From Dyella sp. EPa41 (GTDB lineage: Bacteria; Pseudomonadota; Gammaproteobacteria; Xanthomonadales; Rhodanobacteraceae): 64,000 bases of DNA. Location: positions 1 through 64,000 of the forward strand of contig NZ_BCPR01000003.1 in NCBI RefSeq assembly GCF_016586165.1. Direction: 5' to 3'. This document shows positions 1 through 64,000 of the stretch, in pieces (the stretch's first letter is position 1; every line of letters starts with the position of its first letter). The notes beneath the pieces are model-generated. The model worked only from the letters and a program-made list of their open reading frames with translations, was not told the DNA's origin and did not search any database. The position numbers and the translations under genes are program-made.

Positions 1-353
1 AAGAAAAGTGACCCGGGCCGCGGCAGCGGCTCGGAAGCCCGCGGCAGGCGAGCCCGGTCGCGAAAGACAGCAATTAGGACATCGCCAACTGCATGCCTGA
101 AGAACGAGTGCTGCAGACCGGCGCGAAAGGCTGTCGCGCACTGGGTGCGCTCCTACAAGGGAACGCCATGCAGAGAAAATGAGCCGGGCCGCGGCAGCGG
201 TCCGGAAGCCCGCGGCCCCACAGGGACTTCCTTCGGTCGCAGGCGAGCCCGGTCGCGAAAGACAGCAATTAAGACATCGCCAACCGCTTGCCTGAAGAAC
301 GAATGCTGCGGACCGGCGCGAAAGGCTGTCGCGCACTGGGTGCGCTCCTACAG
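1..353. repeat. Direct repeat pair carrying REP-like ends
   Basis: Two copies of a roughly 160-180 base unit lie head to tail at about 1-160 and 171-353. The second copy has about 24 extra bases near 216-240, and otherwise the copies differ by scattered substitutions. Each copy ends with a REP-like core, the complement of GTAGGAGCGCACCCAGTGCG, at about 131-157 and 326-352. The stretch 1-448 has no convincing gene; the open frames in it are high-GC shadows. The first copy starts at the window edge, so the array may continue to the left. Confidence 0.8.
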
Positions 354-448
354 AAAGGGAGGGGGCGCGGGGAGCGAGGTGGCCCTTGGCAGCTCCCTAA
401 CGCGCCCCGACCTATAGTCCACCCATCTCCCCGAGGAATACCGACGAC

Positions 449-1846
449 ATGAGCCAGTTCCGCATCGAACACGACAGCATGGGTGAGCTCAAGGTGCCGG
501 CGAAGGCGCTGTATGGCGCGCAGACGCAGCGTGCGGTCGACAACTTTCCCATTTCCGGCATGCACATGCCGCGCGAGTTCATCCGCGCATTGGGGCTGGT
601 GAAGGCGGCCGCGGCCGATGCGAATTTCTTGCTGGGGCACCTCAAGAAGAACCAGGCGCACGCGATCCGCAAAGCCGCCCTGGCGGTGGCCGAGGGGGAG
701 TACGACGACCAGTTTCCGATCGACGTGTTCCAGACGGGATCGGGCACCAGCACCAACATGAATGCCAACGAGGTGATCGCCCACCTCGCCAGCCAAGGCA
801 ACCTGAAGGTGCATCCCAATGACCACGTCAATTACGGGCAGAGCTCCAATGACGTGATTCCGACCACCATCCACGTGAGCGCGACGCTCACGGCCAGCCA
901 GCAGTTGCTGCCGGCGCTCAAGCACCTCAAGCGCACCATCGATCGCCGCGCGCGCGAACTGCGCAACGTGCCCAAGACGGGGCGCACGCACCTGATGGAT
1001 GCGATGCCGGTGACGTTCGGCCAGGAGTTGTCCGGCTGGGCCGCGCAGGTCGGCACGGCGATCGAGCGCATCCAGGACAGCCTGATGCGCATGCGGCGCC
1101 TGCCGCTCGGCGGCACGGCGGTAGGCACCGGCATCAATGCCGACCCCAAGTTCGGCCTGGCGGTGGCGCGCGAGCTGAAGAAGCTCACGGGCGTGAGCTT
1201 CGAATCCGCGGGCAACTTCTTCGAGGGCATGGCTGCGCAGGACGCCGCGGTGGAACTGTCGGGCCAGTTGAAGGCACTGGCCGTGGCGCTGACGAAGATC
1301 GCGAACGACCTGCGCTGGATGAACTCCGGTCCGCTGGCAGGACTCGGCGAAATCGAGTTACCGGCGCTGCAGCCGGGCTCGTCGATCATGCCGGGCAAGG
1401 TGAACCCGGTGATTCCCGAAGCCACCGTCATGGTGGCGGCGCAGGTGATCGGCAACGACGCGGCGATCACCATCGCCGGACAGTCGGGCAACTTCCAGCT
1501 CAACGTGATGCTGCCGCTGGTGGCGCACAACCTGCTGCAGTCGATCGGCATCCTGTCCAACGTCAGCGTGTTGCTGGCCGACAAGGCCATTGCTGGTTTC
1601 AAGGTCAATAGCGCGCGGGTGAAGGAGGCGCTGGCGAAGAACCCCATCCTGGTGACTGCGCTCAACCCCGTGATCGGCTACGAGAAGGGTGCGGCGACGG
1701 CCAAGCAGGCCTACAAGGAGAAGCGGCCGATTCTCGATGTGGCGCTGGAGACGACCGGCCTCTCAAAGGCCGAGTTGCAGAAGCTGCTCGATCCGATGGC
1801 CCTGACCAAGGGTGGCATTCACGGCGGTGGCGGCGGAGGCGGCTGA
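449..1846 (+). CDS. fumC: Fumarate hydratase, class II
   Basis: Interconverts fumarate and L-malate in the TCA cycle, in the cytoplasm, as an iron-independent homotetramer. The 465-residue product has the usual class II length and the superfamily signature GSSIMPGKVNPV at about residues 310-321, with the GSGTSTNMNANE substrate-site segment near 100. The ATG at 449 directly begins the conserved N-terminus (MSQFRIEHDSMGELKVP). The C-terminus ends in a run of seven glycines after GGIHG, which is not part of the usual fold. It is the only gene on this strand until 7482 and is bordered on both sides by REP-like repeats. Identification is secure; the glycine tail is the only oddity. Confidence 0.97.
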   Translation: MSQFRIEHDSMGELKVPAKALYGAQTQRAVDNFPISGMHMPREFIRALGLVKAAAADANFLLGHLKKNQAHAIRKAALAVAEGEYDDQFPIDVFQTGSGTSTNMNANEVIAHLASQGNLKVHPNDHVNYGQSSNDVIPTTIHVSATLTASQQLLPALKHLKRTIDRRARELRNVPKTGRTHLMDAMPVTFGQELSGWAAQVGTAIERIQDSLMRMRRLPLGGTAVGTGINADPKFGLAVARELKKLTGVSFESAGNFFEGMAAQDAAVELSGQLKALAVALTKIANDLRWMNSGPLAGLGEIELPALQPGSSIMPGKVNPVIPEATVMVAAQVIGNDAAITIAGQSGNFQLNVMLPLVAHNLLQSIGILSNVSVLLADKAIAGFKVNSARVKEALAKNPILVTALNPVIGYEKGAATAKQAYKEKRPILDVALETTGLSKAELQKLLDPMALTKGGIHGGGGGGG

Positions 1847-1869
1847 GTCGCTACATCCCTTGGACGTCT

Positions 1870-1953
1870 TGTAGGAGCGCACCCAGTGCGCGAAAAGCCT
1901 ACGGAGCGGCAACGCCCGGGCTTCGCGGTCGCGCACCGGGTGTGCTCCTACAG
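1870..1953. repeat. Inverted pair of REP-like elements (BIME-like)
   Basis: Two REP-like cores lie in opposite orientation, GTAGGAGCGCACCCAGTGCG at about 1871-1890 and its degenerate complement at about 1928-1953, separated by some 35 bases. They share the core seen upstream of fumC. The pair sits between fumC and the convergent lipoprotein gene, where such elements commonly lie, and may act as a transcript end or as a substrate of a REP-associated transposase (inference). Confidence 0.75.
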
Positions 1954-1969
1954 TCGGCGCCTTGGCAAG

Positions 1970-2533
1970 CTAGTGGTGCGTGTCCTTCCGGCACTTCTCG
2001 ACATTGGCATCGCCCAGCGCATGCGCGTATGGCTTGAACGCATCCAGCTGCGTGGCCAGCTCGTCCTGCGCCGATTTCATCGCCGCCAGGTCCTCGCAGA
2101 TCTTCGCGGCGGCCTCCTTCACGGTCGTCGCCGTTTCCTCCGCCTTGGCGCGGGCGGCTTCGGCGCTGTCGGCGCCGGTGATCTTGCCGGCAGCGGCGCT
2201 CACGGCTTGCGTCGCGGTGGCGACGCCGGCCTTGCCGGTGGCGATGGCGTCGGTGCGCATGGCCTGTGCGGCGGCGTTGTAGCGTTGCAGCAGGCTGCGC
2301 TGTGCGTCGCTCACGGCCACGTCGTGCCCATCGATGGCGAGTTGTCCCTGCGCATTCACCGTGGCGTCGGGCACACCGGAGGCTTTGATGGTGATGACCC
2401 CGTCATGCATCGTGATTCGATTATTGATGATGTCGGTGTTGCCGCCGAACACCAGCACGTCGCCGCCCGAACCGCTGCAAGCGGCCAGCAGGGCGGTCAG
2501 CGCGAGCAGCAGGCACGAATGGCGACGGTTCAT
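1970..2533 (-). CDS. DUF2884 (YggN)-like lipoprotein
   Basis: A 187-residue predicted lipoprotein with a signal peptide and lipobox LLAAC ending at Cys19, followed by a short segment around VLVFGGNTDIINNRITMHDGV, an Ala-rich helical middle and a C-terminal CRKDTHH. The pattern of N-terminal lipobox, a GQLxIDG segment and Ala/Lys helices with two late cysteines matches the gene at 3942-4628 and resembles the DUF2884/YggN family (inferred by eye). The start at 2533 was chosen because its ATGA overlaps the stop of the upstream hydrolase, implying translational coupling, and because it opens a clean lipoprotein signal. Probably the last gene of the YtrA-type operon. Function unknown. Confidence 0.75.
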   Translation of the reverse strand: MNRRHSCLLLALTALLAACSGSGGDVLVFGGNTDIINNRITMHDGVITIKASGVPDATVNAQGQLAIDGHDVAVSDAQRSLLQRYNAAAQAMRTDAIATGKAGVATATQAVSAAAGKITGADSAEAARAKAEETATTVKEAAAKICEDLAAMKSAQDELATQLDAFKPYAHALGDANVEKCRKDTHH

Positions 2534-3777
2534 GGGGAAACTCCTTGGCGTGGAAAGGGAAGGGGAGTGCAGGGCGGATGCGGCGACTGGCGCGACTCGG
2601 GCCTGCTCCATGACGGGTGATCGTACGGAATATCGCTCTCCCAATACCATGGGTAACAGGTGGGCCCCAGCGTGATGTCCAGCAGGTAGCGGTAGATGCC
2701 CTCCGCATTGGAGCTGTTGCTGAGGATCATCACGCAGTCTCGCGGGCCCTGCAGGCACAGCACCAGGTTGTTGGTGCCGTCGTCATGGCCGGTCTTGAAC
2801 CAGGCCGGTCCTTGCGGCGACCGGTAGACGATCACGCCGCTCGCCGATGAAAGCGCGATGCCTTCGTTGTCGGTCGTGGTCGAGGTATCCAGCGTCGGGA
2901 ATTGCTGCACGGAACGGATGCGCTGCACCGGCCTGAGCCAGTCGGCATGCGTTGCGGCGCTGAGGCCATCGCCGCGCACCATGCCAGCCAGCAGCTGCGC
3001 GTAGTCATGCGGCGTGGTGTCCATGGAACCGGCCGCGCGCACGGATTCGCGTTGCTTGTGCCCCAGCGCCTTGCCGGCTTCGTCGTAGCCGATCGCGAGG
3101 TTGTCGGCGAAGTCGGCGCGCCAGGTCATGCTGGTGCGGGACATGCCGAAGCGGTCGAACAGGGCGCGTTGCATCAGGGTGGCGACATCCACGTTCTTGG
3201 CGTTTTCCAGCACGAACTGCAACAAGTTGATGCCCTCGCCCGAATAGGCGAACCGGCTGCCGGGATCGAACGCGATATACAGCTTGCCCTTGGCGTCGTA
3301 GCCGGTGGGCGTGAAGAAACGGAAATTGGGGAAGCCGGCGCCATGGCTCAGCAGCATGCGTGGCGTGATCCTGCGCCAGCGATCATCACCGGCAAGGTCC
3401 GCGTACCTGGCGTATTCCGGCAGCGGCCTGGACAGCATGCCCGCGATCGGGGTGTCCAGTTCCAGCTTGTGCGCATCGGCGAGGGTCATCACGGCATAGC
3501 TGAAAGCCGCCTTGGTGATGGAGGCCGCATACATCACCGTGTCGGTGGTCAGCGGCAGGTGTTTCGCGGTGTCGCGCTCGCCGTAGGCGTGCAGATAGGT
3601 GACCTGTCCGTTCTCGATCAGCGCCAAGGCCAGCCCGGGCACGTGCGCGGCATGCATCAGTTGTTCGACCTTGCGGTCCAGGGCTTCGCCGCGCAGGCGC
3701 TGAGGAGGGGCATCGGCGGCCAAGGCGTTTGCCGCCAGGCTCAGGCACAGCAGCATGGCGACATGGCGACAACGCAT
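2530..3777 (-). CDS. Beta-lactamase-fold serine hydrolase (class C / esterase type)
   Basis: A 415-residue exported protein of the penicillin-binding-protein-like beta-lactamase superfamily. It has a signal peptide (residues 1-21), the nucleophile motif SITK at 86-89, a YSG motif at about 178-180 replacing the canonical YxN, and KTG followed by HDDG near 340. Such proteins act in the periplasm as DD-peptidases, esterases or beta-lactamases; the substrate cannot be told from sequence. The start at 3777 gives a proper signal peptide; a longer open frame upstream lacks one. Its stop overlaps the start of the next lipoprotein gene. About 165 bases separate it from the lipoprotein upstream, so it could also have its own promoter. 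Confidence 0.88.
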   Translation of the reverse strand: MRCRHVAMLLCLSLAANALAADAPPQRLRGEALDRKVEQLMHAAHVPGLALALIENGQVTYLHAYGERDTAKHLPLTTDTVMYAASITKAAFSYAVMTLADAHKLELDTPIAGMLSRPLPEYARYADLAGDDRWRRITPRMLLSHGAGFPNFRFFTPTGYDAKGKLYIAFDPGSRFAYSGEGINLLQFVLENAKNVDVATLMQRALFDRFGMSRTSMTWRADFADNLAIGYDEAGKALGHKQRESVRAAGSMDTTPHDYAQLLAGMVRGDGLSAATHADWLRPVQRIRSVQQFPTLDTSTTTDNEGIALSSASGVIVYRSPQGPAWFKTGHDDGTNNLVLCLQGPRDCVMILSNSSNAEGIYRYLLDITLGPTCYPWYWESDIPYDHPSWSRPESRQSPHPPCTPLPFPRQGVSP

Positions 3778-3941
3778 GAGACCCCCGTGGGATGAGCGCC
3801 GTCGGAGGATGTCCCACCTGCACTCCGCATCCGTGCGGAAGGTGCAGGCGGGACACGAACCGTCAGCTGTCGTCGCGTGGCCGTCGAAATCCACTGGCGG
3901 AGGCGACCGTACGACCGGCGCGGTGGCCGGATGGAACAGGT

Positions 3942-4628
3942 TCAATCGGAGAAGACGGCGAATCCCTGCTTGCCGTTTTCGTCGGTGTGCTTGCCGCAAT
4001 CGTCGATGTCTTTTTGCGTCATCGTTGCGTAGGGCTGGAACGCGGGCATGGCGGCTGCGAGTTTCCGTTGCGAGGCCATCAGGTCGGGCATGCGCTTGCA
4101 CAGTTGCACGGCGGCGGCTTCGATCTTGTCCGTCTGCGGCTTGATGTCCGCCTCGATCTCCTTGTCGCTCTTGCCGCTGAGCTTGCCGAAGATCGCATCC
4201 TTGGCGATGCCCAGGCCCATGTTGGCGCTGCTCGCGCCGATGTCCATGCCCGCGGTGGCGATGCCGATGATCTGCTGGCGATAGTCCACCAGCAACGCAT
4301 GCTGCTCGGGCGTGGCCTCGACCCGCCGGCCTTCGATCACCAGCTGGCCGTCCGGGGTGATGGCGGCTTTCGGGCGGTCGTTGCTGTCGTGATGGTGGCT
4401 GCCCGCGTGGACGTTGGTGACATCGATGTCCTTGGTGAGCAGCTCCTGCTTGGCCTTGTCGATGCCCTTCTGGATCTCCGCGCCGATGAGTGTCGGCGAG
4501 GTCTGGCGTTGCGCTTCGTCCATCGCCTTCGCCACGTCACTGCTGCCATGGTCGGACTGGCTGCAGGCCGCCAGCGGCAAGAGCAGGGTCAGCGCCATGA
4601 TGCGGCTGGTGAATGCATTGGTAGCCAT
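3942..4628 (-). CDS. DUF2884 (YggN)-like lipoprotein
   Basis: A 228-residue lipoprotein with signal peptide and lipobox LAAC ending at Cys22. It contains GQLVIEGRRVEATPEQ in the middle, an Ala/Lys-rich helical second half, and the C-terminal segment with CKRMPDL and DDCGKHTDENG. It is a distant paralogue of the lipoprotein at 1970-2533: both have lipobox, GQLxI-(D/E)G, a long helix and a CxK ending. It lies 30 bases downstream of the ABC permease and so belongs to that transcript. The family has no well-established function; an envelope-stress or cell-wall role would fit the neighbours (inference). Confidence 0.78.
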   Translation of the reverse strand: MATNAFTSRIMALTLLLPLAACSQSDHGSSDVAKAMDEAQRQTSPTLIGAEIQKGIDKAKQELLTKDIDVTNVHAGSHHHDSNDRPKAAITPDGQLVIEGRRVEATPEQHALLVDYRQQIIGIATAGMDIGASSANMGLGIAKDAIFGKLSGKSDKEIEADIKPQTDKIEAAAVQLCKRMPDLMASQRKLAAAMPAFQPYATMTQKDIDDCGKHTDENGKQGFAVFSD

Positions 4629-4658
4629 GATGTTTTCCCCGTTGCGAATGCGTTGGAG

Positions 4659-5627
4659 TCAGCTGTCGTCGCGGACCCGGCGATACCAGATGGCCCCGGC
4701 GATCAGCGCTGCACCGGCCAGCACGCCCAGCCACAGGTTCGGCGAGCCGAGCAGGGTGTAGGTATGCATCGGCGACAGCACGCTCAGCGGGTTGTGGGCG
4801 TCGCCAAGGTCGGCCGTGGCTTCCAGCGCGTTGTCGCTGTAGACGATGTTGGAACCGGGGAACACGCTGAGCAAGGCGCGCTGCACGATGTTCTTCCAGA
4901 ACCACACGGTCGGCAGGTTGAACAGGCCCATGATGCCGAACCAGCTCACCAGCAGGCCCAGCACCGCCGGCACCGCCACCGCCCACAGGAAGGGTTTGGT
5001 GCGTGCCCAGGCCGAGCAGAACAGCAGCCAGCCGACCGACGGGATGGCCCACAGTGCGTACAGCGGAATGCTGCTGACCAGGGTGCCGATGGCGCGGAAC
5101 GGATGGGCCAGCATGATCAGCTGCCAGGCGTTGACGTGGTGCAGCGAAAGCACCAGGGCGAAGATCACCAGTTGCACGATGCCGATGATCACGGCCACGA
5201 CCACGGCAATGGCGGGGGCCAGGATCGTCGCGCTCACCACCTTCGACAGTACGGTGCTGGTATTGGAGATCGGCAGCGATTTCCAGAACAGGATGCTGCG
5301 GTCGCGGCGGTCGTCGTACAGCGCGCCAAGGCAATAGAACAGCACCACGATGCCCATGACGATGCTGATCAATCCCATCGAGGAAAGCATCGCGATGTCG
5401 AGTCCGGCGCCGATCTGCGCGAGGTCGCCCTCGTCGGCCTTGGCGATCATCATCTGCCAGTTGCTGCCGCCGATCTCTATGCCATGCCGCGCGCCGAGCA
5501 CTTCGGCCGTGATGATGGCCATGACGTTGAGCACCAGGAAGACCACGCCGGTGACGATCGGCGCCCACAGGAAGCCGCCGCGGTGTTCCCAGAATTCGCG
5601 TTTCACGAGCCAGTAGAAGGTTTTCAT
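4659..5627 (-). CDS. ABC-2 type transporter permease
   Basis: A 322-residue inner-membrane protein with an N-terminal cytoplasmic segment (KREFWEHRGGFLWAP) followed by about six hydrophobic spans at roughly 20-42, 88-110, 135-165, 185-210, 220-245 and 300-318. The topology and the DDRRDRSILFWKSLPIS loop between spans 2 and 3 are typical of ABC-2 permeases paired with a separate ATPase. The ATG at 5627 overlaps the stop of the ATPase gene (ATGA), so the two are translationally coupled. In YtrA-type operons such permeases export or sense an unknown, often cell-wall-active, compound; the substrate here is unknown. Confidence 0.9.
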   Translation of the reverse strand: MKTFYWLVKREFWEHRGGFLWAPIVTGVVFLVLNVMAIITAEVLGARHGIEIGGSNWQMMIAKADEGDLAQIGAGLDIAMLSSMGLISIVMGIVVLFYCLGALYDDRRDRSILFWKSLPISNTSTVLSKVVSATILAPAIAVVVAVIIGIVQLVIFALVLSLHHVNAWQLIMLAHPFRAIGTLVSSIPLYALWAIPSVGWLLFCSAWARTKPFLWAVAVPAVLGLLVSWFGIMGLFNLPTVWFWKNIVQRALLSVFPGSNIVYSDNALEATADLGDAHNPLSVLSPMHTYTLLGSPNLWLGVLAGAALIAGAIWYRRVRDDS

Positions 5628-6481
5628 GCGTAGGTTCCCTTCATGGTGGCGACGAACAGGTCACTGACGGTGGGGCGGCGTACCTCGCCCATGCTTTCGA
5701 GCGTGGCGCGGTCGGCGCCGTCGAACAGGAAGATGCTCTTGCCGAACACCTGGCGTTCGTCCAGCGGCTTCATGCTGCGCGCGGTGGCGGCCTTGTCGGC
5801 GCTCACCATCACTTCGGCGAAACGCTCGCCGACGGCTTCCATGTCGGTGTCCAGCACGATCTTGCCGTCGCGGATGAACATCAGGTCGGTAAGGATGTGT
5901 TCGATCTCCTCCACCTGGTGCGTGGTGACGATGATCGTCTTGTTCTCGTCGAAGTAGTCCTCCAGCAGGCTCTGGTAGAACTGCTTGCGATAGAGGATGT
6001 CCAGGCCCAGCGTCGGCTCGTCCAGCACCAGCAGGCGGGCGTCGATGGCCATCACCAGGGCGAGGTGCAGCTGCACGATCATGCCCTTGGACATCTGCTT
6101 CACGCGCTGGTCCGGCGTGAGCTTGGTGCGGGCGAGAAAGGCCTCGCACTTGGACCGGTTGAAGCGGGGGTGCACATTGGCCACGAAATCGATGGCCTCG
6201 CGGACCCGAAGCCAGCGCGGCAGTACCGCCACGTCGGCGATGAAGCACACCTGTTCCATCAGGCGGTCACGCTGGGTGCGCGGGTCCAGGCCCAGCACGC
6301 TCAGCTCTCCCTGGAAATCGGTCAGGCCGAGGATGGCCTTGAGCGCCGTGGTCTTGCCGGCCCCGTTGGGGCCGATCAACCCCACGATGCGGCCCGACTC
6401 GATGCGGAAATTCACATGATCCAGCGCGACGGTGTTCTTGTAGCGCTTGTTGAGACCGCTGGCGGTCACGACCGCGTTCAT
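5624..6481 (-). CDS. ABC transporter ATP-binding protein (YtrB type)
   Basis: A 285-residue nucleotide-binding subunit with Walker A GPNGAGKT at 37-44, Walker B LLVLDEP around 150-156, D-loop LGLD and H-loop TTHQ. The signature is degenerate, QMSKGM in place of LSGGQ at about 129-134, as is common in YtrB-like ATPases. The start at 6481 was chosen over a longer frame because its ATGA overlaps the stop of the GntR gene and because the conserved domain begins a few residues later. It energises the permease encoded immediately downstream. Confidence 0.93.
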   Translation of the reverse strand: MNAVVTASGLNKRYKNTVALDHVNFRIESGRIVGLIGPNGAGKTTALKAILGLTDFQGELSVLGLDPRTQRDRLMEQVCFIADVAVLPRWLRVREAIDFVANVHPRFNRSKCEAFLARTKLTPDQRVKQMSKGMIVQLHLALVMAIDARLLVLDEPTLGLDILYRKQFYQSLLEDYFDENKTIIVTTHQVEEIEHILTDLMFIRDGKIVLDTDMEAVGERFAEVMVSADKAATARSMKPLDERQVFGKSIFLFDGADRATLESMGEVRRPTVSDLFVATMKGTYA

Positions 6482-6864
6482 GACTGGCTCTCCCCATTGG
6501 CCGACGTGTTGTCGGACGCTTCGCGCATCAGGGTCTTCAGGTCCAGCCCGAGGCGCTGCAGGCGTGCAAACAGCGCCGGCCATTCCTCGCGCAGGAAGCG
6601 CTCCCGTTCGGACTTGAGCAGCGCTTCCCTGGCTCCATCGATCACGAACATGCCCAATCCCCTCCTTTTTTCCACCAGTTGATCGTCGACCAGTTCCTGG
6701 TACGCCTTCGAGACAGTCAGAGGGTTGATCTGAAAGTCTGCAGCTACCTGGCGTACTGACGGCAGCGGGTCGCCCTCGTTCAAGGCGCCGTCCAGAATCA
6801 TCGCCACCACGCGCTCGCGAAGCTGGCGGTAAATCGGGACGCTGTCGTTCCAGGTAATGGTCAT
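6478..6864 (-). CDS. GntR family transcriptional regulator, YtrA subfamily
   Basis: A 128-residue regulator with an N-terminal winged helix (residues about 10-75, PIYRQLRERVV ... LPSVRQVAADFQINPLTVSKAYQEL) and only a short helical C-terminus. That short effector region defines the YtrA subfamily, whose genes usually precede ABC transporter genes, as here. The ATG at 6864 opens the conserved MTITW start and lies 4 bases after the stop of the upstream small gene. It probably represses its own operon through the palindrome at 7226-7249 (inference). Confidence 0.92.
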   Translation of the reverse strand: MTITWNDSVPIYRQLRERVVAMILDGALNEGDPLPSVRQVAADFQINPLTVSKAYQELVDDQLVEKRRGLGMFVIDGAREALLKSERERFLREEWPALFARLQRLGLDLKTLMREASDNTSANGESQS

Positions 6865-6868
6865 ACGG

Positions 6869-7195
6869 TTATTCCTTGCTGATACGGCCGAACTGATTGC
6901 CAAACGAATAGTAGGGCATGGCCAGCTGGGCCCCGAGCACGCCGCGGCTGGCGACGGCTTCCGGGCGGAGCATCGGGGCTGCCGTCAGGGCGGCGGCCAC
7001 GCCGGCGTCGACGTACAGGGCGGCGGCGCGCATGTCCTCAGCCGTGGGGCGGACATCGATCGGGGCCAGGTCGATGACCTTGACGCCGTTGATCTCAGAA
7101 ACCGGGAGACTGTTGACGTTGGAGTTGATGGCGGCCAGGCCTACCGTGGTGAACAGGGCAGCGGCGGCCAGTGCTAGCAGGTTATTCGCTTTCAT
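6869..7195 (-). CDS. Small exported protein of unknown function, first gene of the YtrA operon
   Basis: A 108-residue protein with a signal peptide (MKANNLLALAAAALFTTVGLA) and a mature part containing VKVIDLAPIDVRPTAEDMRAA, and ending in GNQFGRISKE. No family is recognised. It is the first gene after the promoter at 7239-7266 and ends 4 bases before the GntR start, so it is co-transcribed and possibly translationally coupled with the regulator. A good start signal is present: the complement of 7197-7208 contains AAAGGAGA shortly before the ATG. Its leading position suggests it may be the sensor, target or accessory protein of the system (inference). Confidence 0.8.
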   Translation of the reverse strand: MKANNLLALAAAALFTTVGLAAINSNVNSLPVSEINGVKVIDLAPIDVRPTAEDMRAAALYVDAGVAAALTAAPMLRPEAVASRGVLGAQLAMPYYSFGNQFGRISKE

Positions 7196-7225
7196 GGCGG
7201 GTCTCCTTTAGTGACCTCGTGGACC

Positions 7226-7249
7226 GGTGTTGTAGTGAACTATAACACC
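7226..7249 (-). promoter_or_regulatory. Palindromic operator, probably for the YtrA-type regulator
   Basis: A 24-base inverted repeat with outer arms GGTGTT and AACACC and inner arms TAGT and ACTA; 20 of 24 positions are symmetric. It overlaps the predicted -10 box of the operon, where a repressor would block RNA polymerase. Assignment to the GntR protein encoded two genes downstream is inference from position and symmetry. Confidence 0.75.
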
Positions 7250-7266
7250 ATAATCGAAACCGTCAA
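7239..7266 (-). promoter_or_regulatory. Sigma70-type promoter of the YtrA operon
   Basis: On the minus strand TTGACG (7261-7266) and TATAGT (7239-7244) are separated by 16 bases, close to the sigma70 consensus. Transcription would start near 7232 and lead into the small exported protein gene at 7195. The -10 box lies inside the palindrome at 7226-7249. Confidence 0.72.
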
Positions 7267-7481
7267 TAGCTCGGGCGAAAATTCGCAATGTGACTGATGG
7301 CCTATAAAGCTGAACGAGTGGTAGGGCCGGCCAGAGCCCTCCCGGTGGCGCCTAGCCTCCGCCCTCGGGCACTGCCGGGGCAGAAGCGGTCATCAACCAT
7401 CGTGGGTGACAGGCATCACCTCACGTCACGTGGGGGATGGCCGTGCTTCAATGTCGCCATCAACGAAAAGGAAGGCGCTCC

Positions 7482-8267
7482 ATGGACCTAGGTCTGGCCG
7501 GACGCATCGTGGTGGTCACGGGTGCAAGCAAGGGGATCGGCCTGGCGTGTGCGAAAGCCTTTGCGCGCGAAGGCGCCAAGGTCATCGGCGTATCGCGCGA
7601 CATCGCGCACCTGCACGCCGCGCAGCACGATCTGCAGCACGAGGGGCTTCGCCTGGACATTGCCGCCGCGGACCTGCAGGACAGCGTCGCCGCGCAGATG
7701 GTCGTCGAATACATCGAGAACGAGTTCGGCCCGATCGATGTGCTGGTCAACTGCGCCGGTGCCGCGAAGCGCACGCCCATCGCCGAATTGCACGCCGACG
7801 CGATGCATGCGGCGATGCAGGCGAAGTACTTCACCTATATGCACATCATCGACCCGGTGATCCGCCACATGGCATCGCGCGGCCGCGGCAGCATCGTCAA
7901 CGTGGTCGGGCAGGGCGGCAAGCAGGCCCATCCCATCCATATCGGTGGTGGCGCCGCCAACGCCGCGTTGATGCTTGCCTCGGTGGGTTATGCCAATGCG
8001 TACGCGGCCAAGGGCGTGCGCGTCAACGTGATCAATCCCGGCATGACGAATACGGGGCGTGTGCAGGAAGGCTTGAATGCGGCGTCGCGCGCGAGCGGTC
8101 GCCCGGCGCAAGACGTGCTCGCCGAACAGCTGGCCGAGATCCCGGTGGGGCGCATGGCCGAGCCGCCGGAGATTGCGGACGTGGCCGTGTTTCTTGCCTC
8201 GCCCCGGGCGAGTTACGTGACCGGCGCGGTGATCCCCATGGACGGCGGCAAATCCAGCGTGATTTGA
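7482..8267 (+). CDS. Atypical short-chain dehydrogenase/reductase family protein
   Basis: A 261-residue Rossmann-fold protein with the nucleotide-binding motif TGASKGIG near residue 11, NCAGA near 88, the structural motif VNVINPGM and the C-terminal VTGAVIPMDGG. Where the classical Ser-Tyr-Lys triad should lie it reads NVVGQGGKQ and HIGGGAANAAL, so the Ser, the Tyr and the Lys of YxxxK are all absent. It belongs to a divergent SDR branch and may bind NAD(P) without the usual chemistry. The ATG at 7482 follows AAAAGGAAGG; the upstream in-frame start has no such signal. The gene stands alone. Substrate unknown. Confidence 0.85.
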   Translation: MDLGLAGRIVVVTGASKGIGLACAKAFAREGAKVIGVSRDIAHLHAAQHDLQHEGLRLDIAAADLQDSVAAQMVVEYIENEFGPIDVLVNCAGAAKRTPIAELHADAMHAAMQAKYFTYMHIIDPVIRHMASRGRGSIVNVVGQGGKQAHPIHIGGGAANAALMLASVGYANAYAAKGVRVNVINPGMTNTGRVQEGLNAASRASGRPAQDVLAEQLAEIPVGRMAEPPEIADVAVFLASPRASYVTGAVIPMDGGKSSVI

Positions 8268-8434
8268 AACACGCATGCACCCCTCGACACGCGACGTACC
8301 GTCGATGCGGATGCAAAGGCCACGCAGCGTTTGGCACACTTGCACGTTTCGCCTAGGGGCCGCATTCGGTTCCTGCCGGTGAGCGCGCTGCCCGGTCCAG
8401 GCCGGGTAGACCATGAACCTGGAGAACATCGCTC

Positions 8435-9277
8435 GTGTCGCACTATGCCGGTCCCTTGCTTACCCGTCCTGCCGCCGAAAGCCTGATCGCCGCCCGCGAC
8501 GCCGGCACAGATGGATGGAGCGGCTCGCTCGACCTGGACCGTTCCACCGGCGTCGCCACGCTGCGGGCGGACACCTGGCAATGGAAAGGCCAGTCGTATC
8601 CGTATCCCGGCAAGCTGAAGGAGCGCACCATCTACTACTGGGATGGCGACGAATTCGCCGCCGTCTCGCGCTTCTCCGGCTCGCTCATCAAGCTGGTGCC
8701 GACGGAATGGGGCGCGCCCACGTTCGAGATCGACGGCATCAAGATGCTGCCCACCTCGAAGGAGTCGCCGGTCGACGATGCGCGCCGCAAAGTGGCGTTG
8801 GTCGAGCCGCGTGGAAAGCTTGTGCTCGATACCTGCGGTGGCCTGGGCTATTTCGCGGCCTGCTGCCTGGATGCCGGCGTGGCGCGTATCCAATCGTTCG
8901 AGAAGAACCCCGACGTGCTCTGGCTGCGCACGCTCAATCCGTGGTCGCCTGATCCGGCTGCGGCGGCCAGCGGCGGTCGCCTGCAGCTCACCCATGCGGA
9001 CGTTTCGCAGGCCATCACGCAGATCGCCGATGCCTCGATGGACGCGCTGCTGCACGATCCGCCGCGCTTCGGTATCGCGGGCGAGCTGTATTCCCAGGCG
9101 TTCTACGACCAGCTTGCGCGCGTGCTGCGCCGCGGCGGGCGGATGTTCCACTACACCGGCAGTCCCAACAAGCTCACCAGCGATCGCGACGTCCCCCGTG
9201 AAGTGGCGAAGCGGCTGGAGAAGGCGGGCTTCAAGGCGCAGCTGGCGCTGGATGGGGTGTTGGCGACGCGGCGATAG
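8435..9277 (+). CDS. Class I SAM-dependent methyltransferase-like protein (COG2521 type)
   Basis: A 280-residue protein with an N-terminal domain of about 115 residues and a C-terminal Rossmann methyltransferase domain. The SAM-binding motif I reads LVLDTCGGLGYFAA near residues 128-141, followed by the acidic SFEKNPDV, HDPPRFG and RVLRRGGRMFHYTG motifs. This set resembles the COG2521 group of predicted methyltransferases, some annotated as spermine-synthase-like. The start is a GTG at 8435, with GGAG about 12 bases upstream. The methyl acceptor is unknown; DPPR resembles the DPPY/NPPY type motif of nucleic-acid or amine methylases, but that is only suggestive. Confidence 0.78.
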   Translation: MSHYAGPLLTRPAAESLIAARDAGTDGWSGSLDLDRSTGVATLRADTWQWKGQSYPYPGKLKERTIYYWDGDEFAAVSRFSGSLIKLVPTEWGAPTFEIDGIKMLPTSKESPVDDARRKVALVEPRGKLVLDTCGGLGYFAACCLDAGVARIQSFEKNPDVLWLRTLNPWSPDPAAAASGGRLQLTHADVSQAITQIADASMDALLHDPPRFGIAGELYSQAFYDQLARVLRRGGRMFHYTGSPNKLTSDRDVPREVAKRLEKAGFKAQLALDGVLATRR

Positions 9278-9372
9278 CCCGTCGCGGCCGACGGCCGCAA
9301 CGCCCCACTAGCTCGACCCGGCATCTGTGGTGTTAAGTAGCGGGATCATCCACCCGTCTGCCGGAGCCGCTC

Positions 9373-11334
9373 ATGTCCCGTGTCCCTTCCGTTGGTTCGC
9401 CGCTTGCCAGGCGCCGCATGTTCTCGCGACTCGCCCTGGCCGTGGCGATGGTGCTCGCAGGCGACGCGGCGGCAGCCGCCGACGAAAACCGCGCCGGCGA
9501 CGTGCCGCCGCCGCAGGACACGCCGTACGCGGGCACGGTATCCATCCATGTGGATGCCAACGACACCACGCAAGGCATCTTCCGCGTGCGTGAAGGCATT
9601 CCGGTGCAGGCGGGCCCGCTGACGCTGCTGTATCCGCAGTGGATTCCCGGCGACCACTCGCCGACCGGCCCCATCGCGATGCTCGCGGGCGTGAAGCTCA
9701 GCGCCAACGGCAAGCCGCTGATGTGGAAGCGCGACAAGTACAACGTGTATGCGTTCCACCTCGACGTGCCCGAAGGCGTTTCCCATATCGATGCGGAGTT
9801 CCAGTACCTGTCCGGCCGCACCGACGATGCGGGCTTCGAGATCACCCAGCGCATGACGGACGTCGAATGGAGCTCGATGCTGCTGTATCCGGCCGGGCAC
9901 TACTCGCGCCAGATCACCTTCGCGCCCAGCATGACCGTTCCGCATGACTGGCAGATCGCCACGGCGCTGGAAACGGCCTCGCGCTCGGGCGATACGGTGA
10001 CCTTCAAGCCGGTGACGCTCAACAACCTGGTCGATTCGCCGGTCTATGCGGGCCAGTACTTCAAGCGCGTCGACCTCACCTCGTTCGACAAAGTGCCGGT
10101 GTACCTGGACGTCTTCGCCGATGCGCCGAAGTACCTGGAGATGACGCCGGAGCAGGTGGCCGTGCACCGCAACCTGGTGACGCAGGCGCTCAAGCTGTTC
10201 GGCTCGCACCATTACGACCACTACGATTTCCTGTTCTCGCTGTCCGACGAGATGTCCGGCCATGGCACCGAGCATCACCAGTCCAGCGAAGACGGCCTCG
10301 ACGCCGACTACTTCACCGCGTGGAAGGAGGCCGCGCCGGGACGCGACCTGCTGGCCCACGAATACGCGCACTCGTGGAACGGCAAGTTCCGTCGCGGCGA
10401 GGATCTGTGGACGCCCAACTTCAACGTGCCCATGGGCGATTCGCTGCTGTGGGTGTACGAGGGCCAGACGCAGTACTGGGGCTTCGTGCTGACCGCGCGC
10501 GCCGGCATGTGGTCGCCGCAGGAGTTCCGCGATGCGCTGGCCATGACGGCCGCCAACTACGAGCGCAACCGCGTGGGCTTCGAATGGCGCACGCTGGAGG
10601 ACACCACCAACGACGCCACCATCGCGCGCCGCGCCGGACTGCCGTTCCGCAGCTGGCAGATGAGCGAGGAGTACTACAGCGGCGGCCAGATGATGTGGCT
10701 GGAAGTCGACGGCAAGCTGCGCGAGCTCACCCACGACAAGAAGTCGCTGGACGATTTCGCGAAGGCGTTCTTCGGCGTCGACAACGGCAGCTATGTCACC
10801 AGGACCTATACCTTCGACGACGTGGTGGCGGCGTTGGATGGCGTGGCGAAGTACGACTGGGCAAGTTTCCTGCACAGCCGGGTGAACGTGCTGAACCCGC
10901 CGCTGCAGGACGGCCTCGAGGCCACCGGCTGGAAGCTCGTGTACACCGACCAGGAAAGCGGCTACGAGAAGCAGTACAACAGCCGCCAGGAACCGGCGCG
11001 CCATCTGTACAACTTTGCCTGGTCGATCGGCCTGACCATGAACGACAAGGGGCAGGTCAACGACGTGCGGTGGAACGGCCCGGCCTTCAAGGCAGGCGTC
11101 AGCACCGGCGCCACGCTGGTCGCGGTGAACGGCGAGAACTATTCCACCGACGTCCTGAAGGCGGCGATCACGGCGGCCAAGGGCACCAAGACGCCGATCC
11201 AATTGCTGCTCAAGTACCAGGGCGGCTATCGCACGGTGCCCGTGGACTATCACGACGGCCTGCAGTACCCGCACCTGGTGCGCGTGAGCGGCAAGCCCGA
11301 CTACCTCAGCGAGATCATTGCCCCGCGCAAGTAA
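9373..11334 (+). CDS. M61 family metallopeptidase (glycyl aminopeptidase-like)
   Basis: A 653-residue exported zinc peptidase. An N-terminal basic stretch and hydrophobic segment (about 15-38) form a signal peptide. The zinc motif HEYAHSWNGK lies at residues 329-338, and the third ligand is probably the Glu of WVYEGQTQYWG about 40 residues later. A PDZ-like segment (WNGPAFKAGVSTGATLVAVNG) lies near 555-580. Domain order (M61 N-terminal, catalytic, PDZ) and length fit the family, whose characterised members release N-terminal Gly or Ala. It is followed after 113 bases by another metallopeptidase gene, so the two may serve peptide breakdown in the periplasm. Confidence 0.93.
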   Translation: MSRVPSVGSPLARRRMFSRLALAVAMVLAGDAAAAADENRAGDVPPPQDTPYAGTVSIHVDANDTTQGIFRVREGIPVQAGPLTLLYPQWIPGDHSPTGPIAMLAGVKLSANGKPLMWKRDKYNVYAFHLDVPEGVSHIDAEFQYLSGRTDDAGFEITQRMTDVEWSSMLLYPAGHYSRQITFAPSMTVPHDWQIATALETASRSGDTVTFKPVTLNNLVDSPVYAGQYFKRVDLTSFDKVPVYLDVFADAPKYLEMTPEQVAVHRNLVTQALKLFGSHHYDHYDFLFSLSDEMSGHGTEHHQSSEDGLDADYFTAWKEAAPGRDLLAHEYAHSWNGKFRRGEDLWTPNFNVPMGDSLLWVYEGQTQYWGFVLTARAGMWSPQEFRDALAMTAANYERNRVGFEWRTLEDTTNDATIARRAGLPFRSWQMSEEYYSGGQMMWLEVDGKLRELTHDKKSLDDFAKAFFGVDNGSYVTRTYTFDDVVAALDGVAKYDWASFLHSRVNVLNPPLQDGLEATGWKLVYTDQESGYEKQYNSRQEPARHLYNFAWSIGLTMNDKGQVNDVRWNGPAFKAGVSTGATLVAVNGENYSTDVLKAAITAAKGTKTPIQLLLKYQGGYRTVPVDYHDGLQYPHLVRVSGKPDYLSEIIAPRK

Positions 11335-11447
11335 TGGCGGATACATCCGGGGGCGAGGCGTGGGCAGGGGCCTGACTTCCTACCCATGCCAGCCGCGCCC
11401 GGCTGTGGTTAGGTCTCTGCTTTGTGCCGTTCATCCGGGGAAATCAG

Positions 11448-13655
11448 ATGCTTCGTCTTCGTACGCTCGTGGTCGCCACGTCCATGGCGCTTGCCGCCTG
11501 CTCGCAGCAGTCGAACGAGCCGGCCCAGTCGCCCGCTCCCGTCCCGGCCAGCACCGCGCCGGCCAAGGCATCCACCGCTGCGCCCAAGGCCGAGGTGAGC
11601 GCCGTGAATCCGTTCCTCGAACCCAGCACCCTGCCGTTCCAGGCGCCGCCGTTCGACAAGATCAAGGACGGCGACTACCAGCCCGCGCTGGAAGAGGGCA
11701 TGAAGCAGCACCTGGAGGAGATCAACAAGATCGCCGACAACCCGGAGCCGCCGACCTTCGAGAACACCTTCATCCCGATGGAGAAGTCGGGCCAGCTGCT
11801 GTCCCGCGTGCGTCGCGCCTTCTTCGCGGTCACCGGCGCCAACACCAACGACACGTTGCAGAAGGTGCAGCAGGACGAAGCGCCGAAGTTCGCCGAGCAC
11901 CAGGACGCGATCGTGCTCAATGACAAGCTGTTCAAGCGCATCGAGACCATTTACGAGCAGCGCGATTCGCTCAAGCTCGACCCGGAATCCAAGCGCCTGG
12001 TCGAAGTGACCTACAAGAACTTCGTGCGCGGCGGCGCCAAGCTGTCCGATGCCGACAAGGCGAAGCTGAAGGACCTCAACAAGGAAGAATCCGGCCTGCG
12101 CACGCAGTTCACCAGGAAACTGCTCGCCGCCACCAAGGCCGGTGCGCTGGTGGTGGACGACAAGAGCAAGCTCGACGGGCTGTCCGACGGTGATGTCGCC
12201 GCCGCCTCGCAGGCGGCGGAAAACCGCAAGCTCGATGGCAAGTGGGTGATCCCGCTGCAGAACACCACGCAGCAGCCGGCGCTGCAGAGCCTCAACGATC
12301 GCGCCACGCGCGAGCAGCTGTTCAAGGCCTCGTGGGATCGTGCCGAGAAGGGCGACGCCAATGACACGCGCGAACTGATTGCCCGCATCGCGCAGATCCG
12401 CGCCGAGCAGGCCAAGGTGCTGGGCTTCTCCAGCTATGCCGCATGGAAGCTGGAAGACCAGATGGCCAAGACGCCGGAGGCGGCACTGGGCTTCATGGAC
12501 AAGCTGGCCCCGGCCGCCACGGCGCACGCCGAGCGCGAGGCCAAGGACATCCAGGACGTGATCGACCAGCAGAAGGGCGGCTTCAAGGTCGAGGCATGGG
12601 ACTGGAACCACTACGCCGAGCAGGTGCGCAAGGCGAAGTACGACCTGGACGAGTCGCAGATCAAGCCGTACTTCGAGCTGGACAACGTGCTGCAGAACGG
12701 CGTGTTCTACGCCGCCAACCAGCTCTACGGCCTGACCTTCAAGGAGCGCAAGGACATCCCCGTCTGGCAGCCGGACGTGCGCGTGTTCGAGGTGTTCGAC
12801 AAGGACGGCTCGTCGCTCGCGCTGTTCTATTGCGACTACTTCAAGCGCGACAACAAGAACGGCGGCGCCTGGATGAGCAACCTGGTCGGCCAGTCCAAGC
12901 TGATGGGCACCAAGCCGGTGGTGTTCAACGTCGCCAACTTCACCAAGCCCGCAGCCGGCCAGCCGGCGTTGCTGTCGTTTGACGACGTGATCACCATGTT
13001 CCACGAGTTCGGCCATGGCCTGCACGGCATCTTCGCCAACTCCGAATACCCGAGCCTGTCAGGCTCCGCGACGGCGCGTGACTTCGTGGAGTTCCCGTCG
13101 CAGTTCAACGAGCACTGGGCCACCGATCCGAAGATCTTCGCCAACTACGCGAAGCACTACAAAACCGGCGAGCCGATGCCGGCCGAGCTGGTGGAGAAGA
13201 TCAAGAAGTCGAAGACCTTCAACAAGGGCTACGACATGACCGAACTGCTTTCAGCCGCGCTGCTCGACATGAGCTGGCACAGCCTGGGCCCGGATGCGCC
13301 GAAGCAGGATCCGGACAAGTTCGAGGCCGAGGCGCTGGCCAAGGCCAAGATCAACCTGGGCTACGTGCCGCCGCGCTACCGCTCCAGCTACTTCCAGCAC
13401 ATCTGGGGCAACGGCTATGCCGCCGGTTACTACGCCTACCTGTGGACGGAAATGCTCGCCGATGACGCCTTCCAGGGCTTCGTCGACAAGGGCGGCATGA
13501 CCCGCGCGAACGGCGACCGCTTCCGCGAGATGGTGCTCTCGCGCGGCAACACCGAAGAGCTGGCCAAGATGTACAAGGACTGGCGCGGCCAGGACCCGAG
13601 CATCGAGCCGATGCTGCTGAACCGTGGCCTGAAGGAAGCGCCGCAGAAGAAGTGA
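11448..13655 (+). CDS. M3 family metallopeptidase, lipoprotein (oligopeptidase A / Dcp type)
   Basis: A 735-residue zinc oligopeptidase of the thimet/Dcp family. The HEFGHGLHG zinc motif lies at residues 519-527, with downstream conserved FVEFPSQFNEHW and GYAAGYYAYLW segments. The ATG at 11448 follows GGGGA and starts a lipoprotein signal with lipobox LAAC, so this enzyme is probably anchored in the envelope, unlike cytoplasmic E. coli Dcp. A Pro/Ala-rich linker follows the lipid anchor. It would hydrolyse short peptides, possibly products of the secreted proteases. Ends at a strong terminator at 13681. Confidence 0.94.
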   Translation: MLRLRTLVVATSMALAACSQQSNEPAQSPAPVPASTAPAKASTAAPKAEVSAVNPFLEPSTLPFQAPPFDKIKDGDYQPALEEGMKQHLEEINKIADNPEPPTFENTFIPMEKSGQLLSRVRRAFFAVTGANTNDTLQKVQQDEAPKFAEHQDAIVLNDKLFKRIETIYEQRDSLKLDPESKRLVEVTYKNFVRGGAKLSDADKAKLKDLNKEESGLRTQFTRKLLAATKAGALVVDDKSKLDGLSDGDVAAASQAAENRKLDGKWVIPLQNTTQQPALQSLNDRATREQLFKASWDRAEKGDANDTRELIARIAQIRAEQAKVLGFSSYAAWKLEDQMAKTPEAALGFMDKLAPAATAHAEREAKDIQDVIDQQKGGFKVEAWDWNHYAEQVRKAKYDLDESQIKPYFELDNVLQNGVFYAANQLYGLTFKERKDIPVWQPDVRVFEVFDKDGSSLALFYCDYFKRDNKNGGAWMSNLVGQSKLMGTKPVVFNVANFTKPAAGQPALLSFDDVITMFHEFGHGLHGIFANSEYPSLSGSATARDFVEFPSQFNEHWATDPKIFANYAKHYKTGEPMPAELVEKIKKSKTFNKGYDMTELLSAALLDMSWHSLGPDAPKQDPDKFEAEALAKAKINLGYVPPRYRSSYFQHIWGNGYAAGYYAYLWTEMLADDAFQGFVDKGGMTRANGDRFREMVLSRGNTEELAKMYKDWRGQDPSIEPMLLNRGLKEAPQKK

Positions 13656-13680
13656 TGCTTCGTCACTCGTCAATGGAAAG

Positions 13681-13704
13681 GGCCGGCCATGCCGGCCTTT
13701 TCTT
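13681..13704 (+). terminator. Rho-independent terminator after the M3 peptidase gene
   Basis: Perfect 7-bp stem GGCCGGC / GCCGGCC with a 3-base loop, followed by TTTTCTTT. It lies 25 bases after the peptidase stop codon. Confidence 0.9.
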
Positions 13705-13807
13705 TGGAGGGCGTCCCTGCAAGGCAGCGGCCGGATCGGAAGCATTCCGATGACATGTTGTCCGGTGGCGCGGTGTCGATGCCGATCCTTGCCGCAATGA
13801 GAAATGG

Positions 13808-14170
13808 TCAGGGACGATCGGATGCTGCACTGTCGGCGGCATCCAGCTCCATCAGGGTTCCCTGCATGCGGTGGAAACCCAGGTCGGGTGCGGTGAAGAA
13901 GGCCTGCGATCGCCCGCCGGCGAAATCATCGATATGCACGACGGTGGCGCCATTGGCTTCCTGCCATGAAATGGCATACACGCCCTCGGCGATCTGCCGC
14001 CATTCACAGGGAGACTCGCCGCTGGCCCCGGTATAGGGGCCGGCGACAATGGCATAGTGGACCGATTGCCCGTCCGCGGCGTAGATGTTGTGCGCCGACA
14101 GGCCGTCGTAGTCCACGCGGAAGGCGCGGCCGGCGAACCGCGGATGGTCATGGTTGGGTTGCTGGTTCAT
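13808..14170 (-). CDS. MoaF N-terminal domain-like protein
   Basis: A 120-residue cytoplasmic protein, probably a small beta-barrel. Features visible are FRVDYDG near the start, DGQSVHYAIVAGPYTG, CEWRQIAEGVYAISWQEANG, then VVHIDDF and AFFTAPDLGFHRMQG. This series resembles the MoaF N-terminal domain, named after a molybdenum-cofactor locus of Klebsiella but without a proven reaction. It begins 21 bases after the old yellow enzyme gene and is the last gene of a four-gene unit (MFS, dkgB, OYE, MoaF-like). Its role with these redox enzymes is unknown. Confidence 0.75.
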   Translation of the reverse strand: MNQQPNHDHPRFAGRAFRVDYDGLSAHNIYAADGQSVHYAIVAGPYTGASGESPCEWRQIAEGVYAISWQEANGATVVHIDDFAGGRSQAFFTAPDLGFHRMQGTLMELDAADSAASDRP

Positions 14171-14191
14171 GGTCGGGTCTCGGGAAGGGGC

Positions 14192-15304
14192 TCAGGCCGC
14201 GGCGAGTGCGGGGTAGTCCGTCAATCCATGGGCGCCACCACCGAACAGCGTGGCACGGTCATGCGTATTGAGCGGCGCACCGGCACGCAGTCGCGCCGGC
14301 AGGTCGGGGTTGGCCACGAACGGACGTCCAAACGCGATGAGGTCGGCCCAGCCTTCACCCAGTGCGGCGCGGGCACGTTCGGCGGTGTACTTGCCGGCGT
14401 AGATCAAGGTGCCGGGGAACGCGGCGCGAAGCTTCTGCTTGAACGCGACCGGCATGTGCGGGGCATCGTCCCAGTCGGCTTCGGCAATGTGGATGTAGGC
14501 GACACCGATCGTGCCCAGCAGCTTTGCCGCGGCCAGGTAGGTCGTCTCGGGGTCCGCATCGGAGCAACCGTTGAGCGTGGTGAGCGGGGCCAGCCGCACG
14601 CCCACGCGACGCCGGTCGCCGGTGCCTTCGACAAGCGCCTGCGTGACTTCGGCAAGGAAGCGCAGCCGGTTCTCCAGCGAGCCGCCATAGGCGTCGGTGC
14701 GGTCGTTGGCGTTGGAGTCGATGAACTGGTTGACCAGATAGCCGTTGGCCGCATGCAGCTCGACGCCGTCGAAGCCGGCGGCCATGGCATTGCGCGCGGC
14801 CTGGCGGTAGTCATCGACGATGGCGTGGATTTCCTCCACCTTCAGCGCACGCGGCTTGGACGCCTGCACGAAGCCCGGCGTGCCGTTGCTCTCCGCGATA
14901 AAGACATTCACGCCTTCGGCCTGGATGGCCGAAGAGGAGACGGGCGCGTGGCCATCGAGCAGGCTGGTATGGCTCAGGCGGCCGACGTGCCAGAGCTGCG
15001 CGAAGATGCGTCCGCCGGCCGCGTGCACCGCCTGGGTGATCTTGCGCCATCCAGCGACCTGCGCCGGCGAGTGGATGCCCGGCGTCCACGCATAGCCTTT
15101 GCCGAGCGGCGATATCCAGGTGCCTTCGCTGACGATCAGGCCGGCGCTGGCGCGCTGCGCGTAGTACTCGGCCATCAATTCGTTGGGCACGTCGCCGGGC
15201 TGGCTCGCGCGCGAGCGCGTCATCGGCGGCATGACGATGCGGTTGGGCAGTTCGAGATCGCCGAGCGCATAGGGTTGGAAGAGGGCATCCGATGTAGCAG
15301 ACAT
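14192..15304 (-). CDS. Old yellow enzyme family NADH:flavin oxidoreductase (alkene reductase)
   Basis: A 370-residue FMN enzyme of the OYE/NemA type that reduces activated C=C bonds, quinones or nitro compounds with NAD(P)H. Seen are the N-terminal LPNRIVMPPMTRSRA, the substrate-binding ELHAANGYLVNQF, the YGGSLENR motif and the phosphate-binding region around IAFGRPFVANPDLP. The start at 15304 was selected because it directly opens the conserved barrel and is preceded by GGAG at normal spacing; the longer frame is low-quality. Third gene of the unit starting at 17466, so probably controlled by the divergent LysR protein. Confidence 0.95.
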   Translation of the reverse strand: MSATSDALFQPYALGDLELPNRIVMPPMTRSRASQPGDVPNELMAEYYAQRASAGLIVSEGTWISPLGKGYAWTPGIHSPAQVAGWRKITQAVHAAGGRIFAQLWHVGRLSHTSLLDGHAPVSSSAIQAEGVNVFIAESNGTPGFVQASKPRALKVEEIHAIVDDYRQAARNAMAAGFDGVELHAANGYLVNQFIDSNANDRTDAYGGSLENRLRFLAEVTQALVEGTGDRRRVGVRLAPLTTLNGCSDADPETTYLAAAKLLGTIGVAYIHIAEADWDDAPHMPVAFKQKLRAAFPGTLIYAGKYTAERARAALGEGWADLIAFGRPFVANPDLPARLRAGAPLNTHDRATLFGGGAHGLTDYPALAAA

Positions 15305-15437
15305 GAAGGTCTCCGTGACGGGCATGGGTGCGCCCGTCGATGCGTTGAAATGAGTGGCGCGCGGACGGCGAACGTGCCTCGTCGGGCGGCCGTGGGTGGT
15401 GGGCGTCAAGGCCGATCCACGCGATCGGCCGCCGCGA

Positions 15438-16241
15438 TCAGTCCCATACCGGCGCAAGGCCCGCCGGGTTTACTTCCCGACCGTTGCGTTCGAGCGCGGC
15501 GATCTTCGCCATGTCCGCGGCGTCCAGATGCAGGTCGCGGGCGAGCAGGTTGCTGGCCAGGTTTTCGCGCCTCGTCGATGACGGAATCACCGCGTAGCCG
15601 AGTTGCAACGCCCACGCCAGCGCCACCTGCGCCACGGTCGCCTGGTGCTTGCCGGCGATCTGCGCAAGCACCGGATCCTTCAGCACCTTGCCGTAGGCCA
15701 GCGTCATGTACGACGTGACCGTGATGCCCTGTTCCTTGAGGAAGGCGGTCAGCTTTTCGCCTTGAAGGTAGGGGCTCAGCTCGATCTGGTTGGTGGCGAT
15801 CTCGTTCTTGCCGACCACCGCGATCGCCTGCTTCGTCAACGCGATGTTGAAGTTGGAGATGCCGATCTGCCGGGTGAGGCCCAGCGCCTTCGCTTCCGCC
15901 AGCGCCGTCATGTATTCACTCAGCTCCACGCCGTGGCCGGGTGCCGGCCAGTGGATCAGGGTGAGATCGACATAGGGCGTGCGCAGCTTTTCCAGGCTCT
16001 CGCGCAGGCTGGGCACCAGTTTGTCCTTGGCGTAGTTCGCGGTCCAGATCTTGGTGGTGACGAACAGTTCGTCGCGCTTGACGCCGCTGTCGGCGATGGC
16101 CTGGCCGACCTCGGCCTCATTGCCGTAGATCTGCGCGGTGTCGACGGCGCGATAGCCGAGTTCCAGCGCGGTGCGCACCGAATCGATGACGGTCTGGCCG
16201 GTCAGGCGGAACGTGCCGACGCCAAAGGTTGGGATGCTCAT
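15438..16241 (-). CDS. dkgB: 2,5-diketo-D-gluconate reductase B-like aldo-keto reductase
   Basis: A 267-residue AKR enzyme closely resembling E. coli DkgB along its whole length, with the same start ([13 protein letters not shown]), [11 protein letters not shown] and the ending GLAPVWD. The catalytic tetrad is complete: Asp34, Tyr39, Lys64 and His97. Reduces aldehydes and ketones such as methylglyoxal and diketogluconate with NADPH. In E. coli dkgB neighbours the LysR-type gene yafC, and here a YafC-like gene lies just beyond the MFS gene, supporting the assignment. It lies 40 bases after the MFS gene. Confidence 0.93.
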
Positions 16242-16281
16242 GGGGAGACTCCTGCGAAAAGGTCGAAAAGGGGAAGGGAGA

Positions 16282-17466
16282 TCAGGCTTGCGCGAGTCGG
16301 GGCGACGCGCTGCGGTGGTCCAGGCGGCCGGCGAGCACGGTCAGGCCGAAGGCGCCAAGCGTCACCAGTGCCGCGATCCACGGCGTATGCGCCAACCCGA
16401 AATGACTCACCACTTGCGCACCGGCCCAGGACCCACCGGCGACGCCGAGATTGAAGGCGGAGATGTTGAAGCCGGCGGCGACATCCGTGGCTTCCGGCGC
16501 CACGTGTTCGGCCTGCCGCACCACATATACCTGCAGTGCGGGCACGTTGCCGAACGCCACGGCGCCCCAGGCCAGCACCGTCAATACCACCAGCGGCTGG
16601 CTGGGTGCGGTGAAGGTCAGCACGAGCAGCACGGCAGCCAGCAAGCCGAAGATGATCTTCAGTGCGCTTACCGGTCCACGCCGGTCGGCGAGGCGGCCGC
16701 CCCACACATTGCCGATCGCCACCGAGACACCGTAGGCCAGCAGCACCATGCCCACCATGTCGGGTTTGAAGCCGGCGATGTCTTCGAGAATGGGCGCGAG
16801 GAAGGTGAAGGCGATCAGCGAGCCGCCGTAACCCACCGCCGTCATCGCATAGACCAGCAACAGGCGCGGTTCCAGCAGCACGCGCATCTGGCGGCGCAGC
16901 GGGGCAGGCGTGGCATGCGGGATGTTGTTGGGCACCAGGGCCAGCGCACCGATCAGCGCGACCACGCCGAATGCAGCGACGGCAAGAAAGGTCATGCGCC
17001 AACCGAAGTGCTGGCCAATGAAGGTGCCCAGCGGAATGCCGGTGACGAACGCCACCGTCATGCCACTGAACATGGTGGCGATGGCGCGCGCGGCCTTCTC
17101 GCGCGGCACCAGGCTGGTGGCGACGATGGAGCCCACGGAGAAGAACACGCCATGCGCCAGGCCGGTCAGCAGGCGGGCGACGACCAGCGTGCCGTAGCCC
17201 GGCGCCATCCATGCCACCACGTTGCCAACGGTGAACAGCGCCATCAGGCCGACGAGCAGCGGCTTGCGCGGCACGCGGCCCGTAAGCGCGGAGAGGATGG
17301 GTGCGCCGATGGCCACGCCAAGCGCGTAGAGGCTGACCAGCAGGCCAGCCGAGGGAAGGCCCACGCCGAGGTCGCCGGCGATCGTCGGAATCAGGCCGAC
17401 GATGACGAACTCCGTGGTGCCGATGGCGAAGGCCGCCAGGGTCAGGGCAAGCAAGGCAAGAGGCAT
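16282..17466 (-). CDS. Major facilitator superfamily transporter (YdhP/AraJ type)
   Basis: A 394-residue inner-membrane protein with 12 predicted spans, starting [25 protein letters not shown], which is characteristic of the DHA1-like sugar/drug efflux group. The motif-A-like loop [11 protein letters not shown] follows span 2, and [12 protein letters not shown] follows span 8. The ATG at 17466 begins the conserved first helix; the longer open frame continues antisense through the LysR gene and is a shadow. First gene of the redox unit, 102 bases from the divergent LysR gene. Export of a toxic small molecule that the downstream reductases also handle is plausible (inference). Confidence 0.92.
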
Positions 17467-17535
17467 GACTGGGATCCAGGGGGGGGCATCGATGGAGCGC
17501 AGTCTGACCGCTTTACATTTGCAGATTAAGCCGCG

Positions 17536-17548
17536 TATAAGCGAAATA
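17536..17548. promoter_or_regulatory. Candidate LysR-type binding site (T-N11-A)
   Basis: TAT-N7-ATA fits the LysR box pattern of T-N11-A with short dyad symmetry and lies between the divergent LysR and MFS genes, 20 bases upstream of the LysR start. Position and pattern only. Confidence 0.4.
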
Positions 17549-17568
17549 CTATTGAATTGAAGTAAACA

Positions 17569-18471
17569 ATGAAAACGACCCTCGACGAATTGCAGGCATT
17601 CGTGGCCGTCGTGGATACGGGCTCGATCACCGCTGCCGCGGAGCAGCTCGGACTGACCATCTCGGCCACCAGCCGTACCTTGAGCCGGCTCGAGGAGAAG
17701 CTGCGGACCACGCTGCTGACGCGCACCACGCGCCGGCTGGAGCTCACGGAAGAGGGCGCGGCGTTCCTGCAGCACGCCCGCACCATCCTCGCTTCGGTGG
17801 ACGAGGCGGAAGAGCAGATGGCGGCGCGTCGCCTGCGTCCGGTTGGGCGCCTTCGCGTCGATGCCGCCACGCCCTTCGTGCTGCACGTCATCGTGCCCCA
17901 TCTCGCCGGGTTCCGTGCGCGCTTTCCCGAGGTCGAGCTGGAGGTCAACGCCAACGAGGGCATCATCGACCTGATCGAAAAGCGCACCGACGTGGCGTTC
18001 CGCATCGGCGCCCTGAAGGATTCCACGCTGCATGCAAGGCCCATCGGCACCAGCCGCGTGCGTGTGCTGGCGAGCCCCGGCTACCTGAAGCGGCGTGGCA
18101 CGCCAACCAGGCCTGCGCAGTTGGAACAGCACGAGCTTCTCGGCTTCACCCAGCCCGAAAGCCTGAACGACTGGCCGCTGCGCGACGCCAGCGGGAACAC
18201 CGTTCACATCAAGCCCACCGTCGCATCGTCCAGTGGCGAAACGCTCCGGCAGATGGCGCTCGCCGGGCTGGGCATCGTCTGCCTTTCCGATTTCGTGACG
18301 CGCGACGATCGCCGATCGGGTCGGCTGGTGCAGCTGTTTGCCAGGCAGACGCTGGATGTCCGCCAATCCGTCAATGCGGTCTACTACCGGAACACGACGT
18401 TGGCATCGCGCATCACCTGCTTCGTCGACTACATGGTCGAGGCGCTTGGCAAGAGGCCGTTCGAAGAGTGA
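17569..18471 (+). CDS. LysR family transcriptional regulator, YafC-like
   Basis: A 300-residue LTTR with an N-terminal winged helix (residues 4-62, LDELQAFVAVVDTGSITAAAEQLGLT) and a substrate-binding domain from about 90. It resembles E. coli YafC in many segments: RTTRRLELTEEG, RLRVDAATPFVLH, SSSGETLRQMALAG, SAVYY-like NAVYYRN. It is divergent from the MFS-dkgB-OYE-MoaF unit, and the yafC/dkgB association also exists in enterobacteria, so regulation of that unit is likely. The inducer is unknown; electrophiles or aldehydes would fit the target enzymes. Confidence 0.93.
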   Translation: MKTTLDELQAFVAVVDTGSITAAAEQLGLTISATSRTLSRLEEKLRTTLLTRTTRRLELTEEGAAFLQHARTILASVDEAEEQMAARRLRPVGRLRVDAATPFVLHVIVPHLAGFRARFPEVELEVNANEGIIDLIEKRTDVAFRIGALKDSTLHARPIGTSRVRVLASPGYLKRRGTPTRPAQLEQHELLGFTQPESLNDWPLRDASGNTVHIKPTVASSSGETLRQMALAGLGIVCLSDFVTRDDRRSGRLVQLFARQTLDVRQSVNAVYYRNTTLASRITCFVDYMVEALGKRPFEE

Positions 18472-18532
18472 GCGTGAAGCGTGGCGTGCCGATGCCGCGA
18501 CTCTCGACTGCATCGGCGCCGTCGCTTCCAGG

Positions 18533-18567
18533 AAAAAGGGCGTGATGGGTGTTGCCCATCACGCCCC
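18533..18567 (-). terminator. Rho-independent terminator of the exported protein gene
   Basis: Perfect 12-bp stem GGGCGTGATGGG / CCCATCACGCCC (18538-18549 and 18555-18566) with a 5-base loop. Read on the minus strand it is followed by TTTTT (18533-18537). It lies just past the stop of the gene at 18589-20439 and between convergent genes. Confidence 0.92.
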
Positions 18568-18588
18568 ATGGTCATGCCTGCTTGAAAC

Positions 18589-20439
18589 TCAGAGCCCGAT
18601 GGCGGAGATGCGCGTTGCCCAATTGCTCAGGGCGCCGCGCGTGCCGCCGCACTGGCCAAAGGGCGGGGCCATGTACTGGGCCAGCGTGCACGTCTGCGCG
18701 ATGTACTCGGAGGCGAGCCAGATGGTGTTGCCGTCGGCCGCGGCCGCACCATAGTCGCCCCAGCGCGGGCGACCGCCACCAAGATACGGGATACCGGTAA
18801 AGCCATCCCACGGACCCGCGCCGCCGGCGGCGATATGCACATCGCCGGCACCGACCTTTGCATCCAGGCTGGCATAGCCGGCACTTGGGAAGTCGTTGGG
18901 GCCGACCACGGTGAACGCGATCACGCCGCGCCCGCTCTGCGTGACAGCCGCCGCGCCGTAGGTCAGGTTCGCATCGGGCAAGGACAGCGTGCCGTTGGCG
19001 AAGAGTACGCCGGAGCTCGGATTGATGACGAAGTAATTGATGCCCGAACCATGGCTGCCGTCACCCAGCAGGACATCGGTGTCCAGCGTGCCCCAGAGCT
19101 TGCCGTTGGCATAGCTCACCTGCTGCATGCGCGAGTCGTTTACCGCGAGGTCGCGCGGCGTGGAGTAGACGATGCTCGGGTAGCCAAGGATGGATGCGCA
19201 GCTTGGCGTGGCAAAGCAGTCGCGCAGCGGCGTGTTGCCCGGTTTCTGGTGCGCCAGGCTGCTCGGCACGGCGTATTGCTGCACGGTCAGCGGCGAAACG
19301 TTCAACGCCAGGCCTCCAGGCAGGGTGTCGATGGCCTGCGTGTTCGACACGGACCACAACCAGAGGGTGTTCGACACGCCGGAGTCGTAGAACACGGCAT
19401 CCGAACTGAGCAGATACTCGGTGCCACCAAGCGCCGTGGCGTATTGGCCGCCCGAGGAGATGGCCGGCCACACCGTGAATGCCGGCGCCGGAATGCTCGG
19501 ATCGCCACCATTGAACAGCACGACGTTCGCCGTCGCGCCGGCAGCCAGCGCCTGCTTCGAGATCGCATAGATCTGCGCGCCGTAGAAGCCATCATCGAAC
19601 AACGAGAACTCGTTGGTCGTCAGGAAGATCGCATGGCCATCCGCGCCGATATGCGGATAGTCGCCCAGGCAGTATCCGCCGGCGCAGCCGTGGTCCGGGG
19701 TGCCCTGCGTGCCGTTGTTCTGCACCGGCAGGCGGTAGATGTTCCATGCGCCCGTGGGATCGGGGGTCGTGCTGACCGCGATGTCGAGATGATTGGTGCC
19801 CGCCAGGAACGAGGTCGTGCCCACGCGATCAATCGTCAACACCACCTGGAACCAGCGCTGCGTGCCTGCGTCGTAGTAGCAGGACGGGTCGGTGATTTCG
19901 GGCCCGTAGGCGCCGGTGCCGCGGTTGATCGCCGCCGGGTAGCCGTAGAACGTATTGAGGTCGACGGGGCCGACCAGCCTATTGCCGGCGTTGTCATAGA
20001 TGGCCAATACGTCGTTGACGCTCTCCATGACAAAGCCGTTACCGGCACATAGGCCCTGGTCGGGCGGTTCCACCGAAAACTGGTTGCCGCCGTTGGCGTA
20101 GCGCTGGTCATGCAGGTTGAGTCCATTGAAGCCCCCGAGCAGCTCCGGGCTCGATTTGGCACGTTTCGCATTCCCCATCCGGTTGATGCCGGCATGTCCC
20201 TTGCTGATGCCGCGATTGACCACAGGCTCGGGCCCAAGGCCATCGCCGTCGCCCGAATCGGCATCACCGGCGGTCATCGCCGGATCCAGTTCCAGGGCAG
20301 TCAACGACGCGCCGCCAAGAGCCGTGGTCGTCGGTACCGTGGTCGCTCCACGCTGAATTTGAAGTGTGGTTGGGGAAGAGCCGAAGGCGTACGAAGCAAA
20401 CGCCATGGCCGCCGCTGCCAAAAGCAGTCGAGTCTGCAT
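18589..20439 (-). CDS. Large exported protein of unknown function
   Basis: A 616-residue protein with a signal peptide (about residues 1-20, MQTRLLLAAAAMAFASYAFG), an Ala/Asp/Gly-rich linker with DADSGDGDGLGPEP, and a long C-terminal domain rich in aromatic residues, Gly and Asn. Segments such as VEPPDQGLCAGNGFVMESVND, CYYDAGTQRWFQ, DYPHIGADGHAIFLTTNEF and RWGDYGAAAADGNTIWLASEY suggest a beta-propeller-like secreted domain. Several Cys pairs may form disulfides. No enzyme motif is recognised. It is monocistronic, with its own terminator and a possible operator at 20522-20542 upstream. Confidence 0.85.
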   Translation of the reverse strand: MQTRLLLAAAAMAFASYAFGSSPTTLQIQRGATTVPTTTALGGASLTALELDPAMTAGDADSGDGDGLGPEPVVNRGISKGHAGINRMGNAKRAKSSPELLGGFNGLNLHDQRYANGGNQFSVEPPDQGLCAGNGFVMESVNDVLAIYDNAGNRLVGPVDLNTFYGYPAAINRGTGAYGPEITDPSCYYDAGTQRWFQVVLTIDRVGTTSFLAGTNHLDIAVSTTPDPTGAWNIYRLPVQNNGTQGTPDHGCAGGYCLGDYPHIGADGHAIFLTTNEFSLFDDGFYGAQIYAISKQALAAGATANVVLFNGGDPSIPAPAFTVWPAISSGGQYATALGGTEYLLSSDAVFYDSGVSNTLWLWSVSNTQAIDTLPGGLALNVSPLTVQQYAVPSSLAHQKPGNTPLRDCFATPSCASILGYPSIVYSTPRDLAVNDSRMQQVSYANGKLWGTLDTDVLLGDGSHGSGINYFVINPSSGVLFANGTLSLPDANLTYGAAAVTQSGRGVIAFTVVGPNDFPSAGYASLDAKVGAGDVHIAAGGAGPWDGFTGIPYLGGGRPRWGDYGAAAADGNTIWLASEYIAQTCTLAQYMAPPFGQCGGTRGALSNWATRISAIGL

Positions 20440-20965
20440 AACACTGGTCTCCCTTTCGTTTCGTTAGGTGACCGCGCCCCCTGGGAACGCTATCGGTGCG
20501 CCGATAAGCGTCCGCGCAAGTACGCATATGTGGCATATGCGTCCGCGCAACATACGCGTCCGGTCAGGTGCCTGCCATCGGCCATAGGGCCGGGGTTTCG
20601 GGTTGGAAAGGCGCAATCACCCTTGGGTGTTAACGCCCGCCAGGTCGCCGGGTGACGCGTCGAGGCAATGCCGTGGCGTGGTCCTGTCCATGCTTGCCGG
20701 AAGCGAACCCATCAGTGTCGGCAAACGATCGACGCGCCCCTTGAGAAGAAACCCGGTTCATCGCATCAAAGCGGGTGCATGCACCGTCATCGCGCGGTCA
20801 CGCGGGATGTCGGTCGGTGAACGTCAAGCAGGAACTCGACAGGGACGACATGCCCTCGCCGGATCCGGCGCGTGGAAAAGCACCCGTACGCCGAGGCTTG
20901 CTAGTCTTCCGGGCAATTCACTCCCGCCGCGTCGGGACTTCCAACCCTTATCCGGGCAACGTTCA
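20440..20965. other. Intergenic region between divergent secreted-protein genes
   Basis: 526 bases between the starts of the exported protein (minus) and the GH92 gene (plus). No convincing gene. It contains the perfect inverted repeat at 20522-20542. An open frame continues from 20603 into the GH92 gene, but it is basic, Arg/Ser-rich and lacks a signal peptide, so it is read as untranslated leader or shadow. Confidence 0.6.
20522..20542. promoter_or_regulatory. Perfect 9-bp inverted repeat, candidate operator
   Basis: Arms ACGCATATG and CATATGCGT separated by TGG, 83 bases upstream of the minus-strand start at 20439. No adjacent regulator gene is present, so the binding protein is unknown. 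Confidence 0.5.
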
Positions 20966-23245
20966 ATGGCGTTCCATCCAGGCGATGTTTTCAAACGCGG
21001 CAAGGTCACGTATGCACTGGCGCTGCTCTGCCTTTCGCTGCCCATCATGATGGCCCGCGCGGCCACGCCGACGCCGATCGACTGGGTCAATCCCTATATC
21101 GGCACGGCGGGAACCGGTTCGGAATACGGCGGCACCATGCCCCTGGTCACCACACCGTTCGGCATGACCAACTGGACGGCGCAGACCCGGCAGAACCGCG
21201 TCAGCGTCAGCCCGTACAACTACGCCGACACGCACGTCGAAGGCTTCATCGGGACGCACCAGCCCGCCATCTGGATGGGCGACTACGGCTACGTCACCCT
21301 GATGCCCGAGCTCGATGACGCCAAGTACACGCCGCAGGCGAGGAGACTGCCGTTCGCGCGCAAGGACGAAACCGCCTCGCCCGCCTACTACAGCGTCACC
21401 ATGCAGGCCGATGGCGGGCGCCGGATCCACACGGAGTTCACCGCCACCGACCACTGCGGCTATCTGCGTTTCCTGTTTCCCACGGCGGGCAGGGCAGGCG
21501 TGCTTATCGAAGCCACGCGCCCAGGGATTCGCGGCCATGTGGAAGTCGATGAAGCGCGCCGCGAAGTGCGCGGCTACAACCCCGATCGCCAGGACGATCA
21601 GCTGGGCCCGCTGGCCTTGCCCCACTTCAAGGGCTACTTCGTCGTTCGCTTCAAGCAGCCGTTGAAGGCGGCGCATGTCTACGAGGATGCGGCGGCCCTG
21701 CAAGGGCGCAGCGATGTCGAAGGCAGCAATGTCGGTGCCTACGTATCGTTCGACACCGCAGGCGGCGAGCCGATCGAGGCGCAGGTAGGCACGTCGTTCA
21801 TCAGCATCGCGCAGGCCCGGGCCAACCTCGACGCAGAGCTTCCCGCCTGGGATTTCGATGCGCGTCGCCAATCCCTGAAGGACGCCTGGAACGCCAAGCT
21901 GGGCCTGCTCGATATCGACGGCGCCAGTGCGGACCAGCGCCAGATCTTCTACACCGCCCTCTATCACGCACTGCTGTACCCGCGATTGTTCTCCGAGCAC
22001 GGGCGCTACTACAGCGCGTTCGACGACCAGGTGCACGACGGCGTGTCGTACACCGACTATTCCATCTGGGACACCTTTCGCGCCGAGCACAGCCTGCTGA
22101 CGCTGCTCGCGCCCGAACGGATCGACGGCATGATCCAGGCGCTGCTACAGGACTACCGCGAAGGCGGCTGGATGCCGAAGTGGCCCAACCCTTCCTATAC
22201 CAACATCATGATCGGCACCCACGCCGACTCGCTGGTGGCCGAGGCAATCACCAAGGGCTTCCGCGGCTTCGATTGGCAGCTTGCCTACGCCGCCGTGCGC
22301 AAGGATGCAACGACGCCTCCCGACGGCGACACCACGCGAGCGTGGCGTGACCGCGAACCACACACGCCGTACGAAGCACGCGCCGGCCTGACGTACGGAT
22401 TGAAGCTCGGTTACCTGCCATCGGACAAGGTCGCCGAGTCGGCGTCGAGCACGTTGGAAGAGTCATACGACGACTATGCGGTCGCGCGCGTGGCCCAGGC
22501 CACCGGGCACGCCGACGACTACGCGTACTTCATGCGCCGCGCATCGAACTACCGCCTGCTGTTCAACCCCGCGCGCGGTTTCATGCAGGCGCGCCGCGCC
22601 GATGGCTCCTGGGCTTCGCCAGGGGATGGCTGGACGGAAGGCGACGAATGGGCCTATCTCTTCGCGGCGTTGCACGACATTCCCGGCACCATCGCGTTGC
22701 TCGGCGGCCCGGCCGCGGCCGAGGCGAAGCTCGACACCCATTTCCGCGATGGGCACAACCACCACGACAACGAGCCCAGCCACCATTACGGCTACCTCTA
22801 CGATTTCATGGGCGCGCCCTGGAAAACCCAGGCGCGTGTGCGCGAGATCGCCGCCAGCGCGTATTCGAACACGCCGGTCGGCATTCTCGGCAATGAAGAC
22901 TGCGGCCAGATGTCGGCGTGGTACGTCTTCACCGCCATGGGCTTCTACCCGCTCAACCCCGCCTCGGGCGACTACATGATCGGCAGCCCGCTGTTCACGC
23001 GTCTTGCGCTGCGGCTAGCGAACGGGAAGCGCTTCGTCGTCACCGCGAAAAACAATTCGGCGGACAACGTGTACATCCAATCGGCCACGCTCAACGGCAA
23101 GCCGCTCGATGCCCCGGTCATCACCTACCAGCAGATCATGTCCGGCGGAAAGCTCGACTTCGTGATGGGGCCGCGACCCTCGGCGTGGGCGAAGGCGTGG
23201 CGGGCGCAGGCCAGCATCCATCCGGTGTCGCCGGCAAAAGGGTGA
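20966..23245 (+). CDS. GH92 family alpha-mannosidase
   Basis: A 759-residue exported glycoside hydrolase. A signal peptide covers about residues 12-34, then the family-typical start VNPYIGTAGTGSEYGGTMPLVTTPFGM, followed by GFIGTHQPAIWMGDYG. The (alpha/alpha)6 catalytic part carries SIWDTFRAEHSLLTLL, GNEDCGQMSAWY and HHYGYLYDFMGAPW. GH92 enzymes are calcium-dependent exo-alpha-mannosidases that trim host or fungal mannans and N-glycans. The ATG at 20966 was preferred because it gives a signal peptide and normal length. No other carbohydrate genes adjoin it. Confidence 0.93.
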   Translation: MAFHPGDVFKRGKVTYALALLCLSLPIMMARAATPTPIDWVNPYIGTAGTGSEYGGTMPLVTTPFGMTNWTAQTRQNRVSVSPYNYADTHVEGFIGTHQPAIWMGDYGYVTLMPELDDAKYTPQARRLPFARKDETASPAYYSVTMQADGGRRIHTEFTATDHCGYLRFLFPTAGRAGVLIEATRPGIRGHVEVDEARREVRGYNPDRQDDQLGPLALPHFKGYFVVRFKQPLKAAHVYEDAAALQGRSDVEGSNVGAYVSFDTAGGEPIEAQVGTSFISIAQARANLDAELPAWDFDARRQSLKDAWNAKLGLLDIDGASADQRQIFYTALYHALLYPRLFSEHGRYYSAFDDQVHDGVSYTDYSIWDTFRAEHSLLTLLAPERIDGMIQALLQDYREGGWMPKWPNPSYTNIMIGTHADSLVAEAITKGFRGFDWQLAYAAVRKDATTPPDGDTTRAWRDREPHTPYEARAGLTYGLKLGYLPSDKVAESASSTLEESYDDYAVARVAQATGHADDYAYFMRRASNYRLLFNPARGFMQARRADGSWASPGDGWTEGDEWAYLFAALHDIPGTIALLGGPAAAEAKLDTHFRDGHNHHDNEPSHHYGYLYDFMGAPWKTQARVREIAASAYSNTPVGILGNEDCGQMSAWYVFTAMGFYPLNPASGDYMIGSPLFTRLALRLANGKRFVVTAKNNSADNVYIQSATLNGKPLDAPVITYQQIMSGGKLDFVMGPRPSAWAKAWRAQASIHPVSPAKG

Positions 23246-23326
23246 GGACGAGACCGTCCCGGCGAGTCAACCATGGTGGACTCGCCGGGTGGTCGCTACC
23301 CTTGCCGGATGCTTCGCATGCCAGCG

Positions 23327-24082
23327 TCAGATCTGCGCCTGGCCACCGTCCGCAAAAAGCTCCGAGCCATTGATGAAGCTGGCATCGTCGGAGGCGAGGA
23401 AGGCCACGGCCTTCGCGATCTCCGCGGGTTCGCCAAGGCGTCCGATGGGTACCAGTGAGGTCAGGTAGTCCAGGAGCCCGTCCTGCGCCTCCTTGGATTC
23501 GCCGCCCAGCTCGGCAAGTCCCACGGTACGGGTAGAGCCCGGGCTGACGACATTGACCCTGATCCTGCGTTCCTTCAGGTCCAGCACCCAGCTGCGGGCC
23601 AGGCCGCGCACGGCCGCCTTGGAGGCGCTGTAGATGCTGAACGCCGCGGTTCCCTTGCTGCCGGCGATGGAGCCGGTGAGCACGATCGAGCCGCCGGCCC
23701 GCATCAGCGGAAGCATCGTCTGCACGGTGAAGACCAGCGCCTTCACGTTGCGATTGAACGTGTCGTCGAAATGCTGCTCGGTGATCTCGCCCAGCGGTGC
23801 CATGGTTCCGCCACCGGCATTGGCAAAGAGGATGTCCAGGTGGCCGTCGTTGGCCTTGATCGCGTCGGCCAGTGCCTGCAGGTCGTCGCGCCTGGTGACG
23901 TCGCCGCGGATGCCCACGGCGCCCCGGCCAATAACCTTCACCGCCGCGTCCAGCTCGGCCTGGCGACGCCCGGTGACATAGACCTTGGCGCCTTCGTTGG
24001 CCAGCTCCATCGCCGATGCGAAACCAATGCCGCTGGTACCACCGGTGACCAGGGCGACCTTGCCGTTGAGTCGGGTATTCAT
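23327..24082 (-). CDS. SDR family oxidoreductase
   Basis: A 251-residue classical short-chain dehydrogenase with TGGTSGIG (cofactor glycine motif, residues 14-21), NAGGG, the catalytic Ser in VLTGSIAGS and YSASK as the Tyr-Lys pair, plus the C-terminal [14 protein letters not shown] after beta-2 suggests NADP preference (inference). The start at 24082 gives the conserved [15 protein letters not shown]. Divergent from a LysR gene 119 bases away, with a short palindrome between them, so it is likely that regulator's target. Substrate unknown. Confidence 0.94.
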
Positions 24083-24158
24083 GGTGATGCTCCCATCAGG
24101 GGTTGAAGATGATGGGCAAACGATAGGCGCGACGCATCGCCGGATTAAGATGGGTGCG

Positions 24159-24175
24159 AGGAAATGAATTTTCCT
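24159..24175. promoter_or_regulatory. Palindrome between divergent LysR and SDR genes
   Basis: AGGAAA and TTTCCT arms with a 5-base centre, 27 bases upstream of the LysR start. A plausible regulator site by position and symmetry only. Confidence 0.45.
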
Positions 24176-24201
24176 GCCCGTGAACAATCCCCGGAGACCC
24201 C

Positions 24202-25119
24202 ATGGATCAGCTGGATGCATTGCGCGTGTTCGTTCGCATCGCCGAGTCGGGCGGTTTCGGCCGTGCATCCGATGCGCTGGACATCCCCAGGGCCACCGTC
24301 ACCAAGCTCGTGCAGGAGCTGGAAAGCCATCTCGGCGCGAAGCTGTTCCAACGATCCACCCGCAAGGTGACGGTGACCGAGGAGGGCAGAGCCTATTACC
24401 AGCGGGCCGTCGAACTGTTGGCCAAACTCGAGGACATGGACGGCATGTTCTCCGAGGCCGCCGTGGGACCCCGGGGCCGGCTGCGCGTCGATATCGGCTC
24501 ATCCCTGGCCAACCTCATACTTCTGCCCAGGATGGCGGAGTTCCGCACGTCCTGTCCCCATGTCCAGCTGGAACTGGGCGTGAGCGATCGTCATGTCGAC
24601 CTCATTGGTGACGCCGTCGACTGCGTGATCCGCGGCGGCGCGCTGACCGACACCTCGCTGGTGGCCCGGCGCATTGCAAGCCTGGACTACGTCACGTGCG
24701 CGAGCGCCGCGTATCTGAAGTCGCGCGGCGTGCCGCAGCATCCCGGCGAGCTGCTCGAGCGGTATGACCTGGTGGGCTATTTCTCGTCGCTGACCGGGCG
24801 GTCGTTTCCCATGGTGTTCGATCGCAAAGAGGAAAGCGTGGAGGTCGACCCGCGTGGATCCCGTGGCGTCATGGTCAATGAGAGCACGGCCCACCTGACG
24901 GCGCTGGTGCATGGGCTTGGCGTGGGACAGACGTTCGGCTTCATGGCAAAGCCATATCTGGAAAGCGGCGATCTTGTTCAACTCCTGCCGGAGTGGCATC
25001 GGCCGCTTCACGATCTCAACATCGTATTCGAACGAACCAGGCACGAAAGCGCACGGCTACGTGCATTCATCGAATGGACGGTGCAAGTGTTCGAACCGTA
25101 CGATGGCCGGAAGGCATAA
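24202..25119 (+). CDS. LysR family transcriptional regulator
   Basis: A 305-residue LTTR with the winged helix at residues 1-60 ([41 protein letters not shown]) and the effector domain from about 88. It is of the CrgA/PecT-like branch that often controls a divergent SDR or quinone reductase gene, exactly the arrangement here. The ATG at 24202 follows CCCCGGAGACCCC. Probably represses or activates the SDR gene at 23327-24082. Confidence 0.93.
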
Positions 25120-25260
25120 AGCCCGGTCATGACGGAGACCGTGGAGGCGGAGCTTCACAGATGGCGGTTGTTGTTGCCATGACCATCGCGCGATGCGGTT
25201 GACCGGGGTGCTTCGCGTCCACCTTTGTTGCCAACGCGAGCCTATCGTTTCGGAGGATCC

Positions 25261-25689
25261 ATGGTTGCGCGCATGAAGATATATCCAGTGCTGGTGTTGC
25301 TGATGGCGTGTCCGCTGTCCGTAGCCGCCTGTGACAACAAGGCTGACGATCCGGTGTCGGTCGTCCAGGCGCAGGTGGATGCGTACAACGCGCACGACGT
25401 CGCCAAGTTCGCATCCTGTTACGCCGACGATGTTGTCATCACGGACCTGGGCGGACAGCGTCCCGTCGTCGTGGGCGCGGCGGCGTTGAAGCAGGCCTAT
25501 GCCTTCCTGGCAACAAAACCCAAGGAATTCCGCGTCGAAATCACCCGGCGCGTCGTCAATGGTCCGGTCGTGGTGGATCAGGAACAGGTGATGGGCCTTC
25601 CCGCGGACAAAGGACAACCCAAGGCCCTGGCGGTCTATGAGGTACGCGAAGGAAAGATCCGGAAGGTGTGGTTTCCACCGCGGGATTGA
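25261..25689 (+). CDS. NTF2-like (SnoaL-type) lipoprotein
   Basis: A 142-residue predicted lipoprotein: signal peptide with lipobox VAAC ending at Cys24, then an NTF2-like domain with VVQAQVDAYNAHDVAKFASCYADDVVITDLGG, the typical start of polyketide-cyclase/ketosteroid-isomerase-fold proteins. The start at 25261 was chosen because GGAGGA precedes it by a few bases; an upstream frame start lacks this. The second half (VRITRRVVNGPVVVDQEQV-like strands, YEVREGKIRKVWF) completes the fold. Ligand or reaction unknown. Stands alone between LysR and the anti-sigma gene. Confidence 0.82.
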   Translation: MVARMKIYPVLVLLMACPLSVAACDNKADDPVSVVQAQVDAYNAHDVAKFASCYADDVVITDLGGQRPVVVGAAALKQAYAFLATKPKEFRVEITRRVVNGPVVVDQEQVMGLPADKGQPKALAVYEVREGKIRKVWFPPRD

Positions 25690-25817
25690 GCCTATGCCCC
25701 GCGCTTGGTGAAGCGTCAGAACAGCATCACGTCCGCTTCGAAGCAGTACGCCTGTATCACCTGCCAAGCATGTCGGTTCTTTCGCGTGGCAGGCTTCCGG
25801 TATCAAGGCATCGTTCG

Positions 25818-26576
25818 CTAACGCCAGCCGGCTGAGCGCGCCGCCCGCTCCTGCGCTGCATCGAAGACACTGCCGCTGAGGCGCGCGTCGACGGCGGCCT
25901 GTACTTCGGGCGTCAGCGCGCTGGCCGCCTGCCGCAGTTCTCCACCCTCGGACGGTGTCGTCGGACCAAGCACGGCCAACGCCCAGCCCGAATCACCATG
26001 GCATGCCAGCCCGGCGCGCGATGGTGGCGTGCGCACGACGAAGGTGCGGCAGACGTGCCCGTCCGCGCCTCGGAAACTCAGGCCGATGGCGATGGGCGCG
26101 CGCGCATCCGGTTCGCTCGCCAATGCCTGGTCGAGTGTATGGGCGAGGGTGCCTGCCGCATAAGTCTGGCCATGCTGCGTACGCGTCAGCACCTCACCGG
26201 GGCGCCACCACCACGCGGACAAGGCGGCCAGCACGACCGATGCCGCCAGAGCGGTTCCTGGCACCCATCGGCGACGGGCCGCATGGCGGCGAGCGTTGCC
26301 CGATGTGTCTTTGCTCGCCGGTGCGGCTCGCGATACCACCGGGTCCGTCGCTTTCGATGGGGCCGGCCGAAGCAATGCGGACAGGTGCTCGGGTACAGGT
26401 TCTTCCAGCACGGGATCGAACATGCCCCGTAGTTGCGTGCGCAGGTCGCGTGCGCGCCGCACGCGCTCGGCGAGCGTTGCATCGTGCGCGAGCGCGGCGT
26501 GGATCTGTGCCGCGGTGGCGGCGTCCAGTTCGCCGTCCACGTAGGCCTGCAGGATGTCGTCATCGATCGGATTCAT
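25818..26576 (-). CDS. Membrane anti-sigma factor
   Basis: A 252-residue single-span protein: N-terminal cytoplasmic zinc-less anti-sigma-like helix bundle (DDDILQAYVDGELDAATAAQIHAALAHD), one membrane span at about 106-124 (ALAASVVLAALSAWWW) and a periplasmic domain of about 125 residues. The N-terminus lacks the HxxxCxxC ZAS motif. The ATGA overlap with the sigma gene shows coupling, as usual for cognate pairs. It should hold the ECF sigma factor at the membrane until an envelope signal releases it. The periplasmic cysteines in HVCRTF and LACHGD may sense redox state (speculative). Confidence 0.87.
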   Translation of the reverse strand: MNPIDDDILQAYVDGELDAATAAQIHAALAHDATLAERVRRARDLRTQLRGMFDPVLEEPVPEHLSALLRPAPSKATDPVVSRAAPASKDTSGNARRHAARRRWVPGTALAASVVLAALSAWWWRPGEVLTRTQHGQTYAAGTLAHTLDQALASEPDARAPIAIGLSFRGADGHVCRTFVVRTPPSRAGLACHGDSGWALAVLGPTTPSEGGELRQAASALTPEVQAAVDARLSGSVFDAAQERAARSAGWR

Positions 26577-27064
26577 GCTTCTGTCCCAAGATGGGCCTGC
26601 AGGGCGGTACGGGCTCGTGCCAGGCGGCTGGTGACCGTGCCTACCGGTACCTCGAGCACATGGGCGGCTTCGCTGTAGGACATGCCTTCGACCAGCACCA
26701 GCGCCACCACTTCCCGGTGATCGGGCGGCAGTGCCGCCAGCGCGTTTGCAAGTGCGAGCTTCTGCACGGATGGCGCGCTGTTGCTGTCGGCCACCGCGTC
26801 GCCGGCTTCCTCGGGTGCGAACAGCGCCTGTGAACGGTGGCGTGCGCGCAGTTCGTCGCGCCAGGCATTGCGCGCGATCGCGAATACCCACTTGTCCAGC
26901 GCCGCATCCGGCCGCCATTGTTCGGCGCGCGCCAGTGCCCGCTCCAATACGACCTGCACCAGGTCATCGGCGTCGGCCACTTGCCCCGCCAACGCCCGGG
27001 CGAGGCGTCGCAGGCGTGGCAACAACGCAATCAGGCCTTCGCGCATGGCGTCGCTCGAATTCAC
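26573..27064 (-). CDS. ECF-type RNA polymerase sigma factor
   Basis: A 163-residue group IV sigma factor with region 2 (about 10-78, including DADDLVQVVLERALAR and KWVFAIARNAWRDELRAR) and region 4 (about 103-155, LPPDHREVVALVLVEGMSYSEAAHVLEVPVGTVTSRLARAR). The start is a GTG at 27064 preceded by AAAGGTGA; an in-frame ATG six codons later is possible. Co-transcribed with its anti-sigma factor and divergent from the subtilase gene, which is its likely target along with the Ala/Gly-rich gene. Confidence 0.95.
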   Translation of the reverse strand: MNSSDAMREGLIALLPRLRRLARALAGQVADADDLVQVVLERALARAEQWRPDAALDKWVFAIARNAWRDELRARHRSQALFAPEEAGDAVADSNSAPSVQKLALANALAALPPDHREVVALVLVEGMSYSEAAHVLEVPVGTVTSRLARARTALQAHLGTEA

Positions 27065-27084
27065 ACATCACCTTTCGTTACGCC

Positions 27085-27105
27085 TGGAAGGGTGGATTCC
27101 TTCCA
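27085..27105. promoter_or_regulatory. Inverted repeat between the sigma factor and subtilase genes
   Basis: Perfect 7-bp arms TGGAAGG and CCTTCCA with a 7-base spacer in the 120-base divergent gap. Could be an operator or a coincidence of ECF-type GGAA elements on both strands; the GGAA on each strand would suit back-to-back ECF -35 elements. Confidence 0.45.
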
Positions 27106-27184
27106 TGGGCGTTCCAACGCGGTTCAAGGGGATAAAGCAGGGGCATGCTAGCATCCGGCCCCGTTGCCCTGGAGGCCCGTGGCG

Positions 27185-28435
27185 ATGCCGTTGCGCCGTA
27201 CTTACCGCTGGTCCCTGCAGGGGCTGTCCATCGCGTTGGCCATGGCTGCCGTTGCACCGATGCATGCGCAAGTACTCGGCCCCGCGCAGCGGATAACGGG
27301 TTTGCCGGCGCCCATCAACACCCGCCTGCCGACGGCATGGCCGGGCGCCAACCTGCAAGGCATCGACAACGTGCTGCAACGATCAGTGGCGCTCACGCGA
27401 TCGGTGCAGGTCGATGCGCTGCTGCGCAAGGAAGGCAGGCGCGTGGACGTCGACCCCCAAGGCGCACCGATCCTGCGTGGCGAATTTCTGGCCATGAATC
27501 TTTCAGGGGCGGCACTTGACGCGGTATTGGCGCAGGGCTTCAGCAAAGAGCGCGAAGTATCGATGGATGCGATGCCCGAGCTGGGCTTTGTCGTGCTTCG
27601 CGATAGCCGCAACCGCCGTGCGGAAGCATCCATGCGTGTACTGAGGCAGGCGGCGCCTGCGGCGACCTTTGCCTATCAGCACCTCTATCTGCCGGCCGGC
27701 ATGACCGAAGCGGCCGCGGAATCATCGTCCCCGGACGTCGCCTCTTCGGGGCCGGCGAAGCGCGTGGGGCTCATCGACGGCGGTGTCGATATGGCCGATC
27801 CCGCGCTGGCGCATGCGCAGGTCGAGCAGCACGGGTGCACGACGCCAAAGCCTTCGCGACACGGCACGGCCGTCGCCGCACGGCTGGTCGATGGCGATCA
27901 AGATACGTTGTTCGCCGCCGATCTGTGGTGTGGAGACACCGTGGGAGGTGCCACATCGCAACTGGTGGAGGCACTGGCCTGGATGGCGCGCGAGCACGTG
28001 CCGGTGATCAACATCAGCCTGGTCGGTCCTGACAATCCGATACTCGCGCATGCCGTGCAGGCCATGCTCGCGCGCGGCCAGGTGCTGGTGAGTGCGGCAG
28101 GCAACGACGGCCCCGCGGCGCCACCGCTGTTTCCGGCGGCGTATCCGGGCGTGATGGGTGTCGGTGGCGTCGATGCGCACGGCCGCGTCCTGCCGGAGTC
28201 TGCCAGTGGCGATCAGGTTTCCTTCTGCGCATCCGGCGTGGTCGGCACCGGACGCAACACGCTGCGTGGTACTTCGTTTGCCGCGCCCATCGTGGCGCGC
28301 AAGGCAGCGCACCTGATGGAAACGCCGGGTCCGGAGGTTGCTGCGCAGGTACTGCAACACCTGATCGGCGAAGCGCATGCGCTCGATGCCTCCGGCCATG
28401 ACCCACGCTGTGGCTACGGCGTGCTGTCGCCTTGA
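27185..28435 (+). CDS. S8 family serine peptidase (subtilase)
   Basis: A 416-residue exported protease with signal peptide ending near MHAQ and the mature start QVLG. The catalytic triad is Asp198 (LIDGGVD), His226 (SRHGTAVA) and Ser364 (GTSFAAP); the oxyanion Asn is in SAAGNDG. About 150 residues between signal and catalytic domain form a prodomain. The ATG at 27185 follows GGAGG; a TTG start 21 bases upstream is less likely. It opens divergently from the ECF sigma operon. Cys pairs (GCTTP, WCGDT, SFCAS, RCGYG) suggest disulfides. Likely target: a secreted or surface protein, perhaps encoded next door. Confidence 0.94.
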   Translation: MPLRRTYRWSLQGLSIALAMAAVAPMHAQVLGPAQRITGLPAPINTRLPTAWPGANLQGIDNVLQRSVALTRSVQVDALLRKEGRRVDVDPQGAPILRGEFLAMNLSGAALDAVLAQGFSKEREVSMDAMPELGFVVLRDSRNRRAEASMRVLRQAAPAATFAYQHLYLPAGMTEAAAESSSPDVASSGPAKRVGLIDGGVDMADPALAHAQVEQHGCTTPKPSRHGTAVAARLVDGDQDTLFAADLWCGDTVGGATSQLVEALAWMAREHVPVINISLVGPDNPILAHAVQAMLARGQVLVSAAGNDGPAAPPLFPAAYPGVMGVGGVDAHGRVLPESASGDQVSFCASGVVGTGRNTLRGTSFAAPIVARKAAHLMETPGPEVAAQVLQHLIGEAHALDASGHDPRCGYGVLSP

Positions 28436-28543
28436 AGCTGAATGCGGACCAACGACAACCGCGTCGGCGCGGAAGGATCCGCTGATCGCCAACGTAGAGG
28501 ACTCCTGCAAGCCGGGCATTCGCCCCAGGCAGGAGACCCACCC

Positions 28544-29476
28544 ATGCGAAACACGCTCCGCAACAACACGACGCTCTCTTTCGCTCTGCGCGCAGGTGCC
28601 GTGGCCCTGGTCACCGTCGCAACGGCCCACGCCCAGGTTCTTGGCGGCGGCATCGGCGGCGGACTTGCCGGTCGAGGCCAATCCGCCATCGGTTCCGTGG
28701 GCGGCCAGGTCGGTGGTTCCATGCGGGGCATGGGCAACGCAGGCATGCCCCCTATCGGCCAGCGTGATATCGAGCGACGTGCCGCGCCTTTGCGACAGCG
28801 GGCGGAGGCGGCCGGCGGGTCGGCGACCGGTGCCGTAGCCAAGACAGCCGGTTCGGTGAACGGGCAGGCGGCCGGTGGTGCCGCGGCGGGCCTCGCCGGC
28901 GCGAATGGTCATGGTACGCACGCCGCACTCGATGGTGCGGGTGAAGCCGCTGCGACGGCGGCTGGCAGCGTGGACGCTTCCGGCGTACGTCAGTCCGCGG
29001 CGAATGCCGCAGGGCAGGCGCTCGACCGCGCCGACTCAGACGTATCGACGGCCAAACGCGACGCCAGTGGCGCGGTGGGTCGCGCGCAGAATGCGTCCAG
29101 CAACGTTGCGGCGCTGGCGGGTGGTGCGGCTGATGCCGGCGGCCATGCCATCGAGCAAACGGCCACGAGTCATGCAGTGCAGGCGGCTTCGGCGAGCGCA
29201 AGCAGGCAGGCATTGCAGCAGTCTGCAGTGGCGCAGTCGTCCCAAGCCTCAGGCGATAGCGCGGGCCGCTTGGGCAACATGGCAGGCGCTATCGGCGGCA
29301 GCGCAAATGCCGACCAGGGTGTCCAAGGACGAAACGCTTCGGCCGACGCCAACGCCAACGACCATGCGGATATCGGCGCCCACGCCGACGGCTCGGGGCA
29401 GGTGGCTCACGGGGCGTCCGGCTCGGCGCAGGTCGATGGCAATGCAAGCGCCACCGCGAATGCGGGACAGCACTGA
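28544..29476 (+). CDS. Ala/Gly-rich exported protein of unknown function
   Basis: A 310-residue protein with a signal peptide ending near AHAQ, whose mature start QVLGG repeats that of the subtilase upstream. The rest is low complexity, dominated by Ala, Gly, Ser, Asn, Asp and Gln, with many small imperfect Ala-rich helical repeats and a C-terminal polar stretch (NASADANANDHADIGAHADGSG). Only one run near residues 60-88 (GMPPIGQRDIERRAAPLRQRAEAAG) is charged. AGGAGA precedes the ATG at 28544 by 7 bases. It lies 108 bases after the subtilase. No family recognised; it looks like an extracellular or surface fibrous component. Confidence 0.82.
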   Translation: MRNTLRNNTTLSFALRAGAVALVTVATAHAQVLGGGIGGGLAGRGQSAIGSVGGQVGGSMRGMGNAGMPPIGQRDIERRAAPLRQRAEAAGGSATGAVAKTAGSVNGQAAGGAAAGLAGANGHGTHAALDGAGEAAATAAGSVDASGVRQSAANAAGQALDRADSDVSTAKRDASGAVGRAQNASSNVAALAGGAADAGGHAIEQTATSHAVQAASASASRQALQQSAVAQSSQASGDSAGRLGNMAGAIGGSANADQGVQGRNASADANANDHADIGAHADGSGQVAHGASGSAQVDGNASATANAGQH

Positions 29477-29588
29477 GGCTTTCATTCGCGCGAAGCTGTT
29501 GACGGATGTTCCAGGCGACCGATGGCGTGCGCATGACCATGGCACGCACCGGGCATCGGAGCCCAACCGTCGTTGAGGTCGTAACGCT

Positions 29589-29624
29589 GGCGGGCGCGGC
29601 ATCATCAATGATGCTGCGCCCGCC
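29589..29624. repeat. Long hairpin between convergent genes
   Basis: An inverted repeat with outer arms GGCGGGCGC / GCGCCCGCC and inner arms GCATCAT / ATGATGC, one mismatch between them and a loop of 2 bases. It lies between the convergent Ala/Gly-rich gene and frmA. No T-run follows on either strand, so it may be a bidirectional pause or transcript-end structure rather than a classical terminator. Confidence 0.75.
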
Positions 29625-29725
29625 GTTCACTCACTGGCGGAGCAGGGCCGGAAGCGGGCATGTCATCACGCTTCCGTACCTCATCGCGGTGCCCGCCCGC
29701 CATGATGGCGTACTTGCTCGCGCTT

Positions 29726-31166
<1,441 letters not shown>

Positions 31167-31513
31167 GGGCAGAGTCCCCAGAATACTAGCCGGGGGTATC
31201 CTATATACCCCCTCCCAGTATGACAAGTAGCTCCTCGTCCGCTCGAACCATCTGTCCGGCGGGCCCGGTTGAATGCCGCGAGCCTTGCCTCCATGGTCTT
31301 GGGGGCCGCATGCGTTTGCGATCCGATGCGGGCATGTCGAACTCACGGACGCTGGTTCATGGTCTTCGATACACGGGAACGCATGCGCACAACGCCGCCA
31401 CGATGCGGCGCTCGCGAAGAGCGGTTGATCAAGCAGCCATCACGCGGTGTCAGCCGGGACAGTCCCTGGCGTAGACTCCCCGGGCTGCGTCACACGCCAG
31501 ACCAAGGAATGCA
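31167..31513. other. Divergent control region between frmR and the ABC exporter genes
   Basis: 347 bases with no convincing gene. The frmR-proximal part holds the operator at 31184-31220; the remainder leads to the ABC ATPase start and shows no clear further element. Confidence 0.6.
31184..31220 (-). promoter_or_regulatory. FrmR operator
   Basis: Inverted repeat with outer arms TACTA / (C)AGTA and perfect inner arms GGGGGTAT (31192-31199) and ATACCCCC (31205-31212). A G/C tract flanked by A/T inverted repeats is the known recognition style of FrmR/RcnR/CsoR repressors. It lies 18-54 bases upstream of the frmR start. Confidence 0.85.
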
Positions 31514-32461
31514 ATGAGCGAACAGGCCACGACGACGCCACACGCAGTATCCATTCGAGGCGTCAGCAAGACCTACAAGAGCGGCTTTCAGGCATTGAAG
31601 CCGATCGACCTCGACATCCGGCAAGGCGAGATCTTCGCGCTACTCGGCCCCAATGGTGCCGGCAAGACCACGCTGATCAGCATCATCTGCGGCATCGTCA
31701 AGCCAAGCGCCGGCGAAGTAAGCGCCGATGGCCACGACGTGTTGCGCGACTATCGCCTCACGCGCTCGAAGATCGGCCTGGTTCCGCAGGAGCTGTCCAC
31801 CGACGCCTTCGAAACGGTGTGGGCCTCGGTCAGGTTCAGTCGCGGCCTGTTCGGGCGCACCCGCAACGACCAGCACATCGAAAAGGTGCTGCGCGATCTT
31901 TCGCTGTGGGAGAAGAAAGACGCGAAGATCATGACGCTGTCCGGCGGCATGAAGCGTCGCGTGCTGATCGCCAAGGCGCTGGCGCACGAACCGAGCATCC
32001 TGTTCCTGGACGAACCCACCGCCGGCGTGGACGTGGAACTGCGCCACGACATGTGGGAGATGGTGCGCAAACTGCGCGAAACCGGCGTCACCGTCATCCT
32101 GACCACGCACTACATCGAAGAGGCCGAGGAAATGGCCGACCGCGTGGGCGTGATCAACCGCGGCGAGTTGATCCTCGTGGAAGACAAGCACGTGCTGATG
32201 CGCAAGCTGGGCAAGAAGCAGCTGTCCATCAGCCTGCAGACGCCCATGCAGGCCTTGCCCGAGGGATTGGGCGACTACGCGCTGGAGCTGTCCGAGGACG
32301 GTACGACGCTGACCTATACATTCGATGCGCAGGGCGACGACACCGGCATTGCCGTCTTGCTGCGCAAGCTGGGAGATCGAGGCGTGGACTTCAAGGACCT
32401 GCACACATTGGAAAGCTCGCTCGAAGACATCTTCGTCAGCCTGGTGCGGGGTGCACGATGA
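31514..32461 (+). CDS. ABC-2 exporter ATP-binding protein (YadG-like)
   Basis: A 315-residue ATPase with Walker A GPNGAGKT at 45-52, signature LSGGMKRR at 142-149, Walker [12 protein letters not shown] at 163-173 and H-loop [10 protein letters not shown]. It strongly resembles E. coli YadG in these regions, and the permease downstream resembles YadH. AAGGA precedes the ATG. The stop overlaps the permease start by ATGA. The C-terminal 80 residues form the regulatory domain usual in this group. Substrate unknown. Confidence 0.94.
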
Positions 32462-33219
32462 ACCTGCCCGCCGTTCGCGCCATCTACCGTTTCGAAATGG
32501 CCCGCACCTTCCGCACGCTGACGCAGAGCATCGTGTCGCCGGTGCTGTCGACCTCGCTGTATTTCATCGTATTCGGTACCGCCATCGGCTCGCGCATGGG
32601 CGAGATCGGCGGCACCAGCTACGGTGCCTTCATCATCCCCGGCCTGATCATGCTGTCGCTGCTCAACGAAAGCATTTCCAATGCCTCGTTCGGCATTTAC
32701 CTGCCCAAGTGGTCGGGCACCATCTACGAACTGCTCTCCGCGCCGGTGTCGCCGTTCGAGGCGGTGCTGGGCTATGTCGGGGCGGCGGCCACCAAATCGG
32801 TGATGCTTGGCTTGTTGATCCTCGCCACGGCGCGCTTCTTCGTGCCGTACAGCATCATGCATCCGCTGTGGATGATGGCCTTCCTGCTGCTCACCGCCGT
32901 CACCTTCAGTTCGTTCGGTTTCATCATCGGTCTCTGGGCCGACGACTTCCAGAAGCTGCAAGTGATCCCGCTGATGGTGGTCACGCCGCTGACGTTCCTC
33001 GGTGGCGCCTTCTATTCGATCGGGATGCTTCCGCCGTTCTGGCAGAAGGTGGCCTTGTTCAACCCCGTGGTGTACCTGATCAGCGGTTTTCGCTGGAGCT
33101 TCTACGGGCATTCCGACGTCAACGTGGTATTGAGCGCGGGCATGACCCTGGCGTTTCTCGTGCTGTGCGCCGTGGCCATCGGCTGGATCTTCCGCACGGG
33201 GTACAAGCTACGCTCGTGA
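32458..33219 (+). CDS. ABC-2 exporter permease (YadH-like)
   Basis: A 253-residue membrane protein with six predicted spans and the ABC-2 signature features: [27 protein letters not shown] at span 1, [10 protein letters not shown], and [21 protein letters not shown] followed by [12 protein letters not shown], the last being the family signature. It pairs with the overlapping ATPase gene. The pair resembles YadGH and drug or polysaccharide exporters; nothing nearby identifies the cargo. Confidence 0.93.
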
Positions 33220-33894
33220 TGAACACGGCGTACCGGAGTGAATCGTCACGCGCAACGGCGACGATGGCGTTTCGCTTGAAGGCGACACGTCTCTTCGCAT
33301 TCACTGTCGGGAGACAGGTGCAGCGGGGGGGGGATGTTCGCCCCTACGCGGGTACGCCGCATGCTGATGGTCAGGCGAGGGCAACGCCGACAGGCGTGAT
33401 GGCATGCACTTGCTACGGTTTCGAGGTTACTCGCGGGATCGCCAAGGATGTCGCGAGTGGCCTCGACGGCAAGGTCGAGAAGCGCGGGCCGAGTGAGCTA
33501 GCACCTCAAGCGGCCCGCTGACCATCAACAACTACCCCAGAGTTGAGCATGGCTATCCGCGATCATACGGGACGCATGCGCCCGTTCATTTTTCCCAGCA
33601 CCACCCTTGCTTCCCGTTCCGGGGAGCTCATATCCAGCGGGCCGGGCGACTCTGCCCGCGCGCGTCAGCGTACCCCGACACGCGCCATCGGCCACGCATT
33701 TGCCTGCTCGTTGTGCCGAAGGGCTTGATAGCGGGCTCGAAGTGAGCACTTCCCCCATCGGGTGATCGTTCCGACAGCGCCCCTGCCTGCGGTGCGTTGC
33801 GCTGCAACATAGCGATCGCCTACATCGGTAACCGGCATGCGCCGACACGGAAGCCTGTAGGGCTAGCTCCGTTGCCGGGCCGTGCCTGACAGGA
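33220..33894. other. Stretch without a convincing gene
   Basis: 675 bases between the ABC permease and the HigA-like gene. Open frames exist on both strands but none has a family match, a good start signal or stable composition. A weak hairpin AGCGcGGGCCG / CGGCCCGCT lies near 33480-33521. The lower coding order compared with the flanks suggests degenerate or foreign DNA. Confidence 0.55.
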
Positions 33895-34218
33895 ATGGAA
33901 GCCCCCATGTGCCTTATCAAACTCGATCCACTGATGGACTTCGACCTCTCGTACCCATTACGCAGCCCCGGCGACGTGCTGCTGAACGATCACCTCCGGC
34001 CCCGCACCATGACGCTGCCCTGGCTGGCGCGGCGCACTGGTATTTCCGTGTCCTCGCTGCGGGAGATCGCCAAGGGAGAACGGCGCATCAACGCCGAATT
34101 CGCCATGCGCCTGTACAGCGTGCTGGATCCCACGCCCGCCTATTGGTTGGTGCTGCAGGCGCGTTATGACCTAGCGGTAGCAGGTTGTCGACGAGAGGGA
34201 CGTCGACGGTTGGGCTGA
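33895..34218 (+). CDS. HigA-like XRE family antitoxin, orphan
   Basis: A 107-residue protein with PGDVLLNDHLRPRTMTLPWLARRTGI, SVSSLREIAKGERRINAEFAMRLYSVL and PAYWLVLQARYDLAVA, the full course of the HigA/VapI addiction-module antidote family, with the HTH at about 45-65. Start 33895 or 33907; no strong signal decides. No HigB-type toxin frame is found on either side. The C-terminal CRREGRRRLG is a basic tail. An orphan antitoxin may be a relic of a toxin-antitoxin pair, or now a plain regulator (inference). Confidence 0.82.
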   Translation: MEAPMCLIKLDPLMDFDLSYPLRSPGDVLLNDHLRPRTMTLPWLARRTGISVSSLREIAKGERRINAEFAMRLYSVLDPTPAYWLVLQARYDLAVAGCRREGRRRLG

Positions 34219-34276
34219 CGCTCGACCTTGCCTCCGCCGGGTCGGCTTGCCCCAGGGCCGGGCTGGCCGGAACGAT

Positions 34277-34308
34277 CCGTGCGGACGGCTAGATGGCCGT
34301 CCGCACGG
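34277..34308. repeat. Perfect 13-bp inverted repeat
   Basis: CCGTGCGGACGGC and GCCGTCCGCACGG flank a 6-base loop, 58 bases after the HigA-like stop. It could be a terminator without a T-run or an operator for the XRE protein. Confidence 0.7.
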
Positions 34309-34410
34309 GTCGGTATTCCCTTGCGGTTCGCAGAGTTGCCATACTGCGCGCCGGGGACTCCATGCGTCACCTGCCTTCCTGGCAGGCGGTCGCAGGGAAA
34401 AGGGGGAAAT

Positions 34411-34677
34411 ATGGGGCTTTGGTCAGGCTTGGCCGTCGGGCAGGGTTTCCTGCGTGCCGAAGGCATCGCCGACTTCGAACTCTACGGCGCCGTCGCAGCC
34501 TGCGACGCAGGCGCCGCGCTCTCGCAAGCCATCGACCTCGCGACACGGCATGGGCCGGACATCGCGCAAGGCCATCGAACCTCCCGTTCCGACGCGGTCA
34601 TCCACGCCGGGGCCATCAACGAGATGGCCTTGATCAACGGGATGGAAGTGGACGTCGTCGACGTCTCCTGGATGTAG
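34411..34677 (+). CDS. Hypothetical protein
   Basis: An 88-residue protein starting MGLWSGLAVGQGFLRAEGI, without signal peptide or clear membrane span. AGGGGGA precedes the ATG at 34411 by 4-5 bases. It contains a slightly acidic C-terminus (NGMEVDVVDVSWM). No family recognised. It lies between the HigA-like gene and another hypothetical gene in the accessory-looking stretch. Confidence 0.55.
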   Translation: MGLWSGLAVGQGFLRAEGIADFELYGAVAACDAGAALSQAIDLATRHGPDIAQGHRTSRSDAVIHAGAINEMALINGMEVDVVDVSWM

Positions 34678-34775
34678 ATGCAAGGCCCGCCCTCAGCGGC
34701 GGAGAAAGGCTTGGCTTAGGCAGTGACAGGTTCGTCGATTCCAAAACAGTCTTCCAACACAGGGGGTAGGGCTCT

Positions 34776-35219
34776 ATGCAATCGAAAGGCATGGTATTGG
34801 CAACGGTTGGGCTACTCATCGTCGTGGGTTTCATCGTGCAACGAAGCTACAGTTCGAGCGTGCGTCCCGACAGAAACCCGGACCCTCAAAAGAACGCGTT
34901 GCCCGTGGACTCACTCGAGTTCAAACCCATCGATCACACCAGCTACGACCTGGGCTACCAGGCCGGCAAGTCCGGCGCCAGCCCAACCACCGCACCCGCC
35001 GACTGGCCCAGCTATTGGCTCGGCTATGGCGAAGAAAAGCGAGCCGAAGGCGACACGCCGCCCCGTCCAGGCAGCTTCGCCGACCTGCTCCACGAGAACC
35101 AGCGTTGTGTCCAGGGCGAAGTGGTCACCGTTCGCGACAAGACCTACGCCAAGACCAAGGACGCCTCCGGCGCCACCTTCCTGTGCAACCGGTTCACGGT
35201 ATTGCCGCTTGGACATTGA
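34776..35219 (+). CDS. Hypothetical membrane-anchored protein
   Basis: A 147-residue protein with one N-terminal hydrophobic span (residues 6-22, MVLATVGLLIVVGFIVQ) and a soluble, probably periplasmic part with repeated Tyr/Gly segments (SYDLGYQAGKSGAS and SYWLGYGEEKRAEG) that look like two copies of a short helix motif, then a C-terminal piece with two cysteines (RCVQGE, FLCNRF). GGGGGTAGGG precedes the start. No family recognised. A 10-bp hairpin follows at 35237-35266. Confidence 0.65.
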   Translation: MQSKGMVLATVGLLIVVGFIVQRSYSSSVRPDRNPDPQKNALPVDSLEFKPIDHTSYDLGYQAGKSGASPTTAPADWPSYWLGYGEEKRAEGDTPPRPGSFADLLHENQRCVQGEVVTVRDKTYAKTKDASGATFLCNRFTVLPLGH

Positions 35220-35236
35220 ACCCGCTGGACCCATCG

Positions 35237-35266
35237 GGTGGGGCTGGAGATCGCTTCAGCCCCACC
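35237..35266 (+). terminator. Possible terminator hairpin
   Basis: 10-bp stem GGTGGGGCTG / CAGCCCCACC with a 10-base loop, 18 bases after the stop at 35219. No T-run follows, so the call is tentative. Confidence 0.45.
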
Positions 35267-35372
35267 TGTGAGGTCGGCTGCTTGGCGAGCCGGTATGGTC
35301 TGCTTTCGACTGCGGATCCAGACGGTCGTTGCAACACACAAAGGGCTGCGTGAGCAGTAGGAGTGTTGCAAG

Positions 35373-35858
35373 AAGTCCCAACAACCTCCGATTCATTACA
35401 CCGACACCCAGACCGGGCTGATGGTGGACCGTTGGCAACGTGGCGAGTCACTTCACAAGATTGCCCAGCTCTTTGATCCGCACTATTCCACCGTGCGCAG
35501 GATTCTGGCCGAGATCGGTGGTATCCGGCCCGCGGTACGCCATCGGGCGGATCGCGCACTGAAACTGGCCAAGCGCGAGGAGATTTCCAGAGCGCTGATA
35601 GCCAGTCAATCGATTCGCTCAGTGGCGGCTCAACTGAGCCGGGCGCTATCGACGATAAGTCGAGAGATTCGACGCAATGACAGATGAGAGCGCTATCGGG
35701 CCAGCCTCGCCGATCAATGCGCATGGGATCGCGCCCGCCGCCCCAAGCGCTGCAAGCTTGCTCAGCACCGGACTCTGGCGCGCCTGGTAGCCGCTATGCT
35801 CCGGCAACAATGGGCGCCGGACGAGATTGCCGGCTGGCTCAAACGAAACGTACCCGGA
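35373..35858 (+). pseudogene. IS30 family transposase remnant
   Basis: One reading frame encodes the N-terminal half of an IS30-type transposase: DTQTGLMVDRWQRGESLHKIAQLFD, the HTH part KREEISRALIASQSIRSVAAQLSRALSTISREIRRND, and then RYRASLADQCAWDRARRPKRCKLA and WAPDEIAGWLKRN. It is broken by an in-frame TGA at 35685-35687 and ends abruptly near 35858, before the DDE catalytic domain. The left end may be the GTGTTGCA near 35364. The sequence then runs directly into the exported protein gene at 35871. It is therefore a dead fragment with a nonsense codon and a 3' deletion. Confidence 0.85.
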
Positions 35859-35870
35859 CCAAGGGCAACC

Positions 35871-36413
35871 ATGTATTCGCTATTCATTGCGCTGTCTGCG
35901 CTGGGCGTAGCGCATGCGACCACCGCGGATCCCTGCGTTGAATTGGTTCCCGGCAACCTCAGGCGGGTACTGGCGCAGCGCTTTCCGGATACGAGACTTC
36001 CATTGGCCACGGATTCGCGGGAAGCATCTCGCCGCTACGCCGAAAGCAAGGGCAATGCCTGCCTGTTGATTTCGCGAGCCGATTTCGATGGAGATGGACG
36101 CCCCGACCTGGTGTTGCTGCTTCCTGCCAAAACAGCGAAGGACTTTCGCTTGGTGGTCGCGCTCAATGGGGCCGCCGGCTTCAAAGTAGCCGACCTTGGG
36201 TCATGGACCGAACCGGTCACTGACCTCTTTGTCGATACTGCACCTTCGGGCACATACACGCACACGGAAGCGTATCCATTCCAACCAGAACCCGGTGCAG
36301 TCGAGAGAATTGCCAGCGCACACGAAGGGTTCTATTTCGGAAAGATTGAAGCCGGAGCGGACGTTTACTTCCTCAATCATGGTCAATGGCGTCATGTGCA
36401 TACCATTGATTAG
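35871..36413 (+). CDS. Exported protein with one FG-GAP-like calcium motif
   Basis: A 180-residue protein with signal peptide (MYSLFIALSALGVAHA) and a domain containing DFDGDGRPDLVLLL, the calcium-loop motif of FG-GAP/VCBS repeats, here in a single copy. The C-terminal GKIEAGADVYFLNHGQWRHVHTID is typical of small VCBS-domain proteins. The gene begins 12 bases after the IS30 remnant, in the same frame, so its original promoter has probably been replaced. The frame is open upstream into the transposase remnant, but the signal peptide marks the true start. Confidence 0.75.
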   Translation: MYSLFIALSALGVAHATTADPCVELVPGNLRRVLAQRFPDTRLPLATDSREASRRYAESKGNACLLISRADFDGDGRPDLVLLLPAKTAKDFRLVVALNGAAGFKVADLGSWTEPVTDLFVDTAPSGTYTHTEAYPFQPEPGAVERIASAHEGFYFGKIEAGADVYFLNHGQWRHVHTID

Positions 36414-36520
36414 TTGGCCTCGCGGATGGAGGCTCCGACTCCAGGCGCTTGATCGAGGATTGGTGCAGGTGTCCGGAAGGGCGTTCCACCGGCAGGTTTT
36501 CAAAGGGAGGACTTCAATCC

Positions 36521-36604
36521 ATGACGGACAATCTAGTGATCATTGCCGTCGCTCTGGTTTTCCTGATACCGATTGCCATTTATGTGGTTGCCACCTTGGC
36601 ATAG
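36521..36604 (+). CDS. Putative 27-residue membrane peptide
   Basis: A short frame MTDNLVIIAVALVFLIPIAI continuing to YVVATLA, hydrophobic from residue 5 to the end, as expected for a single transmembrane helix. AGGGAGG at 36504-36510 lies 10 bases upstream of the ATG. It follows the FG-GAP protein gene by 107 bases. Size and composition recall KdpF-type small membrane proteins, but no kdp genes adjoin it. Judged real because of the strong ribosome-binding site and clean helix, not from homology. Confidence 0.5.
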   Translation: MTDNLVIIAVALVFLIPIAIYVVATLA

Positions 36605-36898
36605 GGTTGACGCTGGCGGTCGTCGGCGTTGCCATGCTTCGGATCGGACGAAATAGGTGATTGCGCGACGTCTTGGCGATGTCGGCTTCCGATAGGGGCT
36701 CGACCCGGTCCGCGACCTCGTAAGGCCGGTTTTCGACCCGACCCGAGCTCTCCGACCCATTGCAGCATGAACTGATCGGCAAGCCGGGTTCTCCGTAAAA
36801 CTACGGTTTGCTGCAGCGCGCCTTTGCGGGACGATGTGCCGCCGCCGCCGCATACGATCGATAGCCGGAACTTCCATCGCCAGTCATGGAGTCATCCT

Positions 36899-37339
36899 AT
36901 GAAAGGTCGACGCTTCGTCCAGACGTCCATGGTGCTATGTGCGCTGACCCTTTCCCAGGTCGTCAGTGCCGCGAACTTGGAATGCACCATGCGATTCAGC
37001 CTGTCGGGCTGGTCCGTGATCTACAAGCACATGAGTGGTAAAGGCGTGGTTACCTGCAAGAACGGGCAAACCATGAAGGTCAAGCTCGATAGCCATGGTG
37101 GCGGGCTCACGGCTGGCAAATCGCGCATTGACGATGGCATCGGCAATTTCAGCGATATCACCAAGATAAGTGATGTGCTGGGTACTTACGCACAGGCGGA
37201 CGCCAGCGCGGGTGCCGTGAAGTCCGGCACGGCGCAGGTGCTCACCAAGGGCGAGGTCTCCCTTGCGCTGTCGGGCGCGGGCCAGGGCATCGAGCTCGGC
37301 GTGAGCCTGGGTGGCCTGACGATCTCGGAAGACAAGTAG
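36899..37339 (+). CDS. Exported hypothetical protein
   Basis: A 146-residue protein with signal peptide (MKGRRFVQTSMVLCALTLSQVVSA, cleavage near 24). The mature part is beta-rich and Gly/Ser-rich: LECTMRFSLSGWSVIYKHMSGKGVVTCKNG contains a Cys pair likely forming a disulfide, followed by KLDSHGGGLTAGKSRIDDGIG and a C-terminal LSGAGQGIELGVSLGGLTISEDK. GGAG lies about 10 bases before the ATG at 36899. No family is recognised. Single gene; the preceding 294 bases hold no clear gene. Confidence 0.75.
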   Translation: MKGRRFVQTSMVLCALTLSQVVSAANLECTMRFSLSGWSVIYKHMSGKGVVTCKNGQTMKVKLDSHGGGLTAGKSRIDDGIGNFSDITKISDVLGTYAQADASAGAVKSGTAQVLTKGEVSLALSGAGQGIELGVSLGGLTISEDK

Positions 37340-37561
37340 AGCCGAAGCCCTGCTCGAACAGCTGGTTCTCGAAACAGATGTTCCGAGAAGGGCGCTTTGA
37401 CCCGGAAGTCGAACCTGTCGCCCAGGTCCGCTCCCGCCCCATGACCGCGCTCCCGGGCATGCGGGCCTTCTTGCCGGCTGTTCGGAAGGGATCGCACAAC
37501 CATCGGCAGGGGGCGCTCGATGCCGCCCAGGCCGATGGATATGGTGGCAGGAAGGCGACGG

Positions 37562-38107
37562 TCAGTCGGCAGCCATGCCCACTTCGGTGCGGGCGGGCTT
37601 GAACGTCAGCCAAAGCGCGGACAGCAGGAAGTAGAAGCCGCCGAAGGCGGCGTAGGGCGCGAGTTCGGCGATGGTGGGTGCCGCCCCGAAAGACTTGGCG
37701 GCGAAGATGACTCCCGCCAGGGCCGACTGCGCGCCGCTGATCATCATGAAGACCTGGCCGCCGAGCTTGCGGCGCCGAATCCCCACGGCGAGCTGGAACA
37801 GGCCTGCGAAAAGCGCCCAGGCGCCGAATACCAGCACGCCGCCGGCATTGCCGCGCAAGGCAAAGGCCACAGCCATGCATGCCGCGGTGACGATGCTGGT
37901 GAGCGCATTGAACTTCTGCCCGGGGTTGGCCTGAAGCCCTCCGCTTCGCTTTGCGTCGACCACATTGGCGAGCGCGTCCCAGGCGGGATAGATCACGAGC
38001 AGCGCGCCCACCACGAGTGCCGGGGCCGAAGCCGCGAGGAAGGCCAGTGCAACCCAGGCGAAGGCGACGCCGGCGCGGAGGAAATAGAAGTTTCGTAGCG
38101 AGTTCAT
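37562..38107 (-). CDS. DUF308-type integral membrane protein
   Basis: A 181-residue protein with about six hydrophobic spans (roughly 8-30, 32-48, 70-88, 90-108, 116-138 and 148-168), arranged like HdeD/DUF308 proteins. The C-terminus is short and polar. It is divergent from a TetR regulator, with two regulator-like palindromes in the 105-base gap, so its expression is probably controlled by that protein. Function unknown. Confidence 0.8.
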   Translation of the reverse strand: MNSLRNFYFLRAGVAFAWVALAFLAASAPALVVGALLVIYPAWDALANVVDAKRSGGLQANPGQKFNALTSIVTAACMAVAFALRGNAGGVLVFGAWALFAGLFQLAVGIRRRKLGGQVFMMISGAQSALAGVIFAAKSFGAAPTIAELAPYAAFGGFYFLLSALWLTFKPARTEVGMAAD

Positions 38108-38134
38108 GGGGGTATCCGTAGCGAAGTATTGTAA

Positions 38135-38148
38135 ACCTACTAGTAGGT
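38135..38148. promoter_or_regulatory. TetR-type operator 1
   Basis: Perfect 14-base palindrome ACCTACTAGTAGGT in the gap between the divergent DUF308 and TetR genes. A related site follows at 38196-38211. Confidence 0.75.
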
Positions 38149-38195
38149 AGGCAATTTAGTCAAGAGGGCATCATGCCTGGCCAGGGCCTGCCATG

Positions 38196-38211
38196 ACCTA
38201 CCTAGTGGTAG
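38196..38211. promoter_or_regulatory. TetR-type operator 2
   Basis: ACCTACCTAGTGGTAG shares CTAC, CTAGT and GTAG with the perfect palindrome at 38135-38148 and ends 1 base before the TetR start codon at 38213, so binding would block that gene's own translation start region. Confidence 0.65.
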
Positions 38212-38212
38212 A

Positions 38213-38800
38213 ATGGGTGCGATGACTACCCAGCAGAAACTCATTGATTCGGCGCGCCACCTGATCCAGACCCGCGGATACAACGGCTTCAGCTATGCCG
38301 ATGTCGCCGAAGAGGTGCAGGTGCGCAAGGCGAGCATCCATCACCATTTCCCGGCCAAGGCCGACCTGGCGAAGGCGGTGGTGGAGCAATCCCGCGCGGT
38401 GATCATCGAGCAGACACGCATGCTCGACGATCGCGCCTTTGATCCCGATGAGCAGCTGCGCATGTACACGGGGTATTGGGAAAAATGCATCGCCGATGCC
38501 TCCGCGCCGTTCTGCGTGGCGGGCATGCTCGCCAGCGAATTGCCGACGCTGCCGGCGGACCTGGCCCAAGAAGTGCGCGCGCACTTTCGCGACTTGTCCA
38601 ACTGGTTGGAGGTCGTGATGACCCGGGGCGCGCAACTGGGACGGTTCCAGTTGCAGGGGTCGGCTCGACAGGAGGCGGAGGCATTCATGGCCATGGTGTA
38701 CGGAGCCATGTTGGCGGCAAGGGCCTACGGCGATGCCAAGGTCTTCAGCGACATCGTGGCGAGCGCACTGAAACGGCTTGCGCCTTCGGGCGAGCGATAG
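38213..38800 (+). CDS. TetR family transcriptional regulator
   Basis: A 195-residue regulator (or 192 from the second ATG at 38222). The HTH covers about 8-55: TQQKLIDSARHLIQTRGYNGFSYADVAEEVQVRKASIHHHFPAKADL. The ligand domain has CVAGMLASELPTLP and a typical helical tail. It likely represses itself and the divergent membrane protein through the two palindromes upstream. The inducer is unknown. Confidence 0.93.
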   Translation: MGAMTTQQKLIDSARHLIQTRGYNGFSYADVAEEVQVRKASIHHHFPAKADLAKAVVEQSRAVIIEQTRMLDDRAFDPDEQLRMYTGYWEKCIADASAPFCVAGMLASELPTLPADLAQEVRAHFRDLSNWLEVVMTRGAQLGRFQLQGSARQEAEAFMAMVYGAMLAARAYGDAKVFSDIVASALKRLAPSGER

Positions 38801-38870
38801 CACCGGCGCAACCTGCCGCCACCCGGGATGAGCATCGTTCTGTCGCTCGATGGCGGTGGGGCCTGTCGCA

Positions 38871-39704
38871 TCATCCATCCGTCGAGCGCGTGACACCCTC
38901 CCACTGGTCGATCTCCCCGGCGAGCGATGCCCATTTCTGCCGGACCAGGTCGATCGCGTCGCTTCCGAGCAACAGGTGGCTCGGCGGTGAATCACTGGCG
39001 ATCACGGCGAGCATGGCCTGCGCCGCCTTGGCGGGGTCCCCAAGCTGCCTTCCGCTCTTCTGCCGGCGGGCCTCGCGGATGGGATCGAACAGCGCGTCGT
39101 AATCGGGAAGGGAGCGCGGCGTGCGAACCATCGAGCGTCCTGCCCAGTCGGTGCAGAACGAGCCGGGGGCTACCGCCGTTACTGCGATGCCGAGTGGCTT
39201 CACTTCCTTGCCGACGGATTCCGAAATGCCTTCCAGCGCGAACTTGCTGCCGCAGTAGTAGGCAATGCCGGGCAAGGTGATATGGCCGCCCATCGAGGTG
39301 ATGTTGAGGATGTGTCCGCGGCGGCGAGCTCGCATGTAGGGCAACACCGCCTTCATCATGGCCACGGCGCCAAACACGTTCACATCGAACTGTCGCCGCA
39401 TCTCCGCCAACGGTGACTCTTCCAGAATGCCTTCGTGGCCGTAGCCGGCGTTGTTGACCAGCACATCCACCGGGCCCACGGTTTTCTCGATGTCGGCAAC
39501 CACGCCGTCGATCGCGTCGAAGTGGGTGACATCGAGAATGCGCGCCACGGCATCGCCGATGGCAAGTGCTTCGAACTCGCGACGCGCTTGCTCGTTGCGT
39601 ACGGTTCCAACGACTCGGTGCCCCACCGCGAGGGCCTCCTGGGCGAGGGCCCTGCCGAAGCCGCTACTGACCCCGGTCACCAGCAGAGTCTTGGTTGTCG
39701 GCAT
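38871..39704 (-). CDS. SDR family oxidoreductase
   Basis: A 277-residue short-chain dehydrogenase with TGVSSGFGRALA (cofactor motif, residues 9-20), NNAGYG, NITSMGG (catalytic Ser) and YYCGSKFAL (Tyr and Lys). The HxTGVSSGFG form and the length fit the 17-beta-HSD/retinol-DH-like group often annotated as oxidoreductase YusZ-like. The start at 39704 opens the conserved first strand. Divergent from an AraC-type regulator 96 bases away, its probable controller. Substrate unknown. Confidence 0.93.
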   Translation of the reverse strand: MPTTKTLLVTGVSSGFGRALAQEALAVGHRVVGTVRNEQARREFEALAIGDAVARILDVTHFDAIDGVVADIEKTVGPVDVLVNNAGYGHEGILEESPLAEMRRQFDVNVFGAVAMMKAVLPYMRARRRGHILNITSMGGHITLPGIAYYCGSKFALEGISESVGKEVKPLGIAVTAVAPGSFCTDWAGRSMVRTPRSLPDYDALFDPIREARRQKSGRQLGDPAKAAQAMLAVIASDSPPSHLLLGSDAIDLVRQKWASLAGEIDQWEGVTRSTDG

Positions 39705-39800
39705 GGCGATGGCTCCCGTGGTTGGTGAATATGGGTTGCACAATAGCCATCAATGGGTTCATCTTTTAGACCGGATAATCTCTATTGATTGCCTATTCCT

Positions 39801-40766
39801 ATGAATCGCCGCGCTTCCGCAAAGGGTCTTGAACCGGCCGGTGACGGTCGGCGCATGGCGGACCTTGCCCGACGGCTGGCGCCGCAGGAGGGATACAACC
39901 TCACGGCATTGCCCGGCGTGCGCATCCTGCGCTCGGACCGGGCCCTGTCCCGCACGCCGGTCTTGTACGACCCCGGCATCGTGATCGTGTGCCAGGGACG
40001 CAAGCGCGGATACTTCGGTGACCAGATTTATGTTTACGACGAGCAGCATTACCTGGCGGTCGCCGTGCCCGTTCCGTTCACCATGGAATCCGACGGCACC
40101 GCCGACCATCCGCTGTTGGCCATCTATATGCATCTGGATTTTCAGATGGCGGCCGACTTGCTGATCGAGATCACCCGGCATCCATCGCCTGTTGCCCAGG
40201 ACGCGCCGCTGAGCATGATGTCCAGCCCCATGGACCCGGCTTTGCGGGCGTCCGTCCTGCGATTCCTGCAGGCGATGAGCCAGCCATTGGACGCGGCCAT
40301 TCTCGGGCCGGGTCTCCTGCGCGAACTCTATTTCCGGGTGCTCACCGGCGCACAGGGCGCCGCGCTGCGCTCGGCGCTGGCCATGCAAGGGCAGTTCGGC
40401 AAGATAGGAAGGGCGCTTCGCCATATCCATGTCGCTTATGCCCAGCCGATCACGCTGGCGCAATTGGCCAAGCAAGCCGACATGAGCGTGCCCTCGTTTC
40501 ACAGCCATTTCAGGGCGGTAACCCGGACGTCGCCCATGCAGTACCTGAAATCGACGCGACTGCACCAGGCCCGCCTTTTGATGGTGCGCCAGGGGATGAC
40601 CGCAGAAGCCGCCGGTTACGCCGTGGGGTACGCGAGCGCATCGCAGTTCAATCGGGAGTTCAAGCGCCTCTTCGGGCGGCCGCCGGTTGCGGAGGTGAAG
40701 CGCATGCGGAATGATTTCGCGATACCGCCCGCGCAAGCGGCGTCGGATTTCGTTTCATCTCATTGA
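39801..40766 (+). CDS. AraC family transcriptional regulator
   Basis: A 321-residue regulator with the N-terminal AraC_N-type cupin (about 25-190, containing DPGIVIVCQGRKRGYFGDQIYVYD) and two HTH motifs in the C-terminal 100 residues (ITLAQLAKQADMSVPSFHSHFRAVT and AAGYAVGYASASQFNREFKRLFG). The ATG at 39801 was chosen over a TTG 12 bases upstream. Divergent from the SDR gene and followed by the exported RidA gene; both may be targets. Confidence 0.93.
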   Translation: MNRRASAKGLEPAGDGRRMADLARRLAPQEGYNLTALPGVRILRSDRALSRTPVLYDPGIVIVCQGRKRGYFGDQIYVYDEQHYLAVAVPVPFTMESDGTADHPLLAIYMHLDFQMAADLLIEITRHPSPVAQDAPLSMMSSPMDPALRASVLRFLQAMSQPLDAAILGPGLLRELYFRVLTGAQGAALRSALAMQGQFGKIGRALRHIHVAYAQPITLAQLAKQADMSVPSFHSHFRAVTRTSPMQYLKSTRLHQARLLMVRQGMTAEAAGYAVGYASASQFNREFKRLFGRPPVAEVKRMRNDFAIPPAQAASDFVSSH

Positions 40767-40891
40767 GAAACGCGGCATGGTGCCCGGGCGTGGATCAGGT
40801 GGCCTTGCCGCGACTGTCTGCTTCCCACCGGATATTGGCGCGCCGTTGACACGACGCCTGATGTCGTGCCCCTTCACCAGGAGATATTTCC

Positions 40892-41362
40892 ATGACCGCT
40901 GCTGTCGTTCGACTGTTGGCCGTTGCCGCCATGGCCGCAACGGGTGCGCTTGATGTGCACGCCGCGCCGGCACAAGAGGGCGTCACTCACTACGTGACGG
41001 GCGAGGACAAATATCCCTTCTCGCCGGCCGTGCGTGCCGGCAACACCGTCTATCTTTCAGGGCAGATCGGTGCCGACGCTTCAGGCCTTGGCAAGGACTT
41101 CGAAACCCAGGCGCGCCTCGTGATGGACAACATCATGTCTGCGGCCAAGCTCGCGGGGATGGGCTCGAAGGATATCGCCAAGTGCACGGTCATGCTGGCC
41201 GACATGAAGAACTGGGACGCCTTCAACACGATCTACCGCGGCTATTTCCAGGCCGGTAAATTCCCTGCGCGCAGCGCCTTTGGCGTGACGGGCCTGGCCC
41301 TGGGAGCCGCACTCGAGGTGGAGTGCATCGGCTACGTCACGACGCCAGCCGCCTCCCGCTGA
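40892..41362 (+). CDS. RidA family protein with signal peptide
   Basis: A 156-residue RidA/YjgF-family protein with an added N-terminal signal peptide (about 1-24, MTAAVVRLLAVAAMAATGALDVHA). The family core is clear: FSPAVRAGNTVYLSGQIG, DNIMSAAKLAGMGSKDIAKCTVMLADMKNWDAFNTIY, FPARSAFGVTGLALGAALEVECIGY; the Arg of PARSA is the substrate-binding residue. Cytoplasmic RidA hydrolyses enamine/imine intermediates of pyridoxal enzymes. Exported members are less understood. AGGAGA precedes the ATG. Confidence 0.92.
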   Translation: MTAAVVRLLAVAAMAATGALDVHAAPAQEGVTHYVTGEDKYPFSPAVRAGNTVYLSGQIGADASGLGKDFETQARLVMDNIMSAAKLAGMGSKDIAKCTVMLADMKNWDAFNTIYRGYFQAGKFPARSAFGVTGLALGAALEVECIGYVTTPAASR

Positions 41363-41483
41363 TCCACGACGAGGGCCGCCCACTCGCTCCGCGCCACACG
41401 GTCCTCAGCCTCCGCGTCAGGTATCGCCTGAAATGTCGGGCTCGCGCGGAGGTTGAGTCATATCCGTGGTGGCGATCGCCCAC

Positions 41484-43160
41484 TCAGCCGCCGCCGTAGC
41501 GTACCCGCCATATCACGTTGGAACCGTCGTCGCTGACGAGCAGCGAACCGTCACTGGCCGTGGTGATGCCGACGGGACGGCCCCATGCCTGACCGCTGGG
41601 CAACACGAAGCCGGTGAGGAAGTCCTCGTATTCGCCGCTGGCGCGCGGAGTGCCGTGCCGCGGCACGCGGATCACCTCGTAACCGACGCGCGCGGACCGG
41701 TTCCATGAGCCGTGCTCCGCCGCGAAGATGTCGCCGCGGTATGCCTCGGGAAATTGCGCGCCGTCATAGAAGGTGAGCTGCAGTGACGCGTTGTGCGGAT
41801 GGAGCAGCACGTCGGGCACGATGGCCTTGCCGCCGAGTTCCGGGTGCTTGCCGACATGGCGCGGGTCCTGGTGGTTGCCCATGTACCACCACGGCCAGCC
41901 GTAGAAGCCGCCATCCTGGACGTGGGTGATGTAGTCCGGTACCAGGTTGTCGCCCAGCCCGTCGCGTTCGTTCACCGAGCACCACAGCTCGCCGCTCTTC
42001 GGGTCGACCGCGAGCCCGACCGCGTTGCGGATACCGCTGGCGAAGACACGCATGTCCGAGCCATCGGGCTTGAACACGAGGATGTCCGCGCGGTTCTTTT
42101 CCTCGGGCGTGGTGTCCGGATCATCCACGTTGGATTTCGATCCCACGGAGACATACATGCGCGCGCCCTCCGGCGAGAAGGCGATATCACGGGTGGAGTG
42201 ACCTCCCTCGCTGTGCGGCAGGTCGGCCAGGTGCTCTGGCTTGCCGGATGCCTGCACGTCGCCTTCCTTGTAGGCAAAGCGCACGACGGCGTCCGTGTCG
42301 CCCACGTAGATCCACTGCGGATGCGTGGCGGGATAGAACGCGATGCCGAAGGGCTTGTTGAGGCCGCTGGCGTAGACGTGCGTTTCCTTCGGATGACCAT
42401 CGGCAGTGATGCCGCGGAACATCGTGATGCGGCCCGCCCTGGTCTCGGCCACGAACACGTCGCCATTGGGCGCGGTACGCAGCAGGCGAGGGTTGTCCAG
42501 CCCGGTGGCAAACAATTCCACCTTGAAACCCGGCGGTGCCTTGGGCCACACATCGGCCGGGCGCGCCACCAGTTGCGGCCCGTTGCCGGCGGACTTGGTG
42601 GCGTAGGGTTTGGGCAGGTCCGCCAGGGTGATCTTGCGGCTGGTGCCCGGCGATTCGTAGCGGAAATCGGTGAACGGCGGCGTGGGCGCGGGCCAGTGGC
42701 CAGGCGTCATCGAGGCCACGGCCGTGGGCGCGCTCGCGGCAGCCGTGCCTGGCTGCAGGGAATCGAGGTAGGTCACGATCTTCCAGCGCTGCTCTTCGCT
42801 CAGCGAATCCCACGCCGGCATGCCGTTGGCCACGTCTCCGCGCGTGATGAACCAGAACAACGCGCCGGGCGGAGCGTTCTTCACCGTGGTGCTCGCAAGC
42901 GGCGGCACGTTGCCGTTGCCCTGCGCGGTCGCCCCATGGCAGCTCGCGCAATAGCTTCCGTACAGCACCTTGCCGTCGTCGGCGGCGCCGGCCTTGCCTG
43001 CGTAGGGGTTTTGCGTCTTATCCGTGGAGGCGGGCGCATGGCGGAAGCGCTCCAGATCCTGCTGGGCCAGCGCATGCAGTGAAACCATGCAAAGCAGCGA
43101 TACGAGCGCCACCTGCATGCCGGCGCGACGGGACTTGGGGGCGGGCCTTGAGCCGTTCAT
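41484..43160 (-). CDS. Cytochrome c - PQQ-dependent sugar (sorbosone) dehydrogenase fusion
   Basis: A 558-residue exported quinoprotein. After the signal peptide (about 15-33) comes a c-type cytochrome domain with CASCH at 71-75 and a probable axial Met114 (NGMPAW), then a Pro/Ala linker and a six-bladed propeller of the glucose/L-sorbosone dehydrogenase type: GFKVELFATGLDNPRLLRTAPNGDVFVAET, GIAFYPATHPQWIYVG, AVGLAVDPKSGELWCSVNERDGLGDNLVPDY and RVPRHGTPRASGEYEDFLTGF. It would oxidise sugars or aldoses in the periplasm and pass electrons through its own heme. Stands alone. Confidence 0.92.
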   Translation of the reverse strand: MNGSRPAPKSRRAGMQVALVSLLCMVSLHALAQQDLERFRHAPASTDKTQNPYAGKAGAADDGKVLYGSYCASCHGATAQGNGNVPPLASTTVKNAPPGALFWFITRGDVANGMPAWDSLSEEQRWKIVTYLDSLQPGTAAASAPTAVASMTPGHWPAPTPPFTDFRYESPGTSRKITLADLPKPYATKSAGNGPQLVARPADVWPKAPPGFKVELFATGLDNPRLLRTAPNGDVFVAETRAGRITMFRGITADGHPKETHVYASGLNKPFGIAFYPATHPQWIYVGDTDAVVRFAYKEGDVQASGKPEHLADLPHSEGGHSTRDIAFSPEGARMYVSVGSKSNVDDPDTTPEEKNRADILVFKPDGSDMRVFASGIRNAVGLAVDPKSGELWCSVNERDGLGDNLVPDYITHVQDGGFYGWPWWYMGNHQDPRHVGKHPELGGKAIVPDVLLHPHNASLQLTFYDGAQFPEAYRGDIFAAEHGSWNRSARVGYEVIRVPRHGTPRASGEYEDFLTGFVLPSGQAWGRPVGITTASDGSLLVSDDGSNVIWRVRYGGG

Positions 43161-43660
43161 ATCGTTCCTCGGGGGGCGGAGGCACTGTCATGTGGCGGGT
43201 GCCGGTCCAGACGGACGTCCGGACAGCGCGGCAAGCCCCAAGCATGACCCAACGCACGTGCCTGTGGCATATGTCGCGGATGACATATTTGTCACTTGCA
43301 TCCATCGACGCGCCTTCGCGATGATGCCCGGCTGCCATCGATGTCCCGGGATGGGCGATGCAGCCGCGGTATCCGCTTGAAGATCCATGCGGCACTCGCC
43401 GCATGCAGGTCATGGGCGGCCCGTGCGCGGGGATCGACGTCGCAGGCCATGCGGTTCGTGGCAGTGAGCCGTTCGGTGCGCCCGCTGGATGCGCCGGCAA
43501 CGCCCCGCGCCGTCGAAGGTGTCTCCGCCAGGCGTCGCCATCCAGGCATCAGGTCCTAAATTTCATCGAGTGCGATTCCGCTGGATTTCAGCAGTGTCTG
43601 AAGGCAAGCTCGACGGGAGGGCACGAACTGGTGCCCGGAGTCGAGCCGAGGCCTCTTGTG
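43161..43660. other. Intergenic region upstream of the dehydrogenase and response regulator genes
   Basis: 500 bases between divergent genes. No convincing gene on either strand; open frames here lack good starts. It should hold the two promoters, but no clear -10/-35 pair or repeat was picked out by eye. Confidence 0.5.
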
Positions 43661-44371
43661 ATGACGTTGAGCCAAGAACCAGCAAGGCCTGCGTCGCCTT
43701 TGCGCTTGGTTCTTCTGGAAGATGATGACTTGTTGCGGGATCGGGTGCTGGTGCCGAAGCTCTCTCAGTACGGTTTCGACGTGGTTGCCATCGCGCGCGC
43801 GGCAGAATTGGGCGAGGTGATCAAGAGCAGCGCACCCGATATCTTCATGCTTGATATTGGCCTGCCCGACAGCGATGGCTTCCAGGTGGCGCGATCGCTT
43901 CGCGCCGAACTGCCGGACGCGGGCATCGTCATCTTGACCGGACGTGCAGATAATGTTGACCGGGTACGTGGTCTGTTCGAAGGCGCTGACGCCTACCTGG
44001 CCAAGCCCGTCGAGATCGATGTGCTGGTGGCCACGCTCTACAGCGTTGCCCGTCGGCTCAGGCCAACGCAGGCGGTTTCGAGGGGGAAGTGGAGCCTGAG
44101 TCCCGACGAGTGGTTTTTGTTGTCCCCCTCGGGGGCCCGCGTGATGCTTAGCAAGACGGAGAGGCGACTGCTCGAGGCGATGATGCAGCACGCGAACGAA
44201 GTGATGTCGCGTGAAGCGTTGATCGGCGCGCTTACCGAGGACGTTCTCGCGTTTGACCCGCACCGATTGGATTCGCTGATCCACCGGCTGCGTCGCAAAG
44301 TCCTGTCCACATTGGGCGAACCGTTGCCGCTCAACGCGGTGCACGGTGCAGGCTACGTGCTCGAAGTCTGA
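43661..44371 (+). CDS. Response regulator, OmpR/PhoB family
   Basis: A 236-residue regulator: receiver domain 14-125 with acidic residues Glu20/Asp21/Asp22, phospho-acceptor Asp65 (FMLDIGLPD), Thr in VILTGRAD and Lys in YLAKPVE; then a winged-helix effector domain 145-235 ending LIHRLRRKV and NAVHGAGYVL. The ATG at 43661 is the first Met before the receiver domain; the longer upstream frame lacks family similarity. It faces the histidine kinase gene tail to tail, with 22 bases between stop codons. Likely target genes: the S53/FG-GAP locus next to it (inference). Confidence 0.92.
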   Translation: MTLSQEPARPASPLRLVLLEDDDLLRDRVLVPKLSQYGFDVVAIARAAELGEVIKSSAPDIFMLDIGLPDSDGFQVARSLRAELPDAGIVILTGRADNVDRVRGLFEGADAYLAKPVEIDVLVATLYSVARRLRPTQAVSRGKWSLSPDEWFLLSPSGARVMLSKTERRLLEAMMQHANEVMSREALIGALTEDVLAFDPHRLDSLIHRLRRKVLSTLGEPLPLNAVHGAGYVLEV

Positions 44372-44393
44372 TCCGTTGCCGGTCAGCGATGGA

Positions 44394-45812
<1,419 letters not shown>

Positions 45813-46080
45813 GCTCTGCCCCTCGTGAACTGGCCACGGAATATTCGTGGACTAGGAATGGCTGCCTATCCGCTTCGGGCGCCACCGAGCGATCGGTCGG
45901 TCCGTCGATGGTGAGAATTCGGTGAGAAATCGGCCAACTGAGCGTGTGTGACTGTAGCCAGAAAGTAAAGCTAGTCTCGAGAGCGTTCGCCGGCACTTGG
46001 CATGGGGTGCCAAAGTCCGGTGAGCACCTGCCTTGGGCGGACAATTTCAAGTAAATCAAAGCACTGTGTGGAGGGGGAGT

Positions 46081-49000
46081 ATGTCAGTCAACACATGCAA
46101 GCTATGGCTTGTCGGCAGCTTGCTGCTGCTTGCGGGAGGCGTAGCAACCGACGCCTGCGCCACTACCGGGGGCGCTGGTTCGACGACCAGCAAGCCCCTT
46201 CTCGATGGGTCGAAGATCGACCTGCGCCAGACCACCACACTTCGTGGAACGGTGCCGCTGAAGGTCGCCAAGAGCCAGGACCTGGGCAGAATGGGGCAGA
46301 CGGAAGCGATCCCGTCCATGACGCTGGTACTCAAACGCAGTGTCGAGCAACAAAAGCAGTTCGATGCCTATCTAGCTTCGCTGAACAATCCGGCCTCACC
46401 GAACTTCCATAAATGGCTTACCGCCAAGCAGGTGGGCGAGCTGTATGGCCCGGATCAGGAAGACGTCGCCACCGTGTCGAAGTGGCTCAACTCGCAGGGC
46501 CTGGGCGTGAAGAACGTATCGCCGGACCGCATGCGCATTCGTTTTACCGGTTCGGTCGGTGCCGTGCAGCGCGCATTCGGTACCTCAATGCGCCGTTACA
46601 GCTTGGCCGGAAAGACGCACTTCGCCAACGCCACCGAACAGAAACTGCCTGCCGCGCTGACCTCTGTGGTGGCGGGCGTGGCGTCGCTGACGGACTTCTT
46701 CCCCAAGCCGCTGGTCAAGAATGTCCAGTCCGTCAAGCGCGACGGCAAGGGACGTTGGGTCTCTGCGGGTAACAAGTCATCGGACTTCAACTTCCTATTC
46801 AACAACGATGTCTACTACGACCTCGTGCCGGCCGACTTCAACGTCATTTACAACGTCAACCCGTTGTGGGGCCAAGACACGCCGGTCCGCGGTGCGGGCC
46901 AGACGGTGGCGGTGCTTGAGCGCACCGATGTGCAGGACGCTGACGTCGCTACATTCCGGCAGACCTTCCTGCCGACCAATGCGGCGGGAGTGTTCGCGCA
47001 GGTGCACCCGGCGGCATTCACTGGCGATACCAGTTGCGCTGATCCTGGTACCAACGGCGATGAGGGCGAGGCTGCGCTCGACGCGGAGTGGGCCGGCGCC
47101 GCCGCTCCCGATGCGAACGTGATGCTGGCCGCGTGCGCCGATACAGGTGCGGACTTTGGTCCATTCCTTGCTGCGCAGAATCTGCTAGCGCAGGATACGC
47201 CGCCAGCCATAATGAGCCTCAGCTATGGCGAGTGCGAACTGGTCAGCGCAGCGGTTGGCGACCTTGACCTGGTCGCGTCCATATGGGCGCAGGCCGCCGC
47301 CGAGGGCACAACGGTATTCGTCTCATCCGGCGATGCCGGCGCGGCGGCCTGCGATCAGAACGAGTCGGCGGCGAGCTTCGGCATAGCCGTCAATGGCCTG
47401 GGAAGCACGCCCTACAACATCTCGGTGGGCGGCACGGACTTCAACGACTTCAGGCAAAGTGGCAAGTACTGGCAGCCTGCGAATGGCAACCTCGGTGCCA
47501 GCGCACTCAGCTACATCCCGGAGCAGACGTGGAACAGCTCCTGCGCAAGCAGCCAGCTTTACGCGATCCTTGGCTATGCCGATCCACTGGCCTCGTGCAA
47601 CGGCGACAAGGGCGAAAACTTCCTGGATACCGGTGGTGGTGGCGGCGGCCCGAGCTACGCATGGTCACAGCCAACCTGGCAGACCGGTATCGCCGGTCTG
47701 TCGCAGGCCCTGACGCGCGCTACACCGGACGTCTCGCTGTTTGCCGCGAACGGCATCTACGGTCATGCGTTGATCTTCTGCATGTCCGATGCGTCGGAGG
47801 GCGGCACGCCGTGCAACTACATCAACCCGACCGACGCGATCTACAACAGTGCAGGTGGTACTTCGTTTGCCGCACCGGCGATGGCGGGCATCCAGGCACT
47901 GGTCAATCAGGCGTCGAACGCCAATCACGGCAACATCGGTCCAACGCTGTATGGCCTGGCCCGCAAGCAATATGGTACGTCGGCCTCGCCGGCTTCGGGC
48001 TGCAGCGGCACGGATACCAGCGCGGGCTGCATCTTCCATGACGTGGTGACGGGCGACATCGACGTGCCGTGCTTTGCCGGCACGGGCGACTGTTACGTGA
48101 CGCATGGCAACGCGTTTGGCGTGGTGAGCGATGGTGGCACCAAGTCGTTGGCGACCGCTTGGAGTGCCGGCAAGGGCTATGACTATGCAACTGGCCTGGG
48201 CTCGATCAACGTGACCAACCTCGCCAACGCTATCGCAGCACAGGAAGCACGTGGCAAGAGCATTCCGCGCACGTGGGACCTGTTCGGCATGCTCGGCAGC
48301 GGCAACCAGGGTGTGGGCCTGAACTCGATCCTCGACGGCCACAGTAGCTTGTTGATGATCAGCCAGAAGGACGGCAGCGCGATCATGCTGCACATGAACG
48401 GCGGTACGGTGCTCGACATCAATCCATGGGATTCCATGTTCGAGCCCAACGACCAAGTGAAGGCGATTCCGACCGACTTGTTCAGTGGCGTGCTGGCCGG
48501 CCAGACCGTGATGGAGAGCGACAACCCGGTCGACCACACCACCAATCTGGCTATCTACAGCTACGGCTGGGTCAATTTTCGCTTTGCGTATCCGGCTGGC
48601 TGGACGCTCGTGGGTTCGGGCGTGGTCGACGGCTCCGGGATCTCCAAGGAAGTGTGGCGCAACGACAGCACCGGGCAGCTCGGCTACTGGACCATCAACT
48701 GCACCGGCACGATCCACTTTGGCCAGCTGTTCAACATGGGCTGTGACCGCGTGATTGGCGGCACCGTCGCGGCGGCTACGGGGTATACCCCGCGTTTGGC
48801 CGACCTCAATGGCGATGGCTATCTCGATATCGTCTGGACTGGCCCGGCCAACGACATCTACTACTGGATCAATGACGGCCAGGGCAATTTCACCAAGAGC
48901 TACGGCGGCACGTACCCCGCCGGGTGGACGCTTGAGGGTGCAGGCGAAGTCACCGGCAGTGGCAAGACTGACTTGATCTGGACCAACACCTCGACCAACC

Positions 49001-49326
49001 AAGTCGGCTGGTGGGTGATGAACGGCACCACTGTTCTCTCCATGCAGGTTCGCAGCGTGGCGCCGGGCTATTCCATCGCCAGCATCGAGGACTTCGATGG
49101 TGACGGACTGGCCGATCTGCTATGGACGAACTCGAGTGGCGATGCCTACGTATGGCAGGGCACTGGTACGGGTTTCGTTTCGCAGCACGTGTCTGACGGA
49201 AATGGGACGCTCTATGCCATTCCTGCAGGCTATGTGGTGCAGAAAAATCGCCTGCAGGGAGTTACGCAGGCCGCGATGCAGCCTATGACCTTGAACGCCT
49301 CGATTGCACACAGCAAGACGCATTGA
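46081..49326 (+). CDS. S53 family (sedolisin/kumamolisin) protease with C-terminal FG-GAP repeats
   Basis: A 1081-residue secreted protease. After the signal peptide (1-27) comes a pro-kumamolisin activation domain (about 50-215), then the catalytic domain (about 260-720) with the sedolisin tetrad: Glu330 and Asp334 (GEAALD), oxyanion Asp418 (SSGDAG) and Ser595 (GGTSFAAP). The last 350 residues carry FG-GAP/VCBS-like calcium modules (DLNGDGYLDIVWTG, DFDGDGLADLLWTN) with a conserved Trp pattern. S53 enzymes are acid-active and self-process the prodomain. GGAGGGGG precedes the ATG at 46081. It heads a run of FG-GAP genes and ends at a strong terminator. Confidence 0.95.
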   Translation: MSVNTCKLWLVGSLLLLAGGVATDACATTGGAGSTTSKPLLDGSKIDLRQTTTLRGTVPLKVAKSQDLGRMGQTEAIPSMTLVLKRSVEQQKQFDAYLASLNNPASPNFHKWLTAKQVGELYGPDQEDVATVSKWLNSQGLGVKNVSPDRMRIRFTGSVGAVQRAFGTSMRRYSLAGKTHFANATEQKLPAALTSVVAGVASLTDFFPKPLVKNVQSVKRDGKGRWVSAGNKSSDFNFLFNNDVYYDLVPADFNVIYNVNPLWGQDTPVRGAGQTVAVLERTDVQDADVATFRQTFLPTNAAGVFAQVHPAAFTGDTSCADPGTNGDEGEAALDAEWAGAAAPDANVMLAACADTGADFGPFLAAQNLLAQDTPPAIMSLSYGECELVSAAVGDLDLVASIWAQAAAEGTTVFVSSGDAGAAACDQNESAASFGIAVNGLGSTPYNISVGGTDFNDFRQSGKYWQPANGNLGASALSYIPEQTWNSSCASSQLYAILGYADPLASCNGDKGENFLDTGGGGGGPSYAWSQPTWQTGIAGLSQALTRATPDVSLFAANGIYGHALIFCMSDASEGGTPCNYINPTDAIYNSAGGTSFAAPAMAGIQALVNQASNANHGNIGPTLYGLARKQYGTSASPASGCSGTDTSAGCIFHDVVTGDIDVPCFAGTGDCYVTHGNAFGVVSDGGTKSLATAWSAGKGYDYATGLGSINVTNLANAIAAQEARGKSIPRTWDLFGMLGSGNQGVGLNSILDGHSSLLMISQKDGSAIMLHMNGGTVLDINPWDSMFEPNDQVKAIPTDLFSGVLAGQTVMESDNPVDHTTNLAIYSYGWVNFRFAYPAGWTLVGSGVVDGSGISKEVWRNDSTGQLGYWTINCTGTIHFGQLFNMGCDRVIGGTVAAATGYTPRLADLNGDGYLDIVWTGPANDIYYWINDGQGNFTKSYGGTYPAGWTLEGAGEVTGSGKTDLIWTNTSTNQVGWWVMNGTTVLSMQVRSVAPGYSIASIEDFDGDGLADLLWTNSSGDAYVWQGTGTGFVSQHVSDGNGTLYAIPAGYVVQKNRLQGVTQAAMQPMTLNASIAHSKTH

Positions 49327-49345
49327 CGCCAGGGAATCGCATGTC

Positions 49346-49378
49346 GAGGTGGGCGGGCAACCGTCCACCTCTTTTTTT
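49346..49378 (+). terminator. Rho-independent terminator after the S53 protease gene
   Basis: 11-bp stem GAGGTGGGCGG / CCGTCCACCTC with one G-T pair and a 4-base loop, followed by TTTTTTT, 20 bases after the stop codon. Confidence 0.92.
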
Positions 49379-49540
49379 CTGCCGCGGGCGCGCGAACCGG
49401 CGACTTGAATCGAAAGTTCTTGCTGTTTGCGCAGGTATCCTACTTTTGGCCGATGCTTTTACCTGTGGCGCACCACTATCGCTGCGCGTCGCCTTTGCAT
49501 AGGCTTACCCCGCTCCAGTCTGGAGTTACAGGGGAACACT

Positions 49541-50518
49541 ATGGAACGTGTCGTTTGCACGTCGGGGGACGTGCAGCGGTGCCTCGTCGCATCAATCGTT
49601 TGCATCGGTCTGCTGGCCGGTTGCGCGACGGATCCCGTAGTCGAAGGCGGCCAAGCAGCAGCGGCTGCACAATCGGCGTCGGAGGACGGTCCGGTGATTG
49701 TCGACCACCGGCCAGCCACTGACAGGCTGGGCTCGGTACATTCGAAATGGATGGGTAGCTGCGATGTTGGCATCTCTACGATTGAAGAGGCCGATGCGGG
49801 AAGGACCTATCTGGCGTTTCTTCATGACGACCTGGCATCGTTGCCTGGTGATCCATGGAGTGGTCATCAAATCATAGTCAGCCACTATGCCGCCTACGAG
49901 AACGGGAAGCGTCACCTCAAGGCCAGGGCGTATACGAGCGCTTTGGGTGGCGGCATCCTCGGCGGACTGATATCCAATGCTTTAGCGGGATCGACCAAGG
50001 ACGGAGAGTCATGCGCGCCGGGCGAGATTCATGGTGGCTGGTACGCGGCTGATGAAGCCACGAGTAATGTCCCGCCCGTCGTGGTCGAAATTGAGGCCAC
50101 CGTAGATGGGAGGCCTGTCAAGATTCACTCGGTCTATTCGCCGGCGAAGCCGGTCGGCTTCAAGCCAAAGACCGAAGCCGAGAGGGCCGGTCTGGTGGCG
50201 GCGATAAAGAAGGCCGATCTGGCCTTTGCTAGCGTGCTTGGCGGGCATGCCGCCCAGTACTTCGCACAATCGCCGGCGACGACTCAAGCAAGCGCGCCGG
50301 CTGGCGGTGGTCCCGTCGCACCTATCGCTCTTGCATCGGCAAACCCCGACATTCTTTCGTTGGCGCAGAAGGCGGCCAGTCAGATCGGTTGCGGCCAAGT
50401 GCAAGCGACCGGACGGACCACCTTTGCGGCCCAGTGTGGTTCCTATGCAGTGGCGATTGACTGCGACATCGGCCAGTGTCGCCCGACACACACGATCGGG
50501 ACTGCGTCCGCGCAATAA
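49541..50518 (+). CDS. Lipoprotein of unknown function
   Basis: A 325-residue predicted lipoprotein with lipobox LLAGC ending near Cys28. The mature protein has an acidic Ala-rich linker, a beta-rich central part (GSCDVGISTIEEADAGRTYLAFLHDD ... SHYAAYENGKRHLKARAY), a glycine-zipper-like hydrophobic run (ALGGGILGGLISNALAG) that could insert in a membrane, and a C-terminal Cys-containing segment (IGCGQVQATGRTTFAAQCG ... DCDIGQC). The ATG at 49541 follows AGGGGAA. No family recognised. It sits inside the S53/FG-GAP locus with its own promoter region. Confidence 0.75.
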   Translation: MERVVCTSGDVQRCLVASIVCIGLLAGCATDPVVEGGQAAAAAQSASEDGPVIVDHRPATDRLGSVHSKWMGSCDVGISTIEEADAGRTYLAFLHDDLASLPGDPWSGHQIIVSHYAAYENGKRHLKARAYTSALGGGILGGLISNALAGSTKDGESCAPGEIHGGWYAADEATSNVPPVVVEIEATVDGRPVKIHSVYSPAKPVGFKPKTEAERAGLVAAIKKADLAFASVLGGHAAQYFAQSPATTQASAPAGGGPVAPIALASANPDILSLAQKAASQIGCGQVQATGRTTFAAQCGSYAVAIDCDIGQCRPTHTIGTASAQ

Positions 50519-50799
50519 AGACGCCGTGCTGGCCATCTGGCTGGACACGGCAAAAAGCACGCCTGGGCTTCCAAGCCAGTCGAATGGATCATTCTGAAAC
50601 TCGTTTCCGATCCGAAGCAGCCTTTTCCAGTCCTATGGGCGAGACCAATGGGCACGATCTGGAATATGGGGCTCTGCGGCATTTACTGCATCAGCCCCGA
50701 TAACGAACAATCGCAAGGACGAGCTTTCAACGTACCGGAATTGACTTAAGCTAATGAGGGGAAGTACTTGGCCTTGTGGCCAGGTCAACAGGGGGAATC

Positions 50800-52005
50800 A
50801 TGATCAAACAGTATGGCCGCTTCGGCGGCATTGCTTTGTCGTTTCTGCTTGCCGCGTCTTGGTCATATGGCGCGGCCGCTTCAAACCAACCAGTGGCTGA
50901 AATGGCGGCCGCATCCGCTACCGTAACGTCACCAGCAGTTTCCTTCGGCACCCTGCCAGCCTTGCAAGTGTCGACTCCGAAGCCGGGGAGCAACTATGTC
51001 CCGGGCGACTTCAACGGCGATGGCACGTCTGACCTGCTGTGGTTCAACCCTATTCTCAGTCAGGCTGGCTACTGGACCATGAACGCCACGACCGCGGGCG
51101 TGCCGTTCTCAGGTGGTGGCGTGACTCGCACCGGGTTGGCTTCGTATCCGGTGACCCCCGGTTATTTTGTTGGCGCCGTAGGGGACTTCAACAACGATGG
51201 TTACGCTGACCTCGTATTCACCAGCGCCAACCGTGATCTTTGGCTCTGGACCAATGATCAACACGGCCATTGGCAAGCGACCGAAATAGGCACCTATCCC
51301 AGTCAATGGCAACTCGTCGGCGCGGGCGATATCGACGGCGACGGCTATGACGACCTGTTGTGGCTCGACCCGTCGGAGTGCAAGTTTGCCTACTGGACCA
51401 TGCAGGGGGCAGCGCGCACCGGCTACAAGATCATCGATATCGCCTGTGGCTACTATCCCGTCGGCATTGGGTATTACCAGCCGTCCAATCGCCTGAGCAT
51501 CCTGTGGACCAGCGTCGCCAACGATCTCTACATATGGGACAGCAAACCGACCGGATTCGTCTCCTATAACCTCAGCAACTACGTGGGAAGCATGGCCTAT
51601 GTCTGGGCCTTGGGTGGCGGTTACATGGGCAACGGCATAGGCATCGAGTATTACCAGGCCAATACCAGTTCGCCGGGCGGTCTAGCGTGGGGCGCCATCT
51701 TTTCCCGCATCTTTGATGCCCGAGGCAATCAGACGGATTTTCAGGGCGGGTTGAACTGGGACGGCGGCGCGTCTCCTTTAGGTTCGGGTGGCTACGTCAT
51801 CCAGGGCAATAGCGTCAACGCCACCGGTCTATACATGATCCAGCAGTCCACCCATACGATCTCGACTGGCGGCCTGCCTGGCTCAGATCTCGCTTTTTCG
51901 GGCAACGCACCCATCTGGACCAACTACGACAATTGGGTTTATCCGATCGGGTGGTGGATCGTCGGCGCGCCGGCCAATGGAGCTGCCAATCCGGCAAATT
52001 GGTAG
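50800..52005 (+). CDS. Secreted FG-GAP/VCBS-repeat protein
   Basis: A 401-residue protein with signal peptide (about 1-28) and several FG-GAP-like modules in which a calcium loop DxNGDGxxDLLW alternates with YWTM or LWLWTN: GDFNGDGTSDLLWFNP, GDFNNDGYADLVFTS, GDIDGDGYDDLLWLDP, then a degenerate fourth module and a C-terminal domain ending WWIVGAPANGAANPANW. It is the closest plus-strand relative of the tandem pair at 56225-58689, sharing module order and ending. GGGGGAA precedes the ATG at 50800. The fold should be a calcium-stabilised propeller. Partner or ligand unknown. Confidence 0.88.
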   Translation: MIKQYGRFGGIALSFLLAASWSYGAAASNQPVAEMAAASATVTSPAVSFGTLPALQVSTPKPGSNYVPGDFNGDGTSDLLWFNPILSQAGYWTMNATTAGVPFSGGGVTRTGLASYPVTPGYFVGAVGDFNNDGYADLVFTSANRDLWLWTNDQHGHWQATEIGTYPSQWQLVGAGDIDGDGYDDLLWLDPSECKFAYWTMQGAARTGYKIIDIACGYYPVGIGYYQPSNRLSILWTSVANDLYIWDSKPTGFVSYNLSNYVGSMAYVWALGGGYMGNGIGIEYYQANTSSPGGLAWGAIFSRIFDARGNQTDFQGGLNWDGGASPLGSGGYVIQGNSVNATGLYMIQQSTHTISTGGLPGSDLAFSGNAPIWTNYDNWVYPIGWWIVGAPANGAANPANW

Positions 52006-52413
52006 TGGCGTCATCTCGGTAACGCCTGGTACCGACCGGGGCACCTCTGTGCCCCGTGGGCATTGAGTGCACAAAGCGTCCCAGAGAAGGCCATGGCGGC
52101 ATTTCGGCAGCTCGAGCGCCGTCGCTGACTTTTGTCGAGGTGACGCCGATGAGCCGGTAAAGGCGGGCAGTTGCGTGTGGTCGCCATATCGGCAATGACA
52201 ATAGGTGTGCCGCGGCCCGTATGGCTGGGCATGCTCTGAGGGGCACATTCGATTGTTTTCGCAAAGTAGCGCGGCAGTCCGAAAGAGTGCTTGTTTCGTA
52301 TGTTGCCGGCACACGTCCGCTTGGACGCGAACTGAAAACATGCAGGGAAATGCCAGGTGCACTCGCGCATCTGTCATTCGAATTTTCAACGTCGACAGGG
52401 GAGAGTGGTGACA
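52006..52413. other. Gap between two FG-GAP genes
   Basis: 408 bases with no convincing gene on either strand. A long leader or promoter region for the gene at 52414 is likely; no repeat or clear promoter was seen. Confidence 0.5.
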
Positions 52414-54579
52414 ATGGTGTGGAACAGTAGGCGGAATCATCGCCTTAGGCGGGCAGCGCTCGGCATGGCCTTGCTCACTGGGGCGCTCAGCAGCGGCGCG
52501 AGCCTGGCGCAACCCAAGCAGTTCGTGAGCCTGACCGATATGCGATCGACTTGTGGCAGCACCGCCAGTGGGGGGCTGAATTCCCCCGTTGGCCCTTTGA
52601 TGTTTGATGGCGCGGGCAACCTGTTCGCTACGGCGCAGCAAGGTGGACAAGGTGGCGGAGGCATGTTCAGCCTCTCTCCCTCTGGCGCCTTGCAGGTCCT
52701 GGATCAATTGCCCTCGTCACCGCGCTCCTTTCTTTGGGCGCAGGGCCCCGATGGCAATTTCTATGGTGTCACCGCGAGTACGGCGTCGCCGAGCTCGGGC
52801 GCGATCATTCGGATGACACCGAGCGGTGCCATCACGACGCTTTACACATTCTCAAATACCAACGGCTCGGGCCTCAACGCGGACGGATCGGACCCCAACA
52901 TCGTGATCGCGGCTGCTGACGGGAATCTCTATGGGGTAACCGATCGCGGGGGCGCCAACGGCCATGGCACGCTGTTCAAGCTTTCGCTGAGCGGGGCCAT
53001 GACCACCTTGTCCTCCCGTTTGTCTACCGATGGAGACCTGGTGACAGTCCTGATCCAGGGCGCCGATGGGAACTTCTACGGCGCTGCAGCGGACGGCGGC
53101 GCGAATGGCGCCGGTACAGTATTCCAATTCACGAGCGCTGGCGTTACTACCGTTCTGCATACATTCGGTGGTCTGGATGCCTCGCAGCACAACACGGATG
53201 GTGCCTACCCATCTGCGTTGACGCGTGCGCCTGACGGAACGCTCTACGGGACCACCCAGATGGGTGATGTCGCGGGCAACGGCAACGTGTTTACGATTGC
53301 CGCGAATGGGACTTTCTCGGTTCTCCACACCTTTGCCGTAACCGATGGTGCTGGAGCGAATGCCGATGGCGCCTCACCCCGGTCGTTGATTCGCGGGCCT
53401 GACGGCAATCTCTACGGGGCGGCCGCCCAGGGTGGCCACGCTGGTACCGGCACCCTCTTCAAAATGACGTCGACGGGCACGTATACCTCGCTGCACCAGT
53501 TCAGTGCGCTCAGCAGCTTCTACAACCTGGACGGCGCCGGCCCAGCCACGCTGATCTTTGGCGGAGACGGATTCCTCTATGGAGGAACGTACGGCGGCGG
53601 GTGCAACGGTGCAGGAAAGCTGTTCAAGCTCGATCCCATGGGCTACCGGCCCGATGACTTCGACGGATCGGGTGCGGCTGACCTGCTTCAATTCGATGGA
53701 TCAACTCATCAGCTCCAGGTCAGCCTGATGAATGGGGCCAACGTCACGGGCTCGTACACCACTGCCATTACCGCTGGCTATTACCCAGTCGCCGTGGGCG
53801 ATTTTGATGGCGACGGGGCGGTCGATATTCTTTGGACCAGCGCCAACAACGATTTGTACATGTGGTTCGGAAAAGTGGGTGCTTCGGGTTTCCGTGCTGC
53901 GTACGCCGGCTCCTACCCGGCTGGATGGAAGGTCTTCGGCGCGGGCGACATCAACGGCGACGGACAAGCCGACATTCTATGGATCAACCAGTCCACCAAC
54001 CAGATCGCTTATTGGCTGATGAACGGATCAACCCGTATCGGTTCACTCATCGCACCCTACACGAGTGGCTACTACCCGGTGTCCACGGGAGATTTCGATG
54101 GTGACGGGCTGGTGGATATTGCCTGGACCAGTGCGAAGAATGACCTCTACATTTGGTTCGGCAATGCCCGAGGACACACGGGTTTCATTTCCAGGTATGT
54201 GACTACCTATCCCGCGGGGTGGTCCATCGTCGGGCGAGGGGACATCGACGGCGACGGGCGAGATGATCTCGTCTGGATGTACAACTCAGGCACGAAATGG
54301 GGCTATTGGCTCATGAATGGCGCAAACATCAAGCTGACCGTTACCAAGAGCACGACGATCGGCAACACCATTGCGGCCGTGGGTGATTTCGATGGTGACG
54401 GCCTGGCCGACATCATCTGGAATATAGGGAACGGAGCGACGCTGGAGTATTGGAAGAACAGCAGCGCGCTTGACGTCAATGGATCGCTGCATACGTCCTT
54501 CAGCCCGGCAACTCTCAATGGCTTCAATGCGGCCATGCCGGTATTCAACAGTGGCGTGTCTTCAGCGATTACACACTGA
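52414..54579 (+). CDS. Secreted protein with GloVer-type repeats followed by FG-GAP repeats
   Basis: A 721-residue protein with signal peptide (about 1-32). Residues 50-400 contain about six tandem repeats of roughly 50-60 residues with the core GPDGNLYGxxxxGGxxGxGTLFKxxxxG, the TIGR03803-like (Gloeobacter/Verrucomicrobia) repeat. Residues 410-720 contain FG-GAP modules: DFDGSGAADLLQFD, DFDGDGAVDILWTS, DINGDGQADILWIN, DFDGDGLVDIAWTS, DIDGDGRDDLVWMY and DFDGDGLADIIWN. Such a two-propeller fusion is unusual. The ATG at 52414 follows AGGGGAGAG. Probably extracellular or surface-exposed. Confidence 0.88.
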   Translation: MVWNSRRNHRLRRAALGMALLTGALSSGASLAQPKQFVSLTDMRSTCGSTASGGLNSPVGPLMFDGAGNLFATAQQGGQGGGGMFSLSPSGALQVLDQLPSSPRSFLWAQGPDGNFYGVTASTASPSSGAIIRMTPSGAITTLYTFSNTNGSGLNADGSDPNIVIAAADGNLYGVTDRGGANGHGTLFKLSLSGAMTTLSSRLSTDGDLVTVLIQGADGNFYGAAADGGANGAGTVFQFTSAGVTTVLHTFGGLDASQHNTDGAYPSALTRAPDGTLYGTTQMGDVAGNGNVFTIAANGTFSVLHTFAVTDGAGANADGASPRSLIRGPDGNLYGAAAQGGHAGTGTLFKMTSTGTYTSLHQFSALSSFYNLDGAGPATLIFGGDGFLYGGTYGGGCNGAGKLFKLDPMGYRPDDFDGSGAADLLQFDGSTHQLQVSLMNGANVTGSYTTAITAGYYPVAVGDFDGDGAVDILWTSANNDLYMWFGKVGASGFRAAYAGSYPAGWKVFGAGDINGDGQADILWINQSTNQIAYWLMNGSTRIGSLIAPYTSGYYPVSTGDFDGDGLVDIAWTSAKNDLYIWFGNARGHTGFISRYVTTYPAGWSIVGRGDIDGDGRDDLVWMYNSGTKWGYWLMNGANIKLTVTKSTTIGNTIAAVGDFDGDGLADIIWNIGNGATLEYWKNSSALDVNGSLHTSFSPATLNGFNAAMPVFNSGVSSAITH

Positions 54580-54942
54580 CAGGCTTTGATGGTACGTCCG
54601 CCGAGTGCCTTGTCGTTCGGCGAACGTAGCACGTAGCTCCGGGATGAGCCCCATTGCTACGGCAGCACATGTGCCTGCGTGAACTTGTGCCATGCCATGC
54701 AGGCGCCTTTGTCGGCTGCAGTACCGGATCGGAGGGTTCAGGCTCGACTTGGGTTGAGACCCGCTTTGGGCTCATAACTGGCATCGCAGAAAAAAAGCCC
54801 CTGTTTTTTTCAGGGGCTTTTCTTTTCCTGGTGTTTCAACCAGCGGCTCCGCCGGCAAGCAGTAGTCACCTATGTGGCTACCATCAGTCACCCCATGGGC
54901 CTGCCATGATCAACACATCATGCGCTATCGGGTCCGAAAGCT
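54580..54942. other. Convergent intergenic region
   Basis: 363 bases between convergent genes without a convincing gene. It contains the bidirectional terminator at 54793-54821. Confidence 0.6.
54793..54821. terminator. Bidirectional rho-independent terminator
   Basis: Stem AAAAGCCCCTG / CAGGGGCTTTT with a 7-base loop of T. Flanking A-run on the left and T-run on the right make it active in both directions, between the convergent genes ending at 54579 and 54943. Confidence 0.92.
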
Positions 54943-55833
54943 TTATTGAACTAGAGCGGCCCCATTCGGTGCGCCGGGAGTGGTATTGCCGGCCGAGACG
55001 TTGTTGCCGGCCGACTGAACGCTACCTCCACCCGATCCGATGCCGATGCCATTGTTGAAGAGGCTGACGTTTGACATGGCAACCGCTGCGCCTGCTGACG
55101 CCAGTACCCCTGTGCCGTTCAAAGCAAGGGTACTGTCGGCCAAGTTGATATATCCAACGGAGGCATACACTCCATAGGTTGTGTTGCTTTGGATGGTGGA
55201 GCGGGTGATGTCGACCACGCCACGCTTGGTCTGTACGCCCACACCCGCTCCCTGGATGGTCACGTTTTTCAGAAGCGCGACGACTGGCCCAGGGCCTGAC
55301 GTGCTATCGATCGAAACTCCTATGGCGCCACCAGTCATGACCGAATCCAGCACCGTCACGTAAGTCGGGGATGCCACGGCTATTTCAACATTATCCGCAG
55401 TAAACCCCTGGAAGGTGCAGTGATCGATGATGACTTTGCCGGCACTCTGAATCAGAACACCCGAAAGCCCGCTTCCACCGCCGGTGAACTCGATATTGCG
55501 CAACACCACGGTATCGGCCTGGCCGGCGGCAACCACAATGCCGTTGGTGCCGGAAACAAGGACGCTTGCCAGTTCGCCTCCACCGCTGAGCGTAATGGCC
55601 TTGGTAATGGTCAATGCACCAAAGCCGCCCGGATCAAGCACCGATATCTCACCTGCCGACGTCGTTTTGGAAATGGCTCCTGCAAAGGTTTTGCACGGAG
55701 CGGTCCGGCTGCAGGGATTGGCGTCGTCGCCCACTCCCGATACCCAGGTACGCGTTGCTTGAGCATGTGCGGTGACCGTGAATCCGAACGCGACTACGAC
55801 AGACAGCAGGACTGTCTTTAGAAAACGCTTCAT
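54943..55833 (-). CDS. Secreted right-handed parallel beta-helix protein
   Basis: A 296-residue protein with signal peptide ending near AHAQ and a mature part rich in Gly, Val, Ser, Thr and Asn in short periodic strands: ITLSGGGELASVLVSGTNGIVVAAG, VVLRNIEFTGGGSGLSGVLIQSAGKVIIDHCTFQGF, and VALLKNVTIQGAGVGVQTKRGVVDITRSTIQSN. This is the pattern of pectate-lyase-like/PbH1 repeats. N-terminal NPCSRTAPCKTFAGAI contains the Cys pair typical of the CSLREAI-like exported helix proteins. No catalytic residues can be assigned. The ATG at 55833 opens the signal peptide. Confidence 0.85.
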   Translation of the reverse strand: MKRFLKTVLLSVVVAFGFTVTAHAQATRTWVSGVGDDANPCSRTAPCKTFAGAISKTTSAGEISVLDPGGFGALTITKAITLSGGGELASVLVSGTNGIVVAAGQADTVVLRNIEFTGGGSGLSGVLIQSAGKVIIDHCTFQGFTADNVEIAVASPTYVTVLDSVMTGGAIGVSIDSTSGPGPVVALLKNVTIQGAGVGVQTKRGVVDITRSTIQSNTTYGVYASVGYINLADSTLALNGTGVLASAGAAVAMSNVSLFNNGIGIGSGGGSVQSAGNNVSAGNTTPGAPNGAALVQ

Positions 55834-56224
55834 GGAACTCCCCCTATAGGTCAAAAAGCGTCAACGTCCATAGGTCCAGGGCCTTGTCAATGTGCCGTGA
55901 GGACCGGGCCATGGATCCACGAGCATCGTCGGTTGCGAGAACGCTGCGTCGACGAGCCAGCATATAGCAACGGATAGAGACGTGCCGGAAGTCGTCAACC
56001 CAGACCCGTCTCCAAATTCCCGGGCCGCAGTCCCTCTCACATCGTTGACGTCGACGGCTATGAATGGGCCGTCTGGCCCGACGGCTGAAGAGGGGGGCAT
56101 GCCGTTCCCGATGGCCCAAGGAGGGGCACGCGTCACGGGCCCGAGCAGCTTTTCGAGGCTGTTGTGTCTTGAAAGCGGCGAACCGTCCATGGCGCGCTGC
56201 TGTTGCGGGCTTGTGAAGCCCTGC
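55834..56224. other. Unassigned stretch between beta-helix and FG-GAP genes
   Basis: 391 bases. Open frames run on both strands (minus 55861-56352, plus 55982-56320), neither with a good start signal or a recognisable family. Possibly remnants of a further surface-protein gene. Confidence 0.4.
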
Positions 56225-57436
56225 CTAGAGCCACGGCGGTGCCACCGTCCCATTGATTGGCGCGCCCACCACCCACCAGCCGTATGGGTAGGTCCAGCTG
56301 TCCGCGACAAGCCACGGTGAGGGGGCGTTGCCAGTGTAGTGGTCGGTACCATTGGGTAGTCCGCCTGTGCTGATGGTGCGCATCCCCTGGTTCACAAAAT
56401 AGAGCGCCGAGCTGTTGGTGCCATTTCCTTGGATGAGATAGCCACCCGAACCCACGGGCGCAGAACCGCCAGATACCGCCCTCATCACGAAGCCGGTTTG
56501 ATTGCCTTGTGCATCAAATTGGCGTGTGGCCAGAAATCCTTGGTTTGTTTGCGTATATCCATCTGTCGTCGTGCCGCTCCAAACGAGGCCAATGCCGGTG
56601 CCAAGGAAGCCGCCTCCAATCGCAGTGAGCTTGGCGCTCGGATCAGTACTGGCGGTCAACGCCGTCAGGTCATAGGAGATGAACCCACTTGGCGTGCTGT
56701 CCCAGATATAAAGATCGTGGGCAGGACTGGTCCACAGGATGCTGAGGCGATTGGTGGGGGTGAAGTAGCCAATGGCGAGCGGGTAGTAGCCGCAGGCAAC
56801 GGGGATGATGCGATAGCCGGTGCGTGTGGCGCCGCGCATGGTCCAGTAGGCGAACTGGCAGTCGGAGGGATCTAGCCATAACAGGTCGTCGTAGCCATCG
56901 CCATCGACATCGCCCGCGCCGACGAGCTGCCACGCATCGGGGTAACTGCCGATCTGAGTGGACGTCCAACCACCATTGCGGTTGTTGGTCCACAGCCACA
57001 GGTCCCGCCTGGCGCTGGTGAAGACGAGGTCGGAATAACCGTCATGGTCAAAGTCACCGACGGCTCCGACGAAGTAACCGGGCGTGACGTTGAAGGTGCG
57101 CAGGCCAGTGCGGGTTACTCCGCCTCCCGAATATGGCGACTGAACCACTGTCGCCGACATGGTCCAGTAGCCAACCTGGCTGAGTGCCGGGTTGAACCAC
57201 AAGAGGTCGGAGGTGCCGTCACCGTTGAAATCACCGGGAACGTAACTGCTGCCAGGGACCGGTGTGGACGGCTGCAAGGCAGGTAGGTTTCCGAAGTTCA
57301 CTGCCGGTGAGTATGGATTGCTCAACGTAACCGTTGCCAAGGATGAGCCACGGGACGAAATGGTCTCGGCGGCCACGCCAAAACCAAAGAGGCCGGCGAT
57401 GATCAGCGTCGTATATCGGCAAAACCTGCTTGGCAT
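56225..57436 (-). CDS. Secreted FG-GAP/VCBS-repeat protein, tandem copy A
   Basis: A 403-residue protein with signal peptide (about 1-23, MPSRFCRYTTLIIAGLFGFG) and the modules GDFNGDGTSDLLWFNP, GDFDHDGYSDLVFTS, GDVDGDGYDDLLWLDP, CGYYPLAIGYFTPTNRLSILWTS, then a C-terminal domain ending INGTVAPPWL. It is a paralogue of the gene at 57523-58689. The central DNA (56670-57118) is nearly identical to 57941-58389, whereas N- and C-terminal parts differ. Distance to that gene is 86 bases, so they may be co-transcribed. Function unknown; likely calcium-dependent extracellular binding. Confidence 0.88.
   Translation of the reverse strand: MPSRFCRYTTLIIAGLFGFGVAAETISSRGSSLATVTLSNPYSPAVNFGNLPALQPSTPVPGSSYVPGDFNGDGTSDLLWFNPALSQVGYWTMSATVVQSPYSGGGVTRTGLRTFNVTPGYFVGAVGDFDHDGYSDLVFTSARRDLWLWTNNRNGGWTSTQIGSYPDAWQLVGAGDVDGDGYDDLLWLDPSDCQFAYWTMRGATRTGYRIIPVACGYYPLAIGYFTPTNRLSILWTSPAHDLYIWDSTPSGFISYDLTALTASTDPSAKLTAIGGGFLGTGIGLVWSGTTTDGYTQTNQGFLATRQFDAQGNQTGFVMRAVSGGSAPVGSGGYLIQGNGTNSSALYFVNQGMRTISTGGLPNGTDHYTGNAPSPWLVADSWTYPYGWWVVGAPINGTVAPPWL
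56670..57118. repeat. Near-identical block, copy A (partner 57941-58389)
   Basis: 449 bases aligned without gaps to 57941-58389, with four differences seen by eye (about 99% identity). The flanks diverge sharply. A second shared block of about 110 bases follows at 57156-57265 and 58420-58530 with one or two differences. Confidence 0.9.
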
Positions 57437-57522
57437 GGTGACTCCCTCGATGCACAGATGGCTTTGTCATTCCTGGCGGCGGCTGCCGAGTCGTGATGTT
57501 GGAGCGATACCGGGCAGGGTTC

Positions 57523-58689
57523 TTACAGCCAGGGCGGAGCGATGGTGTGGTTTGCCATTGCGCCAACAACAAACCAACCAGCGGGATACGGCCATTTGCG
57601 CCCCGATTCCAGGCTGGGGAGCACCTCGCCTGAGAGCCCATTGGTCTGAATGGTGTAGGCGCTGAGGTCCAATACATACAAGGATGTGGCATTGATGCTG
57701 CCGCCCTGGATGAGATAGCCGGCTGATCCCGGGGTTATGGTGATGCCGCCGCCGCCGAAGGACCCGCGCACAAATCCCGTCTGATTGTTCCTGGCGTCGA
57801 AAGTGCGAGAGAACATGCTGTTCGAATACCCTGTGGCATCAATGCTCCATATGAAGCGCATGTCTTGTCCCGCATATCCACCGCCAACGGACCAGAGCTG
57901 ATCCATGCGCGTAAAGGGCGGTTGCACATAAGCGCTCAAGTCATAGGAGATGAACCCACTTGGCGTGCTGTCCCAGATATAAAGATCGTGGGCAGGACTG
58001 GTCCACAGGATGCTGAGGCGATTGGTGGGGGTGAAGTAGCCAATGGCGAGCGGGTAGTAGCCGCAGGCAACGGGGATGATGCGATAGCCGGTGCGTGTGG
58101 CGCCGCGCATGGTCCAGTAGGCGAACTGGCAGTCGGAGGGATCCAGCCATAACAGGTCGTCGTAGCCATCGCCATCGACATCGCCCGCGCCGACGAGCTG
58201 CCACGCATCGGGGTAACTGCCGATCTGAGTGGACGTCCAACCACCATTGCGGTTGTTGGTCCACAGCCACAGGTCCCGCCTGGCGCTGGTGAAGACGAGG
58301 TCGGAATAGCCGTCATGGTCAAAGTCACTGACGGCTCCGACGAAGTAACCGGGCGTGACGTTGAAGGTGCGCAGGCCGGTGCGGGTTACCGGGCCATCGA
58401 GGTGAGCGACGTATGTTGCCGACATGGTCCAGTAGCCAACCTGGCTGAGCGCCGGGTTGAACCACAAGAGGTCGGAGGTGCCGTCACCGTTGAAATCACC
58501 GGGAACGTAACTGCTGCCAGGCACCGGTGTCGATGGCTGTAGTGCGGGTAGTGTCTCGAACGACACCACTGGCGAATACATCAAGTTCACCGATGCGGGT
58601 TCGATATCTTTGGCGCATGCGCCATGTGGCGCAAACGCGAGCAACAGGCACGAAAAGGCCATGCCGGCGATACGGCAGATCATATGCAC
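57523..58689 (-). CDS. Secreted FG-GAP/VCBS-repeat protein, tandem copy B
   Basis: A 388-residue protein with signal peptide (about 1-26, MHMICRIAGMAFSCLLLAFAP) and the same module order as copy A: GDFNGDGTSDLLWFNP, SDFDHDGYSDLVFTS, GDVDGDGYDDLLWLDP and CGYYPLAIGYFTPTNRLSILWTS, ending HTIAPPWL. The C-terminal domain differs from copy A beyond the shared block. The ATG at 58689 starts a good signal peptide. It is the upstream gene of the pair. Sequence exchange between the copies is the likely reason for the mosaic identity. Confidence 0.88.
   Translation of the reverse strand: MHMICRIAGMAFSCLLLAFAPHGACAKDIEPASVNLMYSPVVSFETLPALQPSTPVPGSSYVPGDFNGDGTSDLLWFNPALSQVGYWTMSATYVAHLDGPVTRTGLRTFNVTPGYFVGAVSDFDHDGYSDLVFTSARRDLWLWTNNRNGGWTSTQIGSYPDAWQLVGAGDVDGDGYDDLLWLDPSDCQFAYWTMRGATRTGYRIIPVACGYYPLAIGYFTPTNRLSILWTSPAHDLYIWDSTPSGFISYDLSAYVQPPFTRMDQLWSVGGGYAGQDMRFIWSIDATGYSNSMFSRTFDARNNQTGFVRGSFGGGGITITPGSAGYLIQGGSINATSLYVLDLSAYTIQTNGLSGEVLPSLESGRKWPYPAGWFVVGAMANHTIAPPWL
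57941..58389. repeat. Near-identical block, copy B (partner 56670-57118)
   Basis: Partner of the block in the tandem FG-GAP gene. Constant offset of 1271 bases. One of the differences changes a Gly to a Ser at the second calcium module (GAVGDF to GAVSDF). Confidence 0.9.
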
Positions 58690-58861
58690 GGTATTCCCCC
58701 TGCTGAGCGAGGACGCGTAAGGGCATCCAGCTGGGCAACGATACTAGCGTAAGAATTTGCTGGCTCGAAAGTGAGTGCCGTACAAGGCCTGGCGCAGCCC
58801 ATCTGGAAAGACATGCCGAGTCATCGCCCGGGATGGCGGGACCTATGGGAACACCGGCAAG

Positions 58862-58890
58862 AAAAAAGCCCGGCGATCGCTCGCCGGGCT
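58862..58890 (-). terminator. Rho-independent terminator of the tmRNA gene
   Basis: 10-bp stem AGCCCGGCGA / TCGCCGGGCT with a 4-base loop (58867-58890). Read on the minus strand it is followed by TTTTTT. It lies 10 bases past the CCA end of the tmRNA. Confidence 0.92.
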
Positions 58891-58899
58891 TTTCCTTTG

Positions 58900-59253
<354 letters not shown>

Positions 59254-59276
59254 GGGGAAACGATTGCTGGCCAGCC

Positions 59277-59306
59277 AGTATATGGAGGCGGGCGGGCTTT
59301 CATCAA
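59277..59306 (-). promoter_or_regulatory. Promoter of the tmRNA gene
   Basis: On the minus strand TTGATG (59301-59306) and TATACT (59277-59282) with an 18-base spacer, ending 24 bases before the mature 5' end of the tmRNA. The precursor would carry a short 5' leader removed by RNase P. Confidence 0.75.
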
Positions 59307-59360
59307 GGCGGTAGATCAAGGCTATCGTGTGCCGCCGACCACCACCGGAAGGGAAGGGCC

Positions 59361-59873
59361 ATGCTGCGGATTCGTCAGGCTGGGCTGTCCGATGCAGGTG
59401 TGCTGACTCAGTTGCGTTGCGCCTTTCTCGAGCAGGAGCTCCACCAGGAACTGCCGGCTGGTTTTGCCGATGACCTGCATGGCTGGATCGAGGAGGCGAT
59501 TCCCGAGGGACGCTTGCTGTTCTGGCTGGCGGAGTTGGACGGGCGTGCGGCGGGGTGCGTCGCGGTACATCCGTATACGCACCTGCCGTCGGCTTATTTC
59601 CGACGTGGCCTGGGCTGGTACGTACTCAACATGTACGTGAAGCCATCGCATCGGCGCCAGGGCGTGGCCAGCGCGCTGCTGGCCGCGGTCGGCGCGGCGG
59701 CGCGGGATCATGAAGTGGATTCGATGAACCTGCATTCCACCGCCGCGGCCCACGGGATGTATGAGCGCTTTGGCTTCGGCACCTCGGTGGATGCCATGAA
59801 CATGACGTTGCACGGGGACGTGGTGGGGCTCTCCGAGGGAGAGCCCGGCATGCGTTGGGGCAAATCAGGCTGA
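59361..59873 (+). CDS. GNAT family N-acetyltransferase
   Basis: A 170-residue acetyltransferase. Visible are the N-terminal [16 protein letters not shown], motif [22 protein letters not shown] (acetyl-CoA loop RRQGVA) and motif [20 protein letters not shown] precedes the ATG at 59361. Its last 9 bases overlap the end of smpB on the opposite strand. It lies between tmRNA and smpB, both on the other strand. Acceptor unknown. Confidence 0.92.
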
Positions 59874-60353
59874 GCGGTTGTGCGCGCGCATGGTGCGCTG
59901 CTTTTCACGCTGCCAGTCGCGTTCCTTTTCGGTCTCGCGCTTGTCGTGGGCCTGCTTGCCCTTGGCCAGGCCCAGCTCGACCTTCACCTTGTTGCCCTTC
60001 CAGTACATGGCGGTGGGGATGAGGGTGTAGCCCTTGCGCTCGACCGCGCCGATCAGCGTGTCGATCTCCGCGCGATGCAGCAGCAGCTTGCGCGTACGGC
60101 GGTCGTTGGCGATCACGTGCGTGGAAGCGCTGATCAGCGGCGGGATGGAGGTACCCACCAGCTGGATCTCGTTGGCGATGACCATGGCATAGCTGTCGCC
60201 GAAGTTGATGCGGCCGGCGCGCAGCGACTTCACCTCCCAGCCCTGCAGCTCGATGCCGGCCTCGAAGCGCTGGTCGATGTGGTACTCGTGGCGGGCGCGC
60301 TTGTTGAGCGCGATGGTGCCGCCTTGCTTGTCTTTGTCCTTAGCCTTGGCCAT
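59865..60353 (-). CDS. smpB: SsrA-binding protein SmpB
   Basis: A 162-residue protein that binds tmRNA and positions it in the A site of stalled ribosomes. The OB-fold core is conserved: [44 protein letters not shown], and the basic C-terminal tail [20 protein letters not shown] that reaches the mRNA channel. Length matches the family. The partner RNA gene is on the same strand 0.6 kb downstream. Confidence 0.97.
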
Positions 60354-60436
60354 GTCCGTTAAACTTCGGGCTGTTTGCCCTGACTTGCGATCCGGCCATA
60401 CAGGCGTGGATCTGATGAATTGGATAAGAGGCTGAT

Positions 60437-60868
60437 GTGATCGAGATCCGCCGCAGCGCCCTGGTGCGATATTCGCCGGCCCAGATGTTCGACCTGGTCA
60501 ATGAAGTCGAAGCATACCCAAAGCGCTTCCCCTGGTGTGTCGGCGCTGAGATCCTCGAGCGTGGCGATGATGTGCTGGTCGCACGGCTGGATCTCAAGTA
60601 CGCCGGTTTCCGCCAGAGTTTCACTACCCGCAATACCACCGTGCGTCCGCAGCGCCTGCACATGAGCCTGGTGGATGGACCGTTCCGCAGCCTCGACGGT
60701 GTGTGGGAGTTCATCGCGCTGGGCGACGCCGGCTGCAAGATCTCTTTCGCGCTGGACTTCGACTATGCCGGCAAGCTCGGCGGCACGGCGCTCAAGCTGG
60801 GTTTCCAGGGGCTGGCCGGTCGCATGGTCGATGACTTCTGCCGCGAGGCGGAGCGTGCCTATGGATGA
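60437..60868 (+). CDS. ratA: RatA/Coq10-like ubiquinone-binding START-domain protein
   Basis: A 143-residue START-fold protein of the RatA/PasT/Coq10 family: [55 protein letters not shown] and [27 protein letters not shown]. Known roles are coenzyme Q binding and, in E. coli, blocking 70S assembly as RatA. The start is a GTG at 60437, with AAGAGG upstream; the ATG two bases earlier runs into a stop. It overlaps rnfH by 8 bases. Confidence 0.93.
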
Positions 60869-61142
60869 GGCGGTCAACGTCGAAGTCGTCTATGCCGGGT
60901 CATCGCAGCAGGTCGTGCGTCGCGTGAGCTTGCCCGCGGGCAGCACGGTGATGCAGGCGATCGAGGCTTCCGGGCTGGCCCGGGACATTCCGGGGCTGGT
61001 CGTCGATCCGTCGCGGCTGGGCATCTTTTCCCGGAAGGCAGCGCCGGACCAGGTGCTGGGCGAGGGCGACCGCGTGGAAATCTACCGGCCGCTCACCCTC
61101 GATCCGAAGGAGGCACGCCGGCGCCGCGCCCACGAGGGCTGA
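60861..61142 (+). CDS. RnfH family (RatB) ubiquitin-fold protein
   Basis: A 93-residue beta-grasp protein of the RnfH family, with VNVEVVYAGSSQQVVRRVSLPAGSTVMQAIEASGL, GIFSRKAAPDQVL and GDRVEIYRPLTLDPKEARRRRA; the ending is the family signature. The ATG at 60861 overlaps the 3' end of ratA, the same order as in E. coli ratA-ratB. Function not established. Confidence 0.93.
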   Translation: MDEAVNVEVVYAGSSQQVVRRVSLPAGSTVMQAIEASGLARDIPGLVVDPSRLGIFSRKAAPDQVLGEGDRVEIYRPLTLDPKEARRRRAHEG

Positions 61143-61156
61143 CGCCGGCACGGGCA

Positions 61157-61603
61157 TCAATGCCCCTGATCGCCGCCGTCCTTGCCCTCAGGCGGGGTGC
61201 TGCCGGTGTTCTTGTCACCCTTGGTTTCGTCGACCGGATAGCTGGCGTGGTACTTCTTGGTGTCGTCCACCAGCTTCTGCGCGTCTTCGGCGAAGAAGTC
61301 ACCGTCGGTGCGCACCAGCGAGTCGTTGTTGAAGGTGAGCGTGAGCGTGCGGATCTTGATGTCGCCGCCGCGGTGCTGCTGGGTGGAGACGTAATTCCAC
61401 TGGTTCTGGTTGAACGGCGAGTTCACCGACGGCGAACCCATCAGTACCAGCACCTGGCGCTTGGTCATGCCCGGCTGCAGCTGATCCACGTTCTTCTTGT
61501 CGAGCAGGTTGCCCTGCTGCACGTCAGGGGTATAGATGAGACGGCAGCTGGCCAGCGAGACGGCCAGCATGGCGAAACCCAGCGTGCGAATCAGCTTATG
61601 CAT
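61157..61603 (-). CDS. bamE: Outer-membrane assembly lipoprotein BamE
   Basis: A 148-residue lipoprotein with lipobox LASC (Cys20), followed by RLIYTPDVQQGNLLDKKNVDQLQPGMTKRQVLVLMGSP, the conserved BamE/OmlA core, and NQWNYVSTQQHRGG. It is a component of the BAM complex that inserts beta-barrel proteins. The C-terminus carries an extra acidic Gly-rich tail of about 40 residues. Divergent from fur, 77 bases apart, an arrangement common in Xanthomonas and Pseudomonas. Confidence 0.96.
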   Translation of the reverse strand: MHKLIRTLGFAMLAVSLASCRLIYTPDVQQGNLLDKKNVDQLQPGMTKRQVLVLMGSPSVNSPFNQNQWNYVSTQQHRGGDIKIRTLTLTFNNDSLVRTDGDFFAEDAQKLVDDTKKYHASYPVDETKGDKNTGSTPPEGKDGGDQGH

Positions 61604-61680
61604 GCGTGTTGCGTCCGGATCGTAAAGGTGTCGGATGATACACTAACGGCCTCATGGCGCCGTGGTGCGTGGAGCTTGCT

Positions 61681-62094
61681 ATGGAACAGGAAACCAAAGA
61701 ACTGCGCAAAGCCGGGCTGAAGGTTACCCACCCCCGCATGCGCATCCTGCAGATCTTCGAGGACGAGGAGGCTCACCACCTCACCGCCGAAGACGTCTAT
61801 AAAAAGCTGCTGGCCCATCAGGAAGACATCGGCCTGGCCACGGTGTACCGGGTGCTTACCCAGTTCGAGGCTGCCGGCATCGTCGTCAAGCACAACTTCG
61901 AGGGCGGCCAGGCCGTCTACGAGTTGGACCGCGGCAAGCATCATGACCACATGATCGATGTGGACAGCGGAAAGGTCATCGAGTTCGTCAGCGAGGAGAT
62001 CGAGCGCCTCCAGCACGAAATCGCGGCCCGCCATGGCTACGTCATCGAGGACCACAGCCTGGTGCTCTACGTGCGGCCCAAGAAGGCCAAGTAA
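61681..62094 (+). CDS. fur: Ferric uptake regulator Fur
   Basis: A 137-residue regulator with the winged helix at 8-80 (ELRKAGLKVTHPRMRILQIFE ... GLATVYRVLTQFEAAGI) and the metal domain with HHDHMIDVDSGKVIEF and the C-terminal HSLVLYVRPKK. It represses iron uptake genes with Fe2+. The CxxC pair found after HHDH in E. coli Fur is replaced by Asp and Ser, so the structural zinc site of that type is missing. The ATG at 61681 follows GGAG; the longer frame is not conserved. Ends at a clear terminator. Confidence 0.96.
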   Translation: MEQETKELRKAGLKVTHPRMRILQIFEDEEAHHLTAEDVYKKLLAHQEDIGLATVYRVLTQFEAAGIVVKHNFEGGQAVYELDRGKHHDHMIDVDSGKVIEFVSEEIERLQHEIAARHGYVIEDHSLVLYVRPKKAK

Positions 62095-62118
62095 GCGCCC
62101 CGCAAGGCAGGTTTCGAA

Positions 62119-62148
62119 GCCGGTGGCGGAGACGCCGCCGGCTTTTTT
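62119..62148 (+). terminator. Rho-independent terminator of fur
   Basis: 10-bp stem GCCGGTGGCG / CGCCGCCGGC with one G-T pair, a 4-base loop and TTTTTT, 25 bases after the fur stop codon. Confidence 0.92.
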
Positions 62149-62230
62149 ATTCCGGCCGGTCTGGTGTCCCAATGAGGCTGGGACTGCGGTGCCGTGCTGG
62201 CGAGGTGAAAAGGGGCCGGCGTTCGCCCAT

Positions 62231-62268
62231 AAAAAAAGCCGCGGGAGGACTCCTGTCCGCCCTGCGGC
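62231..62268 (-). terminator. Rho-independent terminator of the small RNA / kinase transcript
   Basis: On the minus strand, outer stem GCCGC / GCGGC with inner GGG...CCC and GGAC-AGGA-GTCC, followed by TTTTTTT (62231-62237). It also serves as the end of the kinase transcript. Confidence 0.88.
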
Positions 62269-62450
62269 TTGATCCGTTACCGGATGGCTCCTGGAGAGGG
62301 CGAATTGCTCGCTCAACCCGGTTGTGCCACCGATTCCGGCGGAACGGCATCCTGCCGTTCTTCTTGCCCACCGTCCCCACGGTTGGCAAGGCTCACCATC
62401 TTGCGATGGTGGCTCCCCCACATCGATGGAGAGAGCCTAACGAAGCCTTC
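62231..62450 (-). ncRNA. Candidate structured small RNA
   Basis: This interval has no convincing gene but is packed with hairpins, ending on the minus strand in a terminator. On the window strand the stems are CACCATC/GATGGTG (62394-62400, 62405-62411), CTTGCC+ACCGT/ACGGT+GGCAAG (62363-62390), GAACGGC/GCCGTTC (62342-62360), CCACCG/CGGCGG (62327-62342, alternative with the last) and ATCCG/CGGAT (62272-62285). Loops read on the minus strand are GCAA and GTAA (GNRA type) and AGGAT. The terminal hairpin 62238-62268 is followed by seven T. It lies just after the kinase gene stop (62488), so it is either an independent RNA or a 3'-UTR-derived one. Confidence 0.55.
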
Positions 62451-62487
62451 ACACGTCCGGTATTGGAAAATTTCCTATGTAACGTTC

Positions 62488-64000
62488 TTAAGTGCGCGCC
62501 ACGTCACTGGTTTGCGTGCTGCTGCGCAACAATACGCGCAGGTGCACGCCCTGCGATTCGGGCCGGACCCGGAACAGGCCGCCCAGCGCCGTGACACGGT
62601 CGCGCATGCCCTGCAGGCCGCGACCGCCGCGAGGCAGGCGCGCCGGCAGGCCGACGCCGTTGTCACGGATGTCCAGCAGGGCCAGCGCCGTGCCCTGGCG
62701 CTCACCGATGCGCAGGCGCAGCTGGAATACATCGGCATGGGCGTGCTTCACCGCGTTGGTGGCGCTTTCCTGCACGAGGCGATAGATCACCGTGCGGGTG
62801 TCGTCGTCCAGCAGGCGAGGGTCGCCGCGCAGCTCGGTGCGGTAGGCCACGCCGGCGGCGTTGAGCAGGTCACGGATCGGGCCTTCGTCCAGTGCCCGCA
62901 GCAGGCCGAATTCGTCCAGCACCGCCGGGCGCAAGTCGTCCAGCAGGCGGTGCAGGGCGCGTCGCATATGGCCCAGGATCCCATTGATGGACACGCCGAT
63001 GTCATCCATGCCCGCCTGCGCGAGGCGCGACTGGGCCAGCTTGAGATGCGTCTGGATGGCGGTGAGGTTCTGCCCCAGCTCGTCGTGGAGCTCGGCGGCC
63101 ATGTGGCGGCGCTGGTTTTCCTCGGCCTGGAGATTGCCGCGGGCGGCGTCCCGGAGCTGGCGGGCGAGATGGTCCAGGCGGCGGTTCACGGCGGCGAGGT
63201 AGACGTTCTGCTCGGCCACGCGCTCGCTGCTGCGGCGCAGGGCATCGGTGGCTGAACCGAGCATCAGGGCGCCCGTGCCGGCCACCGCGAGGAACAGCTC
63301 GCCAGGGGCACTGGGGATGCCATGGCCGGAAATGTGGTCCATGACGGTCATGCCCAGGCTGGAAATCAGCATGGACAGGCTGGCGCCGCGCCAGCCATGG
63401 CGGAACGCGAAGAACAGCACCGGCGCCAGCGACAGCACGCGGGCGAACTGGGGCTGCGGCGCGGCATGCGAGGACAGCACCATCAGGATCGCCAGCGAAG
63501 GCACCAGCACCAGCAGGCCATCCATCAGCAGGCGCGCCATGGCGCGTTTGGCCAGGCGGGCGCGCATCAGCATCACCAGCAGGGGCACCACCAGCAGCAC
63601 GCCGACGTAGTTGCCGAGCAGGTCCTGTCCCAGCGCCTGGATCATCAGGTCGGAGGTCGGGCTGGCGTGCACCAGGGCCAGCAGCACGGCGTCGGTGGCG
63701 GTCGTGGCGGCCACGGTGAAGGCCGCGGACAGCAGCAGGCGGGCGACGTCTTCGGGGTCGCGCAGGCTGGCGTGAAGCTTGGCGCGGCGCATCAGCCAGA
63801 GGCAGATCGCCACCACCGTGGGTTCAGGCACTTCGCCCAGCAGAAAGCCGGTCCAGCCCAGCGGCAGGCCATGGGTTGCGGCCAGCAGGCCGGTCGCCGC
63901 GAACTCCGCGCCCAGCAGCCACGGCCACATGCGCATCGGGGCCAGCAGCAGGGCGCCGAAGCGCAGGCCGTAGGGAAGCATCCAATAGGGCTGCTCGGTG
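62488..64000 (-). CDS. Sensor histidine kinase with MASE1-like membrane domain (5' end outside the window)
   Basis: At least 504 residues; the frame is open to the window edge, and residues before the Met at 63981 (TEQPYW) continue the domain, so the start lies further right. The N-terminal half holds about seven or eight membrane spans in a MASE1-like pattern (GLRFGALLLAPMRMWPWLLGAE). It is followed by a helix and the HisKA_3 box AEENQRRHMAAELHDELGQNLTAIQ with the phospho-His, and an HATPase domain with NAVKHAH, DNGVGL and GRGLQGM. This is the NarL/UhpB class of kinases, so a LuxR-type regulator would be its usual partner; none is downstream. Confidence 0.9.
   Translation of the reverse strand, partial: TEQPYWMLPYGLRFGALLLAPMRMWPWLLGAEFAATGLLAATHGLPLGWTGFLLGEVPEPTVVAICLWLMRRAKLHASLRDPEDVARLLLSAAFTVAATTATDAVLLALVHASPTSDLMIQALGQDLLGNYVGVLLVVPLLVMLMRARLAKRAMARLLMDGLLVLVPSLAILMVLSSHAAPQPQFARVLSLAPVLFFAFRHGWRGASLSMLISSLGMTVMDHISGHGIPSAPGELFLAVAGTGALMLGSATDALRRSSERVAEQNVYLAAVNRRLDHLARQLRDAARGNLQAEENQRRHMAAELHDELGQNLTAIQTHLKLAQSRLAQAGMDDIGVSINGILGHMRRALHRLLDDLRPAVLDEFGLLRALDEGPIRDLLNAAGVAYRTELRGDPRLLDDDTRTVIYRLVQESATNAVKHAHADVFQLRLRIGERQGTALALLDIRDNGVGLPARLPRGGRGLQGMRDRVTALGGLFRVRPESQGVHLRVLLRSSTQTSDVART

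Follow-up and report, generated by a model that had tools for sequence, protein, structure and literature searches.

A candidate CsrA-titrating RNA gene beside a two-component system in Dyella and related bacteria

Known CsrA/RsmA antagonists and the locus in Dyella

Among the described antagonists of CsrA and RsmA, the RNAs RsmY, RsmZ and PrrB of Pseudomonas (RF00166, clan CL00106) were compared with the RNA of the present locus. They have in common the hairpins with GGA loops, the terminator hairpin, the short intergenic gene and, as we infer for this RNA, a presumed titration of CsrA/RsmA and control by a NarL-family regulator. They differ in length (133 model positions against 197 nt for this RNA) and in control, as no GacA box was found for this RNA and its regulator is UhpA/MctR-like and encoded next door. 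The GTGGGG motifs of this RNA were not seen in those parts of the RF00166 consensus that were compared. CsrB is a longer RNA that offers far more sites, and the genes of its regulators are not known to form a package with it. Both CsrB and CsrC of the enterobacteria are reported, in the excerpt from PMC7286519, as CsrA sponges under the BarA/UvrY two-component system, and a sponge under a two-component system is what is proposed for the present RNA also. Several GGA motifs are reported as required for Csr/Rsm sponges (PMC2375449, in excerpt), and the same arrangement of several GGA in hairpin loops is found in this RNA. Within the same order, RsmU (sRX061) of Xanthomonas campestris is described in the excerpt from PMC7694677 as an RsmA-binding RNA with forms of 77 and 117 nt processed from the comEA 3'-UTR, as still binding RsmA after its four GGAs were changed, and as lying outside the known antagonist families. 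It shares with the present RNA the GGA motifs, the place outside the classical families and the order, RsmA binding being a property of RsmU. The gene context is different, the comEA 3'-UTR in that excerpt against the gap between a kinase gene and fur here, and identity with RsmU was rejected on this ground. A covariance model (CM) built for this RNA found nothing outside one family in 299 genomes of the order.

The window, that is the whole stretch of 64,000 nucleotides analysed from Dyella sp. EPa41 of the family Rhodanobacteraceae, carries the RNA on its minus strand with the following neighbours.

62231-62427, minus strand: small RNA gene, candidate CsrA sponge, predicted 197-nt transcript (own CM R1 match of 230.5 bits, the window sequence itself being part of the model; blastn homologues in 30/61 genomes; covariation)
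62488-64000, minus strand, running past the window end: sensor histidine kinase gene, UhpB-like, with MASE1, HisKA_3 and HATPase_c (Pfam; NCBIfam, below cut-offs)
G000:C3:64153-64788, outside the window: response regulator gene, NarL/LuxR family, divergent to the kinase gene
61681-62094, plus strand: fur, convergent neighbour on the other side of the RNA (Pfam PF01475, E 1.6e-43)

The RNA most likely spans 62427 to 62231 (197 nt), its +1 being placed from the -10 element, and it starts about 60 nt 3' of the kinase stop on the same strand. Beyond the window, recN and then hrcA lie past the response regulator gene. The nearest models to the neighbouring kinase and regulator are UhpB/UhpA and MctS/MctR, all below the NCBIfam cut-offs; the best match of the kinase is UhpB with 185 against a cut-off of 408, and the regulator reached 167 of 300 for MctR and 150 of 258 for UhpA. 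This regulator does not belong to UvrY/SirA/GacA (NF007018, 129 bits against a cut-off of 280). Elsewhere in the window, a tmRNA gene (tag ANDDNYALAA; 58901-59253, minus strand) lies close to smpB (59865-60353, minus strand).

The Rfam search gave RF00166 (PrrB_RsmZ) in the window with 24.1 bits against a gathering cut-off of 44, and in a second Dyella sequence (L006) with 22.4 bits. No match was obtained in L029 and L023 (a Luteibacter and a Frateuria relative), none appeared at E up to 1 in the 20 relatives that were scanned whole, and none of the Rfam Csr/Rsm models reached its cut-off. Membership in RF00166 was rejected at the cut-off, the sub-threshold match being limited to the two Dyella sequences, and the earlier note, which recognised no Rfam family, was right at that cut-off. 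The RNA would act as an Rsm RNA does, but judged by the family's own test it falls outside RF00166. A RAGATH-28 match at 61503-61578 (22.2 of 45.3 bits) was taken as chance.

The note had also described about 200 bases lacking a gene. The length stood, at 197 nt, and no conserved protein was seen; mechanical ORFs do cross the stretch on both strands. A protein-coding reading was rejected, as the ATG frame inside the RNA varies from 20 to 64 residues with frameshifts among the 30 homologues. The locus is almost certainly a real and conserved small RNA gene. The main reading, to which a probability of roughly 0.75 is given, is that the 197-nt RNA would titrate CsrA/RsmA, has its own predicted promoter and would be switched on by the adjoining kinase/response-regulator pair.

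Promoter-like block and the choice of regulator

Between the kinase stop and the RNA the following promoter-like elements were found.

62461-62477, minus strand: conserved palindrome TAGGAAATTTTCCAATA, putative response-regulator site, centred at about -43 (unique in the genome; box in 107/107 sequences)
62434-62439, minus strand: -10 element TAGGCT (TAnnnT), at fixed spacing to the palindrome

The palindrome follows the pattern TAGGAA-N3-TTCCnA, and a search of the 4.9-Mb genome that allowed up to two mismatches gave no second site. A matching box is present in all 107 distinct sequences, and in 106 of them TAnnnT stands exactly 38 nt from the first base of the palindrome. These sequences were picked by the 5' end motif and a terminator with T run, so both of these are present by construction; box and spacing were not selection criteria, although a single fixed pattern served to search for the box. 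In the lineage of L070 the palindrome reads TAAGAA-TTT-TTCTTA, both arms having changed together. A position at about -43 is a usual place for an activator. The sigma-70 scan lists no site at the promoter region of the RNA, which is to be expected where a -35 is lacking. The own promoter and intrinsic terminator are present as sequence elements (palindrome, -10, terminator hairpin and T run), and the terminator, the -10 and the palindrome at fixed spacing suggest an independent gene.

The exact box pattern gave 61 sites in the 299 genomes of the order, against 1 for the reversed control. At this locus lie 54 of the sites, in 54 genomes which all have the regulator; 4 lie elsewhere in such genomes and 3 in genomes without the regulator. 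The four boxes elsewhere mean that the small RNA need not be the only target of the regulator in every genome. A second copy of the palindrome in L184 (G028:C41:218714-218729, minus strand) seems to lie 3' of another LuxR-type regulator gene and before a short reading frame, and is possibly a second target or part of a related system.

The best surviving alternative, though an unlikely one, is that the CsrA sponge is driven by GacA or another regulator, the adjoining pair being a mere neighbour. The palindrome does not by itself reveal which protein binds it, and a GacA-like regulator occurs in 76/76 genomes of the family. However, these include 12 genomes without the kinase/regulator/RNA module, and the presence of the RNA is tracked by the neighbouring regulator and not by the GacA-like one, the former (E 1e-50 or better) being found in 64 of the 299 genomes, including all 61 with the RNA. 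This co-occurrence is weaker than the count suggests, because it is probably one gain in one clade. The GacA-type box has the motif TGTAAG-N6-CTTACA. At up to two mismatches none was found at the locus or elsewhere on contig C3, and with 22 places in the genome against 30 for the reversed control such boxes are not commoner than the control. A GacA box was rejected for the promoter of the RNA, the conserved upstream palindrome being a different one. Control of the RNA by the neighbouring two-component system is, on these sequence patterns, fairly likely. A GacA-like regulator gene of the window genome (G000:C3:123911-124546; NF007018, 217 bits against a cut-off of 280) lies on the same contig as the regulator of the module, at a distance of about 59 kb.

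The earlier note had also considered that the RNA is processed from the kinase mRNA, in which case only read-through from the kinase gene and release by RNase would produce it, as RsmU arises from the comEA mRNA in Xanthomonas. The distance of about 60 nt from the kinase stop on the same strand and the upstream kinase in 73/73 loci with enough flank agree with this, as does the precedent of RsmU, which binds RsmA in Xanthomonas and is cut from a 3'-UTR (PMC7694677, in excerpt). Processing from a 3'-UTR, however, needs neither the palindrome nor the TAnnnT that are kept at fixed spacing in 106/107 sequences, and the promoter-like block that separates the RNA from the kinase stop makes this origin improbable.

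Fold, conserved loops and CsrA

The minus strand from 62480 to 62200 folds with an MFE of -128.2 kcal/mol against -106.1 (sd 5.3) for shuffles (z -4.14; 0/200 as stable), and together with the T run this bore out the stable hairpins and the minus-strand terminator noticed earlier between the two genes. The plus strand also folds strongly (z -4.32), as inverted repeats do, so the strand call rests on the T run, the promoter-like block, the loop conservation and the CM. In the alignment of the 30 homologues, 44 pairs in five helices have 99.6% of 1319 cells paired against 36-50% for slid control versions of the structure, and its derivation from the same 30-sequence alignment favours it on this measure; ten weaker RNAalifold consensus pairs of the middle region were left out of the 44. 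Changes on both sides were found in 21 of the 44 pairs (68 cells), where shuffles average 6.2 pairs (11.3 cells), and 0/500 shuffles reach either value. For further pair types, 1/500 shuffles reaches the observed value. The covariation among relatives, which the earlier note had named as the test that could refute it, is strong. The five hairpins are as follows.

62391-62413, minus strand: hairpin 1, GNRA tetraloop GCAA (9 pairs, 5 changed on both sides; GNRA 30/30)
62363-62390, minus strand: hairpin 2, loop region GTGGGGAC (11 pairs, 7 changed on both sides; GGA 30/30)
62342-62360, minus strand: hairpin 3, loop AGGAT (7 pairs, 4 changed on both sides; GGA 30/30, of which 29 in one column and 1 shifted by one)
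62300-62312, minus strand: hairpin 4, GCGAGCAATTCGC (5 pairs, 1 changed on both sides)
62231-62269, minus strand: hairpin 5, the intrinsic terminator, its loop AGGA lying in ACAGGAGT and followed by the T run at 62237-62231 (12 pairs, 4 changed on both sides; loop GGA 30/30)

The loop of hairpin 1 is GNRA in all 30 homologues, in five versions (GCAA 25, GCGA 2, GTAA, GAGA and GAAA). Of the two GNRA loops claimed earlier, it is this one that was found throughout, the second (GUAA) being read off the window sequence only. The AGGAT and AGGA loops exposing GGA do exist and are conserved (loop GGA 30/30). The loop of hairpin 3 is mostly AGGAT, AGGAA or AGGAC on changing stems, with a stem of at least 4 in 93/107 sequences by a simple script, and judged by its sequence hairpin 3 is the best CsrA-like site among the hairpins. 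The GGA of hairpin 2 overlaps the U-A pair that closes the loop, and the site departs from the textbook ANGGA form. Hairpin 5 is not listed by a simple terminator scan, and its T run was read from the sequence; terminator hairpin and T run are present in 30/30 homologues. The similar motifs GTGGGGGAG (62413-62421, minus strand, near the 5' end) and GTGGGGAC (62373-62380, minus strand, in hairpin 2) are invariant in 30/30, one homologue having an extra G in GTGGGGGAG, and this invariance exceeds the needs of CsrA binding.

The RNAs carry 6-9 GGA triplets each. No raw GGA excess was found in the 7 homologues tested (dinucleotide-shuffle p 0.15-0.63), and the GGA count, not being above shuffles, was dropped as evidence for a sponge. 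The placement of the triplets was analysed in predicted folds of 44 representatives chosen at under 55% shared 8-mers, whose mean folding energy is -101 against -76 kcal/mol for shuffles. On average 2.0 hairpin loops of an RNA hold a complete GGA, compared with 0.45 after dinucleotide shuffling; when a closing base on each side is counted with the loop the values are 3.02 and 0.68, and 43/44 representatives have at least 3 such loops. The two strict GGA loops are those of hairpin 3 and the terminator ACAGGAGT, and the third, counted with the closing base only, is hairpin 2 GTGGGGAC. Of 2640 individual shuffles, 200 had at least as many strict GGA loops as the sequence from which they were made. 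The placement is therefore only slightly out of the ordinary in a single RNA, and it is conservation that gives it weight. Four GGA sites (columns 13, 54, 79/80 and 184) are present in 30/30 homologues. A single csrA match was found in the genome (G000:C34:31642-31797; NF002469, 118 bits against a cut-off of 73). The RsmY/Z-type reading proposed earlier gains support from the position of GGA in the loops of hairpins, from the terminator loop ACAGGAGT, from the own promoter-like elements and from the csrA gene, and these features make a CsrA-titrating, Rsm-like sponge the probable identity of the RNA, with good confidence.

The other function considered is that of a base-pairing small RNA (Hfq/ProQ type), whose invariant G-rich stretches would pair with C-rich mRNAs, the loop GGA being incidental. 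The lack of enrichment in raw GGA number fits it, and so do GTGGGGGAG and GTGGGGAC, invariant in 30/30 bar one inserted G and beyond what CsrA needs. Against this, GGA in hairpin loops is 4.5 times as frequent as in the shuffled sequences and the AGGA loops are retained on stems that change, which leaves base pairing as the main function with a low probability. An elaborate terminator or DNA repeat without RNA function, with which the strong folding on both strands would agree, is hardly credible against the both-side changes in five helices and the invariant loops across 11 genera and the one strong CM match per genome.

For the sponge switched on by the adjoining pair, the mechanism would be as follows. 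The neighbouring regulator, when phosphorylated, would bind the palindrome at about -43 and recruit RNA polymerase. The RNA would accumulate and hold CsrA at its GGA sites, which are those in the hairpin 3 and terminator loops, probably that of hairpin 2, and also those outside the helices. CsrA would be drawn off its mRNA targets, the translation of which would change. The RNA would act like RsmY, RsmZ or CsrB, with the local UhpA-like regulator in place of GacA/UvrY. We infer transcription, CsrA binding and regulator binding, and with them the whole chain from signal to CsrA.

Distribution, possible origin and meaning of the module

By blastn the RNA was found in 30/61 genomes spanning 11 genera: 20/20 of the genus (own genome included), 10/17 of other family members and 0/24 of other families. 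The CM gave strong matches (E 1e-19 or better) in 61/299 genomes of the order, all in one family and one per genome. From a separate set of 57 matches, nine weak ones with E 0.0004 to 0.009 were set aside, namely L069 and eight that lay in the wrong orientation. In a class sample of 369 genomes the only CM match was in the genome of the window itself, the filters being strict and family members few in the sample, and a wider origin of the RNA was rejected on this search. The three regulator-bearing genomes outside the 61 (G020, G025 and G253) also possess the kinase gene, the palindrome and, ahead of fur, a gap that contains GGA, with a diverged RNA candidate. In these loci TAnnnT at the 38-nt spacing is present in two, G253 being the one without it, and GGA loops make up 3/6 of the predicted hairpins in G020 (end point arbitrary), 1/5 in G025 and 4/8 in G253. 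A CM match of G020 on another contig (20.7 bits) was regarded as accidental and is not counted among the 61, the candidate of this genome being the module locus.

The gene order is conserved. In loci with enough flank, counted from 80 of the 95 loci found by DNA pattern, the kinase is upstream in 73/73, the regulator divergent in 55/55 and fur convergent in 68/69. In the further genomes with strong matches, fur, kinase and regulator are in place at 19/19 loci and recN at 18/19. One Luteibacter bin (L112) has the RNA and the kinase, with no fur match in the following 3.5 kb. L120, L124, L153 and L157, filed under 'Proteobacteria', Thiobacillaceae and Candidatus Eremiobacteraeota, also carry the module, and their kinases share 71-73% identity with that of the window; these loci are most likely misbinned contigs.

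In 6/10 genomes that lack the module, recN adjoins fur directly, at a distance of 47-298 bases with no kinase or regulator match between the two; three of these junctions belong to the same family, two to a second and one to a third, and in the other four genomes fur lies beyond the 1.5 kb examined beside recN. From this adjacency the module looks like one insertion at recN-fur, in which kinase, regulator and RNA may have arrived together as a cassette. The chances are evenly balanced for a fuller version, by which a self-contained kinase/regulator/sponge cassette entered the recN-fur junction in an ancestor of the clade of Dyella, Rhodanobacter and Luteibacter and gave CsrA a second, private input beside Gac. 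The two-component system would then speak mainly through one RNA, the one strong site of the regulator in the window genome being the sponge promoter.

No report of this RNA was found in the literature searched (open-licence PMC papers), and within that scope it is undescribed, CsrA-titrating small RNAs being already known as a class. The antagonists of CsrA/RsmA in the relatives of Xanthomonas are poorly known. A conserved sponge candidate with an adjoining sensor, in mostly soil- and plant-associated genera, offers a direct way to test both the CsrA control and the signal of the kinase. If the packaging is true, it shows a way by which new signals can be wired into the Csr network of a bacterium, through the gain of one locus.
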